Translations under genes and position numbers: made by a program
NCBI RefSeq assembly: GCF_001997295.1
Contig: NZ_CP019605.1
Location: 1,736,001 to 1,800,000 of the forward strand
DNA from: Tessaracoccus flavus
Lineage (GTDB): Bacteria > Actinomycetota > Actinomycetes > Propionibacteriales > Propionibacteriaceae
DNA: 64,000 nt
Direction: 5' to 3'
Shown here: positions 1-64,000 of the stretch, in pieces
Layout: every line of letters begins with the position of its first letter
Position numbering within the stretch: the stretch's first letter is position 1
Notes under the pieces: model-generated
Databases searched by the model: none
What the model was told of the DNA's origin: nothing
The model's input: only the letters and a program-made list of their open reading frames with translations

Positions 1-1370
1 ACGAACGTATGACCCTCCTCCGCGTCGGCGAGCACGACCTCGAGCGCCAGCCGCACGCGGGACAGCTCACCGCCGGACGCGACCCTGCCCAGCGGTGCCG
101 GCGTCGAGCCCGGGTTGGCCGAGAACAGCAGTTCGATCCGGTCGGCGCCGTGGGGGCCGAGGTCGGCATCGGAGATATCGAAGCGGAGCCGGGCGTGCGG
201 CATGGCCAGCGCGCTCAGCTCGCGCGTGACCTGCTCCTCCAGGGTCGCGGCGGCCTCGCGCCGACGGGCGGAGATCATGGCCGCGTCGGCCGCCAGTTGC
301 TCGTCGAGCTCCTCGACACGACGGCGCAGCTCCCCGATCCGCTCGTCGCTGCCCACGAGTTCGACGAGCCGGGCGGCCGACTCCCGCGCCCACTGCAGCA
401 CCTCGTCGACGCTGTGACCGTACTTCCTGGTGAGGCAGGCCAACTGCGACCGCCGCTGCCCCACGGCCTCGAGCCGAAGCGGGTCGGCCACAAGGTCGGC
501 GACGTAACCCGCCACGTCGCCCGCGAGGTCCGCCGCGAGCATGCCCAGCTCCACCGCCCGGTCGGCCAACTGCTGGGCAGCCTCGTCCCGGCCAGCGAGC
601 TGGGCGAGCGCCTTCCGTGACTCGCCGATCAGCGCCACCGCCGACGGCGCATCGAAGTTGTCCTCGGCCCCGCTCATCGCTTCCTGCGCGGCGGCCGCCA
701 GGGCGCGCAGGTCGTCGAGGTCCACGAGTCGGGCCTGTTCCGCCGCCAGGGCCTCATCTTCGCCGGGTTGCGGGTCGACCCCCTCGATCTCGCTCAGGCC
801 GAACCGGAGCATGTCCGCCTCACGGGCACGAGCCATGGACTCGTCCTCAAGGCGGGCGAGCTCCGCGGCCGCGGCCCGGCGCTCCGTGAAAGCGGCGCGG
901 TAACGTTCAAGTTCGGCGGGTTGGGCGTAGGCGTCCAGCACCTCCCGCTGCCGTTCTGGGGAAGAGAGTCGGATCTGCTCCGACTGGCCGTGGATGGTGG
1001 CGATCTCCCCGATGACGTCCGCGAGCGCGGTGACGGGGACCCCCGCCCCGCCCAGCACGGCACGGGACCGGCCCTGGGCCGAGACCTGCCGCAGGGTGAC
1101 CAACTCGTCGCCGTCGATGTCCCCGCCGAGATCTCGCACGCGATCGGCGACGGGCGGCGGGACCAGCCAGCGCCCCTCGACCACAGCCTTCGGCTGCCCG
1201 TGGCGCACCACACCGGCGTCCCCGCGCGCCCCGAGAAGCTGCCCAAGCCCCGCCACGATCATGGTCTTGCCGGCGCCTGTCTCGCCCGTGAGCGCCGTGA
1301 GCCCCGGCCCCAGTTCGAGCGTGGCCTCCTCGACGACCCCGAAGCCGGTGAGCCTCAGTGACTCGAGCAT
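1..1370 (-). CDS. recN: DNA repair protein RecN (partial, C-terminus beyond window start)
   Basis: SMC-like ATPase that acts in double-strand break repair. Translating the minus strand from the ATG at 1370 gives MLESLRLTGFGVVEEATLEL, then Walker A GETGAGKT at residues 29-36, a long Arg/Ala/Glu-rich coiled-coil region, and near the window edge the ABC signature ASGGELSR at about residue 430. The reading frame is still open at base 1, so roughly the last 100 residues, including Walker B, lie outside. The start codon overlaps the nadK stop (ATGA), so the two are translationally coupled. The tlyA-nadK-recN order matches the mycobacterial block Rv1694-Rv1696, which supports the assignment. Confidence 0.95.
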   Translation of the reverse strand, partial: MLESLRLTGFGVVEEATLELGPGLTALTGETGAGKTMIVAGLGQLLGARGDAGVVRHGQPKAVVEGRWLVPPPVADRVRDLGGDIDGDELVTLRQVSAQGRSRAVLGGAGVPVTALADVIGEIATIHGQSEQIRLSSPERQREVLDAYAQPAELERYRAAFTERRAAAAELARLEDESMARAREADMLRFGLSEIEGVDPQPGEDEALAAEQARLVDLDDLRALAAAAQEAMSGAEDNFDAPSAVALIGESRKALAQLAGRDEAAQQLADRAVELGMLAADLAGDVAGYVADLVADPLRLEAVGQRRSQLACLTRKYGHSVDEVLQWARESAARLVELVGSDERIGELRRRVEELDEQLAADAAMISARRREAAATLEEQVTRELSALAMPHARLRFDISDADLGPHGADRIELLFSANPGSTPAPLGRVASGGELSRVRLALEVVLADAEEGHTF

Positions 1371-2266
1371 CACTTCTCGCTTCGCTTGCGCCATCCCTCG
1401 ACGGGCAGCGCGAACTTCTTGACCAGGCGCGTGGTGAACGGCTGCTCGCTCAGGCGGGCGATCCGGGTCTGGTGATCATCCGAGGTGACGACGACGCGCT
1501 CCCCCGGCTGGAGTTCATGGCTGCGCCGGCCGTCGCACCACAGGATGCCGAGCGTGGGGGCGTAGTCCGGGGTGTCAAGTTCCACGGTCGAGCTGGGGCT
1601 GAGCACCATGGGTCGGTTGAACAGCGCGTGGGCGGCCAACGGAACCACCAGCATCGCCTGGACGTCGGGCCAGATGACCGGGCCGCCGGCGGAGAATCCG
1701 TAGGCCGTCGATCCCGTCGGCGTCGACACCAGCACCCCGTCGCAACCCCACCGCGACAGCGGCCGGCCATCGATACTGACCAGCACGTTGAGCATCCGCT
1801 CACGCGCGAGCTTCTCCATGGACACTTCGTTGACCGCGGGGGATGTCCAGGACACCGACCCATCCGCCGCGATCACCTTCACGCGTAGCGCCAGCCTCTC
1901 CTCGACGAGGTACTGGCGGCGCTCCACGACTGCGGGTAGGGCATGGATGTCGGAGGGCTCAAGCTCCGCGAGGAACCCGACGTGTCCCAGGTTGACGCCA
2001 AGCAGCGGCACCCCCAACGGGAGAGCCCACTCGGCGGCGCGGAGAATGGTGCCGTCCCCTCCGAAGACGACCGCCAGTTCCGCCGGGGTACCGTCGAGGG
2101 GGGCGATTCGGGCGTCGGGCACCAGCGGTTGCAGACGCTCGATGTCGCTGTCGAAAACGAGGAACGCGAACCCCATGGCATGGAGGTCGCCCATGAAGAC
2201 GGCGGCCTTCTCCAATGCCTCCTCGCGCTCGGGATGGACGAGCACGGCAATGGTTCGCTGGTTCAC
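1370..2266 (-). CDS. nadK: NAD kinase
   Basis: ATP- or polyphosphate-dependent NAD kinase that makes NADP in the cytosol. The 298-residue protein has the signature GGDGT at residues 69-73 followed by ILRAAE, then NLGHVGFLAELE, and the later TPTGSTAYGFSAGGPV block that forms the NAD pocket. The length is normal for the family. It lies 9 bp downstream of tlyA and overlaps recN by an ATGA, so it is the middle gene of a coupled tlyA-nadK-recN unit. The ATG at 2266 begins MNQRTIAVLVHPER, a typical N-terminus. Confidence 0.96.
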   Translation of the reverse strand: MNQRTIAVLVHPEREEALEKAAVFMGDLHAMGFAFLVFDSDIERLQPLVPDARIAPLDGTPAELAVVFGGDGTILRAAEWALPLGVPLLGVNLGHVGFLAELEPSDIHALPAVVERRQYLVEERLALRVKVIAADGSVSWTSPAVNEVSMEKLARERMLNVLVSIDGRPLSRWGCDGVLVSTPTGSTAYGFSAGGPVIWPDVQAMLVVPLAAHALFNRPMVLSPSSTVELDTPDYAPTLGILWCDGRRSHELQPGERVVVTSDDHQTRIARLSEQPFTTRLVKKFALPVEGWRKRSEK

Positions 2267-2275
2267 ATGCCCAGC

Positions 2276-2992
2276 CTAGCCAGTGAACTTGATGAAGTAT
2301 TCGACGTTACCCGCAGACCCCGGCAGCACGCTCTGCCCCCGCCAGACCTCGCGCCAGCCGAATTGCGCCGCGGCCGCAGCGATCCTGTCCACCGCTTCGA
2401 CGCGCAGCGCAGGATCCCGCACGATCCCTCCCGACCCGAGCCGTTCCCGACCCACCTCGAACTGTGGCTTGACCAACAGCAGGGCTGAGCCACCCGCGGC
2501 CAACGTCGGGGCGAGGCTGGGCAGCAGCAGCGACAGGGAGATGAACGAGACATCGCCGACGATGAGGTCGACGGGGTGGCCGTCCAGGTGATCGAGGGTC
2601 AGATCCCTCAGGTTCAGTCCTTCCCGAACTCGCACGCGGGGATCTCCTTGGAGACTGTCGACCAGCTGCCCGTGCCCGACGTCCACCGCGTAGACGGTCT
2701 CGGCGCCGCGCTCCAGGCAGACCTGCGTGAATCCGCCTGTGCTGGCGCCGGCGTCGAGGACGCGGCCGGGCACCGCGGTTCCGGACTGGTCGAGCGCCCC
2801 GATGAGCTTGTGCGCGGCGCGCGAGACCCAGCCGTCGGTGGTGGAGCTCAGGGCGTCGTGGTCGCCCACGGCCTGCGAAGCCTTGCCCGCGGGCTTGCCG
2901 TTGACCGAGACGAGACCCTCCCGGATGAGAGAGGCGGCGTGGGTCCTCGACCGGGCCAGGCCCCGCTCGACGAGTGCCAGATCCAGTCTCAT
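2276..2992 (-). CDS. tlyA: TlyA family rRNA 2'-O-methyltransferase (hemolysin-like)
   Basis: SAM-dependent methyltransferase. In mycobacteria TlyA makes 2'-O-methylcytidine in 16S and 23S rRNA and affects capreomycin sensitivity. The 238-residue protein has an N-terminal S4 RNA-binding domain (about 1-60, MRLDLALVERGLARSRTHAA) and an FtsJ-like methyltransferase domain with the SAM motif VLDAGASTGGFTQ at 78-90. DVGHGQLVD, VGDVSFISL and LLVKPQFEVGRE follow. Its start overlaps the end of the small upstream gene by 4 bp. Whether both rRNAs are substrates here cannot be read from sequence. Confidence 0.93.
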   Translation of the reverse strand: MRLDLALVERGLARSRTHAASLIREGLVSVNGKPAGKASQAVGDHDALSSTTDGWVSRAAHKLIGALDQSGTAVPGRVLDAGASTGGFTQVCLERGAETVYAVDVGHGQLVDSLQGDPRVRVREGLNLRDLTLDHLDGHPVDLIVGDVSFISLSLLLPSLAPTLAAGGSALLLVKPQFEVGRERLGSGGIVRDPALRVEAVDRIAAAAAQFGWREVWRGQSVLPGSAGNVEYFIKFTG

Positions 2993-3198
2993 CGCCCCAT
3001 GCCGGGGATGCCCAGCTGGGAGACTCCTGGATCGTTGTTGAGGACAGCGGCAAGCACGCTCTGCGCCTCGCTCAGCCGGTCAGCCTGCTCCCCCAACGGT
3101 AGCGAGTCGACGTCGTCGAGCGCCGCCATGGCGGCCTCGACGAGTTCGACCCGCCGCACGTCCGACGGCGCAGCGCTCCGCGGAGTCGGCGTGGTCAT
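2989..3198 (-). CDS. Small conserved protein between HAD phosphatase and tlyA
   Basis: A 69-residue protein beginning MTTPTPRSAAPSDVRRVELV, mostly helical and acidic, with no recognised motif. The ATG at 3198 was chosen because it overlaps the stop of the HAD gene (ATGA), and the stop overlaps the tlyA start. A longer frame exists to 3273 but lacks this logic. A similarly small gene sits at the same place in mycobacteria (Rv1693, between Rv1692 and tlyA). This makes it likely a real, translationally coupled gene of unknown function. Confidence 0.75.
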   Translation of the reverse strand: MTTPTPRSAAPSDVRRVELVEAAMAALDDVDSLPLGEQADRLSEAQSVLAAVLNNDPGVSQLGIPGMGR

Positions 3199-4184
3199 CG
3201 GAGCGTGTCCAGGGAGTTGAGGACCGCGCTGATGTCGCAGTCGTACCTCCACCTGGCCTGCAGAGCGGCCCACAGCGCGTCGAGCTGTTCATCACGGGTG
3301 ACGGGACGGGTGGACAGGTAGCCGCAACCGTTACTGAGATCAACTTCCTGGTAACCGCACACGATTCGCTGGCTCTGGAACTCCGCCTCCCGCGGCGGCT
3401 CGAGGAGCGCCGAGGCGTCGTAGCCGATGTAGGTCGGTCGGTACTCCGGAGCAGCCTCGGCGAGGTCGAGCTTGCCGTGGGCCCCGGTGAAGACGAACAA
3501 CGAATCCATCTGCACGTTGTTCGCGCCGAGAATGTCGGTGTCGGTGCGATCTCCCACGAAGATCGGACGCTCAGAGCCGAGGCGCAGGACCGTCTCGTCC
3601 AGCAAGGGTCTGAACGGTTTGCCCGCGATCTTCGGCTCGACGTCCACACACACGCGCACGACGGCCAGCTGCGAGCCCAGCCCCGGCACGATTCCGCGAT
3701 CGGACGGCCTGGTCAGGTCGGGGTTCGTGGCGTACCAGGCGGCGCCGCGCTGGACCGCCAACGCCGCTTCCTCCAACCGTTGCCACTCGATGGTCGGGTG
3801 GTAGCCCTGCACGACGGCCACCGGCTCGTCGTCAAGCGATCCGACGACGGTGAATCCCGCCTCGGTGAGTTGCTCCGCGAGCGCGGCAGTCCCCACGGCG
3901 AGGACAGTAGCCCCAGCGGGAAGGTCGTCGGCCAGCATCCGCAGGGTGGCCTGGGTGGAGTTGACCACATCGGCCCCGCCGGCGTGGATGCCCAGCTCGA
4001 CGAGATGCGCGGCCACCGCTGCCGGGGTACGCGCCGCGTTGTTGGTCACGAAACCGAGGCGAGTGCCTCGCGAACGCAGCTCATCCACCGCTTCCGGAAT
4101 CCCCTCCACGGCGACCGGTCCGAGGTAGATAACTCCGTCCAGGTCGAACAGCGCGGCGTCATAGTCCGCTGCCAGCGCCCTCAC
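3195..4184 (-). CDS. HAD-superfamily phosphatase, NagD/glycerol-3-phosphate phosphatase type
   Basis: 329-residue HAD hydrolase. Motif I FDLDGVIYLG carries the nucleophile Asp14 and general acid Asp16. Motif II is FVTNNAAR, and the C-terminal Mg-binding motif is VGDRTDTDILGA. The architecture is that of the NagD subfamily (C2 cap). The orthologous position in Mycobacterium tuberculosis, Rv1692, encodes a glycerol-3-phosphate phosphatase, so phospholipid glycerol recycling is a reasonable but inferred role. The C-terminal about 60 residues (after ALLEPPREAEF) extend beyond the catalytic core. It overlaps the TPR gene upstream and the 69-residue gene downstream by 4 bp each. Confidence 0.88.
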   Translation of the reverse strand: MRALAADYDAALFDLDGVIYLGPVAVEGIPEAVDELRSRGTRLGFVTNNAARTPAAVAAHLVELGIHAGGADVVNSTQATLRMLADDLPAGATVLAVGTAALAEQLTEAGFTVVGSLDDEPVAVVQGYHPTIEWQRLEEAALAVQRGAAWYATNPDLTRPSDRGIVPGLGSQLAVVRVCVDVEPKIAGKPFRPLLDETVLRLGSERPIFVGDRTDTDILGANNVQMDSLFVFTGAHGKLDLAEAAPEYRPTYIGYDASALLEPPREAEFQSQRIVCGYQEVDLSNGCGYLSTRPVTRDEQLDALWAALQARWRYDCDISAVLNSLDTLR

Positions 4185-6253
4185 TTGTCGTCCCCCTCGC
4201 CGTCGGGATCGATCTGATCGGCCTCAGCAGGAACGCTCCCGTCGGTCTCCTCGTCGTCGGAATCGCGCAGACGGTCCTCGTCGTCTTCCGAGTCGTCGTC
4301 CTCCTCGGAATCGTCCTCGTCGGAATCGTCCTCGGCCGCGTCATCGTCCTCGTCGGAGTCGTCGTCATCTGAGTCGTCATCCTCGTCGGAGTCGCCCTCG
4401 TCGTCGTCGTCGTCGGAGTCGTTCGGGTCGTCATCATCCGAGTCGTCGTCGCGGTCGCCCCACTCCACCTCGACGTCGTCCCAATCCTCGTCATCCTCGG
4501 CGTCGTCGTCTTCATCCTCCTCGTCCGGGGTGAAGTCCGGCAGTACCACCCCGTCGAGAGCAGCGATGCGGTCAGAAAGGTCGAGCACGCCACCCGGATC
4601 CATGGAGGCTGCGGACGTGAACCACTCCCGCGCGCCGGCGGTATCGCCATCGAGCTCCAGCATGTTCGCCAGCGCGTAGCGCAGCCTTGCCTGCGCCAAC
4701 GGAGACCCGATCTTCCGGCTGATAGCGGCCTTGAGCAGCCGGTACGCCTCAGCCTCTTGGCCGAGATCCCGACGGATGCCCGCCTCCACGAGTAGACACT
4801 CGATCCGCAGGTTGACGTCCTTGGTCGACTCATCGAGTTCGGCAAGGACCTCGAGCGCATCACGCGGGCGGCCCAGCGCCCGCTCGCAGTCGGCGATCAC
4901 GGGCAGGAGTTCGTCGCCTCCGGTCATGCGCCGGATTGCCCGGAACTCGCGGAGCGCGACGGCGTATTCTCCCGCCGCGTAGGCGGTCTCCGCCGCGGCC
5001 TCCCGCACGATGGGGAGCCGTCCCGCCCGACGGCGCGCCGCCTCGGCGTGCCGGAAGGCGAGTTCGGGGTCAACGTCGACAAGCTGGCCGGCGGCCCAGA
5101 TGTGGGCACCGACGATGTCGGCCAAATCCTTGGGCAGGCCCTTGAGCTCTGCCCGGACTCCGAACGGCAGTTCAGTATCGATGTAGTCGCGAGGCGTTTC
5201 CGGCTCGTCCTCACGCGGTGCGGTCCCTGGCCGATGAACCCTTTCCTCACGGTCGTCGTCGCGCCGTCTGTTGAAGGGCCGCTCGCCATCACCCCGTGGT
5301 CCGCGATCATCCCGATCGCCCCAGGAGCTACGCTCGCCTCCACGATCGTCGCGCCGGTCGTAGGAGCGACGCTCACCGTCCTGACGCGGGCCGCGGTTAT
5401 CGCGATCACCGAAGGATCGGCGCTCACCGCCACGGTTGTCGCGATCCCCATAGGGCCGCCGCTCACCGTCCTGACGGGGACCACGGTCATCGCGACGGGG
5501 CCCACGGTTGTCGCGATCGCCGTAGGGACGTCGCTCGCCGTCCTGACGGGGACCACGGTCGTCCCGACGTGGGCCGCGGTTGTCGCGGTCACCGAAGGAT
5601 CTGCGCTCACCGCCACGGTTGTCGCGATCCCCATAGGGACGGCGCTCACCGTCCTGGCGGGGACCACGGTCATCGCGACGGGGCCCACGGTTGTCGCGAT
5701 CACCATAGGATCGGCGCTCAACGCCACGGTTGTCGCGATCCCCATAGGGACGGCGCTCGCCGTCCTGGCGCGGGCCACGGTCGTCCCGACGGGGCCCACG
5801 GTTGTCGCGGTCACCGAAGGATCGGCGCTCTCCCCCGCGGTCGTCGCGGCTACCCCACGACCGACGCTCACCGTCCTGCCGCGGGCCGCGGTTGTCGCGA
5901 TCACCGAAGGATCTGCGCTCGCCGCCACGGTTGTCGCGGTCGCCATAGGATCGGCGCTCACCGCCGCGATTGTCACGGTCACCATAGGGACGGCGCTCGC
6001 CGTCCTGACGCGGGCCGCGGTTGTCGCGATCCCCAAAAGACCTGCGCTCGCCCCCGCGGTCGTCGCGGTTACCCCACGAACGACGCTCGCCGTCCTGACG
6101 CGGGCCCCGGTCGTCCCGGCGAGGGCCGCGGTTGTCTCGTCCACCGGATGATCGACGCTCCCCGTTTCCTCCCCTGTTCTCCCAGGGGCGTCCTCCGCGG
6201 TCGTCATCCCGACGGGGCCGGCGGTCGTCGTTCGGGGTCGATTCATCAGTCAT
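4181..6253 (-). CDS. TPR protein with N-terminal Arg/Asp/Gly repeats and polyacidic C-terminus
   Basis: A 690-residue protein in three parts. Residues about 15-340 are low-complexity repeats built from units such as GDRDNRGPRRDDRGPRQDG and ERRSFGDRDNRGG. Residues about 354-570 form a TPR-like helical domain (AHIWAAGQLVDVDPELAFRH onward). Residues about 575-690 are nearly all Asp, Glu and Ser. The start at 6253 (MTDESTPNDD) was chosen over an upstream ATG at 6382 because the extension would run through the rRNA terminator. The TPR core matches the position of Rv1691 in mycobacteria. The repeat count is likely variable between strains. Function is unknown; an RNA- or nucleoprotein-binding, condensate-forming role is only inferred from composition. 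Confidence 0.85.
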   Translation of the reverse strand: MTDESTPNDDRRPRRDDDRGGRPWENRGGNGERRSSGGRDNRGPRRDDRGPRQDGERRSWGNRDDRGGERRSFGDRDNRGPRQDGERRPYGDRDNRGGERRSYGDRDNRGGERRSFGDRDNRGPRQDGERRSWGSRDDRGGERRSFGDRDNRGPRRDDRGPRQDGERRPYGDRDNRGVERRSYGDRDNRGPRRDDRGPRQDGERRPYGDRDNRGGERRSFGDRDNRGPRRDDRGPRQDGERRPYGDRDNRGPRRDDRGPRQDGERRPYGDRDNRGGERRSFGDRDNRGPRQDGERRSYDRRDDRGGERSSWGDRDDRGPRGDGERPFNRRRDDDREERVHRPGTAPREDEPETPRDYIDTELPFGVRAELKGLPKDLADIVGAHIWAAGQLVDVDPELAFRHAEAARRRAGRLPIVREAAAETAYAAGEYAVALREFRAIRRMTGGDELLPVIADCERALGRPRDALEVLAELDESTKDVNLRIECLLVEAGIRRDLGQEAEAYRLLKAAISRKIGSPLAQARLRYALANMLELDGDTAGAREWFTSAASMDPGGVLDLSDRIAALDGVVLPDFTPDEEDEDDDAEDDEDWDDVEVEWGDRDDDSDDDDPNDSDDDDDEGDSDEDDDSDDDDSDEDDDAAEDDSDEDDSEEDDDSEDDEDRLRDSDDEETDGSVPAEADQIDPDGEGDDK

Positions 6254-6315
6254 ACCCCCATCATCCCAGCAGGCGGCCCCAGTGCCCAATCGGGACCTGA
6301 GCAGGGGCCGGACGC

Positions 6316-6347
6316 AAAAAACCCCCCGACCGTGGTCGGGGGGTTTT
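6316..6347 (-). terminator. rRNA operon 1 terminator
   Basis: A GC-rich hairpin (CCCCCCGACC, short loop, GGTCGGGGGG) is flanked by A-rich and T-rich runs, so it could end transcription in both directions. It lies just beyond the 5S gene. It also marks the left edge of the 5.7-kb segment repeated at 18136. Confidence 0.9.
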
Positions 6348-6359
6348 GTTTGTAAGTCC

Positions 6360-6475
6360 GGCGGCGTCCTAGTCTCCCACAAGGTCCCCCTTGCAGTACC
6401 ATCGGCGCTGAGAGGCTTAACTTCCGGGTTCGGGATGGGACCGGGTGTTTCCCTCTCGCTATGGCCACCGAAACA
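6360..6475 (-). rRNA. rrf: 5S ribosomal RNA, operon 1
   Basis: The reverse strand reads CGGTGGCCATAGCGAGAGGG onward, through CCGAACCCGGAAGTTAAGCC to GGGAGACTAGGACGCCGCC, a typical actinobacterial 5S of about 116 nt. The sequence is identical to the second copy at 18179. Confidence 0.95.
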
Positions 6476-6529
6476 CTATGGAGAGTGATCGGGCTCAGCT
6501 CGATTTGTGTTGAGTTGTGCTCCCGACCG

Positions 6530-6570
6530 TATCTCGGGAACCTCACAGTGGACGCGTAGCATCTTTGTAG
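6530..6570 (-). repeat. 3' arm of 23S processing stem (partner 9664-9703)
   Basis: This stretch is complementary, with only a few mismatches and one extra base, to 9664-9703 on the other side of the 23S gene. On the transcript the arms would form a roughly 40-bp helix enclosing the 23S RNA, as expected for RNase III processing of pre-23S rRNA. The same pair occurs in operon 2 at 18349-18389 and 21483-21522. Confidence 0.8.
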
Positions 6571-6572
6571 AA

Positions 6573-9662
<3,090 letters not shown>

Positions 9663-9663
9663 T

Positions 9664-9981
9664 CTACAAAGATGCTCGCGTCCACTGTGAAGTTCTCAAG
9701 ATACGGGCGGGCCCAGGTCGACCGACACCACAAAGTGCCACCCGGCGCTGGTCCGCGTAGAAGGCGCTGCCAAAGCAACCGACCCTTCAGGACCCAACAG
9801 CGTGCTCAGGTCTCAATCAGCCGGCTGCATTCCACTCCCGAAAACGGGTTGTACTAACAGACACGACATCAATCGACTTAATAATCAATGTTCCACATTC
9901 CGGTGCCTGCTCGCCCAGGAACGAACGCCCTGGAAACGAACATTGGACAGCAGCGCAACGCGCTCCTGCCAAAGGCTCCTT
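9664..9981 (-). other. 16S-23S internal transcribed spacer, operon 1 (no tRNA)
   Basis: About 320 nt between 16S and 23S. I see no tRNA-Ile or tRNA-Ala. It contains the 5' arm of the 23S processing stem (9664-9703), including a TTGAGAACTTCACAGTG segment resembling the rRNA leader motif. It differs from the copy-2 spacer at 9734, 9957 and 9972. Confidence 0.85.
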
Positions 9982-11506
<1,525 letters not shown>

Positions 11507-11725
11507 TATCGGTACAGGAAAACCTGTTTAACCGTCAACTGTGTTTGACACTGACAGGATCCAATTGCTGGATCTATCAATTAATCAAAGGAATCCGTAC
11601 CTGACCTAAACCAGGTGACGGGTTCGCACGCCTGCAGGACAAAAGCCCCACAAACAGTGCATTGCTTCTAGCACCAAACGAGGGACAAACCCCCACTCAA
11701 TGCTGAAATTTGGCATTGACTTTAA

Positions 11726-11746
11726 GCACGCTGTTGAGTTCTCAAG
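11726..11746 (-). promoter_or_regulatory. rRNA leader motif, operon 1
   Basis: The minus strand reads CTTGAGAACTCAACAGCGTG, the leader element widely seen upstream of actinobacterial 16S genes and usually linked to antitermination or processing. It lies downstream of the promoters and about 220 nt before the 16S 5' end. Confidence 0.65.
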
Positions 11747-11801
11747 TTTCGGGTGCGTCCCGCGCCTCATCTTCACGAATCGGCTTGGGGCAACTCGACC
11801 A

Positions 11802-12035
11802 ACCTTACTTTCAAACAATCCCCGATGTCAAATCGACGACCATCCAAAACTTCAGTTATCCGCCGCTACAGCGACCATCCCAACCTTACTCCCAGCGCCC
11901 AACCCAGTCAAATCGCTCTGACAAACGGATCGAACCACCAAAAACAGCCCAACCCCCAACTGACTAGGGGCTAAAGCACAAGACAGACGCTCACGCGGCT
12001 CGTCCTACGATACTCCCACCCACACACACCGTCAA
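11802..12035 (-). promoter_or_regulatory. Three tandem rRNA promoters, operon 1
   Basis: Three sigma70-like promoters are visible on the minus strand. Distal: TTGACG (12030-12035), 17-bp spacer, TATCGT (12007-12012). Middle: TTGACT (11906-11911), 17 bp, TAAGGT (11883-11888). Proximal: TTGACA (11826-11831), 18 bp, TAAGGT (11802-11807). The middle and proximal promoters share the frame GATTTGAC...AGTAAGGTTGG, suggesting internal duplication. The segment shared with operon 2 stops about 3 bp beyond the distal -35 box. Confidence 0.75.
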
Positions 12036-12038
12036 ATC

Positions 12039-12731
12039 GGGGGTACCACACACCGTGGATGACTCGGCCACCGAGGTGTCAGCCCTAGTGAACCTGCACC
12101 CGGTCTCCTAGGACGAGGGCCTGCGGGTTCAGGGGGCGTCCAACACAGCGCATGGCCAGAGCTTGGCCTCGTGCAGCACCGTATAGGCCGCGGCCTCTTT
12201 GCCCTCTCCCCCCGGTTGGGTTCCATCCCGGCTTTCCCGCTCCTGCGATCAGCACAACCGGACGCGGGAGTGCCTTGGGTCTCAGAGGACACGCCCCCAA
12301 CCTGTCAGTTCGCGGAGAACATGGCGGACGAGGAATCGACGGTGGGCGCCGCTTCCTCCGGACCCTCCGGCAGCGGATTCTGCACCCTCCACCTCGGCAC
12401 CATAGGAGCTCATCCGCCACAATCGCGACCAGCCCGCGACGGTCGTGGTCCCCCTCCGGCAGGCTGAGCGACCGTGCGTCTCTCGAACCCCAGATTCTTG
12501 GAGGTCGAATCGAGTGCAGGGACGACCCTCCGGCGTCCTTCTACCCTCCCAGGCACCCACGCCGTGGAAGACCTGGTGGACTTGGTCCGCGCGGTGCCCC
12601 ACCCGGCCAGACCAGCAAGTCAGTGGTACGCATCCCGGCCGTGCCGGCCAGGATGTAGGGGCACGGAAACCGCAGGCAGGACGAGGCCTCAGGCGCGTAG
12701 GTCGGGTGGACTTCGAGGGGATCCTCGTTGC
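12039..12731. other. Unassigned region upstream of rRNA operon 1
   Basis: About 690 bp with no frame that reads as a recognisable protein on either strand. The longest frames are Arg/Pro/Gly-rich and look like shadows. Given the transposase wreck next to it, it is probably decayed accessory DNA. I see no RNA gene or clear terminator in it. Confidence 0.5.
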
Positions 12732-13555
12732 TCACCATCCGCCGCCCGTGATCGCGTCGGTAGGTGCAATATCGGTCTCAGGGATGGGTTTGACCACGGA
12801 TCCTTTGGAGAGGTAGCGCCGCTCGTCGGTGGTCCAGTCGTCGTTGGTGTCGGCCAGCACCGTTCCGACGAGCCGGATAACGGCTGCTCGTTGGAAGATG
12901 CCCACGACGCCGGCTCTGCGTTTGACCTCCCCGTTGACCCCTCGAAGGGCTGGGTCGGCCAGATCTTGGTCCAGTGGGCGCGCGGGAACGTCGCAGAAGC
13001 GAGGACTTCGGCTCTGGCGTTGTTCATGTGGGCTCCGATCTTCGGGTAGCGGGCAGCGAGTGGTGCTCTCGCACCTGGTCCCCGGTCACGCCGACCGCCT
13101 CGTGGGTGGATTGAGACAAGGTCGTGCGGAACACCGCTGCAACCATCTCGGCCTGGGCCCGGGAGACGTGGGCCAGAAGGTTGCGGACGTAGTGGAGGCG
13201 GCAGCGTTCATGCGCAGCGCCCTGGAAACTTCGTCGGATCGCTGCGGTCAAGCCGGTGTGCAGGTCGGAGATCCAGCCGGGCCGGCCAGTTCGAGGCGCC
13301 GGGTCCGGAGCCAGCCGACCTCCTCTTCGAGACCGGCACCGACCCGAGACACCTCTGATTTGGAGACCCGGTGCCACCCAGCGCAACCACCAGGTCGTCG
13401 ACAGCGCTCGTCGAGAGGCCGTCGATGTCAGCCTCCATCACGACCGCGCAGAGCGCCCGGCCTATCCGTCGGCGGAGTACCAGCACCGACGGGAGGAACG
13501 AGCCCCAGCTAAGTTACGGGATCGCCACCTCGACCGTGTCAGCTTTCGACATGAC
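12732..13555 (-). pseudogene. IS256-family transposase remnant
   Basis: Reading the minus strand and switching frames recovers successive pieces of a mutator/IS256-type transposase. The pieces are MSKADTVEVAIP, then RIGRALCAVVMEADIDGLST with SAVDDLVVALGGTGS (about 13470-13370). Next come the core GLTAAIRRSFQGAAHERCRL with HYVRNLLAHVSRAQAEMV (about 13260-13130), and the C-terminal VNGEVKRRAGVVGIFQRAAV with RLVGTVLADTNDDW (about 12930-12790). At least two frameshifts and missing segments, including parts of the catalytic region, show it is dead. The N-terminus is short, so the 5' part has also been lost. Confidence 0.8.
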
Positions 13556-13977
13556 CTCGCGCAGGGTGTGATCCATTGCGATGGGTTGAACGATGGGCGG
13601 TTCACGCCGGAGGCTCCAGACCCTCAGCTCCTTGAAGGCTGTCTAGCAAGCTTCGCGCACCAGACCGCTCCCTGTCCGTGCTGCAGGCCTTCCTCCGTCG
13701 TCGGGCAGATCAGCGGCGAGTCCATTCCGATGGTGCGCAACCTAGGCTGCGCGAACGGCGCGCAGTCGGTCCACGTCGTCGCCGACCAGCAAGCCAACCG
13801 TTCCACCAGCGCGACAGCCGGCACGTCCAGGGCCGCTACCCAACAGACCAATCACGGCCGCGACCTCGGGACCGGCCGTCAGGCCGAATTGTTGAACTCA
13901 GGCCGAAATGTTGAACTCAGGTTAGGCTCGCGGCCAGTCGGCGCAACCCTTCCTTCTCCTACACACCGCACCAATCC
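13556..13977. other. Unassigned region with a 19-bp tandem repeat
   Basis: No recognisable gene. At 13882-13900 and 13901-13919 a 19-bp unit (GGCCGAATTGTTGAACTCA, with T or A at the eighth base) occurs twice head to tail. The rest looks like decayed mobile DNA between an IS256 remnant and an ISL3 fragment. Confidence 0.5.
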
Positions 13978-14280
13978 GGCTCTTCCCAGATGAGGGTGTA
14001 GCGCACGTCGCGCGGCGGGCCGGCACGGCTGCTGGACATGGTCGAAGGACGCTCCAAGCAGGCGTTCAAGACCTGGCTGGCCGACCGCCCGCAGGAGTGG
14101 CGCGACGGCGTGGAGGTGGTCGCGATGGACGGCTTCACCGGGTTCAAGACCGCCGCCGTCGAGGAACTGCCCGACGTGGTGACCGTGCTAGATCCCTTCC
14201 ACGTCACGCGCCTCGCTGGCGAGGCGCTCGATGAGTGCCGACGGCGAGTTCAGCAGGGCATCTGTGGGCACCGCGGCCGC
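13978..14280 (+). mobile_element. ISL3-family fragment (left end plus internal transposase segment)
   Basis: Positions 13978-14001 (GGCTCTTCCC...AGGGTGTAG) resemble the inverted right end of the larger ISL3 copy at 18031-18054 (about 18 of 24 bases). After a short joint, 14020-14280 is almost identical to 17326-17586 inside the full transposase, with two differences. The intervening transposase 5' half is missing. The captured segment is bounded by a 12-bp direct repeat, CGCGCGGCGGGC, at 14009-14020 and 14278-14289. Confidence 0.75.
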
Positions 14281-14829
14281 GCGGCGGGCGTCTGCCGCGT
14301 GGTCTTCGAGTACGCAGATGGCAGCCTCAAGGTGCTCGAGGGAGACGCGCAGGCCGAGGGCCCCGTCTGGGCCGGTGAGGCTGAGAAGGTCGGCGGGAGC
14401 GACTTCCTCAATCAGGTGCGGGGCCGCTGGCTCGATCAGCGGCTGGCCGTCGGAGGGCCAGATGAAGAGGCGATCATCCACTCGATGGCCTGCCCCGCAC
14501 CCGACCACTACCTCGTGGCCCACCCCCTCGAGGACGTTCTGGCGGGCTGGATCTGCGACGCCTCCTCCGCCGAGGTCTGGCAGTCGGTGCTGGAGCCGAG
14601 CCTCGCCCAGCAGATCGCGGGCGAGATCCGCGACAATTCCACCCCCGTCGACGGCAACCTGCCCATCACCGATGTCTCGGTGTCGCTGATGGTGCCCTGG
14701 GGCGAGGCCACCCCCCTTCGCATGCTGACCAACGAGCCCGGCTTCCTCTGGGTCTCCGAGCAGGGGGCCATGCAGTATCAGCCCTCTGCCGACGTGGAGC
14801 GGGAGATCGCCAGCCTCCTGAACGCCTGA
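14038..14829 (+). pseudogene. Chimeric ORF: ISL3 transposase segment fused to a decapitated gene
   Basis: The 263-residue frame starts inside the ISL3 fragment. Residues 1-81 (MVEGRSKQAFKTWLADRPQE to CGHRGR) equal an internal part of the ISL3 transposase. From residue 82 (AAGVCRVVFEYADGSLKVLE) onward the protein is unrelated to transposases: acidic and soluble, ending VEREIASLLNA, with normal chromosomal codon use. The true 5' end of this second gene has been lost. I do not recognise the C-terminal part. It is followed by a strong hairpin terminator, which suggests that the 3' end is native. Whether a fusion protein is made is unknown. Confidence 0.7.
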
Positions 14830-14859
14830 CGACGACGCTGACGCCGGCTCCCCGATCCG

Positions 14860-14895
14860 CCGGCCGGCCCCACCTCCCTGGGGCCGGCCGGTTTG
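14860..14895 (+). terminator. Rho-independent terminator after chimeric ORF
   Basis: A perfect 12-bp stem, CCGGCCGGCCCC / GGGGCCGGCCGG with an 8-nt loop, is followed by a short T run. It ends the transcript of the gene remnant before the sigma factor gene. Confidence 0.8.
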
Positions 14896-15074
14896 TGCAT
14901 CCCGCGCCCCAGCTAGTGGCCGACGGTTAGGGCTCATCGTGAGCAATCAGCCCCAGCGACGGTGTGTCGGCGGGCGGCGCGGCGACGCCGAACCTCGGCC
15001 ATGGAAGATTGGTGCCAGATCGTGTCAACCAGACCGGCAGCCCGAGGCGTGTTAGAAGGCACAAGGAGGTGTCC

Positions 15075-15587
15075 ATGACTGAGCACCAGGTCGACGAGGC
15101 CATCGGATTCGAGCGATTCGTCGCTCGCCGTGGCCGCGATCTCTGGCGCGCAGCCTGGCTGCTGACCAACGACTCGCAACACGCGGAGGATCTGGTGCAG
15201 ACCGCACTGGCCAAGACGTGGGGTCGTTACGACGCGATCGGCAACGATGCGCAGTTTGAGGCCTACGTCCGCACGACCATCTACCGCACGTTCGTGTCGT
15301 GGTGGCGCAAGATGAGCTGGCGCAACGAGCGCCCGAGCGAAACCTTGGCGGATTCGGCCTCAGCTGAGGGCTCGGCCCATCTCAGGATGGATCTCATGCG
15401 TGCCCTCGACGAGCTGCCCAGAATGCAGCGCGCGGTGCTGGTCCTGCAGTACTTCGAGGACCTGTCGATCGACGAGATCGCCAAGCAACTCGGCGTCAGC
15501 AGCGGGACGGTCAAGACACACTCCAGTCGGGGACGCGCAGCCTTGCGCGATTCCGCCCATCTCATCGAAGCTGGAGTTCTGACATGA
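15075..15587 (+). CDS. ECF sigma factor, SigE-family
   Basis: 170-residue group IV sigma factor. Region 2 is FERFVARRGRDLWRAAWLLT with QHAEDLVQTALAKTW; region 4 is LDELPRMQRAVLVLQYFEDL with SIDEIAKQLGVSSGTVKTHS. The start at 15075 has a strong RBS, AAGGAGG, at 15063-15069; the upstream 37 codons of the open frame are not needed. It overlaps the next gene by ATGA, so the two are co-translated. No membrane segment is present. The target promoters are unknown. Confidence 0.9.
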   Translation: MTEHQVDEAIGFERFVARRGRDLWRAAWLLTNDSQHAEDLVQTALAKTWGRYDAIGNDAQFEAYVRTTIYRTFVSWWRKMSWRNERPSETLADSASAEGSAHLRMDLMRALDELPRMQRAVLVLQYFEDLSIDEIAKQLGVSSGTVKTHSSRGRAALRDSAHLIEAGVLT

Positions 15588-16744
15588 ATGACAAGCTCTC
15601 CGACGCCTTCAAGAGCGTCATCCCCGAGCCGCCGCCGACGACGGGATGGGTCGCCGGCGCCCGCCGCAAGCGGCGCAACACCCGCCTCGCGATCAGCGGA
15701 GTGGCGGCCGCCGCCGTCGTAGCCCTGGCGATCCCGGTGGCCCTCAACCTGCCATCCGTCCGCGAGCCGCTCGTGGCCTCCCCGGCGCCCACGCCGAGCG
15801 CCACGGCCTCGAGCGAACCCACCCAGACGCCGAGCGTCGCGCCCACCCAGACCTCCTCTCCCGAGCCGACGATCGCGCTGACGGACATCCCGAGTCCTGA
15901 CCCCGTCGAGAGTCCTGGCGCGCCCAGTGAGCCAGGCCCTACGTTGGAGCCGGCTGGTTCCGATGTGCCCGGATCATGGGCCTGCTACAACGAGGACGGC
16001 CGCGCTCCGCTGCTCAACGCGAACACGGGGGAGGACCTTCCCACAGGCGTGGGACGAGCGTTCCTCTGCGGCGACGGACACGAGGGGTTCGGGGTCGTCG
16101 GGCCCCTCGACCCGCTGGTGATCGAGCCTGACCGGATCATCGAACTCTTTGAGGCGCAGCCCGAGTACGTGGAGGTCCCGGACTGCGGCTATGAGGCGTC
16201 GGACCCCTACCGGATCGTCTTGGAGTACCTGAATGGCGACAAGTGGATCATCAGTGGTTACGGCGAGGAGTGTCAGCCCCTCACTGACGGCACCACCCAG
16301 AAGGCCGGGGAGGGCTTCCGTGACAAGGTCGTAGCCCTCTGGCAGGAGCAACGCGCAGCGGTCAGCCCCCCGGCTCCGCCAGCCGCAACCGACGCCCTCA
16401 ACTGTGCGCCGGCTCAGTACCCGATGATTCCGATGACCCTCGGCGACGCAACTGCGGGGATCTTCTGCTCCCAGCTCGATCAGGAGGATCCCGTCGAGAA
16501 GGTCGTGCTCGCACCGGAGCTCGTGGACCGTCTGGTCCAGGCCGCGACCAGCGAGGCGGTGGCCGGGTACCCGGAAGCGGCCCCGGGCGAGGCGTCGGGC
16601 ACGCTGATCCTGACCAACGGGTGGGGAGACATCTTCCCCGTGATGCGCCACGGAGACCAGTACGCCTATGTGGGTGACTCAGAGATGATGGTCTGGACGC
16701 CGCAGGACGAGTTGGCACAGGCGCTTGACAACGCCTTTGGCTGA
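15584..16744 (+). CDS. Single-pass membrane protein, probable partner (anti-sigma) of the ECF sigma factor
   Basis: 386 residues. A short basic cytoplasmic N-terminus (MNDKLSDAFKSVIPE to RRKRRNTR) is followed by one transmembrane helix (about 37-55, ISGVAAAAVVALAIPVAL). A Pro/Thr/Ser-rich stalk spans about 65-125, and a large extracytoplasmic domain contains several Cys residues (WACYNEDG, LCGDGH, VPDCGYE, YGEECQPL, LNCAPA, FCSQLD). Translational coupling to the sigma gene suggests an anti-sigma or sensor role. However, there is no HxxxCxxC zinc anti-sigma motif, so this is inference. The stop lies directly beside the truncated ISL3 copy. Confidence 0.7.
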   Translation: MNDKLSDAFKSVIPEPPPTTGWVAGARRKRRNTRLAISGVAAAAVVALAIPVALNLPSVREPLVASPAPTPSATASSEPTQTPSVAPTQTSSPEPTIALTDIPSPDPVESPGAPSEPGPTLEPAGSDVPGSWACYNEDGRAPLLNANTGEDLPTGVGRAFLCGDGHEGFGVVGPLDPLVIEPDRIIELFEAQPEYVEVPDCGYEASDPYRIVLEYLNGDKWIISGYGEECQPLTDGTTQKAGEGFRDKVVALWQEQRAAVSPPAPPAATDALNCAPAQYPMIPMTLGDATAGIFCSQLDQEDPVEKVVLAPELVDRLVQAATSEAVAGYPEAAPGEASGTLILTNGWGDIFPVMRHGDQYAYVGDSEMMVWTPQDELAQALDNAFG

Positions 16745-18054
16745 GAGCCCGTCGCGGCGGAGGCCCCGATTTGACTGCCTTCTGCCGCCTCGACGAACTC
16801 GGCTTCGTTGTCACCGGGCAGCGACTCGAGCCGGATCGTGCCGTATTGGCCTGCCAGGTGGTCGGGCCCGACCAGTGGTGCTGGCGCTGCGGCTGCGAAG
16901 GGAGACCACGTGACACCGTGGTCCGACGGCTTGCCCACGAACCACTGGGCTGGCGGCCCACGACGCTGGAGGTCGTCGTGCGCCGTTACCGCTGCAGCGG
17001 CTGCGGGTATGTGTGGCGCCAGGACACCACCGCCGCGGCCGAGCCCCGGGCCAAGTTGTCTCGGCGCGCTCTGCGGTGGGCGCTGGAAGGGATCGTGGTC
17101 CAGCACCTGACCGTGGCTCGGGTCGCCGAGGGGCTCGGGGTGGCCTGGGACACCGCCAACGACGCCGTTCTGGCCGAGGGCAGGCGGGTGCTGATCGACG
17201 AGGAGCACCGCTTCGAGGGGGTGAAGGTCGTCGGGGTCGATGAGCACGTGTGGAGGCGCACCCGTCGCGGCGACAGGTACGTCACCGTGATCATCGACCT
17301 TACCCCAGTGCGAGTTGGCACCGGCCCGGCACGGCTGCTGGACATGGTCGAAGGACGCTCCAAGCAGGCGTTCAAGACCTGGCTGGCCGACCGCCCGCAG
17401 GAGTGGCGCGACGGCGTGGAGGTGGTCGCGATGGACGGCTTCACCGGGTTCAAGACCGCCGCCGTCGAGGAACTGCCCGACGTGGTGACCGTGCTAGATC
17501 CCTTCCACGTCACGCGCCTCGCTGACGAGGCGCTCGATGAGTGCCGACGGCGAGTTCAGCAGGCCATCTGTGGGCACCGCGGCCGCAAGGGCGACCCGCT
17601 CTATGCCGCCCGCCGGACCCTGTCCACCGGCGCCGACCTGCTCAACGACAAGCAGAAGGACCGACTGGACACCCTGTTCGCCGACGACGCCCACGTCGAG
17701 GTCGAGGTCACCTGGAGCGTCTACCAGCGCATGATCGCCGCCTACCGCCACGAGAACCGGCGCCACGGCCGCGAGCTGATGGCCCGGCTCATCGACTCGA
17801 TCAGCACCGGCGTCCCCAAGGCCCTGGTCGAGATCACCAAGCTCGGCAGGACGCTGAAGAAGCGCGCCGCCGACGTCCTGGCCTACTTCGACCGGCCCAG
17901 CACCTCCAACGGGCCCACCGAGGCGATCAACGGCAGGCTCGAGCACCTGCGCGGCTCGGCGCTGGGGTTCCGCAACCTGACCAACTACATCGCCAGATCC
18001 CTGCTCGAGACCGGCGGGTTCAGACCCCGACTACACCCTGGATTCGGATGAGCC
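16745..18054 (+). mobile_element. ISL3-family insertion sequence, left end missing
   Basis: The right terminal repeat is visible at 18031-18054 (CTACACCCTG...GATGAGCC) and overlaps the end of the transposase. The expected left repeat (GGCTCTTCCC...) is absent between the stop at 16744 and the transposase start; a good copy of that repeat instead lies at 13978. The element therefore appears truncated at its left boundary, next to the anti-sigma-like gene. Confidence 0.75.
16771..18051 (+). CDS. ISL3-family transposase
   Basis: 426 residues. An N-terminal zinc-finger region (WCWRCGCEG ... RRYRCSGCGYVWRQD) is followed by the HTH region (VARVAEGLGVAWDTANDAVL) and the DDE domain: GVDEHVWRRTRRGDRYVTVI, VVAMDGFTGFK, and the C-terminal STSNGPTEAINGRLEHLRG. 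The frame opens with TTG at 16771 (TAFCRLDELG); family members normally have a few more residues and a left terminal repeat upstream, so the extreme N-terminus may be lost. The catalytic core looks intact, but mobility is doubtful without the left end. Confidence 0.88.
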   Translation: MTAFCRLDELGFVVTGQRLEPDRAVLACQVVGPDQWCWRCGCEGRPRDTVVRRLAHEPLGWRPTTLEVVVRRYRCSGCGYVWRQDTTAAAEPRAKLSRRALRWALEGIVVQHLTVARVAEGLGVAWDTANDAVLAEGRRVLIDEEHRFEGVKVVGVDEHVWRRTRRGDRYVTVIIDLTPVRVGTGPARLLDMVEGRSKQAFKTWLADRPQEWRDGVEVVAMDGFTGFKTAAVEELPDVVTVLDPFHVTRLADEALDECRRRVQQAICGHRGRKGDPLYAARRTLSTGADLLNDKQKDRLDTLFADDAHVEVEVTWSVYQRMIAAYRHENRRHGRELMARLIDSISTGVPKALVEITKLGRTLKKRAADVLAYFDRPSTSNGPTEAINGRLEHLRGSALGFRNLTNYIARSLLETGGFRPRLHPGFG

Positions 18055-18136
18055 ACCAATCCCACCGCCCCCAGCGACCGCGGTAGGTCCCGTCCATGAG
18101 ATCGCTGGAAGGCCGGCCGAAGCAGCGCAAAAATAC

Positions 18137-18165
18137 AAAAACCCCCCGACCGTGGTCGGGGGTTT
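18137..18165 (-). terminator. rRNA operon 2 terminator
   Basis: Same hairpin as at 6316, with one G fewer in the 3' arm, flanked by A-rich and T-rich runs. It marks the left border of the repeated rRNA segment. Confidence 0.88.
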
Positions 18166-18178
18166 TGTTTGTAAGTCC

Positions 18179-18294
18179 GGCGGCGTCCTAGTCTCCCACA
18201 AGGTCCCCCTTGCAGTACCATCGGCGCTGAGAGGCTTAACTTCCGGGTTCGGGATGGGACCGGGTGTTTCCCTCTCGCTATGGCCACCGAAACA
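18179..18294 (-). rRNA. rrf: 5S ribosomal RNA, operon 2
   Basis: Identical over its length to the 5S gene at 6360-6475. Confidence 0.95.
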
Positions 18295-18389
18295 CTATGG
18301 AGAGTGATCGGGCTCAGCTCGATTTGTGTTGAGTTGTGCTCCCGACCGTATCTCGGGAACCTCACAGTGGACGCGTAGCATCTTTGTAG

Positions 18390-23325
<4,936 letters not shown>

Positions 23326-23544
23326 TATCGGTACAGGAAAACCTGTTTAACCGTCAACTGTGTTTGACACTGACAGGATCCAATTGCTGGATCTATCAAT
23401 TAATCAAAGGAATCCGTACCTGACCTAAACCAGGTGACGGGTTCGCACGCCTGCAGGACAAAAGCCCCACAAACAGTGCATTGTTTTTAGCATCAAACGA
23501 GGGACAAACCCCCACTCAATGCTGAAATTTGGCATTGACTTTAA

Positions 23545-23565
23545 GCACGCTGTTGAGTTCTCAAG
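23545..23565 (-). promoter_or_regulatory. rRNA leader motif, operon 2
   Basis: Same CTTGAGAACTCAACAGCGTG element as at 11726-11746, in the same position relative to the 16S gene. Confidence 0.65.
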
Positions 23566-23620
23566 TTTCGGGTGCGTCCCGCGCCTCATCTTCACGAATC
23601 GGCTTGGGGCAACTCGACCA

Positions 23621-23854
23621 ACCTTACTTTCAAACAATCCCCGATGTCAAATCGACGACCATCCAAAACTTCAGTTATCCGCCGCTACAGCGACCATCCC
23701 AACCTTACTCCCAGCACCCAACCCAGTCAAATCGCTCTGACAAACGGATCGAACCACCAAAAACAGCCCAACCCCCAACTGACTAGGGGCTAAAGCACAA
23801 GACAGACGCTCACGCGGCTCGTCCTACGATACTCCCACCCACACACACCGTCAA
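23621..23854 (-). promoter_or_regulatory. Three tandem rRNA promoters, operon 2
   Basis: Same three promoters as operon 1. Proximal: TTGACA (23645-23650) / TAAGGT (23621-23626). Middle: TTGACT / TAAGGT (23702-23730). Distal: TTGACG (23849-23854) / TATCGT (23826-23831). Sequence upstream of the distal -35 differs completely from operon 1, so any upstream activating region differs between the operons. Confidence 0.75.
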
Positions 23855-23857
23855 ATC

Positions 23858-24190
23858 TGTGCAAGTGCTTGGCTGGTCGCTATGTAGTTTGGTCGGACCC
23901 ACCGAAGTGGGCATTTTCACCCCCCTATCCCCGTCTCCAGGCCCAGAGGCCTGGCTGAGGTCGCACTCTCGCCACAGGCCTTGAACCGGTTCCGTCTGAA
24001 CGCAAGTTCGCCCGTGTCGTGGGTGGTGGGTGGTGGCTTCGGGTCCGTCCTGATTCGTCCGGTGCACCGTCGAAGCTTGAGGAACAATACACATCCCCGT
24101 GGAGGCACGCAAATCGGGGCGTATCCACCTCCCGACCCGGGCCCCGAACGCGGTTAGGCTGGGGGCTGAGCCCTGTGAGGGAGGTGCACG
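23858..24190. other. Intergenic region between rRNA operon 2 and the capA-like gene
   Basis: About 330 bp between divergent transcripts. No convincing gene on either strand. GTGAGGGAGG at 24175-24184 is the likely RBS of the gene at 24191. Confidence 0.6.
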
Positions 24191-25384
24191 ATGAGCGTGA
24201 TGCGTCGCGTGGTGGCGGCCTGCAGCGTTCTTGTGGCTGGATGCGCACCGGTCACGACTTCGCATCCATCGGCCCCAGGGCCTCGCCCGTCGATACAGTC
24301 CACTTCCCCCAGCTCGTCAACTCAGGAGCCGGCCCCCTCCCCCACTCCCGCACCGCGGAGCGCCACCGTCAACGTCAGCGGTGACCTGCTCTGGCACAAC
24401 ACGTTGTGGACCAGCGCGGCCATCGATGCCCGGACCACCGGGACCGGGTCGCAGTTCGACTTCCTACCCCAACTGGAGGCGCTGCGTCCCCACGTTGAGG
24501 CTGCAGACCTCGCGGTGTGCCATTCCGAGGTCCCGTTCGCGCAGGAGGAGGGCCCGTTCCAGAACTATCCCTTGTTCGCCGCCCCGCCCCACGCCGCGAC
24601 CGCCATCAGCGAAGTGGGCTGGGACCTCTGCACCACAGCGTCCAACCACTCGCTGGATCAGGGGTGGGATGGGCTCGTCCACACCATCGACGTGCACGAG
24701 AGCGCCGGCATCCTGACCGCTGGGACATACCGGACAGAGGCGGAGGCCACCGAGCCGATCATCTTCACCACGGGAAGTGGGGTGAAGATCGCGATCGTGA
24801 GCCAGACGTACGGCCTCAACGGAATAGCAGAGCCAGAGGGGAAGGGCTGGTCCGTGGATCTGATGGATTCCTCCAAGGCCATCGCCGATGCGGAGCGCGC
24901 CCGCGAGGGCGGGGCGGACATCGTCGGAGTCCACATGCACGCGGGCGACGAGTACTCCAGCGAGGTCAACCAGCAGCAGCGCACATTCGCTGAGGAGGTG
25001 ACCCGGTCCCCGGCCGTCGATTTTGTGTTCGGCCAGCACGCCCACGTGCCGCAGCCGATCGACCGCGTCAATGACAAATGGGTCGTGTACGGGACGGGGA
25101 ACCTCATCGCCGCCAGCGGTCCCGCCAAGCCACGCACGTACGACGGCTACCTGGCCGAGATCGTGTTCACCGAGCAAACCGATGGGTCATTCGCCTCAGG
25201 TTCGGCCGAGTTCATCCCCACCTTCATCACCCCGTTGAAGTCGGGCAAGCCGGCGCGGGTCCTGGTCATCGCTGATGCCTTGCGCGACGGCTCCGCGCCG
25301 GCCGATCAACTCGCCGCGTCGGCCGCGCGGACACGTGCAACCGTGTTGTCGCTGGGCCCCGCAGGACTCACCGAACGGGAGTAG
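24191..25384 (+). CDS. CapA-family lipoprotein (metallophosphatase-like)
   Basis: 397 residues. An N-terminal lipoprotein signal (MSVMRRVVAACSVLVAGC, lipobox LVAGC) precedes a Ser/Pro/Thr linker and then the CapA/PgsA domain: VNVSGDLLWHNTLW, LAVCHSEVPFA, TTASNHSLDQG, GVHMHAGDEYSS, FVFGQHAHVPQP and VYGTGNLIA. These Asp/His/Asn motifs are those of the calcineurin-like CapA fold named for poly-gamma-glutamate capsule synthesis. No capB or capC partners are nearby, so capsule synthesis is unlikely; many actinobacterial members stand alone. It should be anchored on the outer face of the membrane. It converges with tyrS across a gap of only 6 bp. Confidence 0.88.
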   Translation: MSVMRRVVAACSVLVAGCAPVTTSHPSAPGPRPSIQSTSPSSSTQEPAPSPTPAPRSATVNVSGDLLWHNTLWTSAAIDARTTGTGSQFDFLPQLEALRPHVEAADLAVCHSEVPFAQEEGPFQNYPLFAAPPHAATAISEVGWDLCTTASNHSLDQGWDGLVHTIDVHESAGILTAGTYRTEAEATEPIIFTTGSGVKIAIVSQTYGLNGIAEPEGKGWSVDLMDSSKAIADAERAREGGADIVGVHMHAGDEYSSEVNQQQRTFAEEVTRSPAVDFVFGQHAHVPQPIDRVNDKWVVYGTGNLIAASGPAKPRTYDGYLAEIVFTEQTDGSFASGSAEFIPTFITPLKSGKPARVLVIADALRDGSAPADQLAASAARTRATVLSLGPAGLTERE

Positions 25385-25390
25385 GGGCGA

Positions 25391-26641
25391 TCAGAGGTAG
25401 ACGCCGCCCACCGTCTTGCGTCCCCGTCGCAGCACGGCGAACCGGCCGTGCAGGAGCAGTTCCGGGTTGAGCTGCAACTCTGGATCGGTGACCTTGTCAT
25501 TGTTGAGGTACGCGCCGCCCTCGCTGATCGCCCGGCGTGCGGCGCCCTTGGATTCCACGAGCCCGGCCTCGACCATCGCCTCGACGACCCCCAGGCCCGG
25601 CTCCACCTTGCGTCCTCCTACCTCGCGGAGCACCCGTTCCAGGGTAGGGGCATCAAGTTCCCCGAGTTCCCCCCGCCCGAACAATGCGGCAGCCGCAGCG
25701 ACGGCACCCCTACGCTCGTCGACGCCGTGCACGATGTCGGTCACGTCATCGGCCAGCGCACGTTGAGCCTCTCTGCGGAAGGGCGCCTCGATCGTGGCCT
25801 TCTCAAGCTCTTCGATCTCCTCCCGGGTGCGGAACGAGAACACCTTCAGGTAGTCGATCACCTTCGCGTCCTCGGCGTTCAGGAAGAACTGGTGGAACGC
25901 ATAGGGACTGGTGAGGTCAGGGTCGAGCCATACTGTGCCGGACTCGGTCTTGCCGAACTTGGTGCCGTCCGCCTTCGTGAGGAGCGGTGTGGCCATGGCG
26001 TGTGCCTTGCCCTGGTCCGAGCGTCGGATGAGCTCCACTCCGGCGGTGATGTTGCCCCACTGGTCGGAACCACCGGTCTGCATCGTCACTCCGTGGCGCC
26101 GGTACAGCTCCCGGAAGTCCATCGACTGCAGCAGTACGTAGGAGAACTCCGTGTAGGAGATGCCTGCCTCCAGGCGCCGCGCGACCACGTCGCGGGCCAA
26201 CATGCGGTTGACCGGGAAGTGTTTTCCGACGTCGCGCAGGAAGTCCAGCACCGACATCGTGCTCGTCCAGTCGTAGTTGTTCACCATCGTCGCCGCGTTC
26301 GCGCCCTCGAAGCTCACGTAGCGCCCCACCTGCGCACGGATGCGCTCCACCCATTCGGCAACCACGTCAGCGGAGTTCATCACCCGCTCCCCGGACTCCT
26401 TCGGGTCGCCGATCAGCCCCGTGGCTCCACCCACCAGCATGAACGGCTGATGTCCTGCCTCCTGCAGTCGCCTCGCCAGAAGAGCCTGGACCAGGTTGCC
26501 CGTGTGCACGCTCCTCGCCGTCGGATCGAAACCGATATAGAACTTGACGGATCCGGCGTCCAGGTGCGCGGCCAGCGCATCCGGGTCGGTCGAATGGGCG
26601 ATCAGCCCGCGCCAACGGAGGTCGTCAAGAAGTGCATTCAC
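25391..26641 (-). CDS. tyrS: Tyrosine--tRNA ligase
   Basis: 416-residue class I synthetase. The nucleotide-binding motif is in the HxGN form usual for this branch (DPTARSVHTGNLVQ), with TGLIGDPK, the tyrosine pocket QTGGSDQWGN and KFGKTESG as the KMSKS equivalent. A C-terminal S4 domain begins near GLVESKGAARRAISEGG. The GTG at 26641 (V-NALLDDLRWRG) was chosen because the family starts here; the frame extends 39 codons upstream but overlaps the previous gene end and a long inverted repeat. It is last in a minus-strand run argC to tyrS. Confidence 0.95.
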   Translation of the reverse strand: MNALLDDLRWRGLIAHSTDPDALAAHLDAGSVKFYIGFDPTARSVHTGNLVQALLARRLQEAGHQPFMLVGGATGLIGDPKESGERVMNSADVVAEWVERIRAQVGRYVSFEGANAATMVNNYDWTSTMSVLDFLRDVGKHFPVNRMLARDVVARRLEAGISYTEFSYVLLQSMDFRELYRRHGVTMQTGGSDQWGNITAGVELIRRSDQGKAHAMATPLLTKADGTKFGKTESGTVWLDPDLTSPYAFHQFFLNAEDAKVIDYLKVFSFRTREEIEELEKATIEAPFRREAQRALADDVTDIVHGVDERRGAVAAAAALFGRGELGELDAPTLERVLREVGGRKVEPGLGVVEAMVEAGLVESKGAARRAISEGGAYLNNDKVTDPELQLNPELLLHGRFAVLRRGRKTVGGVYL

Positions 26642-26653
26642 GCCGGTTAGCCT

Positions 26654-26799
26654 AGCCTGGATCCACCGATTCCCCGCTGCTACGCAACCCCATGCAGGCA
26701 CACCGGCCTCGCCGATCACGCTCCAGGTACGCCCGGTAGCTCTTCCCGGTGCACCCACCGGGTGCCGCTCGCTGCGCGACCAATCGGTGGATCCAGGCT
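26654..26799 (-). repeat. 18-bp inverted repeat upstream of tyrS
   Basis: AGCCTGGATCCACCGATT at 26654-26671 is the exact reverse complement of 26782-26799. One arm lies inside the 3' end of accDA; the other lies 12 nt upstream of the tyrS GTG. No T-box motif (TGGNACCGCG) was found between them. Confidence 0.7.
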
Positions 26800-28275
26800 T
26801 AGCCCCAGAGTTCGGAACCGGAGGCGGCGTCGCTCGCGTCGTTCGGCGTCATCCATTGAGACGACGCGCTGGATCTCGTCGTGGAGCGCAAGTCCAAGCG
26901 AGCGACAGAATTGCCGCCGCTCCGCCCCCGGATCCTCGGGCTCCAGCACGACCCGATCGACGATCCCCGCACGGAGCAGGTCGGCTGCCCGAATGCCCTG
27001 CGCGGTAGCCATCTCGGGCGCACGGTCCACCGTCCGGTGGACGATCGCGGAGGCACCCTCCGGGGGGAGCGGCGCGAGCCAGGCGTGCTGACTGGCCACG
27101 ACGACATCGGCCGGCGTGAGGGCGAGCGCGATGCCGCCGGTCCCCTGCCCCATGAGGAGGCTCACGGTCGCCGTCGGCAGCGTGATGAGCTCGCTGAGCG
27201 TGCGGGCGATCTCGGACGCCAGACCGCGCTCCTCCGCCTCCTTGCTCAGCGCCGCCCCAGGGGTGTCGATGACGCTGAGCAGCGGGAGGTTGAGTTCTCG
27301 GGCGAGGCGGATGCCACGCCGCACCTCACGGAGCGCAGCAGGGTCCAAGGGGCGGCCCTGATCGTGACGGTCCTGCCCGACCACGACGCATGGAGCGTCG
27401 CCCCATCTGGCCAACGCCAGCACAGAACCGGGATGGGACTCGCCGTCGCCGGTCCCGTTGAGCATCGTGACGTCCCGCGCTGCGTGCTGCAAAAGCTCGC
27501 GAAGCCCCGGCCTGTCCGGCAGTCGTGTGCGCAGCACCGACTCCCAGGCGGGCACGTCGGGAAGGCGAGGAGTGGCCGCGGGACCCGCCGTACCGACGAC
27601 AGGGCGTTCGGCCACGACGTTCAGGAGACGGTCCAGGTAGCTGGACAGCTCCTCGGGTTCGCAGACGGCGTCGATGACGCCGCGTTCGGCCAGATTGTCG
27701 GACAGCTGCACCCCCTCGGGGAACCGCTCCCCGTAGAGGGCCTCATACACGCGCGGGCCGAGGAAGCCCACGAGCGCTCCCGGCTCCGCCAGAGTGACGT
27801 GGCCGAGGGATCCCCACGAGGCGAAGACACCGCCCATGGTGGGATGTCGAAGGTAGACGAGGTAGGGCAGGCGCTCCTCCTTGTGCGCCATGACGGCCCC
27901 GGCAATCTTCACCATCTGGAGGAACGCCACCGTCCCTTCCTGCATCCGGGTGCCGCCGCCCACGGGCAAGGCGATCAGTGGCAGCCGCTCAGCGGTCGCG
28001 CGCTCGATGGCCCGGGTGAGTCGCTCACCCGCGGAAACGCCGATGGACCCCCCGAGGAAGGCCGGGTCCCCGGCGATGACGGCCACGCGGCGACCGTTGA
28101 CGGTGCCGCAGCAGGCGATCACCGATTCCCGGCGACCGGTGGCCTTGCGGGCCTCTTCAAGCTCCGCGCGGTACGGCTGGACGACGCTCGAATCCGGGAC
28201 GTCGAAATGCCACGGCTCGATGGATCCCGGGTCAAGGATGGTGGCGACGAGTTCGTCGACGCCCGGACGCGGCAC
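26716..28275 (-). CDS. Fused acyl/acetyl-CoA carboxylase carboxyltransferase (AccD-AccA)
   Basis: 519 residues with two crotonase-fold halves. The beta-like half (about 1-250) contains VIAGDPAFLGGSIGVSAGER, ALPVGGGTRMQEG and MGGVFASWGSLGHVTLAEPG. The alpha-like half (about 270-519) contains GQDRHDQGRPLDPAALREVR, LSVIDTPGAALSKEAEERG and LLMGQGTGGIAL. The beta zinc finger is absent. The layout resembles the mycobacterial AccD3 type. It needs a biotinylated AccA3-type subunit not present here. Preferred acyl-CoA is not predictable from this sequence. It lies 6 bp downstream of argH. Confidence 0.85.
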   Translation of the reverse strand: MPRPGVDELVATILDPGSIEPWHFDVPDSSVVQPYRAELEEARKATGRRESVIACCGTVNGRRVAVIAGDPAFLGGSIGVSAGERLTRAIERATAERLPLIALPVGGGTRMQEGTVAFLQMVKIAGAVMAHKEERLPYLVYLRHPTMGGVFASWGSLGHVTLAEPGALVGFLGPRVYEALYGERFPEGVQLSDNLAERGVIDAVCEPEELSSYLDRLLNVVAERPVVGTAGPAATPRLPDVPAWESVLRTRLPDRPGLRELLQHAARDVTMLNGTGDGESHPGSVLALARWGDAPCVVVGQDRHDQGRPLDPAALREVRRGIRLARELNLPLLSVIDTPGAALSKEAEERGLASEIARTLSELITLPTATVSLLMGQGTGGIALALTPADVVVASQHAWLAPLPPEGASAIVHRTVDRAPEMATAQGIRAADLLRAGIVDRVVLEPEDPGAERRQFCRSLGLALHDEIQRVVSMDDAERRERRRLRFRTLGLSLDPPIGRAASGTRWVHREELPGVPGA

Positions 28276-28281
28276 GGCAAC

Positions 28282-30183
<1,902 letters not shown>

Positions 30184-30197
<14 letters not shown>

Positions 30198-31356
30198 CGA
30201 GCAGCGACCCGAGCGCCTCGACGAAACCGCTCAGGTCCTCCGGTGTGGAAATGAGCGGCGGGGCCAGCCGGATGACGTCGGGCCGGGGTGCGTTGATGAC
30301 GAATCCTGCAGTCAGTGCGGCGTCCGCGATCTGCGGTGCCACATCGGCCTTCAGCACCACTCCGAGCAGCATCCCCCGTCCTCTCACGTGGTCGATCAGA
30401 GGATGCGCCAGGGCGGCGACAGCCTCGCGCAGCCACCGGCCGGTGTTCCGGGCGCTGTCGAGCACTCCGGACTCGAGGGCGTCGAGCACGGCATTGCCGG
30501 CCGCGGCCGCGACGGGGTTGCCGCCGAACGTTGTGCCGTGCTGTCCCGGCTGCAGTAGGTCCACGGCCGGACCGGAGGCGAGGCACGCGCCCACAGGGAA
30601 CCCGTTGCCCAGCCCCTTGGCCAGAGTCACGAGGTCAGCGACCACGCCGTCATGACGGTGGGCCAGCCATTCGCCACAGCGTCCCAGCCCTGTCTGAACC
30701 TCGTCGATCCACAGCAGCGCCCCGACCCGGTCGGCGATCTCCCGCGCGTCCCGCAGAAACCCATCCGGTGCTGGAACGACGCCGTTCTCGCCTTGAACCG
30801 TCTCGACGAGGATCGCGGCGGTCTGGTCGTCAGCGTGCGCCCGGAGCGCCTCCGTGTCCCCGAACGGCACAAAGACGACGCCCCCAGGGAGCGGCTCGAA
30901 CGGCTCGCGGTACTTCGCGGTGTGGGTGAGCGCCAAGGCACCCATGGTCCGGCCGTGGAAGGACCCCTCCATAGCGATGACCTTGGTGCGACCGGTCAGC
31001 CGGGTGAGCTTGAACGCCGCCTCGTTGGCCTCCGCTCCAGAGTTGGTGAAAAACACCCGCGTCCGCTCCGCCCCGGTGAGCGCCGAGAGCCGCTCGGCAA
31101 GCCTGATCTGCTGCTCGCTGGCGAAGAAGTTGGACACGTGGCCGAGCCGGCCGAGTTGCTCGGACACAGCGCGGGTGACGCCCGGATGGGCGTGGCCCAG
31201 CGCGTTGACCGCCAGTCCCGACAGCAGATCGAGGTACCTGTTGCCGTCGGCGTCGAACAGATGTACGCCCTCGCCGCGCTCGAAGACCCGCTTCGGGCTA
31301 CCGAACGCGTTCATCATGACGGCCCCGTACCGTGCCGTCAGCTCTTCCTGCGTCAC
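30184..31356 (-). CDS. argD: Acetylornithine aminotransferase
   Basis: 390-residue class III PLP aminotransferase that makes N-acetylornithine from the semialdehyde. Motifs: [38 protein letters not shown], the PLP Asp in [13 protein letters not shown], and the Schiff-base Lys in [14 protein letters not shown]. The GTG at 31356 ([11 protein letters not shown]) was chosen because it overlaps the argB stop as GTGA; the 42 codons upstream read as argB in another frame. Actinobacterial ArgD often also serves in lysine synthesis, but that is not shown here. Confidence 0.95.
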
Positions 31357-32255
31357 CGCTCCCCCTTGATCACCATGGTGCCGATACCTTCGTCTGTGAA
31401 AATCTCCAGGAGAAGGCAGTGCGGCACCCGTCCGTCGATGACGGTCGCGGAGGTGACTCCGCCCTCCACCGCCCTGAGGCACGCCTCCATCTTCGGGATC
31501 ATGCCGGCGTCCAGGGTTGGCAGCATGGCGCGCACGTCGTCGGCTGTGACCTGGGTGAGGATCGAGTCCTCGTCGGGGTAGTTCTCGTAGACGCCCGCCA
31601 CGTTGGTGAGCATGACCAGACGCTTCGCACCCAAGGCGACGGCGAGTGCCGCGGCGGCGGTGTCGCCGTTGACGTTGTGGACCTGGCCGTCCCGATCGGG
31701 CGCGACCGTGGCGACCACAGGGATGCGCCCGGCGTCGATGAGATCGTTGAGTGAGCTGGGGTCGACCGCCTTGACGTCGCCGACGAGCCCGAGGTCGATC
31801 TCCTCATCGTCGACCATCAGCCCTCGCCGCTTCGCCGTGAACAGACCCCCGTCCTCCCCTGACATCCCGACGGCGAACGGTCCGTGTTGGTTGATGAGGT
31901 TGACCAGTTCGCGGCCCACCTGGCCGACCAGCACCATCCGCACCACGTCCATGGCCTCCGGGGTGGTGACCCGCAGCCCGCCCCGGAACTCGGAGTCGAT
32001 GTCCAGCTTGCGGAGCATCGAGGAGATCTGGGGACCGCCGCCGTGGACGACCACGGGCTTGAGTCCGACTCGCCGGAGGAACACGATGTCTTCGGCGAAG
32101 GCCCGTTTGAGCGCATCGTCGGTCATGGCGTTGCCGCCGTACTTGATGACGACGGTCTCGCCCGCGTACTCCGCCAACCACGGCAACGCCTCGATGAGGG
32201 TGTTTGCCTTGGCGATGAGCTCGGGTTGCTGCGGTGAGCGTTTCCTGCTGGTCAT
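31353..32255 (-). CDS. argB: Acetylglutamate kinase
   Basis: 300-residue amino acid kinase. The N-terminal KYGGNAMTD binds ATP phosphates; [31 protein letters not shown] and the C-terminal [20 protein letters not shown] are diagnostic. It phosphorylates N-acetylglutamate and is usually the arginine-inhibited step. The N-terminal extension [20 protein letters not shown] is compatible with the feedback-sensitive hexameric form. It abuts argJ upstream. Confidence 0.96.
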
Positions 32256-34528
<2,273 letters not shown>

Positions 34529-34589
34529 TTTGGGTCCGACGGGCTCGTTCGATCCCTATATCGTTGCGGCAGTTGATGGAGGTTCGTTG

Positions 34590-35477
34590 ATGAGCGTTGC
34601 GCGTTCGATCCTGTCCCTGATCGTGCTCCTGGCGGCGATGTCGCTGTCTCTGCTGGGGCTCGGGTCGCACTGGGTGGACAGGGTGGCTCGTACCCCTGGG
34701 CCCTTGGCGGACATCGTCGGGCCGCTGGAGCCTGACGGCCAGATCGCCCGTGCCATCAAGGCTGAACTACGATCGGCGGTGCTCGCGCAGCTTCCTGATC
34801 TGTCCGCCGCACCCGAACTGGGCGCGCAGGTGGACGGCCTCATCACACGTGCGCTCGATGATGCGCTCACCAGCGACGAGGCCCAGCGCGCGTGGCGTTC
34901 CTCCCTCGATCTGACCCGGGCGGGGCTGGTTGGGTCTCTAGACGCCGTCCGCCGCGACGGCGCTGACGCCCCGACTGTCTGGTTTGAGCTCTCCCCGTTC
35001 ATCGCGCTCGCGCAGCAGCGGGCGGAGGCCGCGGCGACCGAACCGGTCCGGGCCCAGCTGGCACTGGTGGGTGTACCCGACACGGTGGCGGTGCCGTTGG
35101 GCCGTCCCGACGCCGGGGAGGCGCAGGTTGCCGCCGACGCACTGGGTCTCGCTGGCAACTGGCGGATCTACTACGCGGGGGCACTGGTGCTGGCGGTGCT
35201 CGGCCTGGTGATCGGATCGCGCCGGGGGAGGTGGTGGGCCTGGCTGATGGCGACGGCGGCAGGACCGGCAGCGCTGTTCCTCGCCGCCCGCGCACTCGAG
35301 TTCGTCCGGGTGCCCGTCGCCGACTCCATCGCGAGTTCCCTCCAGGCACGCATCATCACCGGTTCCACCGCGTCGATCTCCGCGTGGATCTCCACGGCCT
35401 ACTACGTCGGATTCGCGGCGTTCGCGCTGGGCGTCATCGGCCTGATCGTCGCCAGCGCCCGCCGCGATCGGTCCTGA
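34590..35477 (+). CDS. Predicted membrane protein of unknown function
   Basis: 295 residues. One N-terminal membrane helix or signal anchor (SILSLIVLLAAMSLSLLGLG) precedes an extracytoplasmic domain of about 150 residues (WVDRVARTPGPLADIVGPLE onward). Three to four C-terminal helices follow (YYAGALVLAVLGLVIG; WWAWLMATAAGPAALFLAA; ISTAYYVGFAAFALGVIGLI). The ATG at 34590 is preceded by GGAGG at 34578-34582; earlier codons in the frame run through the arg operator and are unlikely. It is divergent from argC. Its 3' end overlaps the convergent MFS gene by 44 bp. Confidence 0.75.
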   Translation: MSVARSILSLIVLLAAMSLSLLGLGSHWVDRVARTPGPLADIVGPLEPDGQIARAIKAELRSAVLAQLPDLSAAPELGAQVDGLITRALDDALTSDEAQRAWRSSLDLTRAGLVGSLDAVRRDGADAPTVWFELSPFIALAQQRAEAAATEPVRAQLALVGVPDTVAVPLGRPDAGEAQVAADALGLAGNWRIYYAGALVLAVLGLVIGSRRGRWWAWLMATAAGPAALFLAARALEFVRVPVADSIASSLQARIITGSTASISAWISTAYYVGFAAFALGVIGLIVASARRDRS

Positions 35478-36765
35478 ACCCATCGGAGAAGACGCCATGT
35501 GGCGGCGTCGGCGTCACCTGGGGAAGCAGGTGGACCGCCCACAGCGCCCCCGCCCAACACAGCGCCCCGATGACAGCGCCGGCGGCGGTGATCGGCCAGG
35601 CGAGCGTGACCAGTGACACGAGCGCGGGGGTGAGCAGCCGACCCGACCCGGTGATGGTGTTCCACCGCGCCAGATGCCGGGTCCGGTTGGCTTCCGGGGA
35701 GAGGTCAATGCCCAGCGTCATCAACGCACCTGCCCCGAACCCGTTGCCGAAGGCAATGAGCGCGGCCGACGCGGTGAGCGCAATCAGCGCTCCAGACCGG
35801 GACCCGCCGGCCAGCGTGGCGGTGAGGAGGACGAGCAGACCGTACCCCGCGCCGCTGAAGAAGAGGCACGGCACGATGACGGCCGTGCGCCCGTAGCGGT
35901 CCATGAGCGAGCCCGCCGGGACGAACATCGCGATCTCGACGACCGCGGCGACGGCGAAGATGAGCGAGATCTCGTCGCCGGCCAGGCCGAGCATCGCGCC
36001 CAGCAGCGGGACGATCAGGGGTCGACCCACCCGCGCCATGACGAGCGGGACGATAGCGAGACCGACCATGATCATCGTGACCCCGGCCGTTCGGCGTGGA
36101 TCGTGGGGCGAGTGCTCGACCGGCAGCCGCGCCAGACCGCCCGGCACCTGACGCCGGTTCTTTCGGGCCTCGCCTGGGACCATCCACACAGCGACGAGCA
36201 CCGTCGCCACCGCCATGGCGGCAGCATCGAGGGCCAGGACCCACGCCTCGCCCCCCAGAGCGATGATGCCCGCACCCAGGAGCGGGCCCAGCACCTGCCC
36301 GATCCGCATCATCCCGCCGAACGTGCTCATCCCTCGGGCGCGGAGCTCGGGCGGCAGCGCGGCGCCAAGGTAAGCCTGGCGGCCGATCACCCAGACCTCC
36401 CGCGCCACCGAGGAGACCAGCAGCGTCGCGACGAAGCCGAGCTGGTGGCCGAGCGTGGGTCCATCGGCGACGCCGTCGCGGGCGATCAGGAACGCCCCCG
36501 TCTGCGTCAGCGTGACCACTGAACCGGTGGCGATCATCGCCCGCCGCTCCCCCACTATCGTCATCGCCAGCCCCAGCGGGATGGGTCCGAGCACTCCCAC
36601 CACGCCGGAGATCATCGTCAGTGCAGCGGCGGCGGGAACCGAGAAACCCAGTGACAGCGCGATCAGCGGAATGACGGGCATCGTGGCCATCATCCCCATC
36701 GACTGGGCCAGGGTCGGGGCGTAGACGGGCCCGACCAGAGACCTCAGGACCGCTCGCGACTTCAC
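35434..36765 (-). CDS. MFS transporter
   Basis: 443-residue major facilitator protein with about 12 hydrophobic helices. The N-terminus is YAPTLAQSMGMMATMPVIPL, and a motif-A-like loop is seen as GERRAMIATG. PAGSLMDRYGRTAVIVPCLF is the second-half equivalent. Drug or metabolite export is typical, but no substrate can be named. The last 44 bp overlap the convergent membrane-protein gene. A divergent S66 peptidase gene begins 37 bp upstream, and they may share regulation. Confidence 0.85.
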   Translation of the reverse strand: MKSRAVLRSLVGPVYAPTLAQSMGMMATMPVIPLIALSLGFSVPAAAALTMISGVVGVLGPIPLGLAMTIVGERRAMIATGSVVTLTQTGAFLIARDGVADGPTLGHQLGFVATLLVSSVAREVWVIGRQAYLGAALPPELRARGMSTFGGMMRIGQVLGPLLGAGIIALGGEAWVLALDAAAMAVATVLVAVWMVPGEARKNRRQVPGGLARLPVEHSPHDPRRTAGVTMIMVGLAIVPLVMARVGRPLIVPLLGAMLGLAGDEISLIFAVAAVVEIAMFVPAGSLMDRYGRTAVIVPCLFFSGAGYGLLVLLTATLAGGSRSGALIALTASAALIAFGNGFGAGALMTLGIDLSPEANRTRHLARWNTITGSGRLLTPALVSLVTLAWPITAAGAVIGALCWAGALWAVHLLPQVTPTPPHGVFSDGFRTDRGGRWRRSGR

Positions 36766-36801
36766 CGGACAACCCTATGCCGCCGGGCTAGCATCAGGCA
36801 G

Positions 36802-37857
36802 ATGGCAAGCCCGCACCGTCCCGCAGCACCCCCGAAAGCACGACCGGGCGACAGGATCGCCGTGCTGTCGACGTCTTTCGCCGCGCCAGCCGCCTATCCG
36901 GCCGTCCACGAGCAGGCACTACGGAGGCTGAGAGAGGTCACTGGGCTCGAGCCGGTCGAGTTCCCCACGACGCGGGCGCACAACCCGTCTCCCGAAGCAC
37001 GGGCGGCCGACATCAACGCGGCTTTCGCGGATCCTTCCATCCGCGCCATCCAGGCCGTCGTCGGCGGCGACGACCTCATCACCGTGGTGCCCCACCTCGA
37101 CGCGGACGCGGCGCTGAACGACCCGAAGCCCTTCCTGGGGTATTCCGACAACACCCACCTGCACAACTGGCTGTGGCACCTGGGCATCGCGAGCTACTAC
37201 GGGGGCAGCACCCAGGTCCACCTCGGGCCCGGCCCCGACGTCGATGAGATCCACGCGCGCTCACTGCTCGCCGCGCTCATGAAGGGCGGCGCCATCGAGC
37301 TCACCCGCCCCGGACGATCCGAGGACTTCGGGCACGACTGGGCCGATCCGCGTGCGCTGACCGCTGAGGGGGACCGACGCCCCACGGAACCCTGGGTCTG
37401 GCTCGGGCCGCGTCGCGCGGTCAGCGGCCGAACGTGGGGCGGCTGCCTCGAAGTTGTGGTCGACATCCTTGCCGCCGGACGCTTCGAACTCGGCCCATCC
37501 GCGCTGGCAGGCGGAATCCTGCTCGTCGAGACCAGCGAGGAACTACCGTCGGCGACCCGCGTGCACCGGTATCTACGTGCCCTCGGCGAACGCGGACTGC
37601 TGAGCCACGTGGCCGGTGTGATGGTGGCCCAACCGCCGGTCTCCAGCTTCGACGACCAACCGGACGACGAGACGCGTACCCGGCGCCGCGCTGAGCAGGC
37701 CGACGCCGTCGAGCGGGTGGTGTCGCGGTACTGCCCGCACGCCGTGGTGGTGATCGGCGTGCCGTTCGGGCACACCAGGCCTCAATGGATCGTGCCGTAC
37801 GGAGGCCGGATCACCGTGGACGGAATGGGGCGCCAGGTGACCGCCGACTATCTGTAG
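36802..37857 (+). CDS. S66-family peptidase (LD-carboxypeptidase / MccF-like)
   Basis: 351 residues. The N-terminal domain begins RPGDRIAVLSTSFAAPA; the nucleophile Ser115 sits in GYSDNTHLHNW, preceded by VVGGDDLITVVPHLDADA. The C-terminal half contributes LLVETSEELPS and VVIGVPFGHTRPQWIVPYGG (catalytic Glu and His). S66 members either cut the L,D-peptide bond of recycled murein tetrapeptides or inactivate microcin C-type inhibitors (MccF). The GGDD and YSDN forms are more MccF-like. Which role applies here is not decidable. Confidence 0.88.
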   Translation: MASPHRPAAPPKARPGDRIAVLSTSFAAPAAYPAVHEQALRRLREVTGLEPVEFPTTRAHNPSPEARAADINAAFADPSIRAIQAVVGGDDLITVVPHLDADAALNDPKPFLGYSDNTHLHNWLWHLGIASYYGGSTQVHLGPGPDVDEIHARSLLAALMKGGAIELTRPGRSEDFGHDWADPRALTAEGDRRPTEPWVWLGPRRAVSGRTWGGCLEVVVDILAAGRFELGPSALAGGILLVETSEELPSATRVHRYLRALGERGLLSHVAGVMVAQPPVSSFDDQPDDETRTRRRAEQADAVERVVSRYCPHAVVVIGVPFGHTRPQWIVPYGGRITVDGMGRQVTADYL

Positions 37858-37866
37858 GGCTCACGC

Positions 37867-38934
37867 TCAGATCGCGACGAAGGGAGCGCTCAGCCACCCG
37901 CCCAGGGGACGTTCGGCTCTGACACCGGGCTCCTCGCTGGGCGCGAGATCGGTCGTACCCGCCAGCAACTCCTCCAGTAACACCCGCAACTCGAGCGTGG
38001 CGAGCGGTCGACCGGGGCAGACGTGGGGGCCCGCCCCGTAGACCAGGTTGGCCGCGGCGTTCCGTTCGGGCGCGTAGCGATCCGGATCACCGAACACGGC
38101 TGGATCTCGGTTCGCATCGGTCCACTCCACGGTCAGCTTCTCCCCTGCCCGGACCGGGCACCCGCCCACGGTCGCGTCCCGGGTCGCGCGGCGACGGTTG
38201 CTGACGAACGGGTCGTCGATCCGCAGGAGTTCGTCGATGGCGGCGTCGAGCCGGGCGGGATCGCCCACCCTGTCACGGACGTCCGCCTCGATCGCCGGGT
38301 CCGTGGCGATCTGGTGCACGACGACGCCGACGCACAACGCGAGCGACGTCAGATCCCCTCCGGTCCAGTTGCGCAGGATCGACACGATCTCCTCGTGGGT
38401 GAGGGCGCGGCCGTCGACCGTCTCGCGAAGAAGTTCGTCTGTGACGTCGCGCGGTGCCTCGTCGAGCCGGTCGAGCCGCGGTGCTGCGACCCTCCTGATA
38501 ATGGCGTCGAACCGTTCGGCGACCTCGCGGGTGCGGTCCAGCTCCCCCGACCGGGTAGCCCGGGCGTTGTCGATCACCCAGTCGATGAGTTCTCCCTCAA
38601 AGTCCTGGGACCACCCGAGCCACGCCAACATCGCGTCGACGGAGAAACTGATCCCCAAGCCCCGCACCGCGTCGATGCTCTCGCCGCGTGGTAGCTCGCC
38701 CACCAGCCGACGGGCGACACTTCTCACCTGCGGCTCAAGCTCGGCCATCCGGTGCTCGCTGAAGTATGGGTCCAGGATCTCGCGGAAGCGCTCGTGGTCC
38801 GCGCCGTCAAGGTTGTTGGGGACCTGGAGGAAGCGCGACACCTTGCTTGAGTAGGTGGCGGGATCCTCCACCACCTTGAGCACCTCGGCGTGCCCGGTGA
38901 CGCGGAGTTGGCCGTCGATTCGGTGAGCTGTCAT
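37867..38934 (-). CDS. Cytochrome P450
   Basis: 355 residues, shorter than the usual 400. The heme Cys306 lies in GAGPHVCPGRPLA; the I-helix is LRNWTGGDLTSLAL; ExxR is ELLR in AIDELLRIDDP. The shortness comes from the N-terminus, which begins MTAHRIDGQLRVTGHAEVLK. The catalytic core is complete, so it may still be functional. It lies 10 bp downstream of a TetR gene on the same strand, forming a likely two-gene operon. The redox partners are not local. Substrate unknown. Confidence 0.9.
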   Translation of the reverse strand: MTAHRIDGQLRVTGHAEVLKVVEDPATYSSKVSRFLQVPNNLDGADHERFREILDPYFSEHRMAELEPQVRSVARRLVGELPRGESIDAVRGLGISFSVDAMLAWLGWSQDFEGELIDWVIDNARATRSGELDRTREVAERFDAIIRRVAAPRLDRLDEAPRDVTDELLRETVDGRALTHEEIVSILRNWTGGDLTSLALCVGVVVHQIATDPAIEADVRDRVGDPARLDAAIDELLRIDDPFVSNRRRATRDATVGGCPVRAGEKLTVEWTDANRDPAVFGDPDRYAPERNAAANLVYGAGPHVCPGRPLATLELRVLLEELLAGTTDLAPSEEPGVRAERPLGGWLSAPFVAI

Positions 38935-38944
38935 GACCTCCAGC

Positions 38945-39490
38945 CTAACGACCGCAGATGCCGCGGATCATCAGGCCCAGGCCCCACTCGAAATCGCGCT
39001 CCGAGGCTGCCTCGTCCGGGGCAGTGGCCACGGAGAGCTGGGCCAACTGGAGCCGCGTCTGCTCGCCCGTGACATGGCCCAGGATGAAGTGGAGCAGCGC
39101 CGCCATCGTCGCGTCGGGCTGCTGCAATCCCGCGGCGATCAGAGCCTCTCGCCCTTCCAGGCAGGGGTCTACCTCGCCGAGGCCGAGGACCTGGGTCGAG
39201 GCCACTAGCTCGGCCGCATCGCGATGGGTCAGCAGCACACTGCGCAGCCCCCTGCCCCAGAGCCTGAGTGTCTCCCCCGGATCACCGGGGGTGGACACGG
39301 CCGGGCGCTCCGCGAGGATGTGGTCGGCCACCGCGGCCAGGAGGGACTGCTTGTTCGGCACGTGGTAGTACAGCGCGCCGGCCTGCACGCCGAGGGAGTC
39401 CGCAACACGGCGCATCGTGAGGTCGGCGAGGCCGTAGTCATCCAGGATCGCAAGTGCCGCCCCGACGATGGCCTGCTTGGTCAGAGCCAT
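38945..39490 (-). CDS. TetR-family transcriptional regulator
   Basis: 181 residues. The N-terminal TetR HTH reads MALTKQAIVGAALAILDDYG followed by LTMRRVADSLGVQAGALYYH and VPNKQSLLAAVADHIL. The C-terminal ligand domain is unlike well-known subfamilies. It is upstream of and probably co-transcribed with the P450 gene, so control of that operon is likely. A short palindrome, GACCGGTC, at 39545-39552 in the divergent gap could be part of an operator, but the evidence is weak. Confidence 0.9.
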   Translation of the reverse strand: MALTKQAIVGAALAILDDYGLADLTMRRVADSLGVQAGALYYHVPNKQSLLAAVADHILAERPAVSTPGDPGETLRLWGRGLRSVLLTHRDAAELVASTQVLGLGEVDPCLEGREALIAAGLQQPDATMAALLHFILGHVTGEQTRLQLAQLSVATAPDEAASERDFEWGLGLMIRGICGR

Positions 39491-39579
39491 AGGCTACTCC
39501 CCGTGTGGAGGCGGAGATGGTCAGGCACGGGCCTCAGCCTAGACGACCGGTCTTGCCTCGGCGCACGTAGGATCGTCGG

Positions 39580-40167
39580 GTGCGTGACTTTCACAAGCCT
39601 GTCCATCGTCCTGCCGACGTGCTCGAATCCCTTCGTGGCGCGGGTGACCCGGCCGAACTGAGCAGCCTCGCCAACGACACGGCGGCGGCGCTGCTGGGCC
39701 GGGTCCGCGAGTCCGAGGATCCGGACATGGTGGACAGGGTCATCGCCTACGCCGACCGCAACGGCGTCGACGACGTCGCGGAACTCTGGGCCTCAGCGCC
39801 AGCCGCCAGCCTGCCGGGGGCGATGTGGCGCCTGTACCTGCTCCGGCATGCTGTGGTGACGAACCCGGAGGCCACCGGGTACCGATTCCGTCGCGGTCTC
39901 GAGGTGGACGGCGGCGTTCATCAGGCGATCGCGGGTAGCCGATCCGCACCGACGCCGGACCAGGTCGCAGATCTCGCCACGACCATCCTGCGCGGCGCCT
40001 TCACCGGCGATTTCGCCGACGCCCTCGAGCGCGCGTCAGCGTTCGCACGGGTCCTTGCCTTCGGCAGCTCTGACATCGACGATCACCGCCAGGCCAACGG
40101 CTACGACGGGATCGCCGACGAACTGCGTGGTTCTGCCCGCCTCTGGCGAGAAGGGCAGCTTCACTAG
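39580..40167 (+). CDS. Conserved hypothetical protein
   Basis: 195 residues, soluble and mostly helical, beginning with GTG (VRDFHKPVHRPADVLESLRG). Codon use matches the neighbours, and the protein has no membrane segment or recognised catalytic motif. The repeating helical pattern (LANDTAAALLGRVRESED; MVDRVIAYADRNGVDDVAEL) suggests an alpha-solenoid or adaptor-like fold. It is divergent from tetR. No function assigned. Confidence 0.7.
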   Translation: MRDFHKPVHRPADVLESLRGAGDPAELSSLANDTAAALLGRVRESEDPDMVDRVIAYADRNGVDDVAELWASAPAASLPGAMWRLYLLRHAVVTNPEATGYRFRRGLEVDGGVHQAIAGSRSAPTPDQVADLATTILRGAFTGDFADALERASAFARVLAFGSSDIDDHRQANGYDGIADELRGSARLWREGQLH

Positions 40168-40350
40168 CGGCACCGTCAGGGATAGGAATTTGGAGGTTTG
40201 GCCGATCTCGCTACACTCGGAATCTGCCGGGCCGCGGTAACCCCGGGCTCCACTATTTGCCGCTACGAGCGGCCCTGCGCCGAGAGGCGTTCTGCGGCCC
40301 GGCCTGCAACTTTCCGATCACCGCCGATCCGAAGACCAGCAGCGAGACCC

Positions 40351-40575
40351 GAACGCCGACGCTCACCCGGAAACGCCACCGCGTAGACGGAAACGCCAAC
40401 TCGCAGACGCAAACGCCAACGGGCACACGGAAACGCCAACGGACAGCCCGGAACGCCGACGGCGCTCAGCGAGACCTGCGATATATCAGGGGCATCGCTG
40501 AGCATCGCCGGCGAGTACCGATGTCAGTTGGCGTTCGGCTCTGCCTGTTGGCGTCGGCGCAGCCTGTCGGCGTCG
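40351..40575. repeat. 20-bp tandem repeats in opposing arrays
   Basis: Six copies of a core (A/G)AACGCC(A/G)AC or close variant start at 40351, 40371, 40391, 40411, 40431 and 40451, exactly 20 bp apart. Three copies in reverse orientation (GTTGGCGTTC-like) start at 40527, 40547 and 40566. Between the arrays an inverted repeat GCTCAGCGA / TCGCTGAGC (40464-40472, 40495-40503) could form a hairpin. The array lies between convergent genes. The rest of 40168-40584 holds nothing recognisable. Confidence 0.8.
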
Positions 40576-40584
40576 GGGACCGCC

Positions 40585-43074
40585 TCAGGCGCGCTGAACA
40601 GCGCCGAATCGTTCAACTGCCACAGCGACCGCCGCCTGGCGGGCTTCGGCAGCCTCGGCGTCGGTGAGCGTCTTCGATCCCCTGAAGCGCAGGGCGAAGG
40701 CCAGCGACTTCTTACCCTCGCCCACCTGCTCCCCGGTGTACACGTCGAACAGAGAGATCGACTCCAGCAACTCGCCCGCGCCCTCCGCGAGCGCGGCCTC
40801 GACGTCGGCCGAGGACACGTCGGCGTCGACGATCAACGCCACGTCCTCCTTGGCCAAGGGGAACGCGGAGAGGGTGCTGATCGATCCCCCGCGCGTCGCG
40901 TGAAGCAGCAGCAGGTCCAGGTTGAACTCGACAGCGCACGTGCGCTCAGGCAGCCGGAAGGCCCGGATGACGGCGGGGTGCAGCTCTCCGGCGTAGCCGA
41001 GCGCGATGCCGTTGACCGACAACTCGGCACACCGCCCCGGATGCCACGGAGCCGCTTCGGCGTTGCGGCGGGTCAGCGTGATCCCCACCGCGCCGGCAGA
41101 GGCCTCGGCGAAGGCCACGACATGCGTCCAGTCCGCGGGCACGGCAGCACCCTGCCACCCCGCTGGGGTCCAGTTTCCGGTCACGACGGCCGCGATCGTC
41201 TCCGGCTGGGCCGGGATGGCGCCCTCGATCTCGGCGACCTCGGAGTCCGTCGGTCGCTGATCGACGCTGGGGCGGGGAGCCACTGTCGGGCCGCCGTCGA
41301 AGAAGACCTTGCCCTGTTCGAACAGCGCGAGATCGGTGAGGCTGCGCGACGTGTTGCGCGAGATCGCCTGGAACAGTCCGGGCAGCAGCGTGGTGCGGAG
41401 GAACGGGTGCGTCTCGGCCAGCGGGTTGGCCAGCCTGATGAGGTCGCGTCGGCGATCAGTGGCGGGCACCTGCAGCTGCTCGACCTCCTCGGCGGACGTG
41501 AACGGCAGGCTCAACACCTCTGTGAACCCCAATGCGGCCACCGCGCGCAGCGCCGCACGGCGATCGCGCAGGCGTGGGTTGAGTCCGCGGCTGACGGGCG
41601 GTACGGGAAGCTTCAGCCCGATCCGGTCGTAACCGATATGTCGGCCGACCTCCTCCACGACGTCGTACGGATCACGGAGGTCACCGCGCCAGCTGGGCAC
41701 CTCGAGTGTCAGCGAATCGCCGAGCGATGTCACCGAGATTCCGCTGGCGCTGAGCCGCCGGACCGTCTCGTCCTGGCTCACGTCCGTGCCGAGCACGGCC
41801 GGGATGAGACCCGAGCGCAGCGAAACGCGGTGTGGCTCAGGCGCCGAACCGACCACGGTGAGCGCGGTCACAGCTCCTTGACCGTGCTGGGCCAGCAGAT
41901 CCGCCGCGCGCTTGGCGGCCGCATACGGCAGCTGCGGATCGACGCCGCGCTCAAACCGCTTGGAGGCCTCGGACGGGAGTCCGTGGCGGCGGAAGGTGCG
42001 CGAGACCGACGCCGGATCGAAGTGGGCCGCCTCGAGCACGATCGCCGTGGTGGATTCCGAAACTTCGGTGGTCTCGCCGCCCATGACCCCCGCCAGTCCG
42101 ATGGGACCGGAGTCGTCGGTGATGAGCAGATCGTCGACATCCAGGTCGCGGTCCTGGCCGTCGAGAGTGCGAAGGGTCTCACCAGCCGCCGCCTGACGGA
42201 CACGGATGGGACCGGACAGCTTGGCGGCGTCGTAGGCGTGCAGCGGCTGGCCGGATTCGAGCATCACGTAGTTGGTGACGTCGACCGTGAGCGAGATGGA
42301 GCGAACCCCGGACGCGCGCAGTCGGTTCACCATCCACTCCGGCGACGGCGCGCCGGGGTCGATCCCCTCGATGGTGAGCGCCACGAACGCGCTGCAGCGC
42401 GGCGACTCCAGTTCCACGCGATGGCCGCCCTCGGTCTGCTCCGGGAGGCGCGCACGGTAGGGGTCGTCGAACGACACGCCGTTGGCGATTGCCGCCTCGC
42501 GTCCCAATCCGCGCATCGAGAGGCAGTAGGAGAGGTCCGGGGTGACGTCAATGTCGAGCACCTCGTCGGGAGCCCACAGGACCTGCGTCGCATCGTCGCC
42601 CGGCACCGCGGCGTCGGCAGCGAGGACCATGATCCCCTCGTGATCATCGCCGAGCCCCACCTCGTCCTCCGCGCAGATCATTCCGTCGGAGATGTGCCCG
42701 TACGTCTTCCGGGCCGAGATCTCGAAGTTGCCCGGCAGCACGGCCCCCGGCAGCGCCACCACGACGAGGTCACCGACCTCGAAGTTGAGGGCGCCGCAGA
42801 CGATCCCCCGGCTGGCCGGATACTCGTCGCCGGCCGGATCGTTGTGGCTGCCCACATCGACGCGGCAGTAGCGAATGATCTTGCCGTTCTTCTGCGGCTC
42901 GTCGGTGAACGACAGCACACGCCCGACGATGAGTGGCCCGGTCACGGGCGAGGCGATCGTCTCGACGTGCTCGACCGTGAGGCCGAGGTTCGTGAACTGC
43001 TCCGCGATCGTCGCAGTGCTCACATCGGCTGGCAGCGCGACGAGGTCGCGCAGCCACGAGATGGGTGCCTTCAT
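40585..43074 (-). CDS. pheT: Phenylalanine--tRNA ligase beta subunit
   Basis: 829 residues with the full bacterial layout: OB-type tRNA-binding domain near residues 40-150 (LIVGRVLSFTDEPQKNGKII), B3/B4 editing domain, B5 domain, the catalytic-like core, and C-terminal FDX-ACB domain (SAFPLAKEDVALIVDADVSS). The ATG at 43074 (MKAPISWLRDLV) overlaps the pheS stop; upstream codons of the frame are pheS sequence. It is the last gene of the infC-rpmI-rplT-trmH-pheS-pheT run. Confidence 0.97.
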   Translation of the reverse strand: MKAPISWLRDLVALPADVSTATIAEQFTNLGLTVEHVETIASPVTGPLIVGRVLSFTDEPQKNGKIIRYCRVDVGSHNDPAGDEYPASRGIVCGALNFEVGDLVVVALPGAVLPGNFEISARKTYGHISDGMICAEDEVGLGDDHEGIMVLAADAAVPGDDATQVLWAPDEVLDIDVTPDLSYCLSMRGLGREAAIANGVSFDDPYRARLPEQTEGGHRVELESPRCSAFVALTIEGIDPGAPSPEWMVNRLRASGVRSISLTVDVTNYVMLESGQPLHAYDAAKLSGPIRVRQAAAGETLRTLDGQDRDLDVDDLLITDDSGPIGLAGVMGGETTEVSESTTAIVLEAAHFDPASVSRTFRRHGLPSEASKRFERGVDPQLPYAAAKRAADLLAQHGQGAVTALTVVGSAPEPHRVSLRSGLIPAVLGTDVSQDETVRRLSASGISVTSLGDSLTLEVPSWRGDLRDPYDVVEEVGRHIGYDRIGLKLPVPPVSRGLNPRLRDRRAALRAVAALGFTEVLSLPFTSAEEVEQLQVPATDRRRDLIRLANPLAETHPFLRTTLLPGLFQAISRNTSRSLTDLALFEQGKVFFDGGPTVAPRPSVDQRPTDSEVAEIEGAIPAQPETIAAVVTGNWTPAGWQGAAVPADWTHVVAFAEASAGAVGITLTRRNAEAAPWHPGRCAELSVNGIALGYAGELHPAVIRAFRLPERTCAVEFNLDLLLLHATRGGSISTLSAFPLAKEDVALIVDADVSSADVEAALAEGAGELLESISLFDVYTGEQVGEGKKSLAFALRFRGSKTLTDAEAAEARQAAVAVAVERFGAVQRA

Positions 43075-44180
43075 CGGGAACCTCCCAGGATTGAACGGCT
43101 GAAGCGGATATCGCCCTCGACGAAGTCGCGAAGATCGGGTGCCCCGGTGCGGAACATGACCGTGCGGTCCACGCCCATGCCGAAGGCGAAACCGGAGTAG
43201 ACGTCGGGGTCGACGCCGCAGGCGCGCAGCACCCTCGGGTTGACGACGCCGCAGCCGCCCCACTCGATCCATCCCTCGGACTTGCACGTGCGGCACGGCG
43301 CGTCGGGGTTGCCGACGGAGGCGCCGTGGCAGACGAAGCACTCCAGGTCGACCTCGGCCGACGGCTCCGTGAACGGGAAGTAGTGCGGCCTCATCCGCGT
43401 CCTCACGTCGCCGAACATGGCGCGCGCGAGGTGGTCCAGCGTGCCGCGGAGGTCAGCCATCGAGATGCCCCTGTCCACGACGAGACCCTCCAACTGGTGG
43501 AAAACCGGCAGGTGTGTGGCGTCGTATTCATCAGCGCGGAAGACCTTTCCGGGGCTGATGACGTACAGCGGGACCCCGTACTCGAGGAGCGCCCGCGCCT
43601 GGACGGGCGATGTCTGCGTGCGCATGAGCTTGCCGCCCGAGGGCGGGTCGACCCACAGAGTGTCCTGCAGGGCGCGGGCGGGGTGATCCGGACCGAGGTT
43701 CAGGGCATCGAAGTTGTACCACTCCGCCTCGAGCTCCGGGCCGTCAGCGACCTCCCACCCCATGGCGACGAACACGTCGATCATCTCGTCGATGAGGGTG
43801 GTCACGGGATGCAGCGCACCCTGAGGCCGGAGCGTGACAGGCAGCGTCATGTCGACCCGCTCGACCACCAGCGACGCCTCGAGCTCGGCAGCGGCCACTT
43901 CATCCTGGCGCTCCGACAGCGCACGGCTCACCGTGCCGCGGGCTTCGCCCACCCGTCGGCCTGCCTCTTTGCGCGCCTGAGGCGGAAGGGCGCCGATCTC
44001 CCGGTTCGCCAGCGCCAACGGCGAGGTGTCCCCGGCGTGGTCATGACGCGCACGCTTCAGTTCCGCGGTCGAGGTCGCGGCAGCGATGGCCTCCAGCGCG
44101 TCGTGGACGTAGCGTTCGATGGCGGACGCGTCGAGAGCCGCGACCTGCTTCGGGTCGAAGTTGTCATTGGGCCCGGACAT
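43071..44180 (-). CDS. pheS: Phenylalanine--tRNA ligase alpha subunit
   Basis: 369-residue class II synthetase subunit. A coiled-coil N-terminal arm (about 10-110) binds tRNA. Class II motif 2 is seen in FHQLEGLVVDRG, and motif 3 in YSGFAFGMGVDRTVMF. The Cys-rich insert CFVCHGASVGNPDAPCRTCK indicates a zinc-knuckle form seen in some actinobacteria. It overlaps pheT by 4 bp; its start abuts the end of the rRNA methyltransferase gene. Confidence 0.97.
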   Translation of the reverse strand: MSGPNDNFDPKQVAALDASAIERYVHDALEAIAAATSTAELKRARHDHAGDTSPLALANREIGALPPQARKEAGRRVGEARGTVSRALSERQDEVAAAELEASLVVERVDMTLPVTLRPQGALHPVTTLIDEMIDVFVAMGWEVADGPELEAEWYNFDALNLGPDHPARALQDTLWVDPPSGGKLMRTQTSPVQARALLEYGVPLYVISPGKVFRADEYDATHLPVFHQLEGLVVDRGISMADLRGTLDHLARAMFGDVRTRMRPHYFPFTEPSAEVDLECFVCHGASVGNPDAPCRTCKSEGWIEWGGCGVVNPRVLRACGVDPDVYSGFAFGMGVDRTVMFRTGAPDLRDFVEGDIRFSRSILGGSR

Positions 44181-44995
44181 CAGTTACTCCCCTTGCCTGT
44201 TTCACGACGTTGCGCCGAGGCCGTGGCGTACAGGCACACCGCGGCAGCGCTGGAAAGATTGAGGCTCTCGGCCTGGCCCCACATTGGCACGGCGACAACC
44301 TCGTCGGCCAATCGGGCATCGTCGGCGGGCAACCCCCATGCCTCGTTGCCCATGATCCAGGCGATCGGGCCCGACAGGCCGCCGGACGCGGCCTTCAGGT
44401 CCAGTGGGTCGCCCTCGCCGTCGGCAGCGAGCACGGTCATGCCCAGGCCCTTGACCCGCTCCACCGCCTCCGCGAGAGTCACGCCCGTGAGGATGGGCAG
44501 GTGGAAGATGCTGCCGACCGTTGAGCGGACGGTCTTGGGGTTGTAGATCTCGACGGAGCCGGACGTGAGGATGACCGCGTCCGCGCCGAAGGCGTCGGCG
44601 CAGCGGATGACTGTCCCGGCGTTACCCGGGTCGCGCACCTGCGCGCAGATGACCACGAGGCGGGCGCCGTCGAGCGACTCCCAGTCGAAGTCCAGCTGAC
44701 GGCACACCGCGACGACGCCCTGGGGCGTGACGGTATCGCTCAGTTGGCGCATCTGATGCTCGTCGGCCTGCCACACCGGCAGCTCCAGCCCGTCGAGAAG
44801 ATCAGCGTGGCGTACGGCGTCGTCCACGATGATCTCCTGGACGCGGCCCGGACTGCCCAGCGCCTCCCTGACTGCCTGGCGGCCCTCCGCGAGGAACATG
44901 CCAGTCAGGTCACGGCCGCGGCGCTGCGTCAAACGACGAACCGAACGCAGCACCGAGGCCGGCAGGCCAGGGGCAGCGTTCGGTTCGGTGGTCAC
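44180..44995 (-). CDS. TrmH/SpoU-family RNA 2'-O-ribose methyltransferase
   Basis: 271 residues. The N-terminal substrate-binding part (SVRRLTQRRGRDLTGMFLAE) precedes the SPOUT knot domain with motif 1 ICAQVRDPGNAGTVIRCADA, motif 2 IAWIMGNEAWGLP and motif 3 VPMWGQAESLNLSSAAAVCL. A gene of this type lies between rplT and pheS in many actinobacteria and is usually described as a 23S rRNA methyltransferase (TsnR-like). The target nucleotide here is unknown. It is 11 bp from rplT. Confidence 0.9.
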   Translation of the reverse strand: MTTEPNAAPGLPASVLRSVRRLTQRRGRDLTGMFLAEGRQAVREALGSPGRVQEIIVDDAVRHADLLDGLELPVWQADEHQMRQLSDTVTPQGVVAVCRQLDFDWESLDGARLVVICAQVRDPGNAGTVIRCADAFGADAVILTSGSVEIYNPKTVRSTVGSIFHLPILTGVTLAEAVERVKGLGMTVLAADGEGDPLDLKAASGGLSGPIAWIMGNEAWGLPADDARLADEVVAVPMWGQAESLNLSSAAAVCLYATASAQRRETGKGSN

Positions 44996-45006
44996 TGACC
45001 CGCCTC

Positions 45007-45375
45007 TCAGGCGGCAGCGGCAGGCTGGTTGTCCTTGGCGATGGCAACGAGCGCGTTGAAGGCCGCGGTGTCGTTGACGGCCAGCTCGGCCAGGATCTTG
45101 CGGTCCACTTCAACGCCGGCGTTCTTGAGGCCGTTGATGAAGCGGTTGTAGGTCATGCCCTCGGCACGGACGGCAGCGTTGATGCGCTGGATCCACAGGC
45201 TGCGGAAGTCGCCCTTCTTGGCGCGACGATCGCGGTACGAGTAGGTGGCCGAGTGCAGCAGCTGCTCCTTGGCCTTGCGGTACAGGCGGGACCGCTGACC
45301 GCGGTAGCCGGAGGCCTGCTCGAGAACTTCGCGACGCTTCTTCATCGCATTCACAGAACGCTTAACGCGTGCCAT
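45007..45375 (-). CDS. rplT: 50S ribosomal protein L20
   Basis: 122 residues. The strongly basic N-terminus [20 protein letters not shown] and the conserved [13 protein letters not shown] are typical. The C-terminus [20 protein letters not shown] is slightly extended. In several bacteria L20 represses its own operon by binding the mRNA; no specific site could be recognised here. Confidence 0.98.
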
Positions 45376-45426
45376 GGCTAACTCCTAGGGAAAGTGGGTG
45401 TTCAGGGGTGGGGGGAGGGCGAGGGC

Positions 45427-45633
45427 TCAGCGGCCCTTGTGCTTGCCGAGCAGCTTGCGGACCTTCTTGGCGTCAGCCGGAGCCACGGACTCCGGGCTGG
45501 ACAGGCGGCGGGTACGCACCGACGACTTGTGCTCGTTGAGGTGGCCGAGGTTGGCCTGGCGACGCAGGAGCTTGCCCGTCCCCGTCGTCTTGAACCGCTT
45601 CTTCGCGCCGGAGTGCGACTTCATCTTCGGCAT
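45427..45633 (-). CDS. rpmI: 50S ribosomal protein L35
   Basis: 68 residues, normal length, [20 protein letters not shown]. It lies between infC and rplT as in nearly all bacteria. Confidence 0.98.
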
Positions 45634-45678
45634 GGTTGGCTCGCTTTCTTCTCTGTGGGATTGACGCTCTGAGGGTGC

Positions 45679-46365
45679 TCAGAGGTCGATGTCTGGATCC
45701 ATGTTGTCGGCCGGTCCGCGCTTCTTCTTCGCGGCGACGGTCGTGTGCTGCGCACGGAGTTCGGCCTCGGCGGCCTTCTCCTCCTGCTGCTTCTGCGCGC
45801 GCTCCGCCATGCGGCGCTCGCGGTCGCTCTGCTGATCGACCTTGGCTTCGGTCTTCTTCTTCGTCGGGCCGAGCACCATGAGCATGTTGCGGCCGTCCTG
45901 CTTCGGAGCCGCCTCGACGAAGCCGAATTCAGCGACATCCTCGGCAAGGCGCTGCAGCAGCTGCATGCCCAATTCCGGGCGCGACTGCTCGCGGCCGCGG
46001 AACATGATGGTGATCTTGACCTTGTCGCCAGCCTTGAGGAAGCGGACGACGTGGCCCTTCTTCGTCTCGTAGTCGTGCGCGTCGATCTTGAGGCGGAGTT
46101 TCATCTCCTTGGTGACCGTGTTCGACTGGTTCTTGCGGGCGTCGCGCACCTTCTGCGCCGCCTCGTACTTGAACTTGCCGTAGTCCATCAGCTTCGCGAC
46201 GGGCGGACGCGCCATGGGCGCCACCTCGACGAGATCGAGATCGTTCTCCGCCGCCAGACGCAGGGCGTCCTCGACGCGCACGATGCCTACCTGCTCGCCT
46301 TTGGGGCCGACGAGCCGGACTTCGGGTACTCGGATGCGATCGTTGATCCGCGGTTCAGTGCTGAT
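45679..46365 (-). CDS. infC: Translation initiation factor IF-3 (probable AUC start)
   Basis: 228 residues. The IF3-N domain ([20 protein letters not shown]) and IF3-C domain ([40 protein letters not shown]) are complete. A charged C-terminal tail of about 50 residues ([20 protein letters not shown]) is typical of actinobacteria. The conserved N-terminus begins at an ATC codon (46363-46365) preceded by GGAGG at 46370-46374. The only ATG in frame upstream (46443) would add 26 unrelated residues. Non-AUG starts are a known self-regulation feature of infC. Confidence 0.95.
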
Positions 46366-46407
46366 GGGTCCTCCAGTGAGAGATGTTGTCCAGTTGCGGC
46401 AGCAATT

Positions 46408-46436
46408 AAGGCCCCCCGCGCATGCGGAAGGCCCTT
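46408..46436 (-). promoter_or_regulatory. Hairpin in infC leader
   Basis: AAGGCCCCCCGCGC / GCGGAAGGCCCTT forms an imperfect GC-rich hairpin about 45 nt upstream of the infC start, followed on the minus strand by TTAATTG. It could be an attenuator in the ribosomal-protein operon leader; no covariation was checked. Confidence 0.45.
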
Positions 46437-46593
46437 GCGTCAAAGGTCGCGACGAACGCGACCATCTGGCGACCCGGCTACCTGGGGCGGCTCGGGTGGG
46501 AGGAACTCCACTTGCTGAGGGACAGCAGAACTGTCACCGGCTGTCGATTCTACGTGACGACGCCCGCATCTGCCAATCGCGCCCTCCCAGGGA

Positions 46594-47088
46594 TCACGAG
46601 TCCGTCGTCACCCAGGCGAACTCGCCGTCGTCGAACTCGACGAGGGAGTGGCCCTGAGCGAGCATCGCAAGGAGATCTCCCTCGATCACAAACGGGACGG
46701 GGCCCGCGACGTCGAGGAGGAGCTTCGAGGCACCTGCAGGTTCCACCGTGGCACAGAGTTCGTCCAGGTGGCAGGGGACGGGGCGGGCGTCGGGCTGCCA
46801 GGCCCGCAACGAGTCGTACCCCGTGAAAGCCAGAAGGTAGTCCGACCCTTCGTCGGCCAGCGTCACCGCCGCCATCTCTGCGTGGCGGTCGGGGTCGGGG
46901 TGATCCGTGTCGTCGCCGCTGGCCACGATCGGGAGCAGCAGGCGGCTCGAGCAAAGAGCGACGATCGCCCTCGTGTACCCGGTCCGGTCGTCCGCACGAG
47001 CTATGGCCGCCCGCGTCAGTGGATCCGGCGCGCCGTCGTCCCCGGCGAAACGGGCGCTCGGCTGGGCCAGGGATCGGAGCTCAGTCAT
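46594..47088 (-). CDS. SseB-family protein
   Basis: 164 residues with the SseB N-terminal domain pattern (LLLPIVASGDDTDHPD, MAAVTLADEGSDYLLAFTGY with DSLRAWQPDARPVPCHL, PFVIEGDLLAMLAQGH). In actinobacteria a gene of this type commonly lies just upstream of infC. The name comes from a Salmonella secretion protein, but actinobacterial members have no known secretion role. Function unknown. Confidence 0.85.
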   Translation of the reverse strand: MTELRSLAQPSARFAGDDGAPDPLTRAAIARADDRTGYTRAIVALCSSRLLLPIVASGDDTDHPDPDRHAEMAAVTLADEGSDYLLAFTGYDSLRAWQPDARPVPCHLDELCATVEPAGASKLLLDVAGPVPFVIEGDLLAMLAQGHSLVEFDDGEFAWVTTDS

Positions 47089-47148
47089 ACGCTCGAGACT
47101 AGCCCGCCGCCAGCCGACCCTCCCAGTCGGGTGTGCGAGACTGGGCGC

Positions 47149-47634
47149 ATGGCCCTCGACTTCATCATCACCTTGGCGCTCGCCATCGGCATCCTCGCGA
47201 TCGCAGCTGGCCTGACCGCCCGCAGTCGGCGTGCGCGGCCAGCCGTCGCGGGCCTCGGGTTGGCGATGATCCCGGTGGGCCTCTACCTCACCGGGCTGAC
47301 GACACTCATCATCAACGGGGTGCGAAGCATCATCGACTGGCTGATGCGGACTCCGTGGACCGACGCGATCTCGTGGGGCATCGGTCTCCTCGTGGGTGGG
47401 ATCGTGCTGCTCGTCATCGCTGGCTTCCTACCCAGGGAGGCCAAGCCGCGGCCGGTCCATCCTGATGCGAGGGCTACGGCACCGGCCAAACAGGCCTCCA
47501 CCGCGCCCGGCCAACGCCCCGTTGCGCCCCCGGCCAAGCCTGGCCCGGCTCCCGCGACCGCCAAGTCAAAGGCGGCCGCGGACCCCGAAGACGCCGAGAT
47601 TGAAGAACTGCTGCGCAAGCGCGGCATCATGTGA
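47149..47634 (+). CDS. Small membrane protein with Pro/Ala-rich tail
   Basis: 161 residues. Three hydrophobic helices (FIITLALAIGILAIAAGLTA; PAVAGLGLAMIPVGLYLTGL; ISWGIGLLVGGIVLLVIAGF) are followed by a cytoplasmic Pro/Ala/Lys tail ending DAEIEELLRKRGIM. ATG at 47149; upstream codons of the longer frame run antisense through sseB. No recognised family. A hairpin terminator follows. Confidence 0.75.
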   Translation: MALDFIITLALAIGILAIAAGLTARSRRARPAVAGLGLAMIPVGLYLTGLTTLIINGVRSIIDWLMRTPWTDAISWGIGLLVGGIVLLVIAGFLPREAKPRPVHPDARATAPAKQASTAPGQRPVAPPAKPGPAPATAKSKAAADPEDAEIEELLRKRGIM

Positions 47635-47661
47635 TCTGAGCACACCTCGGACCGCGAAACG

Positions 47662-47698
47662 TCGACGCCCGCGATGAGTCGCGGGCGTCGATGGTTTG
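47662..47698 (+). terminator. Hairpin between convergent genes
   Basis: Perfect 11-bp stem CGACGCCCGCG / CGCGGGCGTCG (47663-47690) with a 6-nt loop, followed by ATGGTTTGT. It could serve both the membrane-protein gene and the minus-strand his transcript. Confidence 0.7.
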
Positions 47699-47723
47699 TG
47701 GGCGGCGCAGATGGCCCTGTTGC

Positions 47724-48218
47724 CTAGTTGTCGTCGACCCGGTTCGCGTCGTAGCCCTGGGAGGTGGCCCCCTGCTCGACCAGCCAGCGCCTCAGTTCCC
47801 GCACCTTGCGCTGACCGCGCTCCCCTTCGAGGAACTGGACGGCCAGGACCGGCTTGCGCTTGAGGTCGCCGTCGTCCTTGATGAGCAGCGACGACCACGC
47901 GTCGCCGGGACGGAGGCGGAAACCCGCGATCTCCGACACTGGATAGCGGCGGACGAACGGGCCGTTGCGCACCGTCACCACGCCGTCCTGCGCCCAGAGC
48001 CGCGAGTAGCCGACCGACAGCATGACGCCGATCATGACGAGCACGAAGAACAGCAGGGTGCCCGCCTGCGCGATCGTCACCTGCGCACGGATGCCCGGGC
48101 CGAGCGCCCACCACCCGTAGAGCGCCAGGGACAGCAGCACGGCAGACGCGACGACGGACGTCATGAGCGCCGGAGCGCTGGTGTAGCTCAGCCGGTCGGG
48201 CACCTTCTGTTCGGTCAC
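47724..48218 (-). CDS. PH-domain membrane protein (Rv2120c-type)
   Basis: 164 residues. Two membrane helices near 15-65 (SVVASAVLLSLALYGWWALG; AQAGTLLFFVLVMIGVMLSV) are followed by a bacterial PH-like domain (DGVVTVRNGPFVRRYPVSEI, LAVQFLEGERGQRKVRELRR). The GTG at 48218 overlaps the hisG stop (GTGA). The same neighbour follows hisG in mycobacteria. Function unknown. Confidence 0.8.
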   Translation of the reverse strand: MTEQKVPDRLSYTSAPALMTSVVASAVLLSLALYGWWALGPGIRAQVTIAQAGTLLFFVLVMIGVMLSVGYSRLWAQDGVVTVRNGPFVRRYPVSEIAGFRLRPGDAWSSLLIKDDGDLKRKPVLAVQFLEGERGQRKVRELRRWLVEQGATSQGYDANRVDDN

Positions 48219-49075
48219 AGCCGGCACGCCGCCAACTCGGTCAAAAGGATGCCGCGAGCGCCCGCCTCGTAAAGACGGTCCATGAGGAGGTGCGCTCCCT
48301 TGCGCGGCACCAGCACCCGCACCGCCGACCAACCGCTCTTTGCGAGCGTCGACACGGTCGGACCCTCGACGCCGGGCGCCAGCGCCAGCGTCGTCTCGAG
48401 GTGCTCGGTGTCGACGTTGTAGTCCATCATGAAGAAGTTCTGCGCCACCAGCACCGACCGCAGCCTGGTCTTCAGTCCCTCTGCGGTGGCGGGGAGCTCG
48501 GCGTTGTTGCGCTGGATGAGCACAGCCTCCGATGTGCAGATTGGGTCGCCGAAGAGTTCCAGACCGGCCCGCTTCAGCGTGGTTCCGGTGTCGACGACGT
48601 CGGCGACGACATCCGCCACGCCGAGGCGGATGGCCGATTCGACAGCTCCATCGAGCTTGACGAGCTCAGCGTTGATCCCCTTGTCCTCGAAGTATCCGGC
48701 GAGCAGATCCGGGTAGGACGTAGCGACGCGCTTCCCTTCGATGTCGGCGATCGTCATCGACGATCCGCCGGGGGCCGCGAACAGGAACCGCGAACCGGCG
48801 AACCCCAACTCCATGATCTCGGTCGCCTCCGCGCGGGAGTCGAGCAGCATGTCCCGGCCGGTGATGCCGAGATCCAGATGGCCGCGACCGATGTACACCG
48901 CGATGTCCCGGGGCCGAAGGTAGTAGAACTCGACGCCATGGTCGGAGTCGATGAGGGTGAGGTCCTTGGCGTCGGTGCGCTGCCGGTAGCCGGCGGCCTT
49001 CAGCATGGCGGCTGCGGGTTCGGCGAGAGCGCCCTTGTTCGGGACGGCGATGCGCAGAAGGCGATCAGTGGTCAC
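48215..49075 (-). CDS. hisG: ATP phosphoribosyltransferase
   Basis: 286 residues, the long HisG form with a C-terminal ACT-like regulatory domain (about 210-286) that mediates histidine feedback. The N-terminus RIAVPNKGALAEPAAAMLKA, the PRPP loop VADVVADVVDTGTTLKRAGL and GHLDLGITGRDMLLD are diagnostic. First committed step of histidine synthesis. It lies 7 bp downstream of hisE. Confidence 0.97.
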   Translation of the reverse strand: MTTDRLLRIAVPNKGALAEPAAAMLKAAGYRQRTDAKDLTLIDSDHGVEFYYLRPRDIAVYIGRGHLDLGITGRDMLLDSRAEATEIMELGFAGSRFLFAAPGGSSMTIADIEGKRVATSYPDLLAGYFEDKGINAELVKLDGAVESAIRLGVADVVADVVDTGTTLKRAGLELFGDPICTSEAVLIQRNNAELPATAEGLKTRLRSVLVAQNFFMMDYNVDTEHLETTLALAPGVEGPTVSTLAKSGWSAVRVLVPRKGAHLLMDRLYEAGARGILLTELAACRL

Positions 49076-49082
49076 GGTTTCC

Positions 49083-49346
49083 TCAGAGATAGCGGTTGAC
49101 GTCGTCGAGGTCGAGATCCAGCGCGATCATCATCACCTGCAGGTGGTAGATGAGCTGGCTGATCTCCTCGGCGGCTTGTTCCTTCGACTCGTGCTCAGCG
49201 GCCATCCAGACCTCGGCGGCCTCCTCCACGATCTTCTTCCCGATCGAGTGGACGCCCGCGTCGAGCCGCGCGACAGTGCCAGACCCCTCAGGCCTGGTTC
49301 GCGCGGTTTCGGTGAGTTGGGCAAAGAGCTGGTCGAAAGTCTTCAC
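49083..49346 (-). CDS. hisE: Phosphoribosyl-ATP pyrophosphatase
   Basis: 87 residues, MazG-like fold. [20 protein letters not shown] and [20 protein letters not shown] carry the metal-binding Glu/Asp pairs. It acts directly after HisG. The stand-alone form, not fused to HisI, is usual in actinobacteria. Confidence 0.96.
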
Positions 49347-49426
49347 GTGCGCAGACTACCGGCTTCCACTCAGCGCCCCCGACAGGGCGGCGGAGGGTGA
49401 AACGCCCCGACGGCTCCGACGGAGGG

Positions 49427-49613
49427 CCGTGACCACACTCACGAGGAACGTCCGTCGAAGGGTGGTCCCTGAGCAGTGACGAGCGCTCTGCGCGAGGAAC
49501 GTCCGTCGAAGGGTAACGGCCCCGTTCATCCCCGCCGCCCCGTGCACGGGCGGTGACCACACTCGAGGCCGCGACAAGCTCAGGGAACGAGGAACGAAAA
49601 GCTCAGGGAACGA
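49427..49613. repeat. Cluster of short direct repeats between hisE and mshC
   Basis: A 22-bp unit beginning CGAGGAACGTCCGTCGAAGG occurs at 49442-49463 and 49493-49514. AAGCTCAGGGAACGA occurs at 49576-49590 and 49599-49613. GTGACCACACTC occurs twice as well. The pieces resemble dispersed intergenic repeats of high-GC actinobacteria. No gene is seen in 49347-49623. Confidence 0.7.
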
Positions 49614-49623
49614 CAGCGCTCGG

Positions 49624-50874
49624 CTAGAGCTTGATGCCGAGCAGAGCGTCGATCGCCTGCACCATGTCCGAGACCGCCGAGGTGTCGTCGCTCTCGATCG
49701 CCATGCTCGCCGCCACCCAGGCGTCGACAGTGGCGAGCGCAGCCGGCGCGTTGAGGTCGTTGCGGAGCGCCGTTCGCATGGCCGCGATCGTCTCCCCCGC
49801 GGGCATGGCCGTCGCGTTGTTCAGCACGCCGCGCCACGCCGTCAGCCGCTCCGTGGCGCGCTCCAGCTTGTCCGGGGTCCAGTCCCAGTTGCTGCGGTAG
49901 TGGTTGTCCATGAGCGCGAGGCGGATGGCCATGGGGTCGGCTCCGGCGTGGCGAAGGCGGCTCACCAGCTCGAGGTTGCCCTTGGACTTGCTCATCTTCT
50001 CGCCGTCGAGCCCCACCATGCCGGAGTGCACGAATGCCTCGGCCATCGGCTCGTGGGCCGCAGCGATCGCTTCGGCCGCGCACATCTCGTGATGCGGAAA
50101 GACGAGGTCCGAGCCACCTCCCTGCACGTCGAAGTTCGGTCCGAGGTAGCGCATGGCGATCGCGGTGCACTCGATGTGCCAGCCGGGTCGCCCGGCACCC
50201 AGCGACGACGTCCAGCTCGGCTCGTCCGGCCTAGCGAACCTCCACACGAGGCAGTCGAGGGGGTGCCGCTTGCCGGGACGGTCGGGGTCCCCGCCGTTTT
50301 CCCGGAACAACTCGATCATGCGGCTCTCGTCGAGGTTGCTCACTCCCCCGAACCCTTCGGCGCCGACCGTGTTGAAGTACCAGTCGGGGTGCTGGTCGTC
50401 GTCCACCTGGTAGACGAGTCCGCTGGGCAGGAGTTGCTCGATGAGGTCGATGACGCAGGAGATCGACTCGACGGCACCGATGTAGTGCCGCGGTGGGATG
50501 ACCCGCAGATCCTGCATGTCGCTGCGGAAGAGCTCGATCTGGTCCTCGGCGAGCTCCTCCCATTCCTGGCCGGTCTCGGCCGCGCGCTCCAGCAGCGGGT
50601 CGTCGACGTCGGTGACGTTCTGGGTGTAATCGACGTCGAGGCCGAGGTCCAGCCAGACCCGCTGCACGAGGTCAAAGGTGACGTAGGTGTTGGCGTGACC
50701 GAGGTGCGTCGCGTCGTACGGGGTGATCCCGCAGACGTACATCCGGGCGGCACCGTCATTCGGGCCAACCTCGGTCAGGCTCTGAGCGGCAGTGTCGAAG
50801 AGAGTGAGCCGGCCCGGCACCGAGTCGTCGGACTTCGGGAGGCTGGGGACGGCGACAGGGGCCCACGCATACAT
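49624..50874 (-). CDS. mshC: Cysteine:GlcN-Ins ligase (mycothiol synthesis)
   Basis: 416-residue class I synthetase-like enzyme that joins cysteine to glucosaminyl-inositol. HIGH motif in TPYDATHLGHANTY, zinc ligands including MYVCGITPYD and GWHIECTAIA, KMSKS as EKMSKSKGNLEL. It is distinguished from cysS by the N-terminal AWAPVAVPSLP and the neighbours SCO1664/DUF3090. Its presence indicates mycothiol as the main thiol, a trait limited to Actinobacteria. Confidence 0.96.
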   Translation of the reverse strand: MYAWAPVAVPSLPKSDDSVPGRLTLFDTAAQSLTEVGPNDGAARMYVCGITPYDATHLGHANTYVTFDLVQRVWLDLGLDVDYTQNVTDVDDPLLERAAETGQEWEELAEDQIELFRSDMQDLRVIPPRHYIGAVESISCVIDLIEQLLPSGLVYQVDDDQHPDWYFNTVGAEGFGGVSNLDESRMIELFRENGGDPDRPGKRHPLDCLVWRFARPDEPSWTSSLGAGRPGWHIECTAIAMRYLGPNFDVQGGGSDLVFPHHEMCAAEAIAAAHEPMAEAFVHSGMVGLDGEKMSKSKGNLELVSRLRHAGADPMAIRLALMDNHYRSNWDWTPDKLERATERLTAWRGVLNNATAMPAGETIAAMRTALRNDLNAPAALATVDAWVAASMAIESDDTSAVSDMVQAIDALLGIKL

Positions 50875-50934
50875 GCGCCCAAACTTAGCCTGAATCCAGA
50901 CAGTGTCGCGCGCCGGCGGTCACGTGCTGGGCGA

Positions 50935-51657
50935 TCAGAGCGGAGGCCACGGGATGCCGGGCCACCGTCCGCTCGGCATCGGCATGGTGCCAGCCTCCAG
51001 GAGGGCCTTGGCGCGGCGCCTGAGCGCCTCCCACTCGTCGTCGTCCAGGCCCGGCGCCAGTGGCGCGGTCAGCGACGCGACGTCGGAGCAGAGTGCCAGC
51101 TCGGCGTCGCTCAGCGGATCCCCGGCCCATCCCCACAACACGGTGCGCAGTTTGTCGTCCACGTGCATGCTGACCCCATGGTCGACGCCGAAGAGTTTCG
51201 CGCCGGCGGCGATGAGGTGGCTGGCTTTGCGGTCGGAGTTGTTCAGCAGGGCGTCGAACACTGCGACGGTCCGCAGCCGCCCGTCGTCGCTGTGTGCCAG
51301 GACGACGGGCGCGCCGTCCTCGTCCTCTGCGGCGAGGATGGGTAGCCAGTTCTCGTCGATCCGCTCCGGACGAAGCAGCGCGATGGTGTCTGTGGGCTCA
51401 CCCTCGACCCACGCCTGGACTGAGCCTTCTCCCAGGGGGCCGTCGGCCCAGACGGTCAGCGGGACGATCCCGAGGCCGAGATGCTCGGACAACGCATGGG
51501 CCGCCACCTCGCGGCGTCCGAGCGTCGCCTCAGGAAAGTCCCACAGCGGGGCTTCGCCGGCGACCGGCTTGTACACCCAGAGCGACTCGTCTTCGTCAGA
51601 GGCCAGGAACGTGCCGTTCGACGCGTCGACCAGCCGTCCGACGAGGGTCAGCTTCAT
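50935..51657 (-). CDS. SCO1664-family protein (PI3K/PI4K-like fold)
   Basis: 240 residues. VGRLVDASNGTFLASDEDES, YKPVAGEAPLWDFPEATLGR, FDALLNNSDRKASHLI and LFGVDHGVSMHVDDKLRTVL are the conserved blocks of this actinobacterial family, which resembles the C-terminal catalytic part of phosphatidylinositol 3/4-kinases (NNSDRK, GVDHG). Substrate unknown. It overlaps the DUF3090 gene by ATGA and lies with mshC, so a role linked to that conserved cluster is inferred. Confidence 0.88.
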   Translation of the reverse strand: MKLTLVGRLVDASNGTFLASDEDESLWVYKPVAGEAPLWDFPEATLGRREVAAHALSEHLGLGIVPLTVWADGPLGEGSVQAWVEGEPTDTIALLRPERIDENWLPILAAEDEDGAPVVLAHSDDGRLRTVAVFDALLNNSDRKASHLIAAGAKLFGVDHGVSMHVDDKLRTVLWGWAGDPLSDAELALCSDVASLTAPLAPGLDDDEWEALRRRAKALLEAGTMPMPSGRWPGIPWPPL

Positions 51658-52172
51658 GGGAACAGCGGGCCCCGGTAGCCATTAGCCCGCGGGCAGATGT
51701 GGCTGGAGCCTTCGAGCGGCTGACCGCACGCGGGGCAGGGCGGGCGTCCGGAGGCCACCACAACCTCCGCCCTGGCGGCGAACTCTCTGGCCATCGCGGG
51801 CGTCAGTAGCACCTGCAGCAACGCGTTCTCGTCGGACTCGTCCTCTGGCCCGGCCATCAGCTCGATGAGGAGCCGCTGCCGCTCGTGATCCCAGGCGAGC
51901 CCGATGGCCGCTGCGCGGAAGGTGACCTCGAGGGGGGCGTCGAGAGGCCCCAGATCTGCCGGCGGTTGTTCATCCGGCACGTCGTGCCCGAGCTCGGCGA
52001 GCTGTTCCAGCACCTCCTTGATACGGATGCCCAGCATCTGTGCCTGCTGCTTCTCGATGGCCACCGCCGCCAGCTGGCCGCCCTCGGCCACCTGGATGAG
52101 GAACAGCCGGTTGCCGGGGGATCCGACCGTGCCGACGATGCAGCGGTCGGGGCGATTGAACTCCAGCATCAT
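51654..52172 (-). CDS. DUF3090 family protein
   Basis: 172 residues. MMLEFNRPDRCIVGTVGSPG and LIQVAEGGQLAAVAIEKQQA are typical, with a C-terminal zinc-ribbon-like CPACGQPLEGSSHICPRANG. Two adjacent ATGs (52172, 52169); the first was taken. It is always near the SCO1664-type gene and MSMEG_4193-type phosphatase in actinobacteria. Function unknown. Confidence 0.9.
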   Translation of the reverse strand: MMLEFNRPDRCIVGTVGSPGNRLFLIQVAEGGQLAAVAIEKQQAQMLGIRIKEVLEQLAELGHDVPDEQPPADLGPLDAPLEVTFRAAAIGLAWDHERQRLLIELMAGPEDESDENALLQVLLTPAMAREFAARAEVVVASGRPPCPACGQPLEGSSHICPRANGYRGPLFP

Positions 52173-52182
52173 GCCGGCCAGC

Positions 52183-52833
52183 CTATTGCCTGCCCACGTC
52201 TCCGCCGCCAACGACCGGCCCCCGGGCGACTCCGAGGTGTGCGGCCAGGGCGCCGCCGACGTTGACGCAGAGCACCATCGGGTGGGGCTGGCGGTAATCG
52301 ATCGCGCTGATCCCGGCGGGTGCCACATGGATGCGCTGGAAGTCGTCGCGGCGCATCCCGAAGGCGTGCGCGAGGATGCCCTTGATGGGATCGCCGTGTG
52401 AGAAGGCCACGATCGTCTCGTCGTCGGCGTGGCGGCCCGTGAGCTCGTCGATGGCCGCAGAAACCCTGTCGAACATGCCTGTCATCGTCTCGCCTCCGGG
52501 GAAGCTCACCTCCGTGGGCCGGGCCTGGATGTCGGTCCAGACCTGCTCCTTCATGAGCTCGTCCAACTTCAGTCCGGTCCAGTCCCCGTAGTCACACTCG
52601 CTCAATCCGTCCGCCACCTCGGCATCCGGGAAGCCGGCCAGAGCAGCCGTTTCCCGGCAGCGCTCGATCGGGGACGTGTAGGCGGCAGCGACCTGCACCC
52701 CCGAGAGCGCCTCCCTCAGCGCTTCGGCCTGCGCCCGGCCGAATTCGTCGAGGGCCACAGCCGCCCGCCCGGCCAGCACGCCAGCCGCGTTCGCCGTCGA
52801 CCGGCCGTGCCGGATGAGGACCACCTTCGTCAT
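52183..52833 (-). CDS. Histidine phosphatase (MSMEG_4193-type)
   Basis: 216 residues. The catalytic RHG lies in VVLIRHGRSTANAAG near residue 8-10; SPIERCRETA, the proton-donor Glu region DGLSECDYGDWTG and the second His in VAFSHGDPIKG complete the branch-1 histidine phosphatase site. The ATG at 52833 is the only start giving the proper N-terminus. The substrate is not known for this actinobacterial branch. Divergent from uppP by 110 bp. Confidence 0.9.
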   Translation of the reverse strand: MTKVVLIRHGRSTANAAGVLAGRAAVALDEFGRAQAEALREALSGVQVAAAYTSPIERCRETAALAGFPDAEVADGLSECDYGDWTGLKLDELMKEQVWTDIQARPTEVSFPGGETMTGMFDRVSAAIDELTGRHADDETIVAFSHGDPIKGILAHAFGMRRDDFQRIHVAPAGISAIDYRQPHPMVLCVNVGGALAAHLGVARGPVVGGGDVGRQ

Positions 52834-52943
52834 GGCGCAAGCGTAGTCGGCGCTCCGGATGGGGAGCCCGGATCCCTCGATGGGGGCCACGGCTACCCGA
52901 GTGGATAGAGTGACCCAGGTTTGATCCACCCTGAGGAGGACGC

Positions 52944-53768
52944 GTGGACTGGTTGCAGGCAATCGTGCTGGGCATCGTGCAGGGCCTCACCGAGTTCCTG
53001 CCGATCTCGTCCAGCGCCCACGTGTCGATCGTCGGCCAACTGCTGTTCGACGGTCGGGACCCGGGCGCGGCATTCACCGCCGTGACGCAACTGGGCACGG
53101 AGACCGCCGTGCTGGTCTACTTCCGCAAGGACATCTGGCGGATCATCACCCATTGGATCGGGAGCCTCCGTGGCACCGTCGAGAAGGGCGATCCGGACGC
53201 ACGGATGGGGTGGCTGGTCATCATCGGCTCGGTGCCGATCGTGGTGCTGGGTCTCCTGTTCCAGGACGCGATCGACACGACGCTGCGCAACCTTTGGATC
53301 ACCGTGGCCATGCTCGCCGGCGTCGCTCTGGTGCTGGCCGCCGCCGACCGCTTCGGCGAGCGCAACACCAAGGACCTGCGGCAGCTCTCGTGGCGCGATG
53401 GCATCCTGCTCGGGTTGTTCCAGGCGGCGGCCCTCATCCCAGGCGTTTCCCGGTCCGGCGCCACGATCTCCGGCGGCCTTTTCCTGGGCTTCAACCGCGA
53501 GGCCGCTGCACGGTATGCGTTCCTGCTCGCCGTTCCCGCAGTGTTCGGGTCGGGGCTGTACAAGCTGAAGGACATCGGCGACGACACGGCCGCCACCTGG
53601 GGACCCACCATCGTCGCGACCATCCTCGCTTTCGTCATCGGGTACGCCGTCATCGCCTGGCTTCTGCGCTACATCTCCACGCACAGCTTCCGGATCTTCG
53701 TCGTGTACCGCCTGGTGATCGCCGCGATCGTCGCCGTGCTGATTCTGACCGGCGTCCTGTCCGCGTAG
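52944..53768 (+). CDS. uppP: Undecaprenyl-diphosphatase
   Basis: 274-residue integral membrane phosphatase (BacA type) that recycles undecaprenyl carrier for cell-wall synthesis and gives bacitracin tolerance. GLTEFLPISSSAHVSIV and PGVSRSGATISGGLFLGFNR are the two active-site segments. About eight helices. GTG start at 52944 with GAGGA upstream. The aldo/keto reductase gene follows 11 bp later. Confidence 0.95.
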   Translation: MDWLQAIVLGIVQGLTEFLPISSSAHVSIVGQLLFDGRDPGAAFTAVTQLGTETAVLVYFRKDIWRIITHWIGSLRGTVEKGDPDARMGWLVIIGSVPIVVLGLLFQDAIDTTLRNLWITVAMLAGVALVLAAADRFGERNTKDLRQLSWRDGILLGLFQAAALIPGVSRSGATISGGLFLGFNREAAARYAFLLAVPAVFGSGLYKLKDIGDDTAATWGPTIVATILAFVIGYAVIAWLLRYISTHSFRIFVVYRLVIAAIVAVLILTGVLSA

Positions 53769-53779
53769 GGTTGGCAGCC

Positions 53780-54742
53780 ATGCAGCTACGTCCGCTCGGG
53801 GCTTCCGGGCTCCAAGTGTCCAGGCTCGGCCTCGGCACGATGGCGTGGGGTCGTGACGTCGACTGGCCCACCGCGAGGGAACTCCTCACCGAGTTCGTCG
53901 AGGCGGGCGGGAACTTTGTCGACACCGCACCCGCCTACGGTGCCGGCGTCGCCGAACGCATGCTCGGCAAAGCCCTGGCGGCCGGACTCCCCCGCGAGAC
54001 GCTGGTCATCGCGTCGAAGGCGGGCTTCGTGGTGCGCGACGGGCGCAGGGTCATCGACACCTCCCGTGGCGCGCTCCTGACCGATCTCGAAGGAACCCTG
54101 CGACGCCTGAAGACAGACCATCTCGACCTCTGGCAGGTGCACGCCTGGGGTGATGCGCCCATGGACGAGACACTGTCGGCGCTCGACTCCGCCGTGCAGC
54201 GCGGTCTCGTGCGCTACGTCGGGGTCTCCAACTTCGTCGGGTGGCAGACCGCGACGGCAGCGACCTGGCAGGCGGCGGACCGCGCTCGCACGACGCTGTC
54301 GAGCGTGCAGGTCGAGTACTCACTGCTGGCACGCAGGGCCGAGGTGGAGGTTATGGGCGCGGCGCGGCACCACAACCTCGGCGTGCTGGCTTGGTCCAGC
54401 CTGGGCCGCGGTGCGCTCACCGGCAAGTACCGCGGCGGACGGGTGCCTCGCGACTCGCGCGCTGCCTCGGAGCATTTCAGCTGGTTCGTCGAGCCCTACC
54501 TCCAGCCGCGCTCCGCCGCGATCGTCGACGCCGTCGCGCACGCCGCCCAGGGTCTGGGACTCACGCCGACGCAGGTGGCGCTGCTCTGGGTGCGTGACGC
54601 TCCCCAGGTGGCCTCCGCCCTGGTGGGTCCGCGCACCGTCGATCAGCTCGCCGAACTTCTGGACGCCGAGCAGAAGGAACTCGTCGCTCCGATTGTCTCG
54701 GCCCTCGACGACATTTCCGGTGGCGCGAACGCACTCAGGTAG
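53780..54742 (+). CDS. Aldo/keto reductase
   Basis: 320 residues, TIM-barrel NADPH oxidoreductase. N-terminus MQLRPLGASGLQVSRLGLGT; catalytic Asp and Tyr in FVDTAPAYGAGVAERMLG, Lys in LVIASKAGF, His in LWQVHAWGD. GPRTVDQLAELLDAEQKELV is the cofactor-binding end. ATG at 53780; the longer frame runs through uppP out of frame. Co-transcribed with uppP. Substrate unknown. Confidence 0.93.
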   Translation: MQLRPLGASGLQVSRLGLGTMAWGRDVDWPTARELLTEFVEAGGNFVDTAPAYGAGVAERMLGKALAAGLPRETLVIASKAGFVVRDGRRVIDTSRGALLTDLEGTLRRLKTDHLDLWQVHAWGDAPMDETLSALDSAVQRGLVRYVGVSNFVGWQTATAATWQAADRARTTLSSVQVEYSLLARRAEVEVMGAARHHNLGVLAWSSLGRGALTGKYRGGRVPRDSRAASEHFSWFVEPYLQPRSAAIVDAVAHAAQGLGLTPTQVALLWVRDAPQVASALVGPRTVDQLAELLDAEQKELVAPIVSALDDISGGANALR

Positions 54743-54780
54743 GACCGCCATCCGAGCTGACGGTCGGCGCATTGGCTGGG

Positions 54781-55155
54781 TCAGGCGATGTCGAACCTCA
54801 CGTGGTGCAGGCCGTCCTCGTCGATCGTGAGATGGAGTTCGCCGGTGATGCCGATGAAGTCGTCGGTCCCGGAGCCCGGTACAACCTCGTAGGTGAGCCG
54901 CTGCTCGCCGCCGACCATCGTGCCGAACTGTTGGAGCGACACCGAGCCGCTCAGAGAACCGATCCTCCCCTCGAAGACCTCCATCGCGACGAAACCCGCA
55001 GTCCCCTTGGCTGCGTTACCCGACGACAGCATCACGCCCTTGCTCGTGCCCTCAGCCCCGCCGGACCAGACCTTGGTGAAGTCGAACCGCCCGGTCGTGG
55101 GCAGCAAACCTTCGCTCGGGGTGATTTCTATGACGAACGTCGCGTTGGTCACCAT
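54781..55155 (-). CDS. DUF3224 domain protein
   Basis: 124 residues, all-beta, of the DUF3224 type: TTGRFDFTKVWSGGAEGTSK, YVAMEVF-like GFVAMEVFEGRIGSLSGS, and the end FIGITGELHLTIDEDGLHHV. Members are small single-domain barrel-like proteins of unknown function. Convergent with the aldo/keto reductase gene; monocistronic. Confidence 0.85.
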   Translation of the reverse strand: MVTNATFVIEITPSEGLLPTTGRFDFTKVWSGGAEGTSKGVMLSSGNAAKGTAGFVAMEVFEGRIGSLSGSVSLQQFGTMVGGEQRLTYEVVPGSGTDDFIGITGELHLTIDEDGLHHVRFDIA

Positions 55156-55260
55156 GTCTCCTCCTCAGGTTCGACTGGCTCCAGCCTAGGCCGATTTGCA
55201 AACGGTGGCAGGACACCTGCTAGAGTTCCTTCTCGCCCTCCCCGATGGGGAGTGCCGCTC

Positions 55261-55345
55261 GTCCGGGTGGCGGAATAGGTAGACGCGCTAGCTTGAGGTG
55301 CTAGTGCCCGTTAAGGGCGTGGAGGTTCAAGTCCTCTCTCGGACA
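55261..55345 (+). tRNA. tRNA-Leu (anticodon GAG)
   Basis: 85-nt type II tRNA. Acceptor arms GTCCGGG and CTCGGAC pair; the anticodon stem CTAGC / GCTAG encloses TTGAGGT with GAG in the middle. A long variable arm (TGCCCGTTAAGGGCGT) marks Leu, and the T arm has GGTTCAAGTCC. CCA is not encoded. DNA downstream is accessory in character. Confidence 0.95.
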
Positions 55346-55353
55346 CTTATTGA

Positions 55354-55399
55354 AACCCCGTCTGACTAGGCTAAACAGTCAGACGGGGTTCTCTTTTTG
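55354..55399 (+). terminator. Terminator after tRNA-Leu
   Basis: Perfect 13-bp stem AACCCCGTCTGAC / GTCAGACGGGGTT with an 11-nt loop followed by CTCTTTTTG. Confidence 0.93.
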
Positions 55400-55821
55400 C
55401 CCGATTTCGGGTCCTGATCGACAACCCGACCAGGTTCGACGGCGTGAAGGCCATCGGCGTTGACGAGCAAGTGGTGCGCCACGAGGCGCTGTTGTATCTG
55501 ATGGAGGTGGGAGACCTGCATTGGTTGGCCGTCGTAGCGGCGAGGTGAAGCTGACGGCAGCCTGTCCTGGGGGGAACGCCTGGGGTGGGTGGGAGCAGCC
55601 GTGACAGAAGCAGTCGGCCGAGTTGACGTCCGCGTGAACCCCGAACTGCCGGCGCTAGGGCGATCGAACCAGACCTACATCTTCGGATCAGGACGGTGGA
55701 GATCTCCTCGACGTAATCGGCTGATCAGTGTCCACAGTCAGAATCGACCCGACCGCTGTCAGGGGACTCCCCCGTTTCCCTTGACACGAAGGCTTCATCA
55801 CTACAATCACCACCGACACCA
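55400..55821. other. Island start: ISL3 transposase scrap, otherwise unassigned
   Basis: At about 55410-55473 the plus strand reads RVLIDNPTRFDGVKAIGVDE, closely similar to a conserved ISL3 transposase segment (VLIDEEHRFEGVKVVGVDEH in the copy at 16771). It then breaks off. The rest up to the IS3-family element holds no recognisable gene. Confidence 0.6.
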
Positions 55822-55896
55822 GGGACTGCTGACGGTTTGGTTGACTCCAAGATCGCATGACTCCCACGAAAGGGTCGTGCTGGAAGGATGGCATCC

Positions 55897-56190
55897 ATGC
55901 CGAAGATCGTTTACACCGACGAGTTCAAGCGCGACGCGGTCGCGCTTGTCGCCTCAGGCATCCCGCAGAAGCAGGTCGCCAAGGACATGGGGATGGCCAA
56001 GACCACCCTCCAAGCCTAGGTCCGCGACGCTCGCTTCCAGTCCCACGGGATGACCCCGACCACCGATCCTGAGCAGCGCAAGGACATGGCCCAGGCGTTA
56101 CGCCGGATCCGCGAGCTGGAGATGGAGAACGAGGTCCTACGGCGAGCGGCGGCGTATCTGTCGCAGGCTCACATCACGCCCCCAAAATGA
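55897..56190 (+). pseudogene. IS3-family orfA with premature stop
   Basis: MPKIVYTDEFKRDAVALVAS, HTH region GIPQKQVAKDMGMAKTTLQA, then TAG at 56017-56019 where the family has Trp (TGG), then VRDARFQSHG to the end LSQAHITPPK. The rest of the frame is intact, so a single base change explains the stop. Confidence 0.85.
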
Positions 56191-57072
56191 TCTACCCGCT
56201 CATGAAGGAGATGGCTGCGGTCGGTGCCCCCGTGAGGGTGCCGGTGGCGGTCGCGTGTCGGGTGTTGGGAAACTCCCAAACAGGGCTACTACAAGTGGCT
56301 CAAGCAGCCGGTCTCGGCCCGCGAGGCCGAAGAGCGTGAGCTGATCGCCGTGCTGCATCAGCTCCACGATGATGACCCGGAGGGCGGCTACCGCGTCCTG
56401 GCCGATGACATCACCGAGCTCGGGTACACACTCTCGGAGCGCAGAGTCTGGCGGCTGTGCCGGGTCGCCGGCATCCAATCGGTGTTCACCACGCGCAAGA
56501 CCCGGTACAAGAAAGCCGGCGCGCCCGTCCACGATGACCTGGTCAACAGGCAGTTCAGCGCCGACGGCCCCAACGAGCTATGGCTGACCGACATCACCGA
56601 GCACCGCACCCGCGAGGGCAAGGTCTACCTGTGTGCGATTAAGGACGTGTTCTCCAACCGGATCGTCGGCTACTCGATCGACTCGCGGATGAAGGCCCGG
56701 ATCGCCGTCAACGCGCTCGAGATGGCAGTGGCCCACCGAGGCCGGCCCGCCGGGGTGATCGTGCATTCCGACCGCGGGTCCCAATTCCGCTCCAGACGCT
56801 TCCTGAAGGCCCTCAAACGCCACAGGCTACGTGGCTCGATGGGCAGGGTCGGGGCAGGTGGCGATAACGCCGCGATGGAGTCGTTCTTCGCGCTACTGCA
56901 GAAGAACGTCCTCGACCGTCGATCCTGGGGCACACGAGAGGAACTGCGCCTGGCCATCGTGTCCTGGATCGAGGGCAAGTACCACCGCAAACGCCGTCAA
57001 CGCCGACTCGGGAAACTCACCCCCATCGAGTTCGAACTCATCATGAACCCAACCGCTACGCTGGCGGCATAA
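56187..57072 (+). pseudogene. IS3-family orfB (DDE transposase) with N-terminal frameshift
   Basis: Starts MIYPLMKEMAAVGAPVRVPV, then near 56275 one extra base shifts the frame; the second frame continues KQGYYKWLKQPVSAREAEER and runs to the end. The rve DDE core is otherwise complete: LWLTDITEH (Asp), VIVHSDRGSQF (Asp), DNAAMESFFALLQKNVL (Glu). Repair of one base would restore it, so decay is recent. Confidence 0.85.
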
Positions 57073-57127
57073 ACCCGGAGGTCAACCAGACCTTCAGCGG
57101 ACCCAACCCAACGGGGGGATTCTCATC

Positions 57128-57535
57128 ATGGAAGTACTCGGCCTGGCAGATGGGGCGGCTCTCGTCATCACGGGGATGGCGTCTCCACCGACAGCCGATG
57201 AGCCCCCAGGCCAGGGAACCTTGTCGCTCCCCGCGGAAGTCGCCACGTGGATTGGTGAGGCAGTCGCGGCCGGGGTCACGTTCGAGGTCTTGAAGGAGGC
57301 ATCCGTTGCGCTGGTTCGACAGGGCTGGACCAAGAAGGGAACGACCGCCACGGCCGAGTCAGTCACCCAGGCGGTCGTCCAGTACCTGCGCTCCTGCGGA
57401 TACATTGAAATTGTCGTGTCCGAGGTCAGGCGAGTCTCCGGTCAAGGTTGGACTCTGACCGGAACTGCGGACGGTTCTAGGTTCGGGGGAATGGCGGACG
57501 ACGGCGGCAACTTGGTGCATGTCCGCGTCAGATGA
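57128..57535 (+). CDS. Small unknown protein encoded with a CHAT protease
   Basis: 135 residues, MEVLGLADGAALVITGMASP. Residues about 33-85 are predicted helical (LPAEVATWIGEAVAAGVTFE with VLKEASVALVRQGWTKKG), and the C-terminal part looks like beta hairpins (IEIVVSEVRRVSGQGWTLTG then TADGSRFGGMADDGGNLVHV). No signal peptide or known domain. Its stop lies 17 bp inside the CHAT gene, so they are translationally coupled. This suggests a partner, adaptor or substrate of the protease; this is inference. A G-rich RBS (57111-57116) precedes the ATG; the native promoter region has been displaced by the IS3-family element. Confidence 0.75.
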   Translation: MEVLGLADGAALVITGMASPPTADEPPGQGTLSLPAEVATWIGEAVAAGVTFEVLKEASVALVRQGWTKKGTTATAESVTQAVVQYLRSCGYIEIVVSEVRRVSGQGWTLTGTADGSRFGGMADDGGNLVHVRVR

Positions 57536-60167
57536 CACCTGGCCCACTCCAGAGAACCTGCGCGCTGTCCAGGTTTGGCTGAACCACCTCGACGATCTCA
57601 GCGAGAGCCAACCGCAGGCTGTTCTGGACGCAACTGAAGCGGCTTTGCCCTTGCTCGCGACCTGGACGGTCAGTGACGCATACGCATGGACGCTGGCGCT
57701 ACGTGCCAAGACGCTCCGCTTTCTCGACAGACTCCCTGACGTTCTCGATGCGGCCGAGTCAGGGTTGGGATCTCTCCGCGGCGACGAACATGTCGCCGCG
57801 CATCTGCACCTGGAAGCAGGCATGGCGCTGAACCAGTTCGGGAGGCAACCCGAGGCCGCAGAGCACCTGAAAGCAGCGGACAGGGTGTTCGAGTCAGCAG
57901 GTGACGATAGCGGGCGCGCGTGGGCCTTGGTTTCGTTGGCCGAGGCATACGCGGGCAGCGGTATACCCACTGATCCAGAGGCAACCTTAAGGCTAGCGAT
58001 TGATCTCGCCGACCGTTCAGGCGACTCGCGCGCGGCGCGGCGCGGGTGGAAACAACTCGCGGTGCTGCACAGGCACCGCGGCCAGCCCACAGAGGCCCTT
58101 GACGCGATCTGGCGCGCGCTGGATGGCGACATGTCTGCGCACACGCGCGCCAACTATCTGCTCGAACTCGGTCACCTGAAAGCGTGGACCGGGGACTACG
58201 CGGCGGCAGACGACGCCTACCAAGACGCGTCAGCTTCGTATGCTGACCACGGCGACATCCTCGGCCAAGCGAACGTTGAGCGCGCGCTCGCCACCAACGC
58301 TCTCATCTTGGGCCGCCACATACAGGCAGCCAAGAGGCTCGACCGGGCGGCCGAACTTTACCGGGCTATCCGCTCCACGGCTGGTCTCGGCTACGTCCTG
58401 CGGGAACGGGCGGTGTTACGCACAACCAGTGGCGACCACATCGGCGCGCTCGCCGACACCGAAGAGGGACTGTTGTGCTTTCGGAACAGTCCCGACACGC
58501 TCGGGCTCGCCGGGATGCTGCGCGCCGCAGCCAGGGTTCGCCACGTTACTGGCGACCGCGCCGGTGCTGGTGCCGCCCTCGCGGAGGCTCACGCTCTTGC
58601 CGCCGGCGGCAAGAATCCGCTTGCGGAGGCCGGGCTACTGTCGCTCAGCGCCGAGATCGGGGATACGGCATCGCTGCGTCTTGCCGCTGGCACAGAGTCG
58701 GCTCGGCTCTACCGCCGGATGGGGATACCTACCGGAGAGGCGTTTGCATTGTCGCACGCAGCCCGGGCACACGCGGATCTCGGAGACGTCGACCGTGCAG
58801 TGGCCACCATTCGTGAGGCAACCGCAGTACTCCGCTCCGCCCGAAGCCAAGTCGCGGACCCGGGTCGGCGCGGTGATCACGACTTCGCGCTGCGTGACGT
58901 AACCACGAACCTGCTCAAAACCGCCGAACGGCTCGGCGGTCTAGCGACTCTGGTCATGGCTGATCTGATTGTTGATGAAGCCCCGCTCGGCCTCCGGAAC
59001 GCATTCAACGAGGGTCAGCCTGGCGCTCGCGCCAGGCGTTTCGTGTCCCGCATCTCGACAATGAAGCCCCCCCTCGGGGAGACGTCCGCCACGCGACGCC
59101 ACCTCATCCAGGAGCTCGGTGCGCTATTTGCATTCATCGAACCCGGTGAGGATCCCGTCTGGACCAGTTTCGAGGACCTCGCCTCCTCACACTCGAGCGG
59201 TGCCCTCCTGGCATACGGGGCTCCGACCCGGGATGGACATCTGCCCATCGCTTGGCAGCTGCCCGGCGGCAGGCCGCACGTCGACCTCGTCGGGCTCGAT
59301 GACGCTGCTGTCGAACAGATCGATGCTCTCGGCTACGCCTTCACCGCCGACCGCGCAGACGTACTGTGGGTTCCGCAGAACCGGTCTTGGCAGACTCATT
59401 TGTCCCAAGTCGTGCTGCCGTCGCCGGTCCGTCGCTGGCTCACCGGCGAAGAGTCGCCCTCACTCGCCGTGCTGTTCCCGCCGGTCCTGGCGCACCTCCC
59501 CTTGGAGGCGCTGCTCGTGGATGGTGAGCCGGTTGGCCTCCGGGCCGCTGTCGCTCGTTTGACTGTCCCAACAACGGCCACAGTCCGCGCAACCCTGAGC
59601 CAAACCGTCGCCTACCTCGATCCAGCGCTGCCCTGGACCCCCGAACGGCTGGCACTCCCCGGCTTCACCCACGACCCCAGGCAACTTCGCGCCGAGTTGG
59701 GACCCGCCCGACTCCTATTCGTTGCCTGTCACGGCGAGTCTGCAGTCCGCGCCGAAGGCGCCCTCGTGGCCAGTGATGGCGCACGCGTCGCGGACGCCCT
59801 CGATCTCGTGGCACATCCCCTAACCGGCAGCGTCATTGTCCTCGAAGCCTGCTTCGCGGGCCGCTACATGGGTCCACGCACCGGAGAGCAGCTCAACCTC
59901 GCCACAGTGAGTCTCCTTTCTGGCGCGAGCGCAGCCGTCGCGGGCCTTTTCGCCCTCCCTGCGGACGACTCGTGCACCGGGGCGATCGCGGCAGCCCTGT
60001 TCCGCGAACTCGCAGCTGGCACATCCGCACCCGAGGCTCTCCGTCGCGCACGGTGGGCCTACTGGTCCGAAAGACCGGACCACTTGGGAGTACCGGGACA
60101 ACCCGAGCTGTCCATGCCCGGCGATGCGCCTTGGGCCTGGGCCGGCCTCTGCGCATACTCCCGTTGA
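57519..60167 (+). CDS. TPR-CHAT (caspase-like) protease
   Basis: 882 residues. N-terminal about 450 residues form a helical TPR array (EHVAAHLHLEAGMALNQFGR; HTRANYLLELGHLKAWTGDY with AAADDAYQDASASYADHGDI). A linker region follows (about 480-600). The C-terminal CHAT domain (about 610-882) carries His738 in LLFVACHGESA and Cys778 in VIVLEACFAGRYMG, the caspase-type dyad, then LLSGASAAVAGLFALPADDS and EALRRARWAYWSE. CHAT proteases with TPR sensors occur in bacterial conflict systems, for example the Csx29 protease of type III-E CRISPR. No CRISPR genes are here. Cytosolic. The trigger and target are unknown. Confidence 0.88.
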   Translation: MSASDDTWPTPENLRAVQVWLNHLDDLSESQPQAVLDATEAALPLLATWTVSDAYAWTLALRAKTLRFLDRLPDVLDAAESGLGSLRGDEHVAAHLHLEAGMALNQFGRQPEAAEHLKAADRVFESAGDDSGRAWALVSLAEAYAGSGIPTDPEATLRLAIDLADRSGDSRAARRGWKQLAVLHRHRGQPTEALDAIWRALDGDMSAHTRANYLLELGHLKAWTGDYAAADDAYQDASASYADHGDILGQANVERALATNALILGRHIQAAKRLDRAAELYRAIRSTAGLGYVLRERAVLRTTSGDHIGALADTEEGLLCFRNSPDTLGLAGMLRAAARVRHVTGDRAGAGAALAEAHALAAGGKNPLAEAGLLSLSAEIGDTASLRLAAGTESARLYRRMGIPTGEAFALSHAARAHADLGDVDRAVATIREATAVLRSARSQVADPGRRGDHDFALRDVTTNLLKTAERLGGLATLVMADLIVDEAPLGLRNAFNEGQPGARARRFVSRISTMKPPLGETSATRRHLIQELGALFAFIEPGEDPVWTSFEDLASSHSSGALLAYGAPTRDGHLPIAWQLPGGRPHVDLVGLDDAAVEQIDALGYAFTADRADVLWVPQNRSWQTHLSQVVLPSPVRRWLTGEESPSLAVLFPPVLAHLPLEALLVDGEPVGLRAAVARLTVPTTATVRATLSQTVAYLDPALPWTPERLALPGFTHDPRQLRAELGPARLLFVACHGESAVRAEGALVASDGARVADALDLVAHPLTGSVIVLEACFAGRYMGPRTGEQLNLATVSLLSGASAAVAGLFALPADDSCTGAIAAALFRELAAGTSAPEALRRARWAYWSERPDHLGVPGQPELSMPGDAPWAWAGLCAYSR

Positions 60168-60354
60168 CAGCCCGCCAACGGCGCCCTTCAGTCTTCGGCT
60201 GCGCCGACAAAGGTACGGCGCACCGCGGCATGGCACGAGAACAGTTCGCTCTGGGTACGGGCAGTCGTCCTGGCGTCACCGGCCGTGCTCACCGTCTGAG
60301 CTAAGGCTGTGCGCCGCTCTCCATCCCTCGCTCCTCACGGGCGGGGATCCATCA
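60168..60354. other. Gap after CHAT gene
   Basis: No gene or clear terminator hairpin seen. Confidence 0.4.
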
Positions 60355-60546
60355 CTACGCTGGAATGTGTTCCCAAGTCGCGCCATATGCGTGCGGTGAC
60401 TTCTGCATGTCCTGGTAGAAGTCCCATCCCTGATCTCTGCTGGTGAAGACCCTTTCATAGGTCTTCCCGCCTTCGTCTACGGACCTCCAGGTGACGCGAT
60501 AATTTAGGCTCGGGTCCTCATAACCACTGGTCGGTTCGTGTCTCAT
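60355..60546 (-). CDS. Small hypothetical protein (63 residues)
   Basis: MRHEPTSGYEDPSLNYRVTW to SPHAYGATWEHIPA: soluble, aromatic-rich, mixed charge. It is preceded by CGAAGG just before the ATG. A longer frame to 60927 exists but its N-terminal part is Arg/Pro-rich and looks non-coding. No family recognised. It is convergent with the CHAT gene and could be island cargo or an immunity-type small protein; that is only a guess from position. Confidence 0.5.
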   Translation of the reverse strand: MRHEPTSGYEDPSLNYRVTWRSVDEGGKTYERVFTSRDQGWDFYQDMQKSPHAYGATWEHIPA

Positions 60547-61240
60547 CCTTCGAACTTTCTTTGGATTGTCGAGCAACCTATCATCCCGAGCCCTGAACCA
60601 CCGGCGTGGACAGAGAGCCGACGTGTCACTCCCCGTGCGCGAGGTGAGTTCGCTTGAGGTGCTCACGATCTTGCGGAGAGGACGTTTGGCTCCGGCGAAC
60701 GGATCGTGAACCACCATGTCCGGCGCGGTACTGGTGAGCGCGTCGCGCACGATGGTCGCGGTGCTGTCGACGAGCATCGCTGCAGGGAAGCGGGTGGATG
60801 CCAACAGGTAGGACTGTTGCGACCCGACTAGTCGGGTCGCGAGGCTCGCCTCTTCCCGGCGTGGGTGCCCTGAACGGCATCCGGGTGTCCGCGGATGCGG
60901 CCGTGCGCGTGGGGGCGGACCGTTCATCGAGACTGGCGTCCCGAAGCGATGAGCTTGCGGCGTAGTCGAACTGAGCGGACTTGGCCGCCCACTTGCCAGC
61001 GAGGAAGTCGGTGACGGTCAGGCAGATCGGCGCCGCGGTGAACCTCTGTACTCGCCGTGACTGTGGTGCGGCGAAGCTGCGCCCGCCACGTGGGTGGCGC
61101 CCAGCGACGGGCCGTTGGTGCTCGATTCCAGCTTGAGCCTGGCCCGACAGTCCGTCAGATCGTGCTCAGTGTTGCGTCGGGCCTCCAGGCGGACTGCGGC
61201 CTGCTGATTGGAGGTGGTGCGTGGTCGACATCCGACTGCT
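60547..61240. other. Unassigned island DNA
   Basis: Nearly 700 bp without a supportable gene. The open frames on both strands are Arg/Ser-rich with no recognised motif. Probably decayed accessory sequence to the left of the second IS3-family element. Confidence 0.5.
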
Positions 61241-61248
61241 GTCCCGCG

Positions 61249-62247
61249 TCAAGTAGTTGGCAGGATTTCTTCTTGTTCAAAGGTGGGTGTTGTCGTGCTG
61301 GCGCGGCCGAGGTGGACCTCGAGGGGCCGGTTCCAGGCGATCGCTTCGTGGGGGCGCTGGGTGTTGTATTCGATGCGGTAGTCCTCGGCTCGTTCGACCA
61401 GGGTGAGCGCGTCGGCGATCTCGTCGAGGAACAAGCGTTCGTACTTCAATGTCCCGAACCCGCGTTCGCGTGAGCCGTTCTGCCCGGGGCTCTTGACCCG
61501 AGTCCGGACGTGTCTCAGCTCGGGGTGCGAGGTGATGAACAACTCGAAGTCCAACGACCTGAACGGGCCACCGTTGTCGGTGACGATAGTGACCATGGGC
61601 AGCACTTCCCCAGTGACCTCATCGATAGGGCAGGCCTCGGCCAACGGGTGTCCGAACAGGGCCTCGTAGTCAGCCAACGCGAGCTCGACCGCGGCGATCG
61701 CGTCGTGCTTGTTCCCGGTGGGTGAGACATGCCACGTGTGCTCATACTTCGAGTACCAATCCCGGCATCCTGCGATCCGCCACGTCCACCCGAGGTGGTC
61801 TCGAACTCGGAGAAGTCCAACTGCCACACCTGGTTCGGGCCATCAGGGGTCTTCGCGAACGCGGCCCTCCGGTCAGCGGCGAGGTCACGGCGCTGCTTCT
61901 GGTATTCCGAGGCCAGTAGCAGGCCCTCGTCACGCAGCAGCCGCAGCACGGTCGCCTGAGAGGCCTTGTGTCCGGCGTGACGGGTCAACGCCCAAATCTT
62001 GCGATGCCCCCCACGCCGGCTTAGCCAGCGCATGACCCACCACCAGATCCCGCGCAGCCGTACGAGCCGGCTGGGGCCACGGCCCCTTCGGACGGCGATC
62101 CTGACGGGCCTTGGCCTGCCACCGGCGCCACGTGCGTTCGGGCATGTCGATCAGCTTCACGAACCTCGCGGTCGACATGCCCGCCTCCCTGCGGATCACC
62201 TCGAGGTCCTCGAAGGGCCCAACCTGCCCTTCGCCGACTTCTTCCAC
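61249..62247 (-). pseudogene. IS3-family orfB with two frameshifts
   Basis: Three frames join to a DDE transposase: STARFVKLIDMPERTWRRWQ (from 62247), then HRKIWALTRHAGHKASQATV to NQVWQLDFSEFETTSGG (second frame, shift near 62000). The last piece is YSKYEHTWHVSPTGNKHDAI, MVTIVTDNGGPFRS and GSRERGFGTLKYERL (third frame, shift near 61790). The catalytic residues are present but split across frames, so it is inactive as read. Confidence 0.85.
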
Positions 62248-62513
62248 ACCCGAATCTCGACAGCGGCCTCACCCAACGCCTGAGTCAGCTCAGTGACCTC
62301 CGCCTCCAACTGCTGCTCCCGGGTCGAGGGCCCAGACCTACCCGCCGCCAGCCCAGCCTTGCCCGCTTCGAGGAAGTCAGCCTTCCACCGACCGATCGAC
62401 TGCTCACTGACCTTCTCCCGCCGAGCGGCCTCAGCGATCGTCATCTCTCCAGCCAAGATGCTCAACACAATCCTGGTCTTCTTCTCCACCGGAATCACTG
62501 GTGGTCTTCCCAT
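62196..62513 (-). CDS. IS3-family orfA
   Basis: 105 residues, intact. MGRPPVIPVEKKTRIVLSIL, HTH MTIAEAARREKVSEQSIGRW, then a leucine-zipper-like coiled coil (STREQQLEAEVTELTQALGE). It overlaps orfB by about 50 bp as in IS3 elements that use programmed -1 frameshifting. Confidence 0.85.
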   Translation of the reverse strand: MGRPPVIPVEKKTRIVLSILAGEMTIAEAARREKVSEQSIGRWKADFLEAGKAGLAAGRSGPSTREQQLEAEVTELTQALGEAAVEIRVWKKSAKGRLGPSRTSR

Positions 62514-62570
62514 GTCGGACTCTCCTTCAGGACCTACATAACAGCCCTGCCACTAAGTCTGACGCGCGAC

Positions 62571-63173
62571 ATCACCAACTACCGCACGGCCCACGTCCCC
62601 GAGGGCCACCGACTACTGCTGCCCCGAGAGAACGGCAAGAGCATCGACCGGCACATGGTCACCCGCTTCATCAACAAGGCCGGCGCCGCCGCCGGACTCG
62701 GCCACATCCACCCCCACCAGCTGCGGCACACCCTCGCCACCCAGGCCATCAACCGCGGCATGTCGCTCGAAGCGATCGCCGCCATGCTCGGCCACAAATC
62801 GATGGACATGACCCTGGTCTACGCCAAGATCGCCAACCGGACCGTCGCCGAGGAGTACTTCACCGTCGCGGAGAAGGTCGACGCCCTCTACGCCCGCCCC
62901 GCCGAGCTCCCCGCCGACGACCTCGGGCCGAACATGGCCCGCCTGAACCGCGAACACTCCCGCATGCTCGGCAACGGCTACTGCATCAGACCCCAGATCA
63001 TGGACTGCATCTACGAGACGATCTGCGAGTCCTGCACCTTCTTCCAGACCACCATCGAGTTCCGCCCCACCCTGCTCGCCCAACGCGACGACGCCTGCGC
63101 CAAGGGCCAGATCCGCCGCGCCGAGATCTACGACAACCTGCTCACCGGCCTCGACACACACGAAGCCTCTTGA
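62571..63173 (+). pseudogene. Tyrosine recombinase, N-terminus missing
   Basis: About 200 residues of an XerC/integrase-type enzyme: HIHPHQLRHTLATQAINRGM (catalytic HxxR), LGHKSMDMTLVYAK (His and Tyr nucleophile), then a Cys-rich C-terminal extension (CIYETICESCTFFQTT). The coding sequence is open right up to the IS end at 62570 and has no start, so the first half was removed. I found no N-terminal half on the other side of the IS, which suggests deletion rather than simple insertion. Confidence 0.8.
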
Positions 63174-63662
63174 CAACCGATACCCACATAATGCCGATGA
63201 GCGCGAGTTCGCTGTCGTAGCCCAGATGGGGAGGACCGAGCCGGCGGTCCTGGTTTCGCGGTCATAGCCGAGAGTCGGATGTCCGAGGGTGAGATCAGGA
63301 CTTGAGCGGCCCAATAGACCCACTGTCCAAGGCGCGCGGCCGAGGCAGCGGTCGCAAGGCTGGATGAAGGTGACCGCCGCTCAAGGCGACGAACTAGCTC
63401 AACAGTGCGCTGGAGAGTGTTTCGGCTTTCGACCCGCTTCCTCGCGGAGCCTGGCGCCGCGAGGTCTGATTGTCTGATTTTCGCGGGGGTTTCGGGGACT
63501 CTCGCACTCGCGTTCGAAAAAGCGCTGCGGTGTCGCAAGTGGTGATTGTGCTGGAGCCCGGCTAGTTCAAGTCAAGCCCCGATGTCGGTCTCGGCCCCAT
63601 CCAACCTCCGGCGTACTTGGGCCTATATGCTGCGAAGGGTCGACGGAGGAACGGAGAAGGCA
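63174..63662. other. Unassigned intergenic island DNA
   Basis: About 490 bp. No gene, RNA or repeat recognised. GGAGAAGG just before 63663 is a likely RBS for the last gene. Confidence 0.5.
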
Positions 63663-64000
63663 GTGGAGATCACTGAACTAACCAAGGAGCAAGTGGTCTC
63701 GATTTGTGCAACACCCGAGGATCACTTCCACGACTGTAAGTCTATCCGCATCTCACCTGCGAAGCTGACCAAGGCGATGTCTGCTTTCGCGAACGCCGAT
63801 GGCGGGGAACTAATCGTGGGGGTAGAAGACGACGGCGCATGGGGCGGGTTTCCGACGGTTGAAGGCGCCAACGGTCACCTGCAGGCCATGGAGAGCCTGT
63901 TTCCCTACGGTTCTGAATACAGCTACGAGTTCTTCGAGCATCCGACTCTGGGTACCTTTGTACTGCGGGTGATCATTCAGAAGGCCCGGCAGATCAAGGT
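63663..64000 (+). CDS. AlbA_2 (Schlafen-type) domain protein, partial
   Basis: Only the first 112 residues are inside the window. GTG start at 63663. EDHFHDCKSIRISPAKLTKA followed by MSAFANADGGELIVGVEDDG is the AlbA_2/divergent AAA_4 signature found in putative nucleic-acid-binding ATPase-like or transcription regulator proteins, often in defence islands. LGTFVLRVIIQKARQIK follows. The C-terminal effector part lies outside, so the function cannot be fixed. Confidence 0.75.
   Translation, partial: MEITELTKEQVVSICATPEDHFHDCKSIRISPAKLTKAMSAFANADGGELIVGVEDDGAWGGFPTVEGANGHLQAMESLFPYGSEYSYEFFEHPTLGTFVLRVIIQKARQIK

Follow-up and report, generated by a model that had tools for sequence, protein, structure and literature searches.

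A rare, mobile two-gene unit of actinobacteria that pairs a small protein with a candidate TPR-CHAT protease

What does a small protein of no recognizable family do directly in front of a TPR-CHAT protease gene, beside a tRNA gene, and could the two together be a conflict module? This question is raised by a locus in the window analysed here, a stretch of 64,000 nucleotides from Tessaracoccus flavus. The original prediction had called the pair a candidate undescribed conflict module, a self-contained sensor-protease with a dedicated partner or substrate, and it had placed the two reading frames and their overlap where we find them (Table 1).

Table 1. Features of the locus and of the surrounding island, in window coordinates unless stated otherwise
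Feature	Position	Strand	Basis or remark
tRNA-Leu (gag), left island boundary	55261..55346	+	tRNA detection confirmed
IS3-family element	55830..57096	+	transposase ORF 56350-57072; ends 31 nt before small gene
Small partner gene, 135 aa	57128..57535	+	ORF; homologues; alignments; model pLDDT 72
Overlap of small gene and protease gene, 17 nt	57519..57535	+	ORF coordinates
TPR-CHAT candidate protease gene, 882 aa	57519..60167	+	ORF, Pfam, alignment, model
Pieces of transposase genes (rve_3 / HTH_Tnp_1), downstream of the protease gene	61249..62513	-	Pfam
Tyrosine recombinase C-terminal fragment (Phage_integrase, profile 111-169 of 172)	62655..63173	+	profile match
SLFN_AlbA_2 + HATPase_c_4 gene in island	L037 14547-16046 (window-equivalent 63546-65045)		partly beyond window

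The large protein has a TPR superhelix (residues about 10-445), a hinge with an RRxDHD motif (450-455) and a C-terminal part that we divided, by analogy with Csx29, into a first caspase-like half (about 561-700), judged to be non-catalytic, and a putatively catalytic CHAT half (about 701-882) with His738 and Cys778. The match to the CHAT family PF12770 covers residues 719-878 of 882 and scores 51 bits against a curated cut-off of 24, and both dyad residues are invariant in 29/29 aligned relatives, so that the dyad is intact, as had been predicted. Based on sequence, the protein can thus be considered a member of the CHAT family and a candidate protease. TPR_12 matched four stretches before the CHAT domain only at a lax limit (E 10), with 27.8 bits against its own cut-off of 30.1. 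PF12770 was found at E 0.01 in 25 of the 29 aligned proteins, but the family stands apart from other CHAT proteins as an actinobacterial branch of its own, in which every genome locus found also has the small partner gene. The structure model (pLDDT 91.6) matches in fold the TPR-CHAT protease Csx29 of Craspase and separase.

The short reading frame can, on sequence comparison, be considered a genuine gene, because homologues are found (one list of 15 proteins, one of them nearly a copy of the window's own, and an overlapping list of 38) and six residues are invariant across 40 aligned family members. Alignments and the model (pLDDT 72 overall) give an N-terminal beta hairpin, a variable linker (about 15-34), a helical pair containing the motif AAGVTFEVLK, and a C-terminal alpha+4-beta domain; apart from the linker, the protein is predicted to be folded. 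The unknown fold of the original prediction is borne out by the libraries, as there was no credible match in Pfam, PADLOC, NCBIfam or PHROGs. When the 40 family members were scanned, Pfam gave just scattered matches at E 0.035 or worse (20 families matched at E 10), and NCBIfam gave scattered matches to one or two members each, with a best E of 2.3e-4.

Much depends on whether homologues of the small protein precede TPR-CHAT genes elsewhere, a check that the original prediction had proposed. In 6/6 genomes where it was found, the small gene immediately precedes a TPR-CHAT gene of one family: L026, L027, L028, Millisia brevis (L034/L039), G1105 (L072) and the window, with L030 (the same Frankiaceae sequence as L028) and G1183 (the same match as L026) each counted once. 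Because its homologues adjoin CHAT genes in all six, the small gene is well supported as the dedicated partner of the protease gene. L027 has the same 17-nt overlap, and so would L026 and L072, two nearly identical copies, given use of the equivalent start codon (in both, the longest frame begins further upstream); in L028 the genes overlap by the 4 nt ATGA. There is one small gene per genome in the four genomes behind L026-L029 and in three genomes with matches from the order draw, and the Millisia genome has three further CHAT matches and no second small gene. Seven longest contigs have identical sizes in the small-protein and protease lists (3372, 5064, 10337, 11385, 38703, 3616 and 1600609), which points to additional same-contig pairs, including one in Kribbella ginsengisoli. 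Distances among the small proteins and among the large ones, taken pairwise, correlate with r = 0.90 (12 pairs, first 400 protease residues; reached by 0/20000 permutations), a value that partly reflects common descent of both genes and for which 7/12 pairs were assigned solely via identical longest-contig size and two rows use the N-terminal piece of an interrupted gene. Between L026 and L072, the CHAT gene differs by 8 synonymous and 7 non-synonymous substitutions and the small gene by none, too few for a firm selection estimate.

The pair is accessory, not core. Among 60 genomes, including 35 others of the same genus, 58 were without a match to the small protein, G040 gave a chance-level 20.7 bits and the only true match was in the own genome, so the core locus with which the original prediction would have been at odds is not what we see. 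In genome draws that overlap one another and whose counts are subject to first-look limits, the small protein occurred in 1/396 genomes of the phylum (the own genome) and 3/391 of the order, and the protease in 2/394 of the class, in 1/148 of the genus of G834 (L027, Nocardia niigatensis) and in none of 38 in the genus of G036. A pattern scan of genome contigs, under the same limits, gave 4 loci for the protease. Neither protein had a phage, plasmid or viral-contig match at the limits used. Genome G003, of the same genus, retains two fragments of CHAT, with no small gene found next to them. Taken as a whole, this is a rare, mobile two-gene unit in actinobacteria.

The protease gene is interrupted in one relative and probably in a second. 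In Nocardia niigatensis the CHAT frame ends after 537 residues and is followed by an IS3-family transposase gene (331 bits, cut-off 160) and then by the rest of CHAT. In Millisia both contigs stop at residue 406 of CHAT, probably at a repeated element (IS) that interrupts the gene, and the pair may be decaying, because the small frame departs from the family near its end. Such interruptions fit a gene that is costly to carry, but they also fit plain decay.

What might the pair do? The reading that we prefer, with about as much to be said for it as against it, is a mobile two-gene module in which a protease comes with a dedicated regulatory subunit and acts as a conflict or self-killing effector. 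The large protein would be a cysteine protease like separase or Csx29, with the TPR superhelix as sensing or docking arm and CHAT as executioner. The small folded protein would be made just before the protease, coupled to it in translation, and would bind it and keep it silent or set its trigger, like an antitoxin or a securin-type regulator. A trigger, for which a phage or mobile element entering the cell is the most plausible candidate, would displace or cut the regulator, and the freed CHAT domain would cleave a protein of the cell or of the invader, with the result that the cell is stopped. Gene order, overlap, pairing at all loci, parallel divergence, the intact dyad, the predicted fold and the accessory distribution support such a module, and the first two also fit a toxin-antitoxin module; we infer that the two proteins bind each other, that the small one inhibits the large one and is not a partner of some other kind, that the large one cuts proteins, what triggers it, and that it serves defence. 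Of the sensor-protease with a dedicated partner proposed originally, the partner therefore stands, and the conflict role may apply. The reading has to be weighed against the fact that IS insertions and decay also strike genes that are merely useless. It could be narrowed to a bacterial counterpart of separase and securin, a CRISPR-independent immune protease whose alpha+4-beta partner (cystatin- or PepSY-like) is an inhibitor and sensor that the invader displaces, although we consider this version doubtful. Separase is eukaryotic, unlike the bacterial protease here, and matches it in predicted fold. Securin is largely disordered, in contrast to the partner here, for which a folded structure is predicted save for its linker.

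The surroundings bear on whether defence is the purpose. As described in the original prediction, the pair lies in an island beside tRNA-Leu with recombinase and IS debris, which we identify as IS3-family genes and a tyrosine-recombinase fragment; the ends of the IS3 element upstream were set by eye from imperfect inverted repeats. The island, of about 11.3 kb, has an att-like boundary, because 16 nt of the tRNA-Leu 3' end recur about 11.3 kb downstream, at window-equivalent 66627, beyond the window. Its content, partly beyond the window as well, includes a Mutator-type (IS256-like) transposase piece. DUF3224 and tRNA-Leu occur together in 4/4 relatives fetched (among the best-matching ones) and UppP in 3/4, and none of the genes beyond the island in the genome of the window turned up in the post-tRNA stretches of the four relatives examined. 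The tRNA-Leu looks like a recurrent integration site, because its counterpart in relative G021 has a tyrosine integrase immediately after it (L067 6403-7871). A simple k-mer test showed no CRISPR-like repeat array in the window or in L037, and there was no gasdermin, as in gasdermin-protease operons, or NTPase-sensor Pfam match among the scanned island and neighbour proteins, all in line with what had been noted from the sequence at the outset.

A check of the genomic context for defence genes had also been suggested at that stage. Five contexts were examined (the contig of L026 is too short to judge), and only that of the Frankiaceae MAG (L028) is clearly defence-like, with neighbours encoding a DUF4365 protein (120 bits), an RmrA-like XRE-M78 protein (304.5 bits) and a ThiF/E1-like protein (96 bits). 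That stretch (L028 2104-9463) also holds unnamed proteins. In L072 the pair belongs to a sugar-nucleotide locus (RmlA, dTDP-glucose dehydratase, fucose synthase, UDP-glucose dehydrogenase), where an IS256 transposase precedes it, the Nocardia pair adjoins IS21, ATP-grasp and FGase-like genes, the Millisia pair adjoins ABC-transporter genes, and the window context is a tRNA island rich in IS elements, with a single SLFN_AlbA_2/HATPase protein. The last protein gives pAgo/Aga-type PADLOC matches of 34-55 bits. By the interrupted Nocardia pair, a RimK-type ATP-grasp, an FGase-like and an unnamed protein form a low-GC3 cluster (L027 14163-16872).

That the other four contexts are not clearly defence-like speaks against a conflict module and for an accessory protease that serves selfish or regulatory ends and plays no part in phage defence, such as an island addiction unit or a regulator of development or cell division. 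The ties to mobile elements (the tRNA island, the IS3 element immediately upstream in the window and the IS256 transposase upstream in L072) agree with this explanation, but sporadic distribution and loss speak against a housekeeping or developmental role, and for an addiction unit one might expect occurrence on plasmids, which the searches at the limits used did not return. We consider it somewhat unlikely.

According to the parts of the Craspase paper used here, Csx29 of type III-E CRISPR cuts Csx30, a partner of about 565 residues encoded at its own CRISPR locus (PMC10028731). This would allow the small protein to be a dedicated substrate: the TPR part would sense, CHAT would cut the variable linker, and the released piece would be toxic or a signal. 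The linker is poorly ordered in the model (pLDDT 46-48 for residues 21-40), as might suit a cleavage site. On the other hand, the partner here has 135 residues, the k-mer test showed no CRISPR-like repeats in the window, and of the conserved cleavage site that the original prediction had proposed to look for, no motif stands out in the linker when the alignment is inspected by eye. The latter point is tempered by Craspase orthologues, which reportedly (title of an ACS Chem Biol paper) cut a non-conserved site. A substrate role seems unlikely to us. Csx29 itself has the modelled TPR-CHAT fold in common with the protease here, but identity is only ~10%, the Csx29 model NF041237 scores 10.2 bits against a cut-off of 300, and Csx29 sits with CRISPR; membership in Csx29/Craspase was rejected.

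The other known system that comes close is the EACC1-caspase two-gene conflict system (Kaur et al. 2020, System 4), which, in the sections of the two papers on EACC1 and EACC2 systems drawn on here, resembles our regulatory-subunit module in being actinobacterial and in having a small constant 5' gene and a 3' caspase-clan protease (PMC7159879, PMC8195603). However, hhalign gave a probability of 0.2 between the small protein and nine EACC1 proteins (split-family control 100), none of the 40 family members matched PF19953 (EACC1) at E 10, and the protease domain is a C-terminal CHAT behind TPRs, whereas the EACC1 system, as far as those sections go, has an N-terminal caspase and variable C-termini. 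A single TM helix is a feature of the EACC1 system; the small protein has a hydrophobic segment rich in small residues, AVAAGVTFEVLKEASVALV, for which a membrane helix is doubtful, because its peak 19-residue hydropathy is just 1.29-2.01 across 12 small proteins and charged residues lie within it. On the homology and domain-order results, membership in the EACC1-caspase system was rejected as well. That the small protein is a sensor or activator without which TPR-CHAT would be inert, as proposed for EACC1, is improbable, for it shares gene order and a hydrophobic segment with that picture but neither detectable homology to EACC1 nor a clear membrane helix.

We file the pair as a putative two-gene caspase-clan conflict module outside the EACC1 systems and Csx29. 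The word undescribed in the original prediction holds within the libraries and literature searched: there is no credible model for the small protein, and no publication on this small-protein/TPR-CHAT pair was found in a search outside of which most subscription journals lie. In the literature surveyed, bacterial TPR-CHAT proteases have so far been understood via the CRISPR-bound Csx29. A compact two-gene version with a dedicated, still nameless partner family would reveal how these proteases are controlled without RNA guides, would offer a simple system for finding trigger and substrate, and would provide a counterpart, among prokaryotes, of the control of separase.

The genome's other CHAT gene (G000:C1:1403698-1404339) encodes a TPR-CHAT protein of another branch, with a family-profile score of 28.6 bits. 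Between 56900 and 60400 there are seven terminator-like hairpins where 1.4 would be expected, all of them within the protease gene (58058-59911), and three of the seven are variants of one hairpin.
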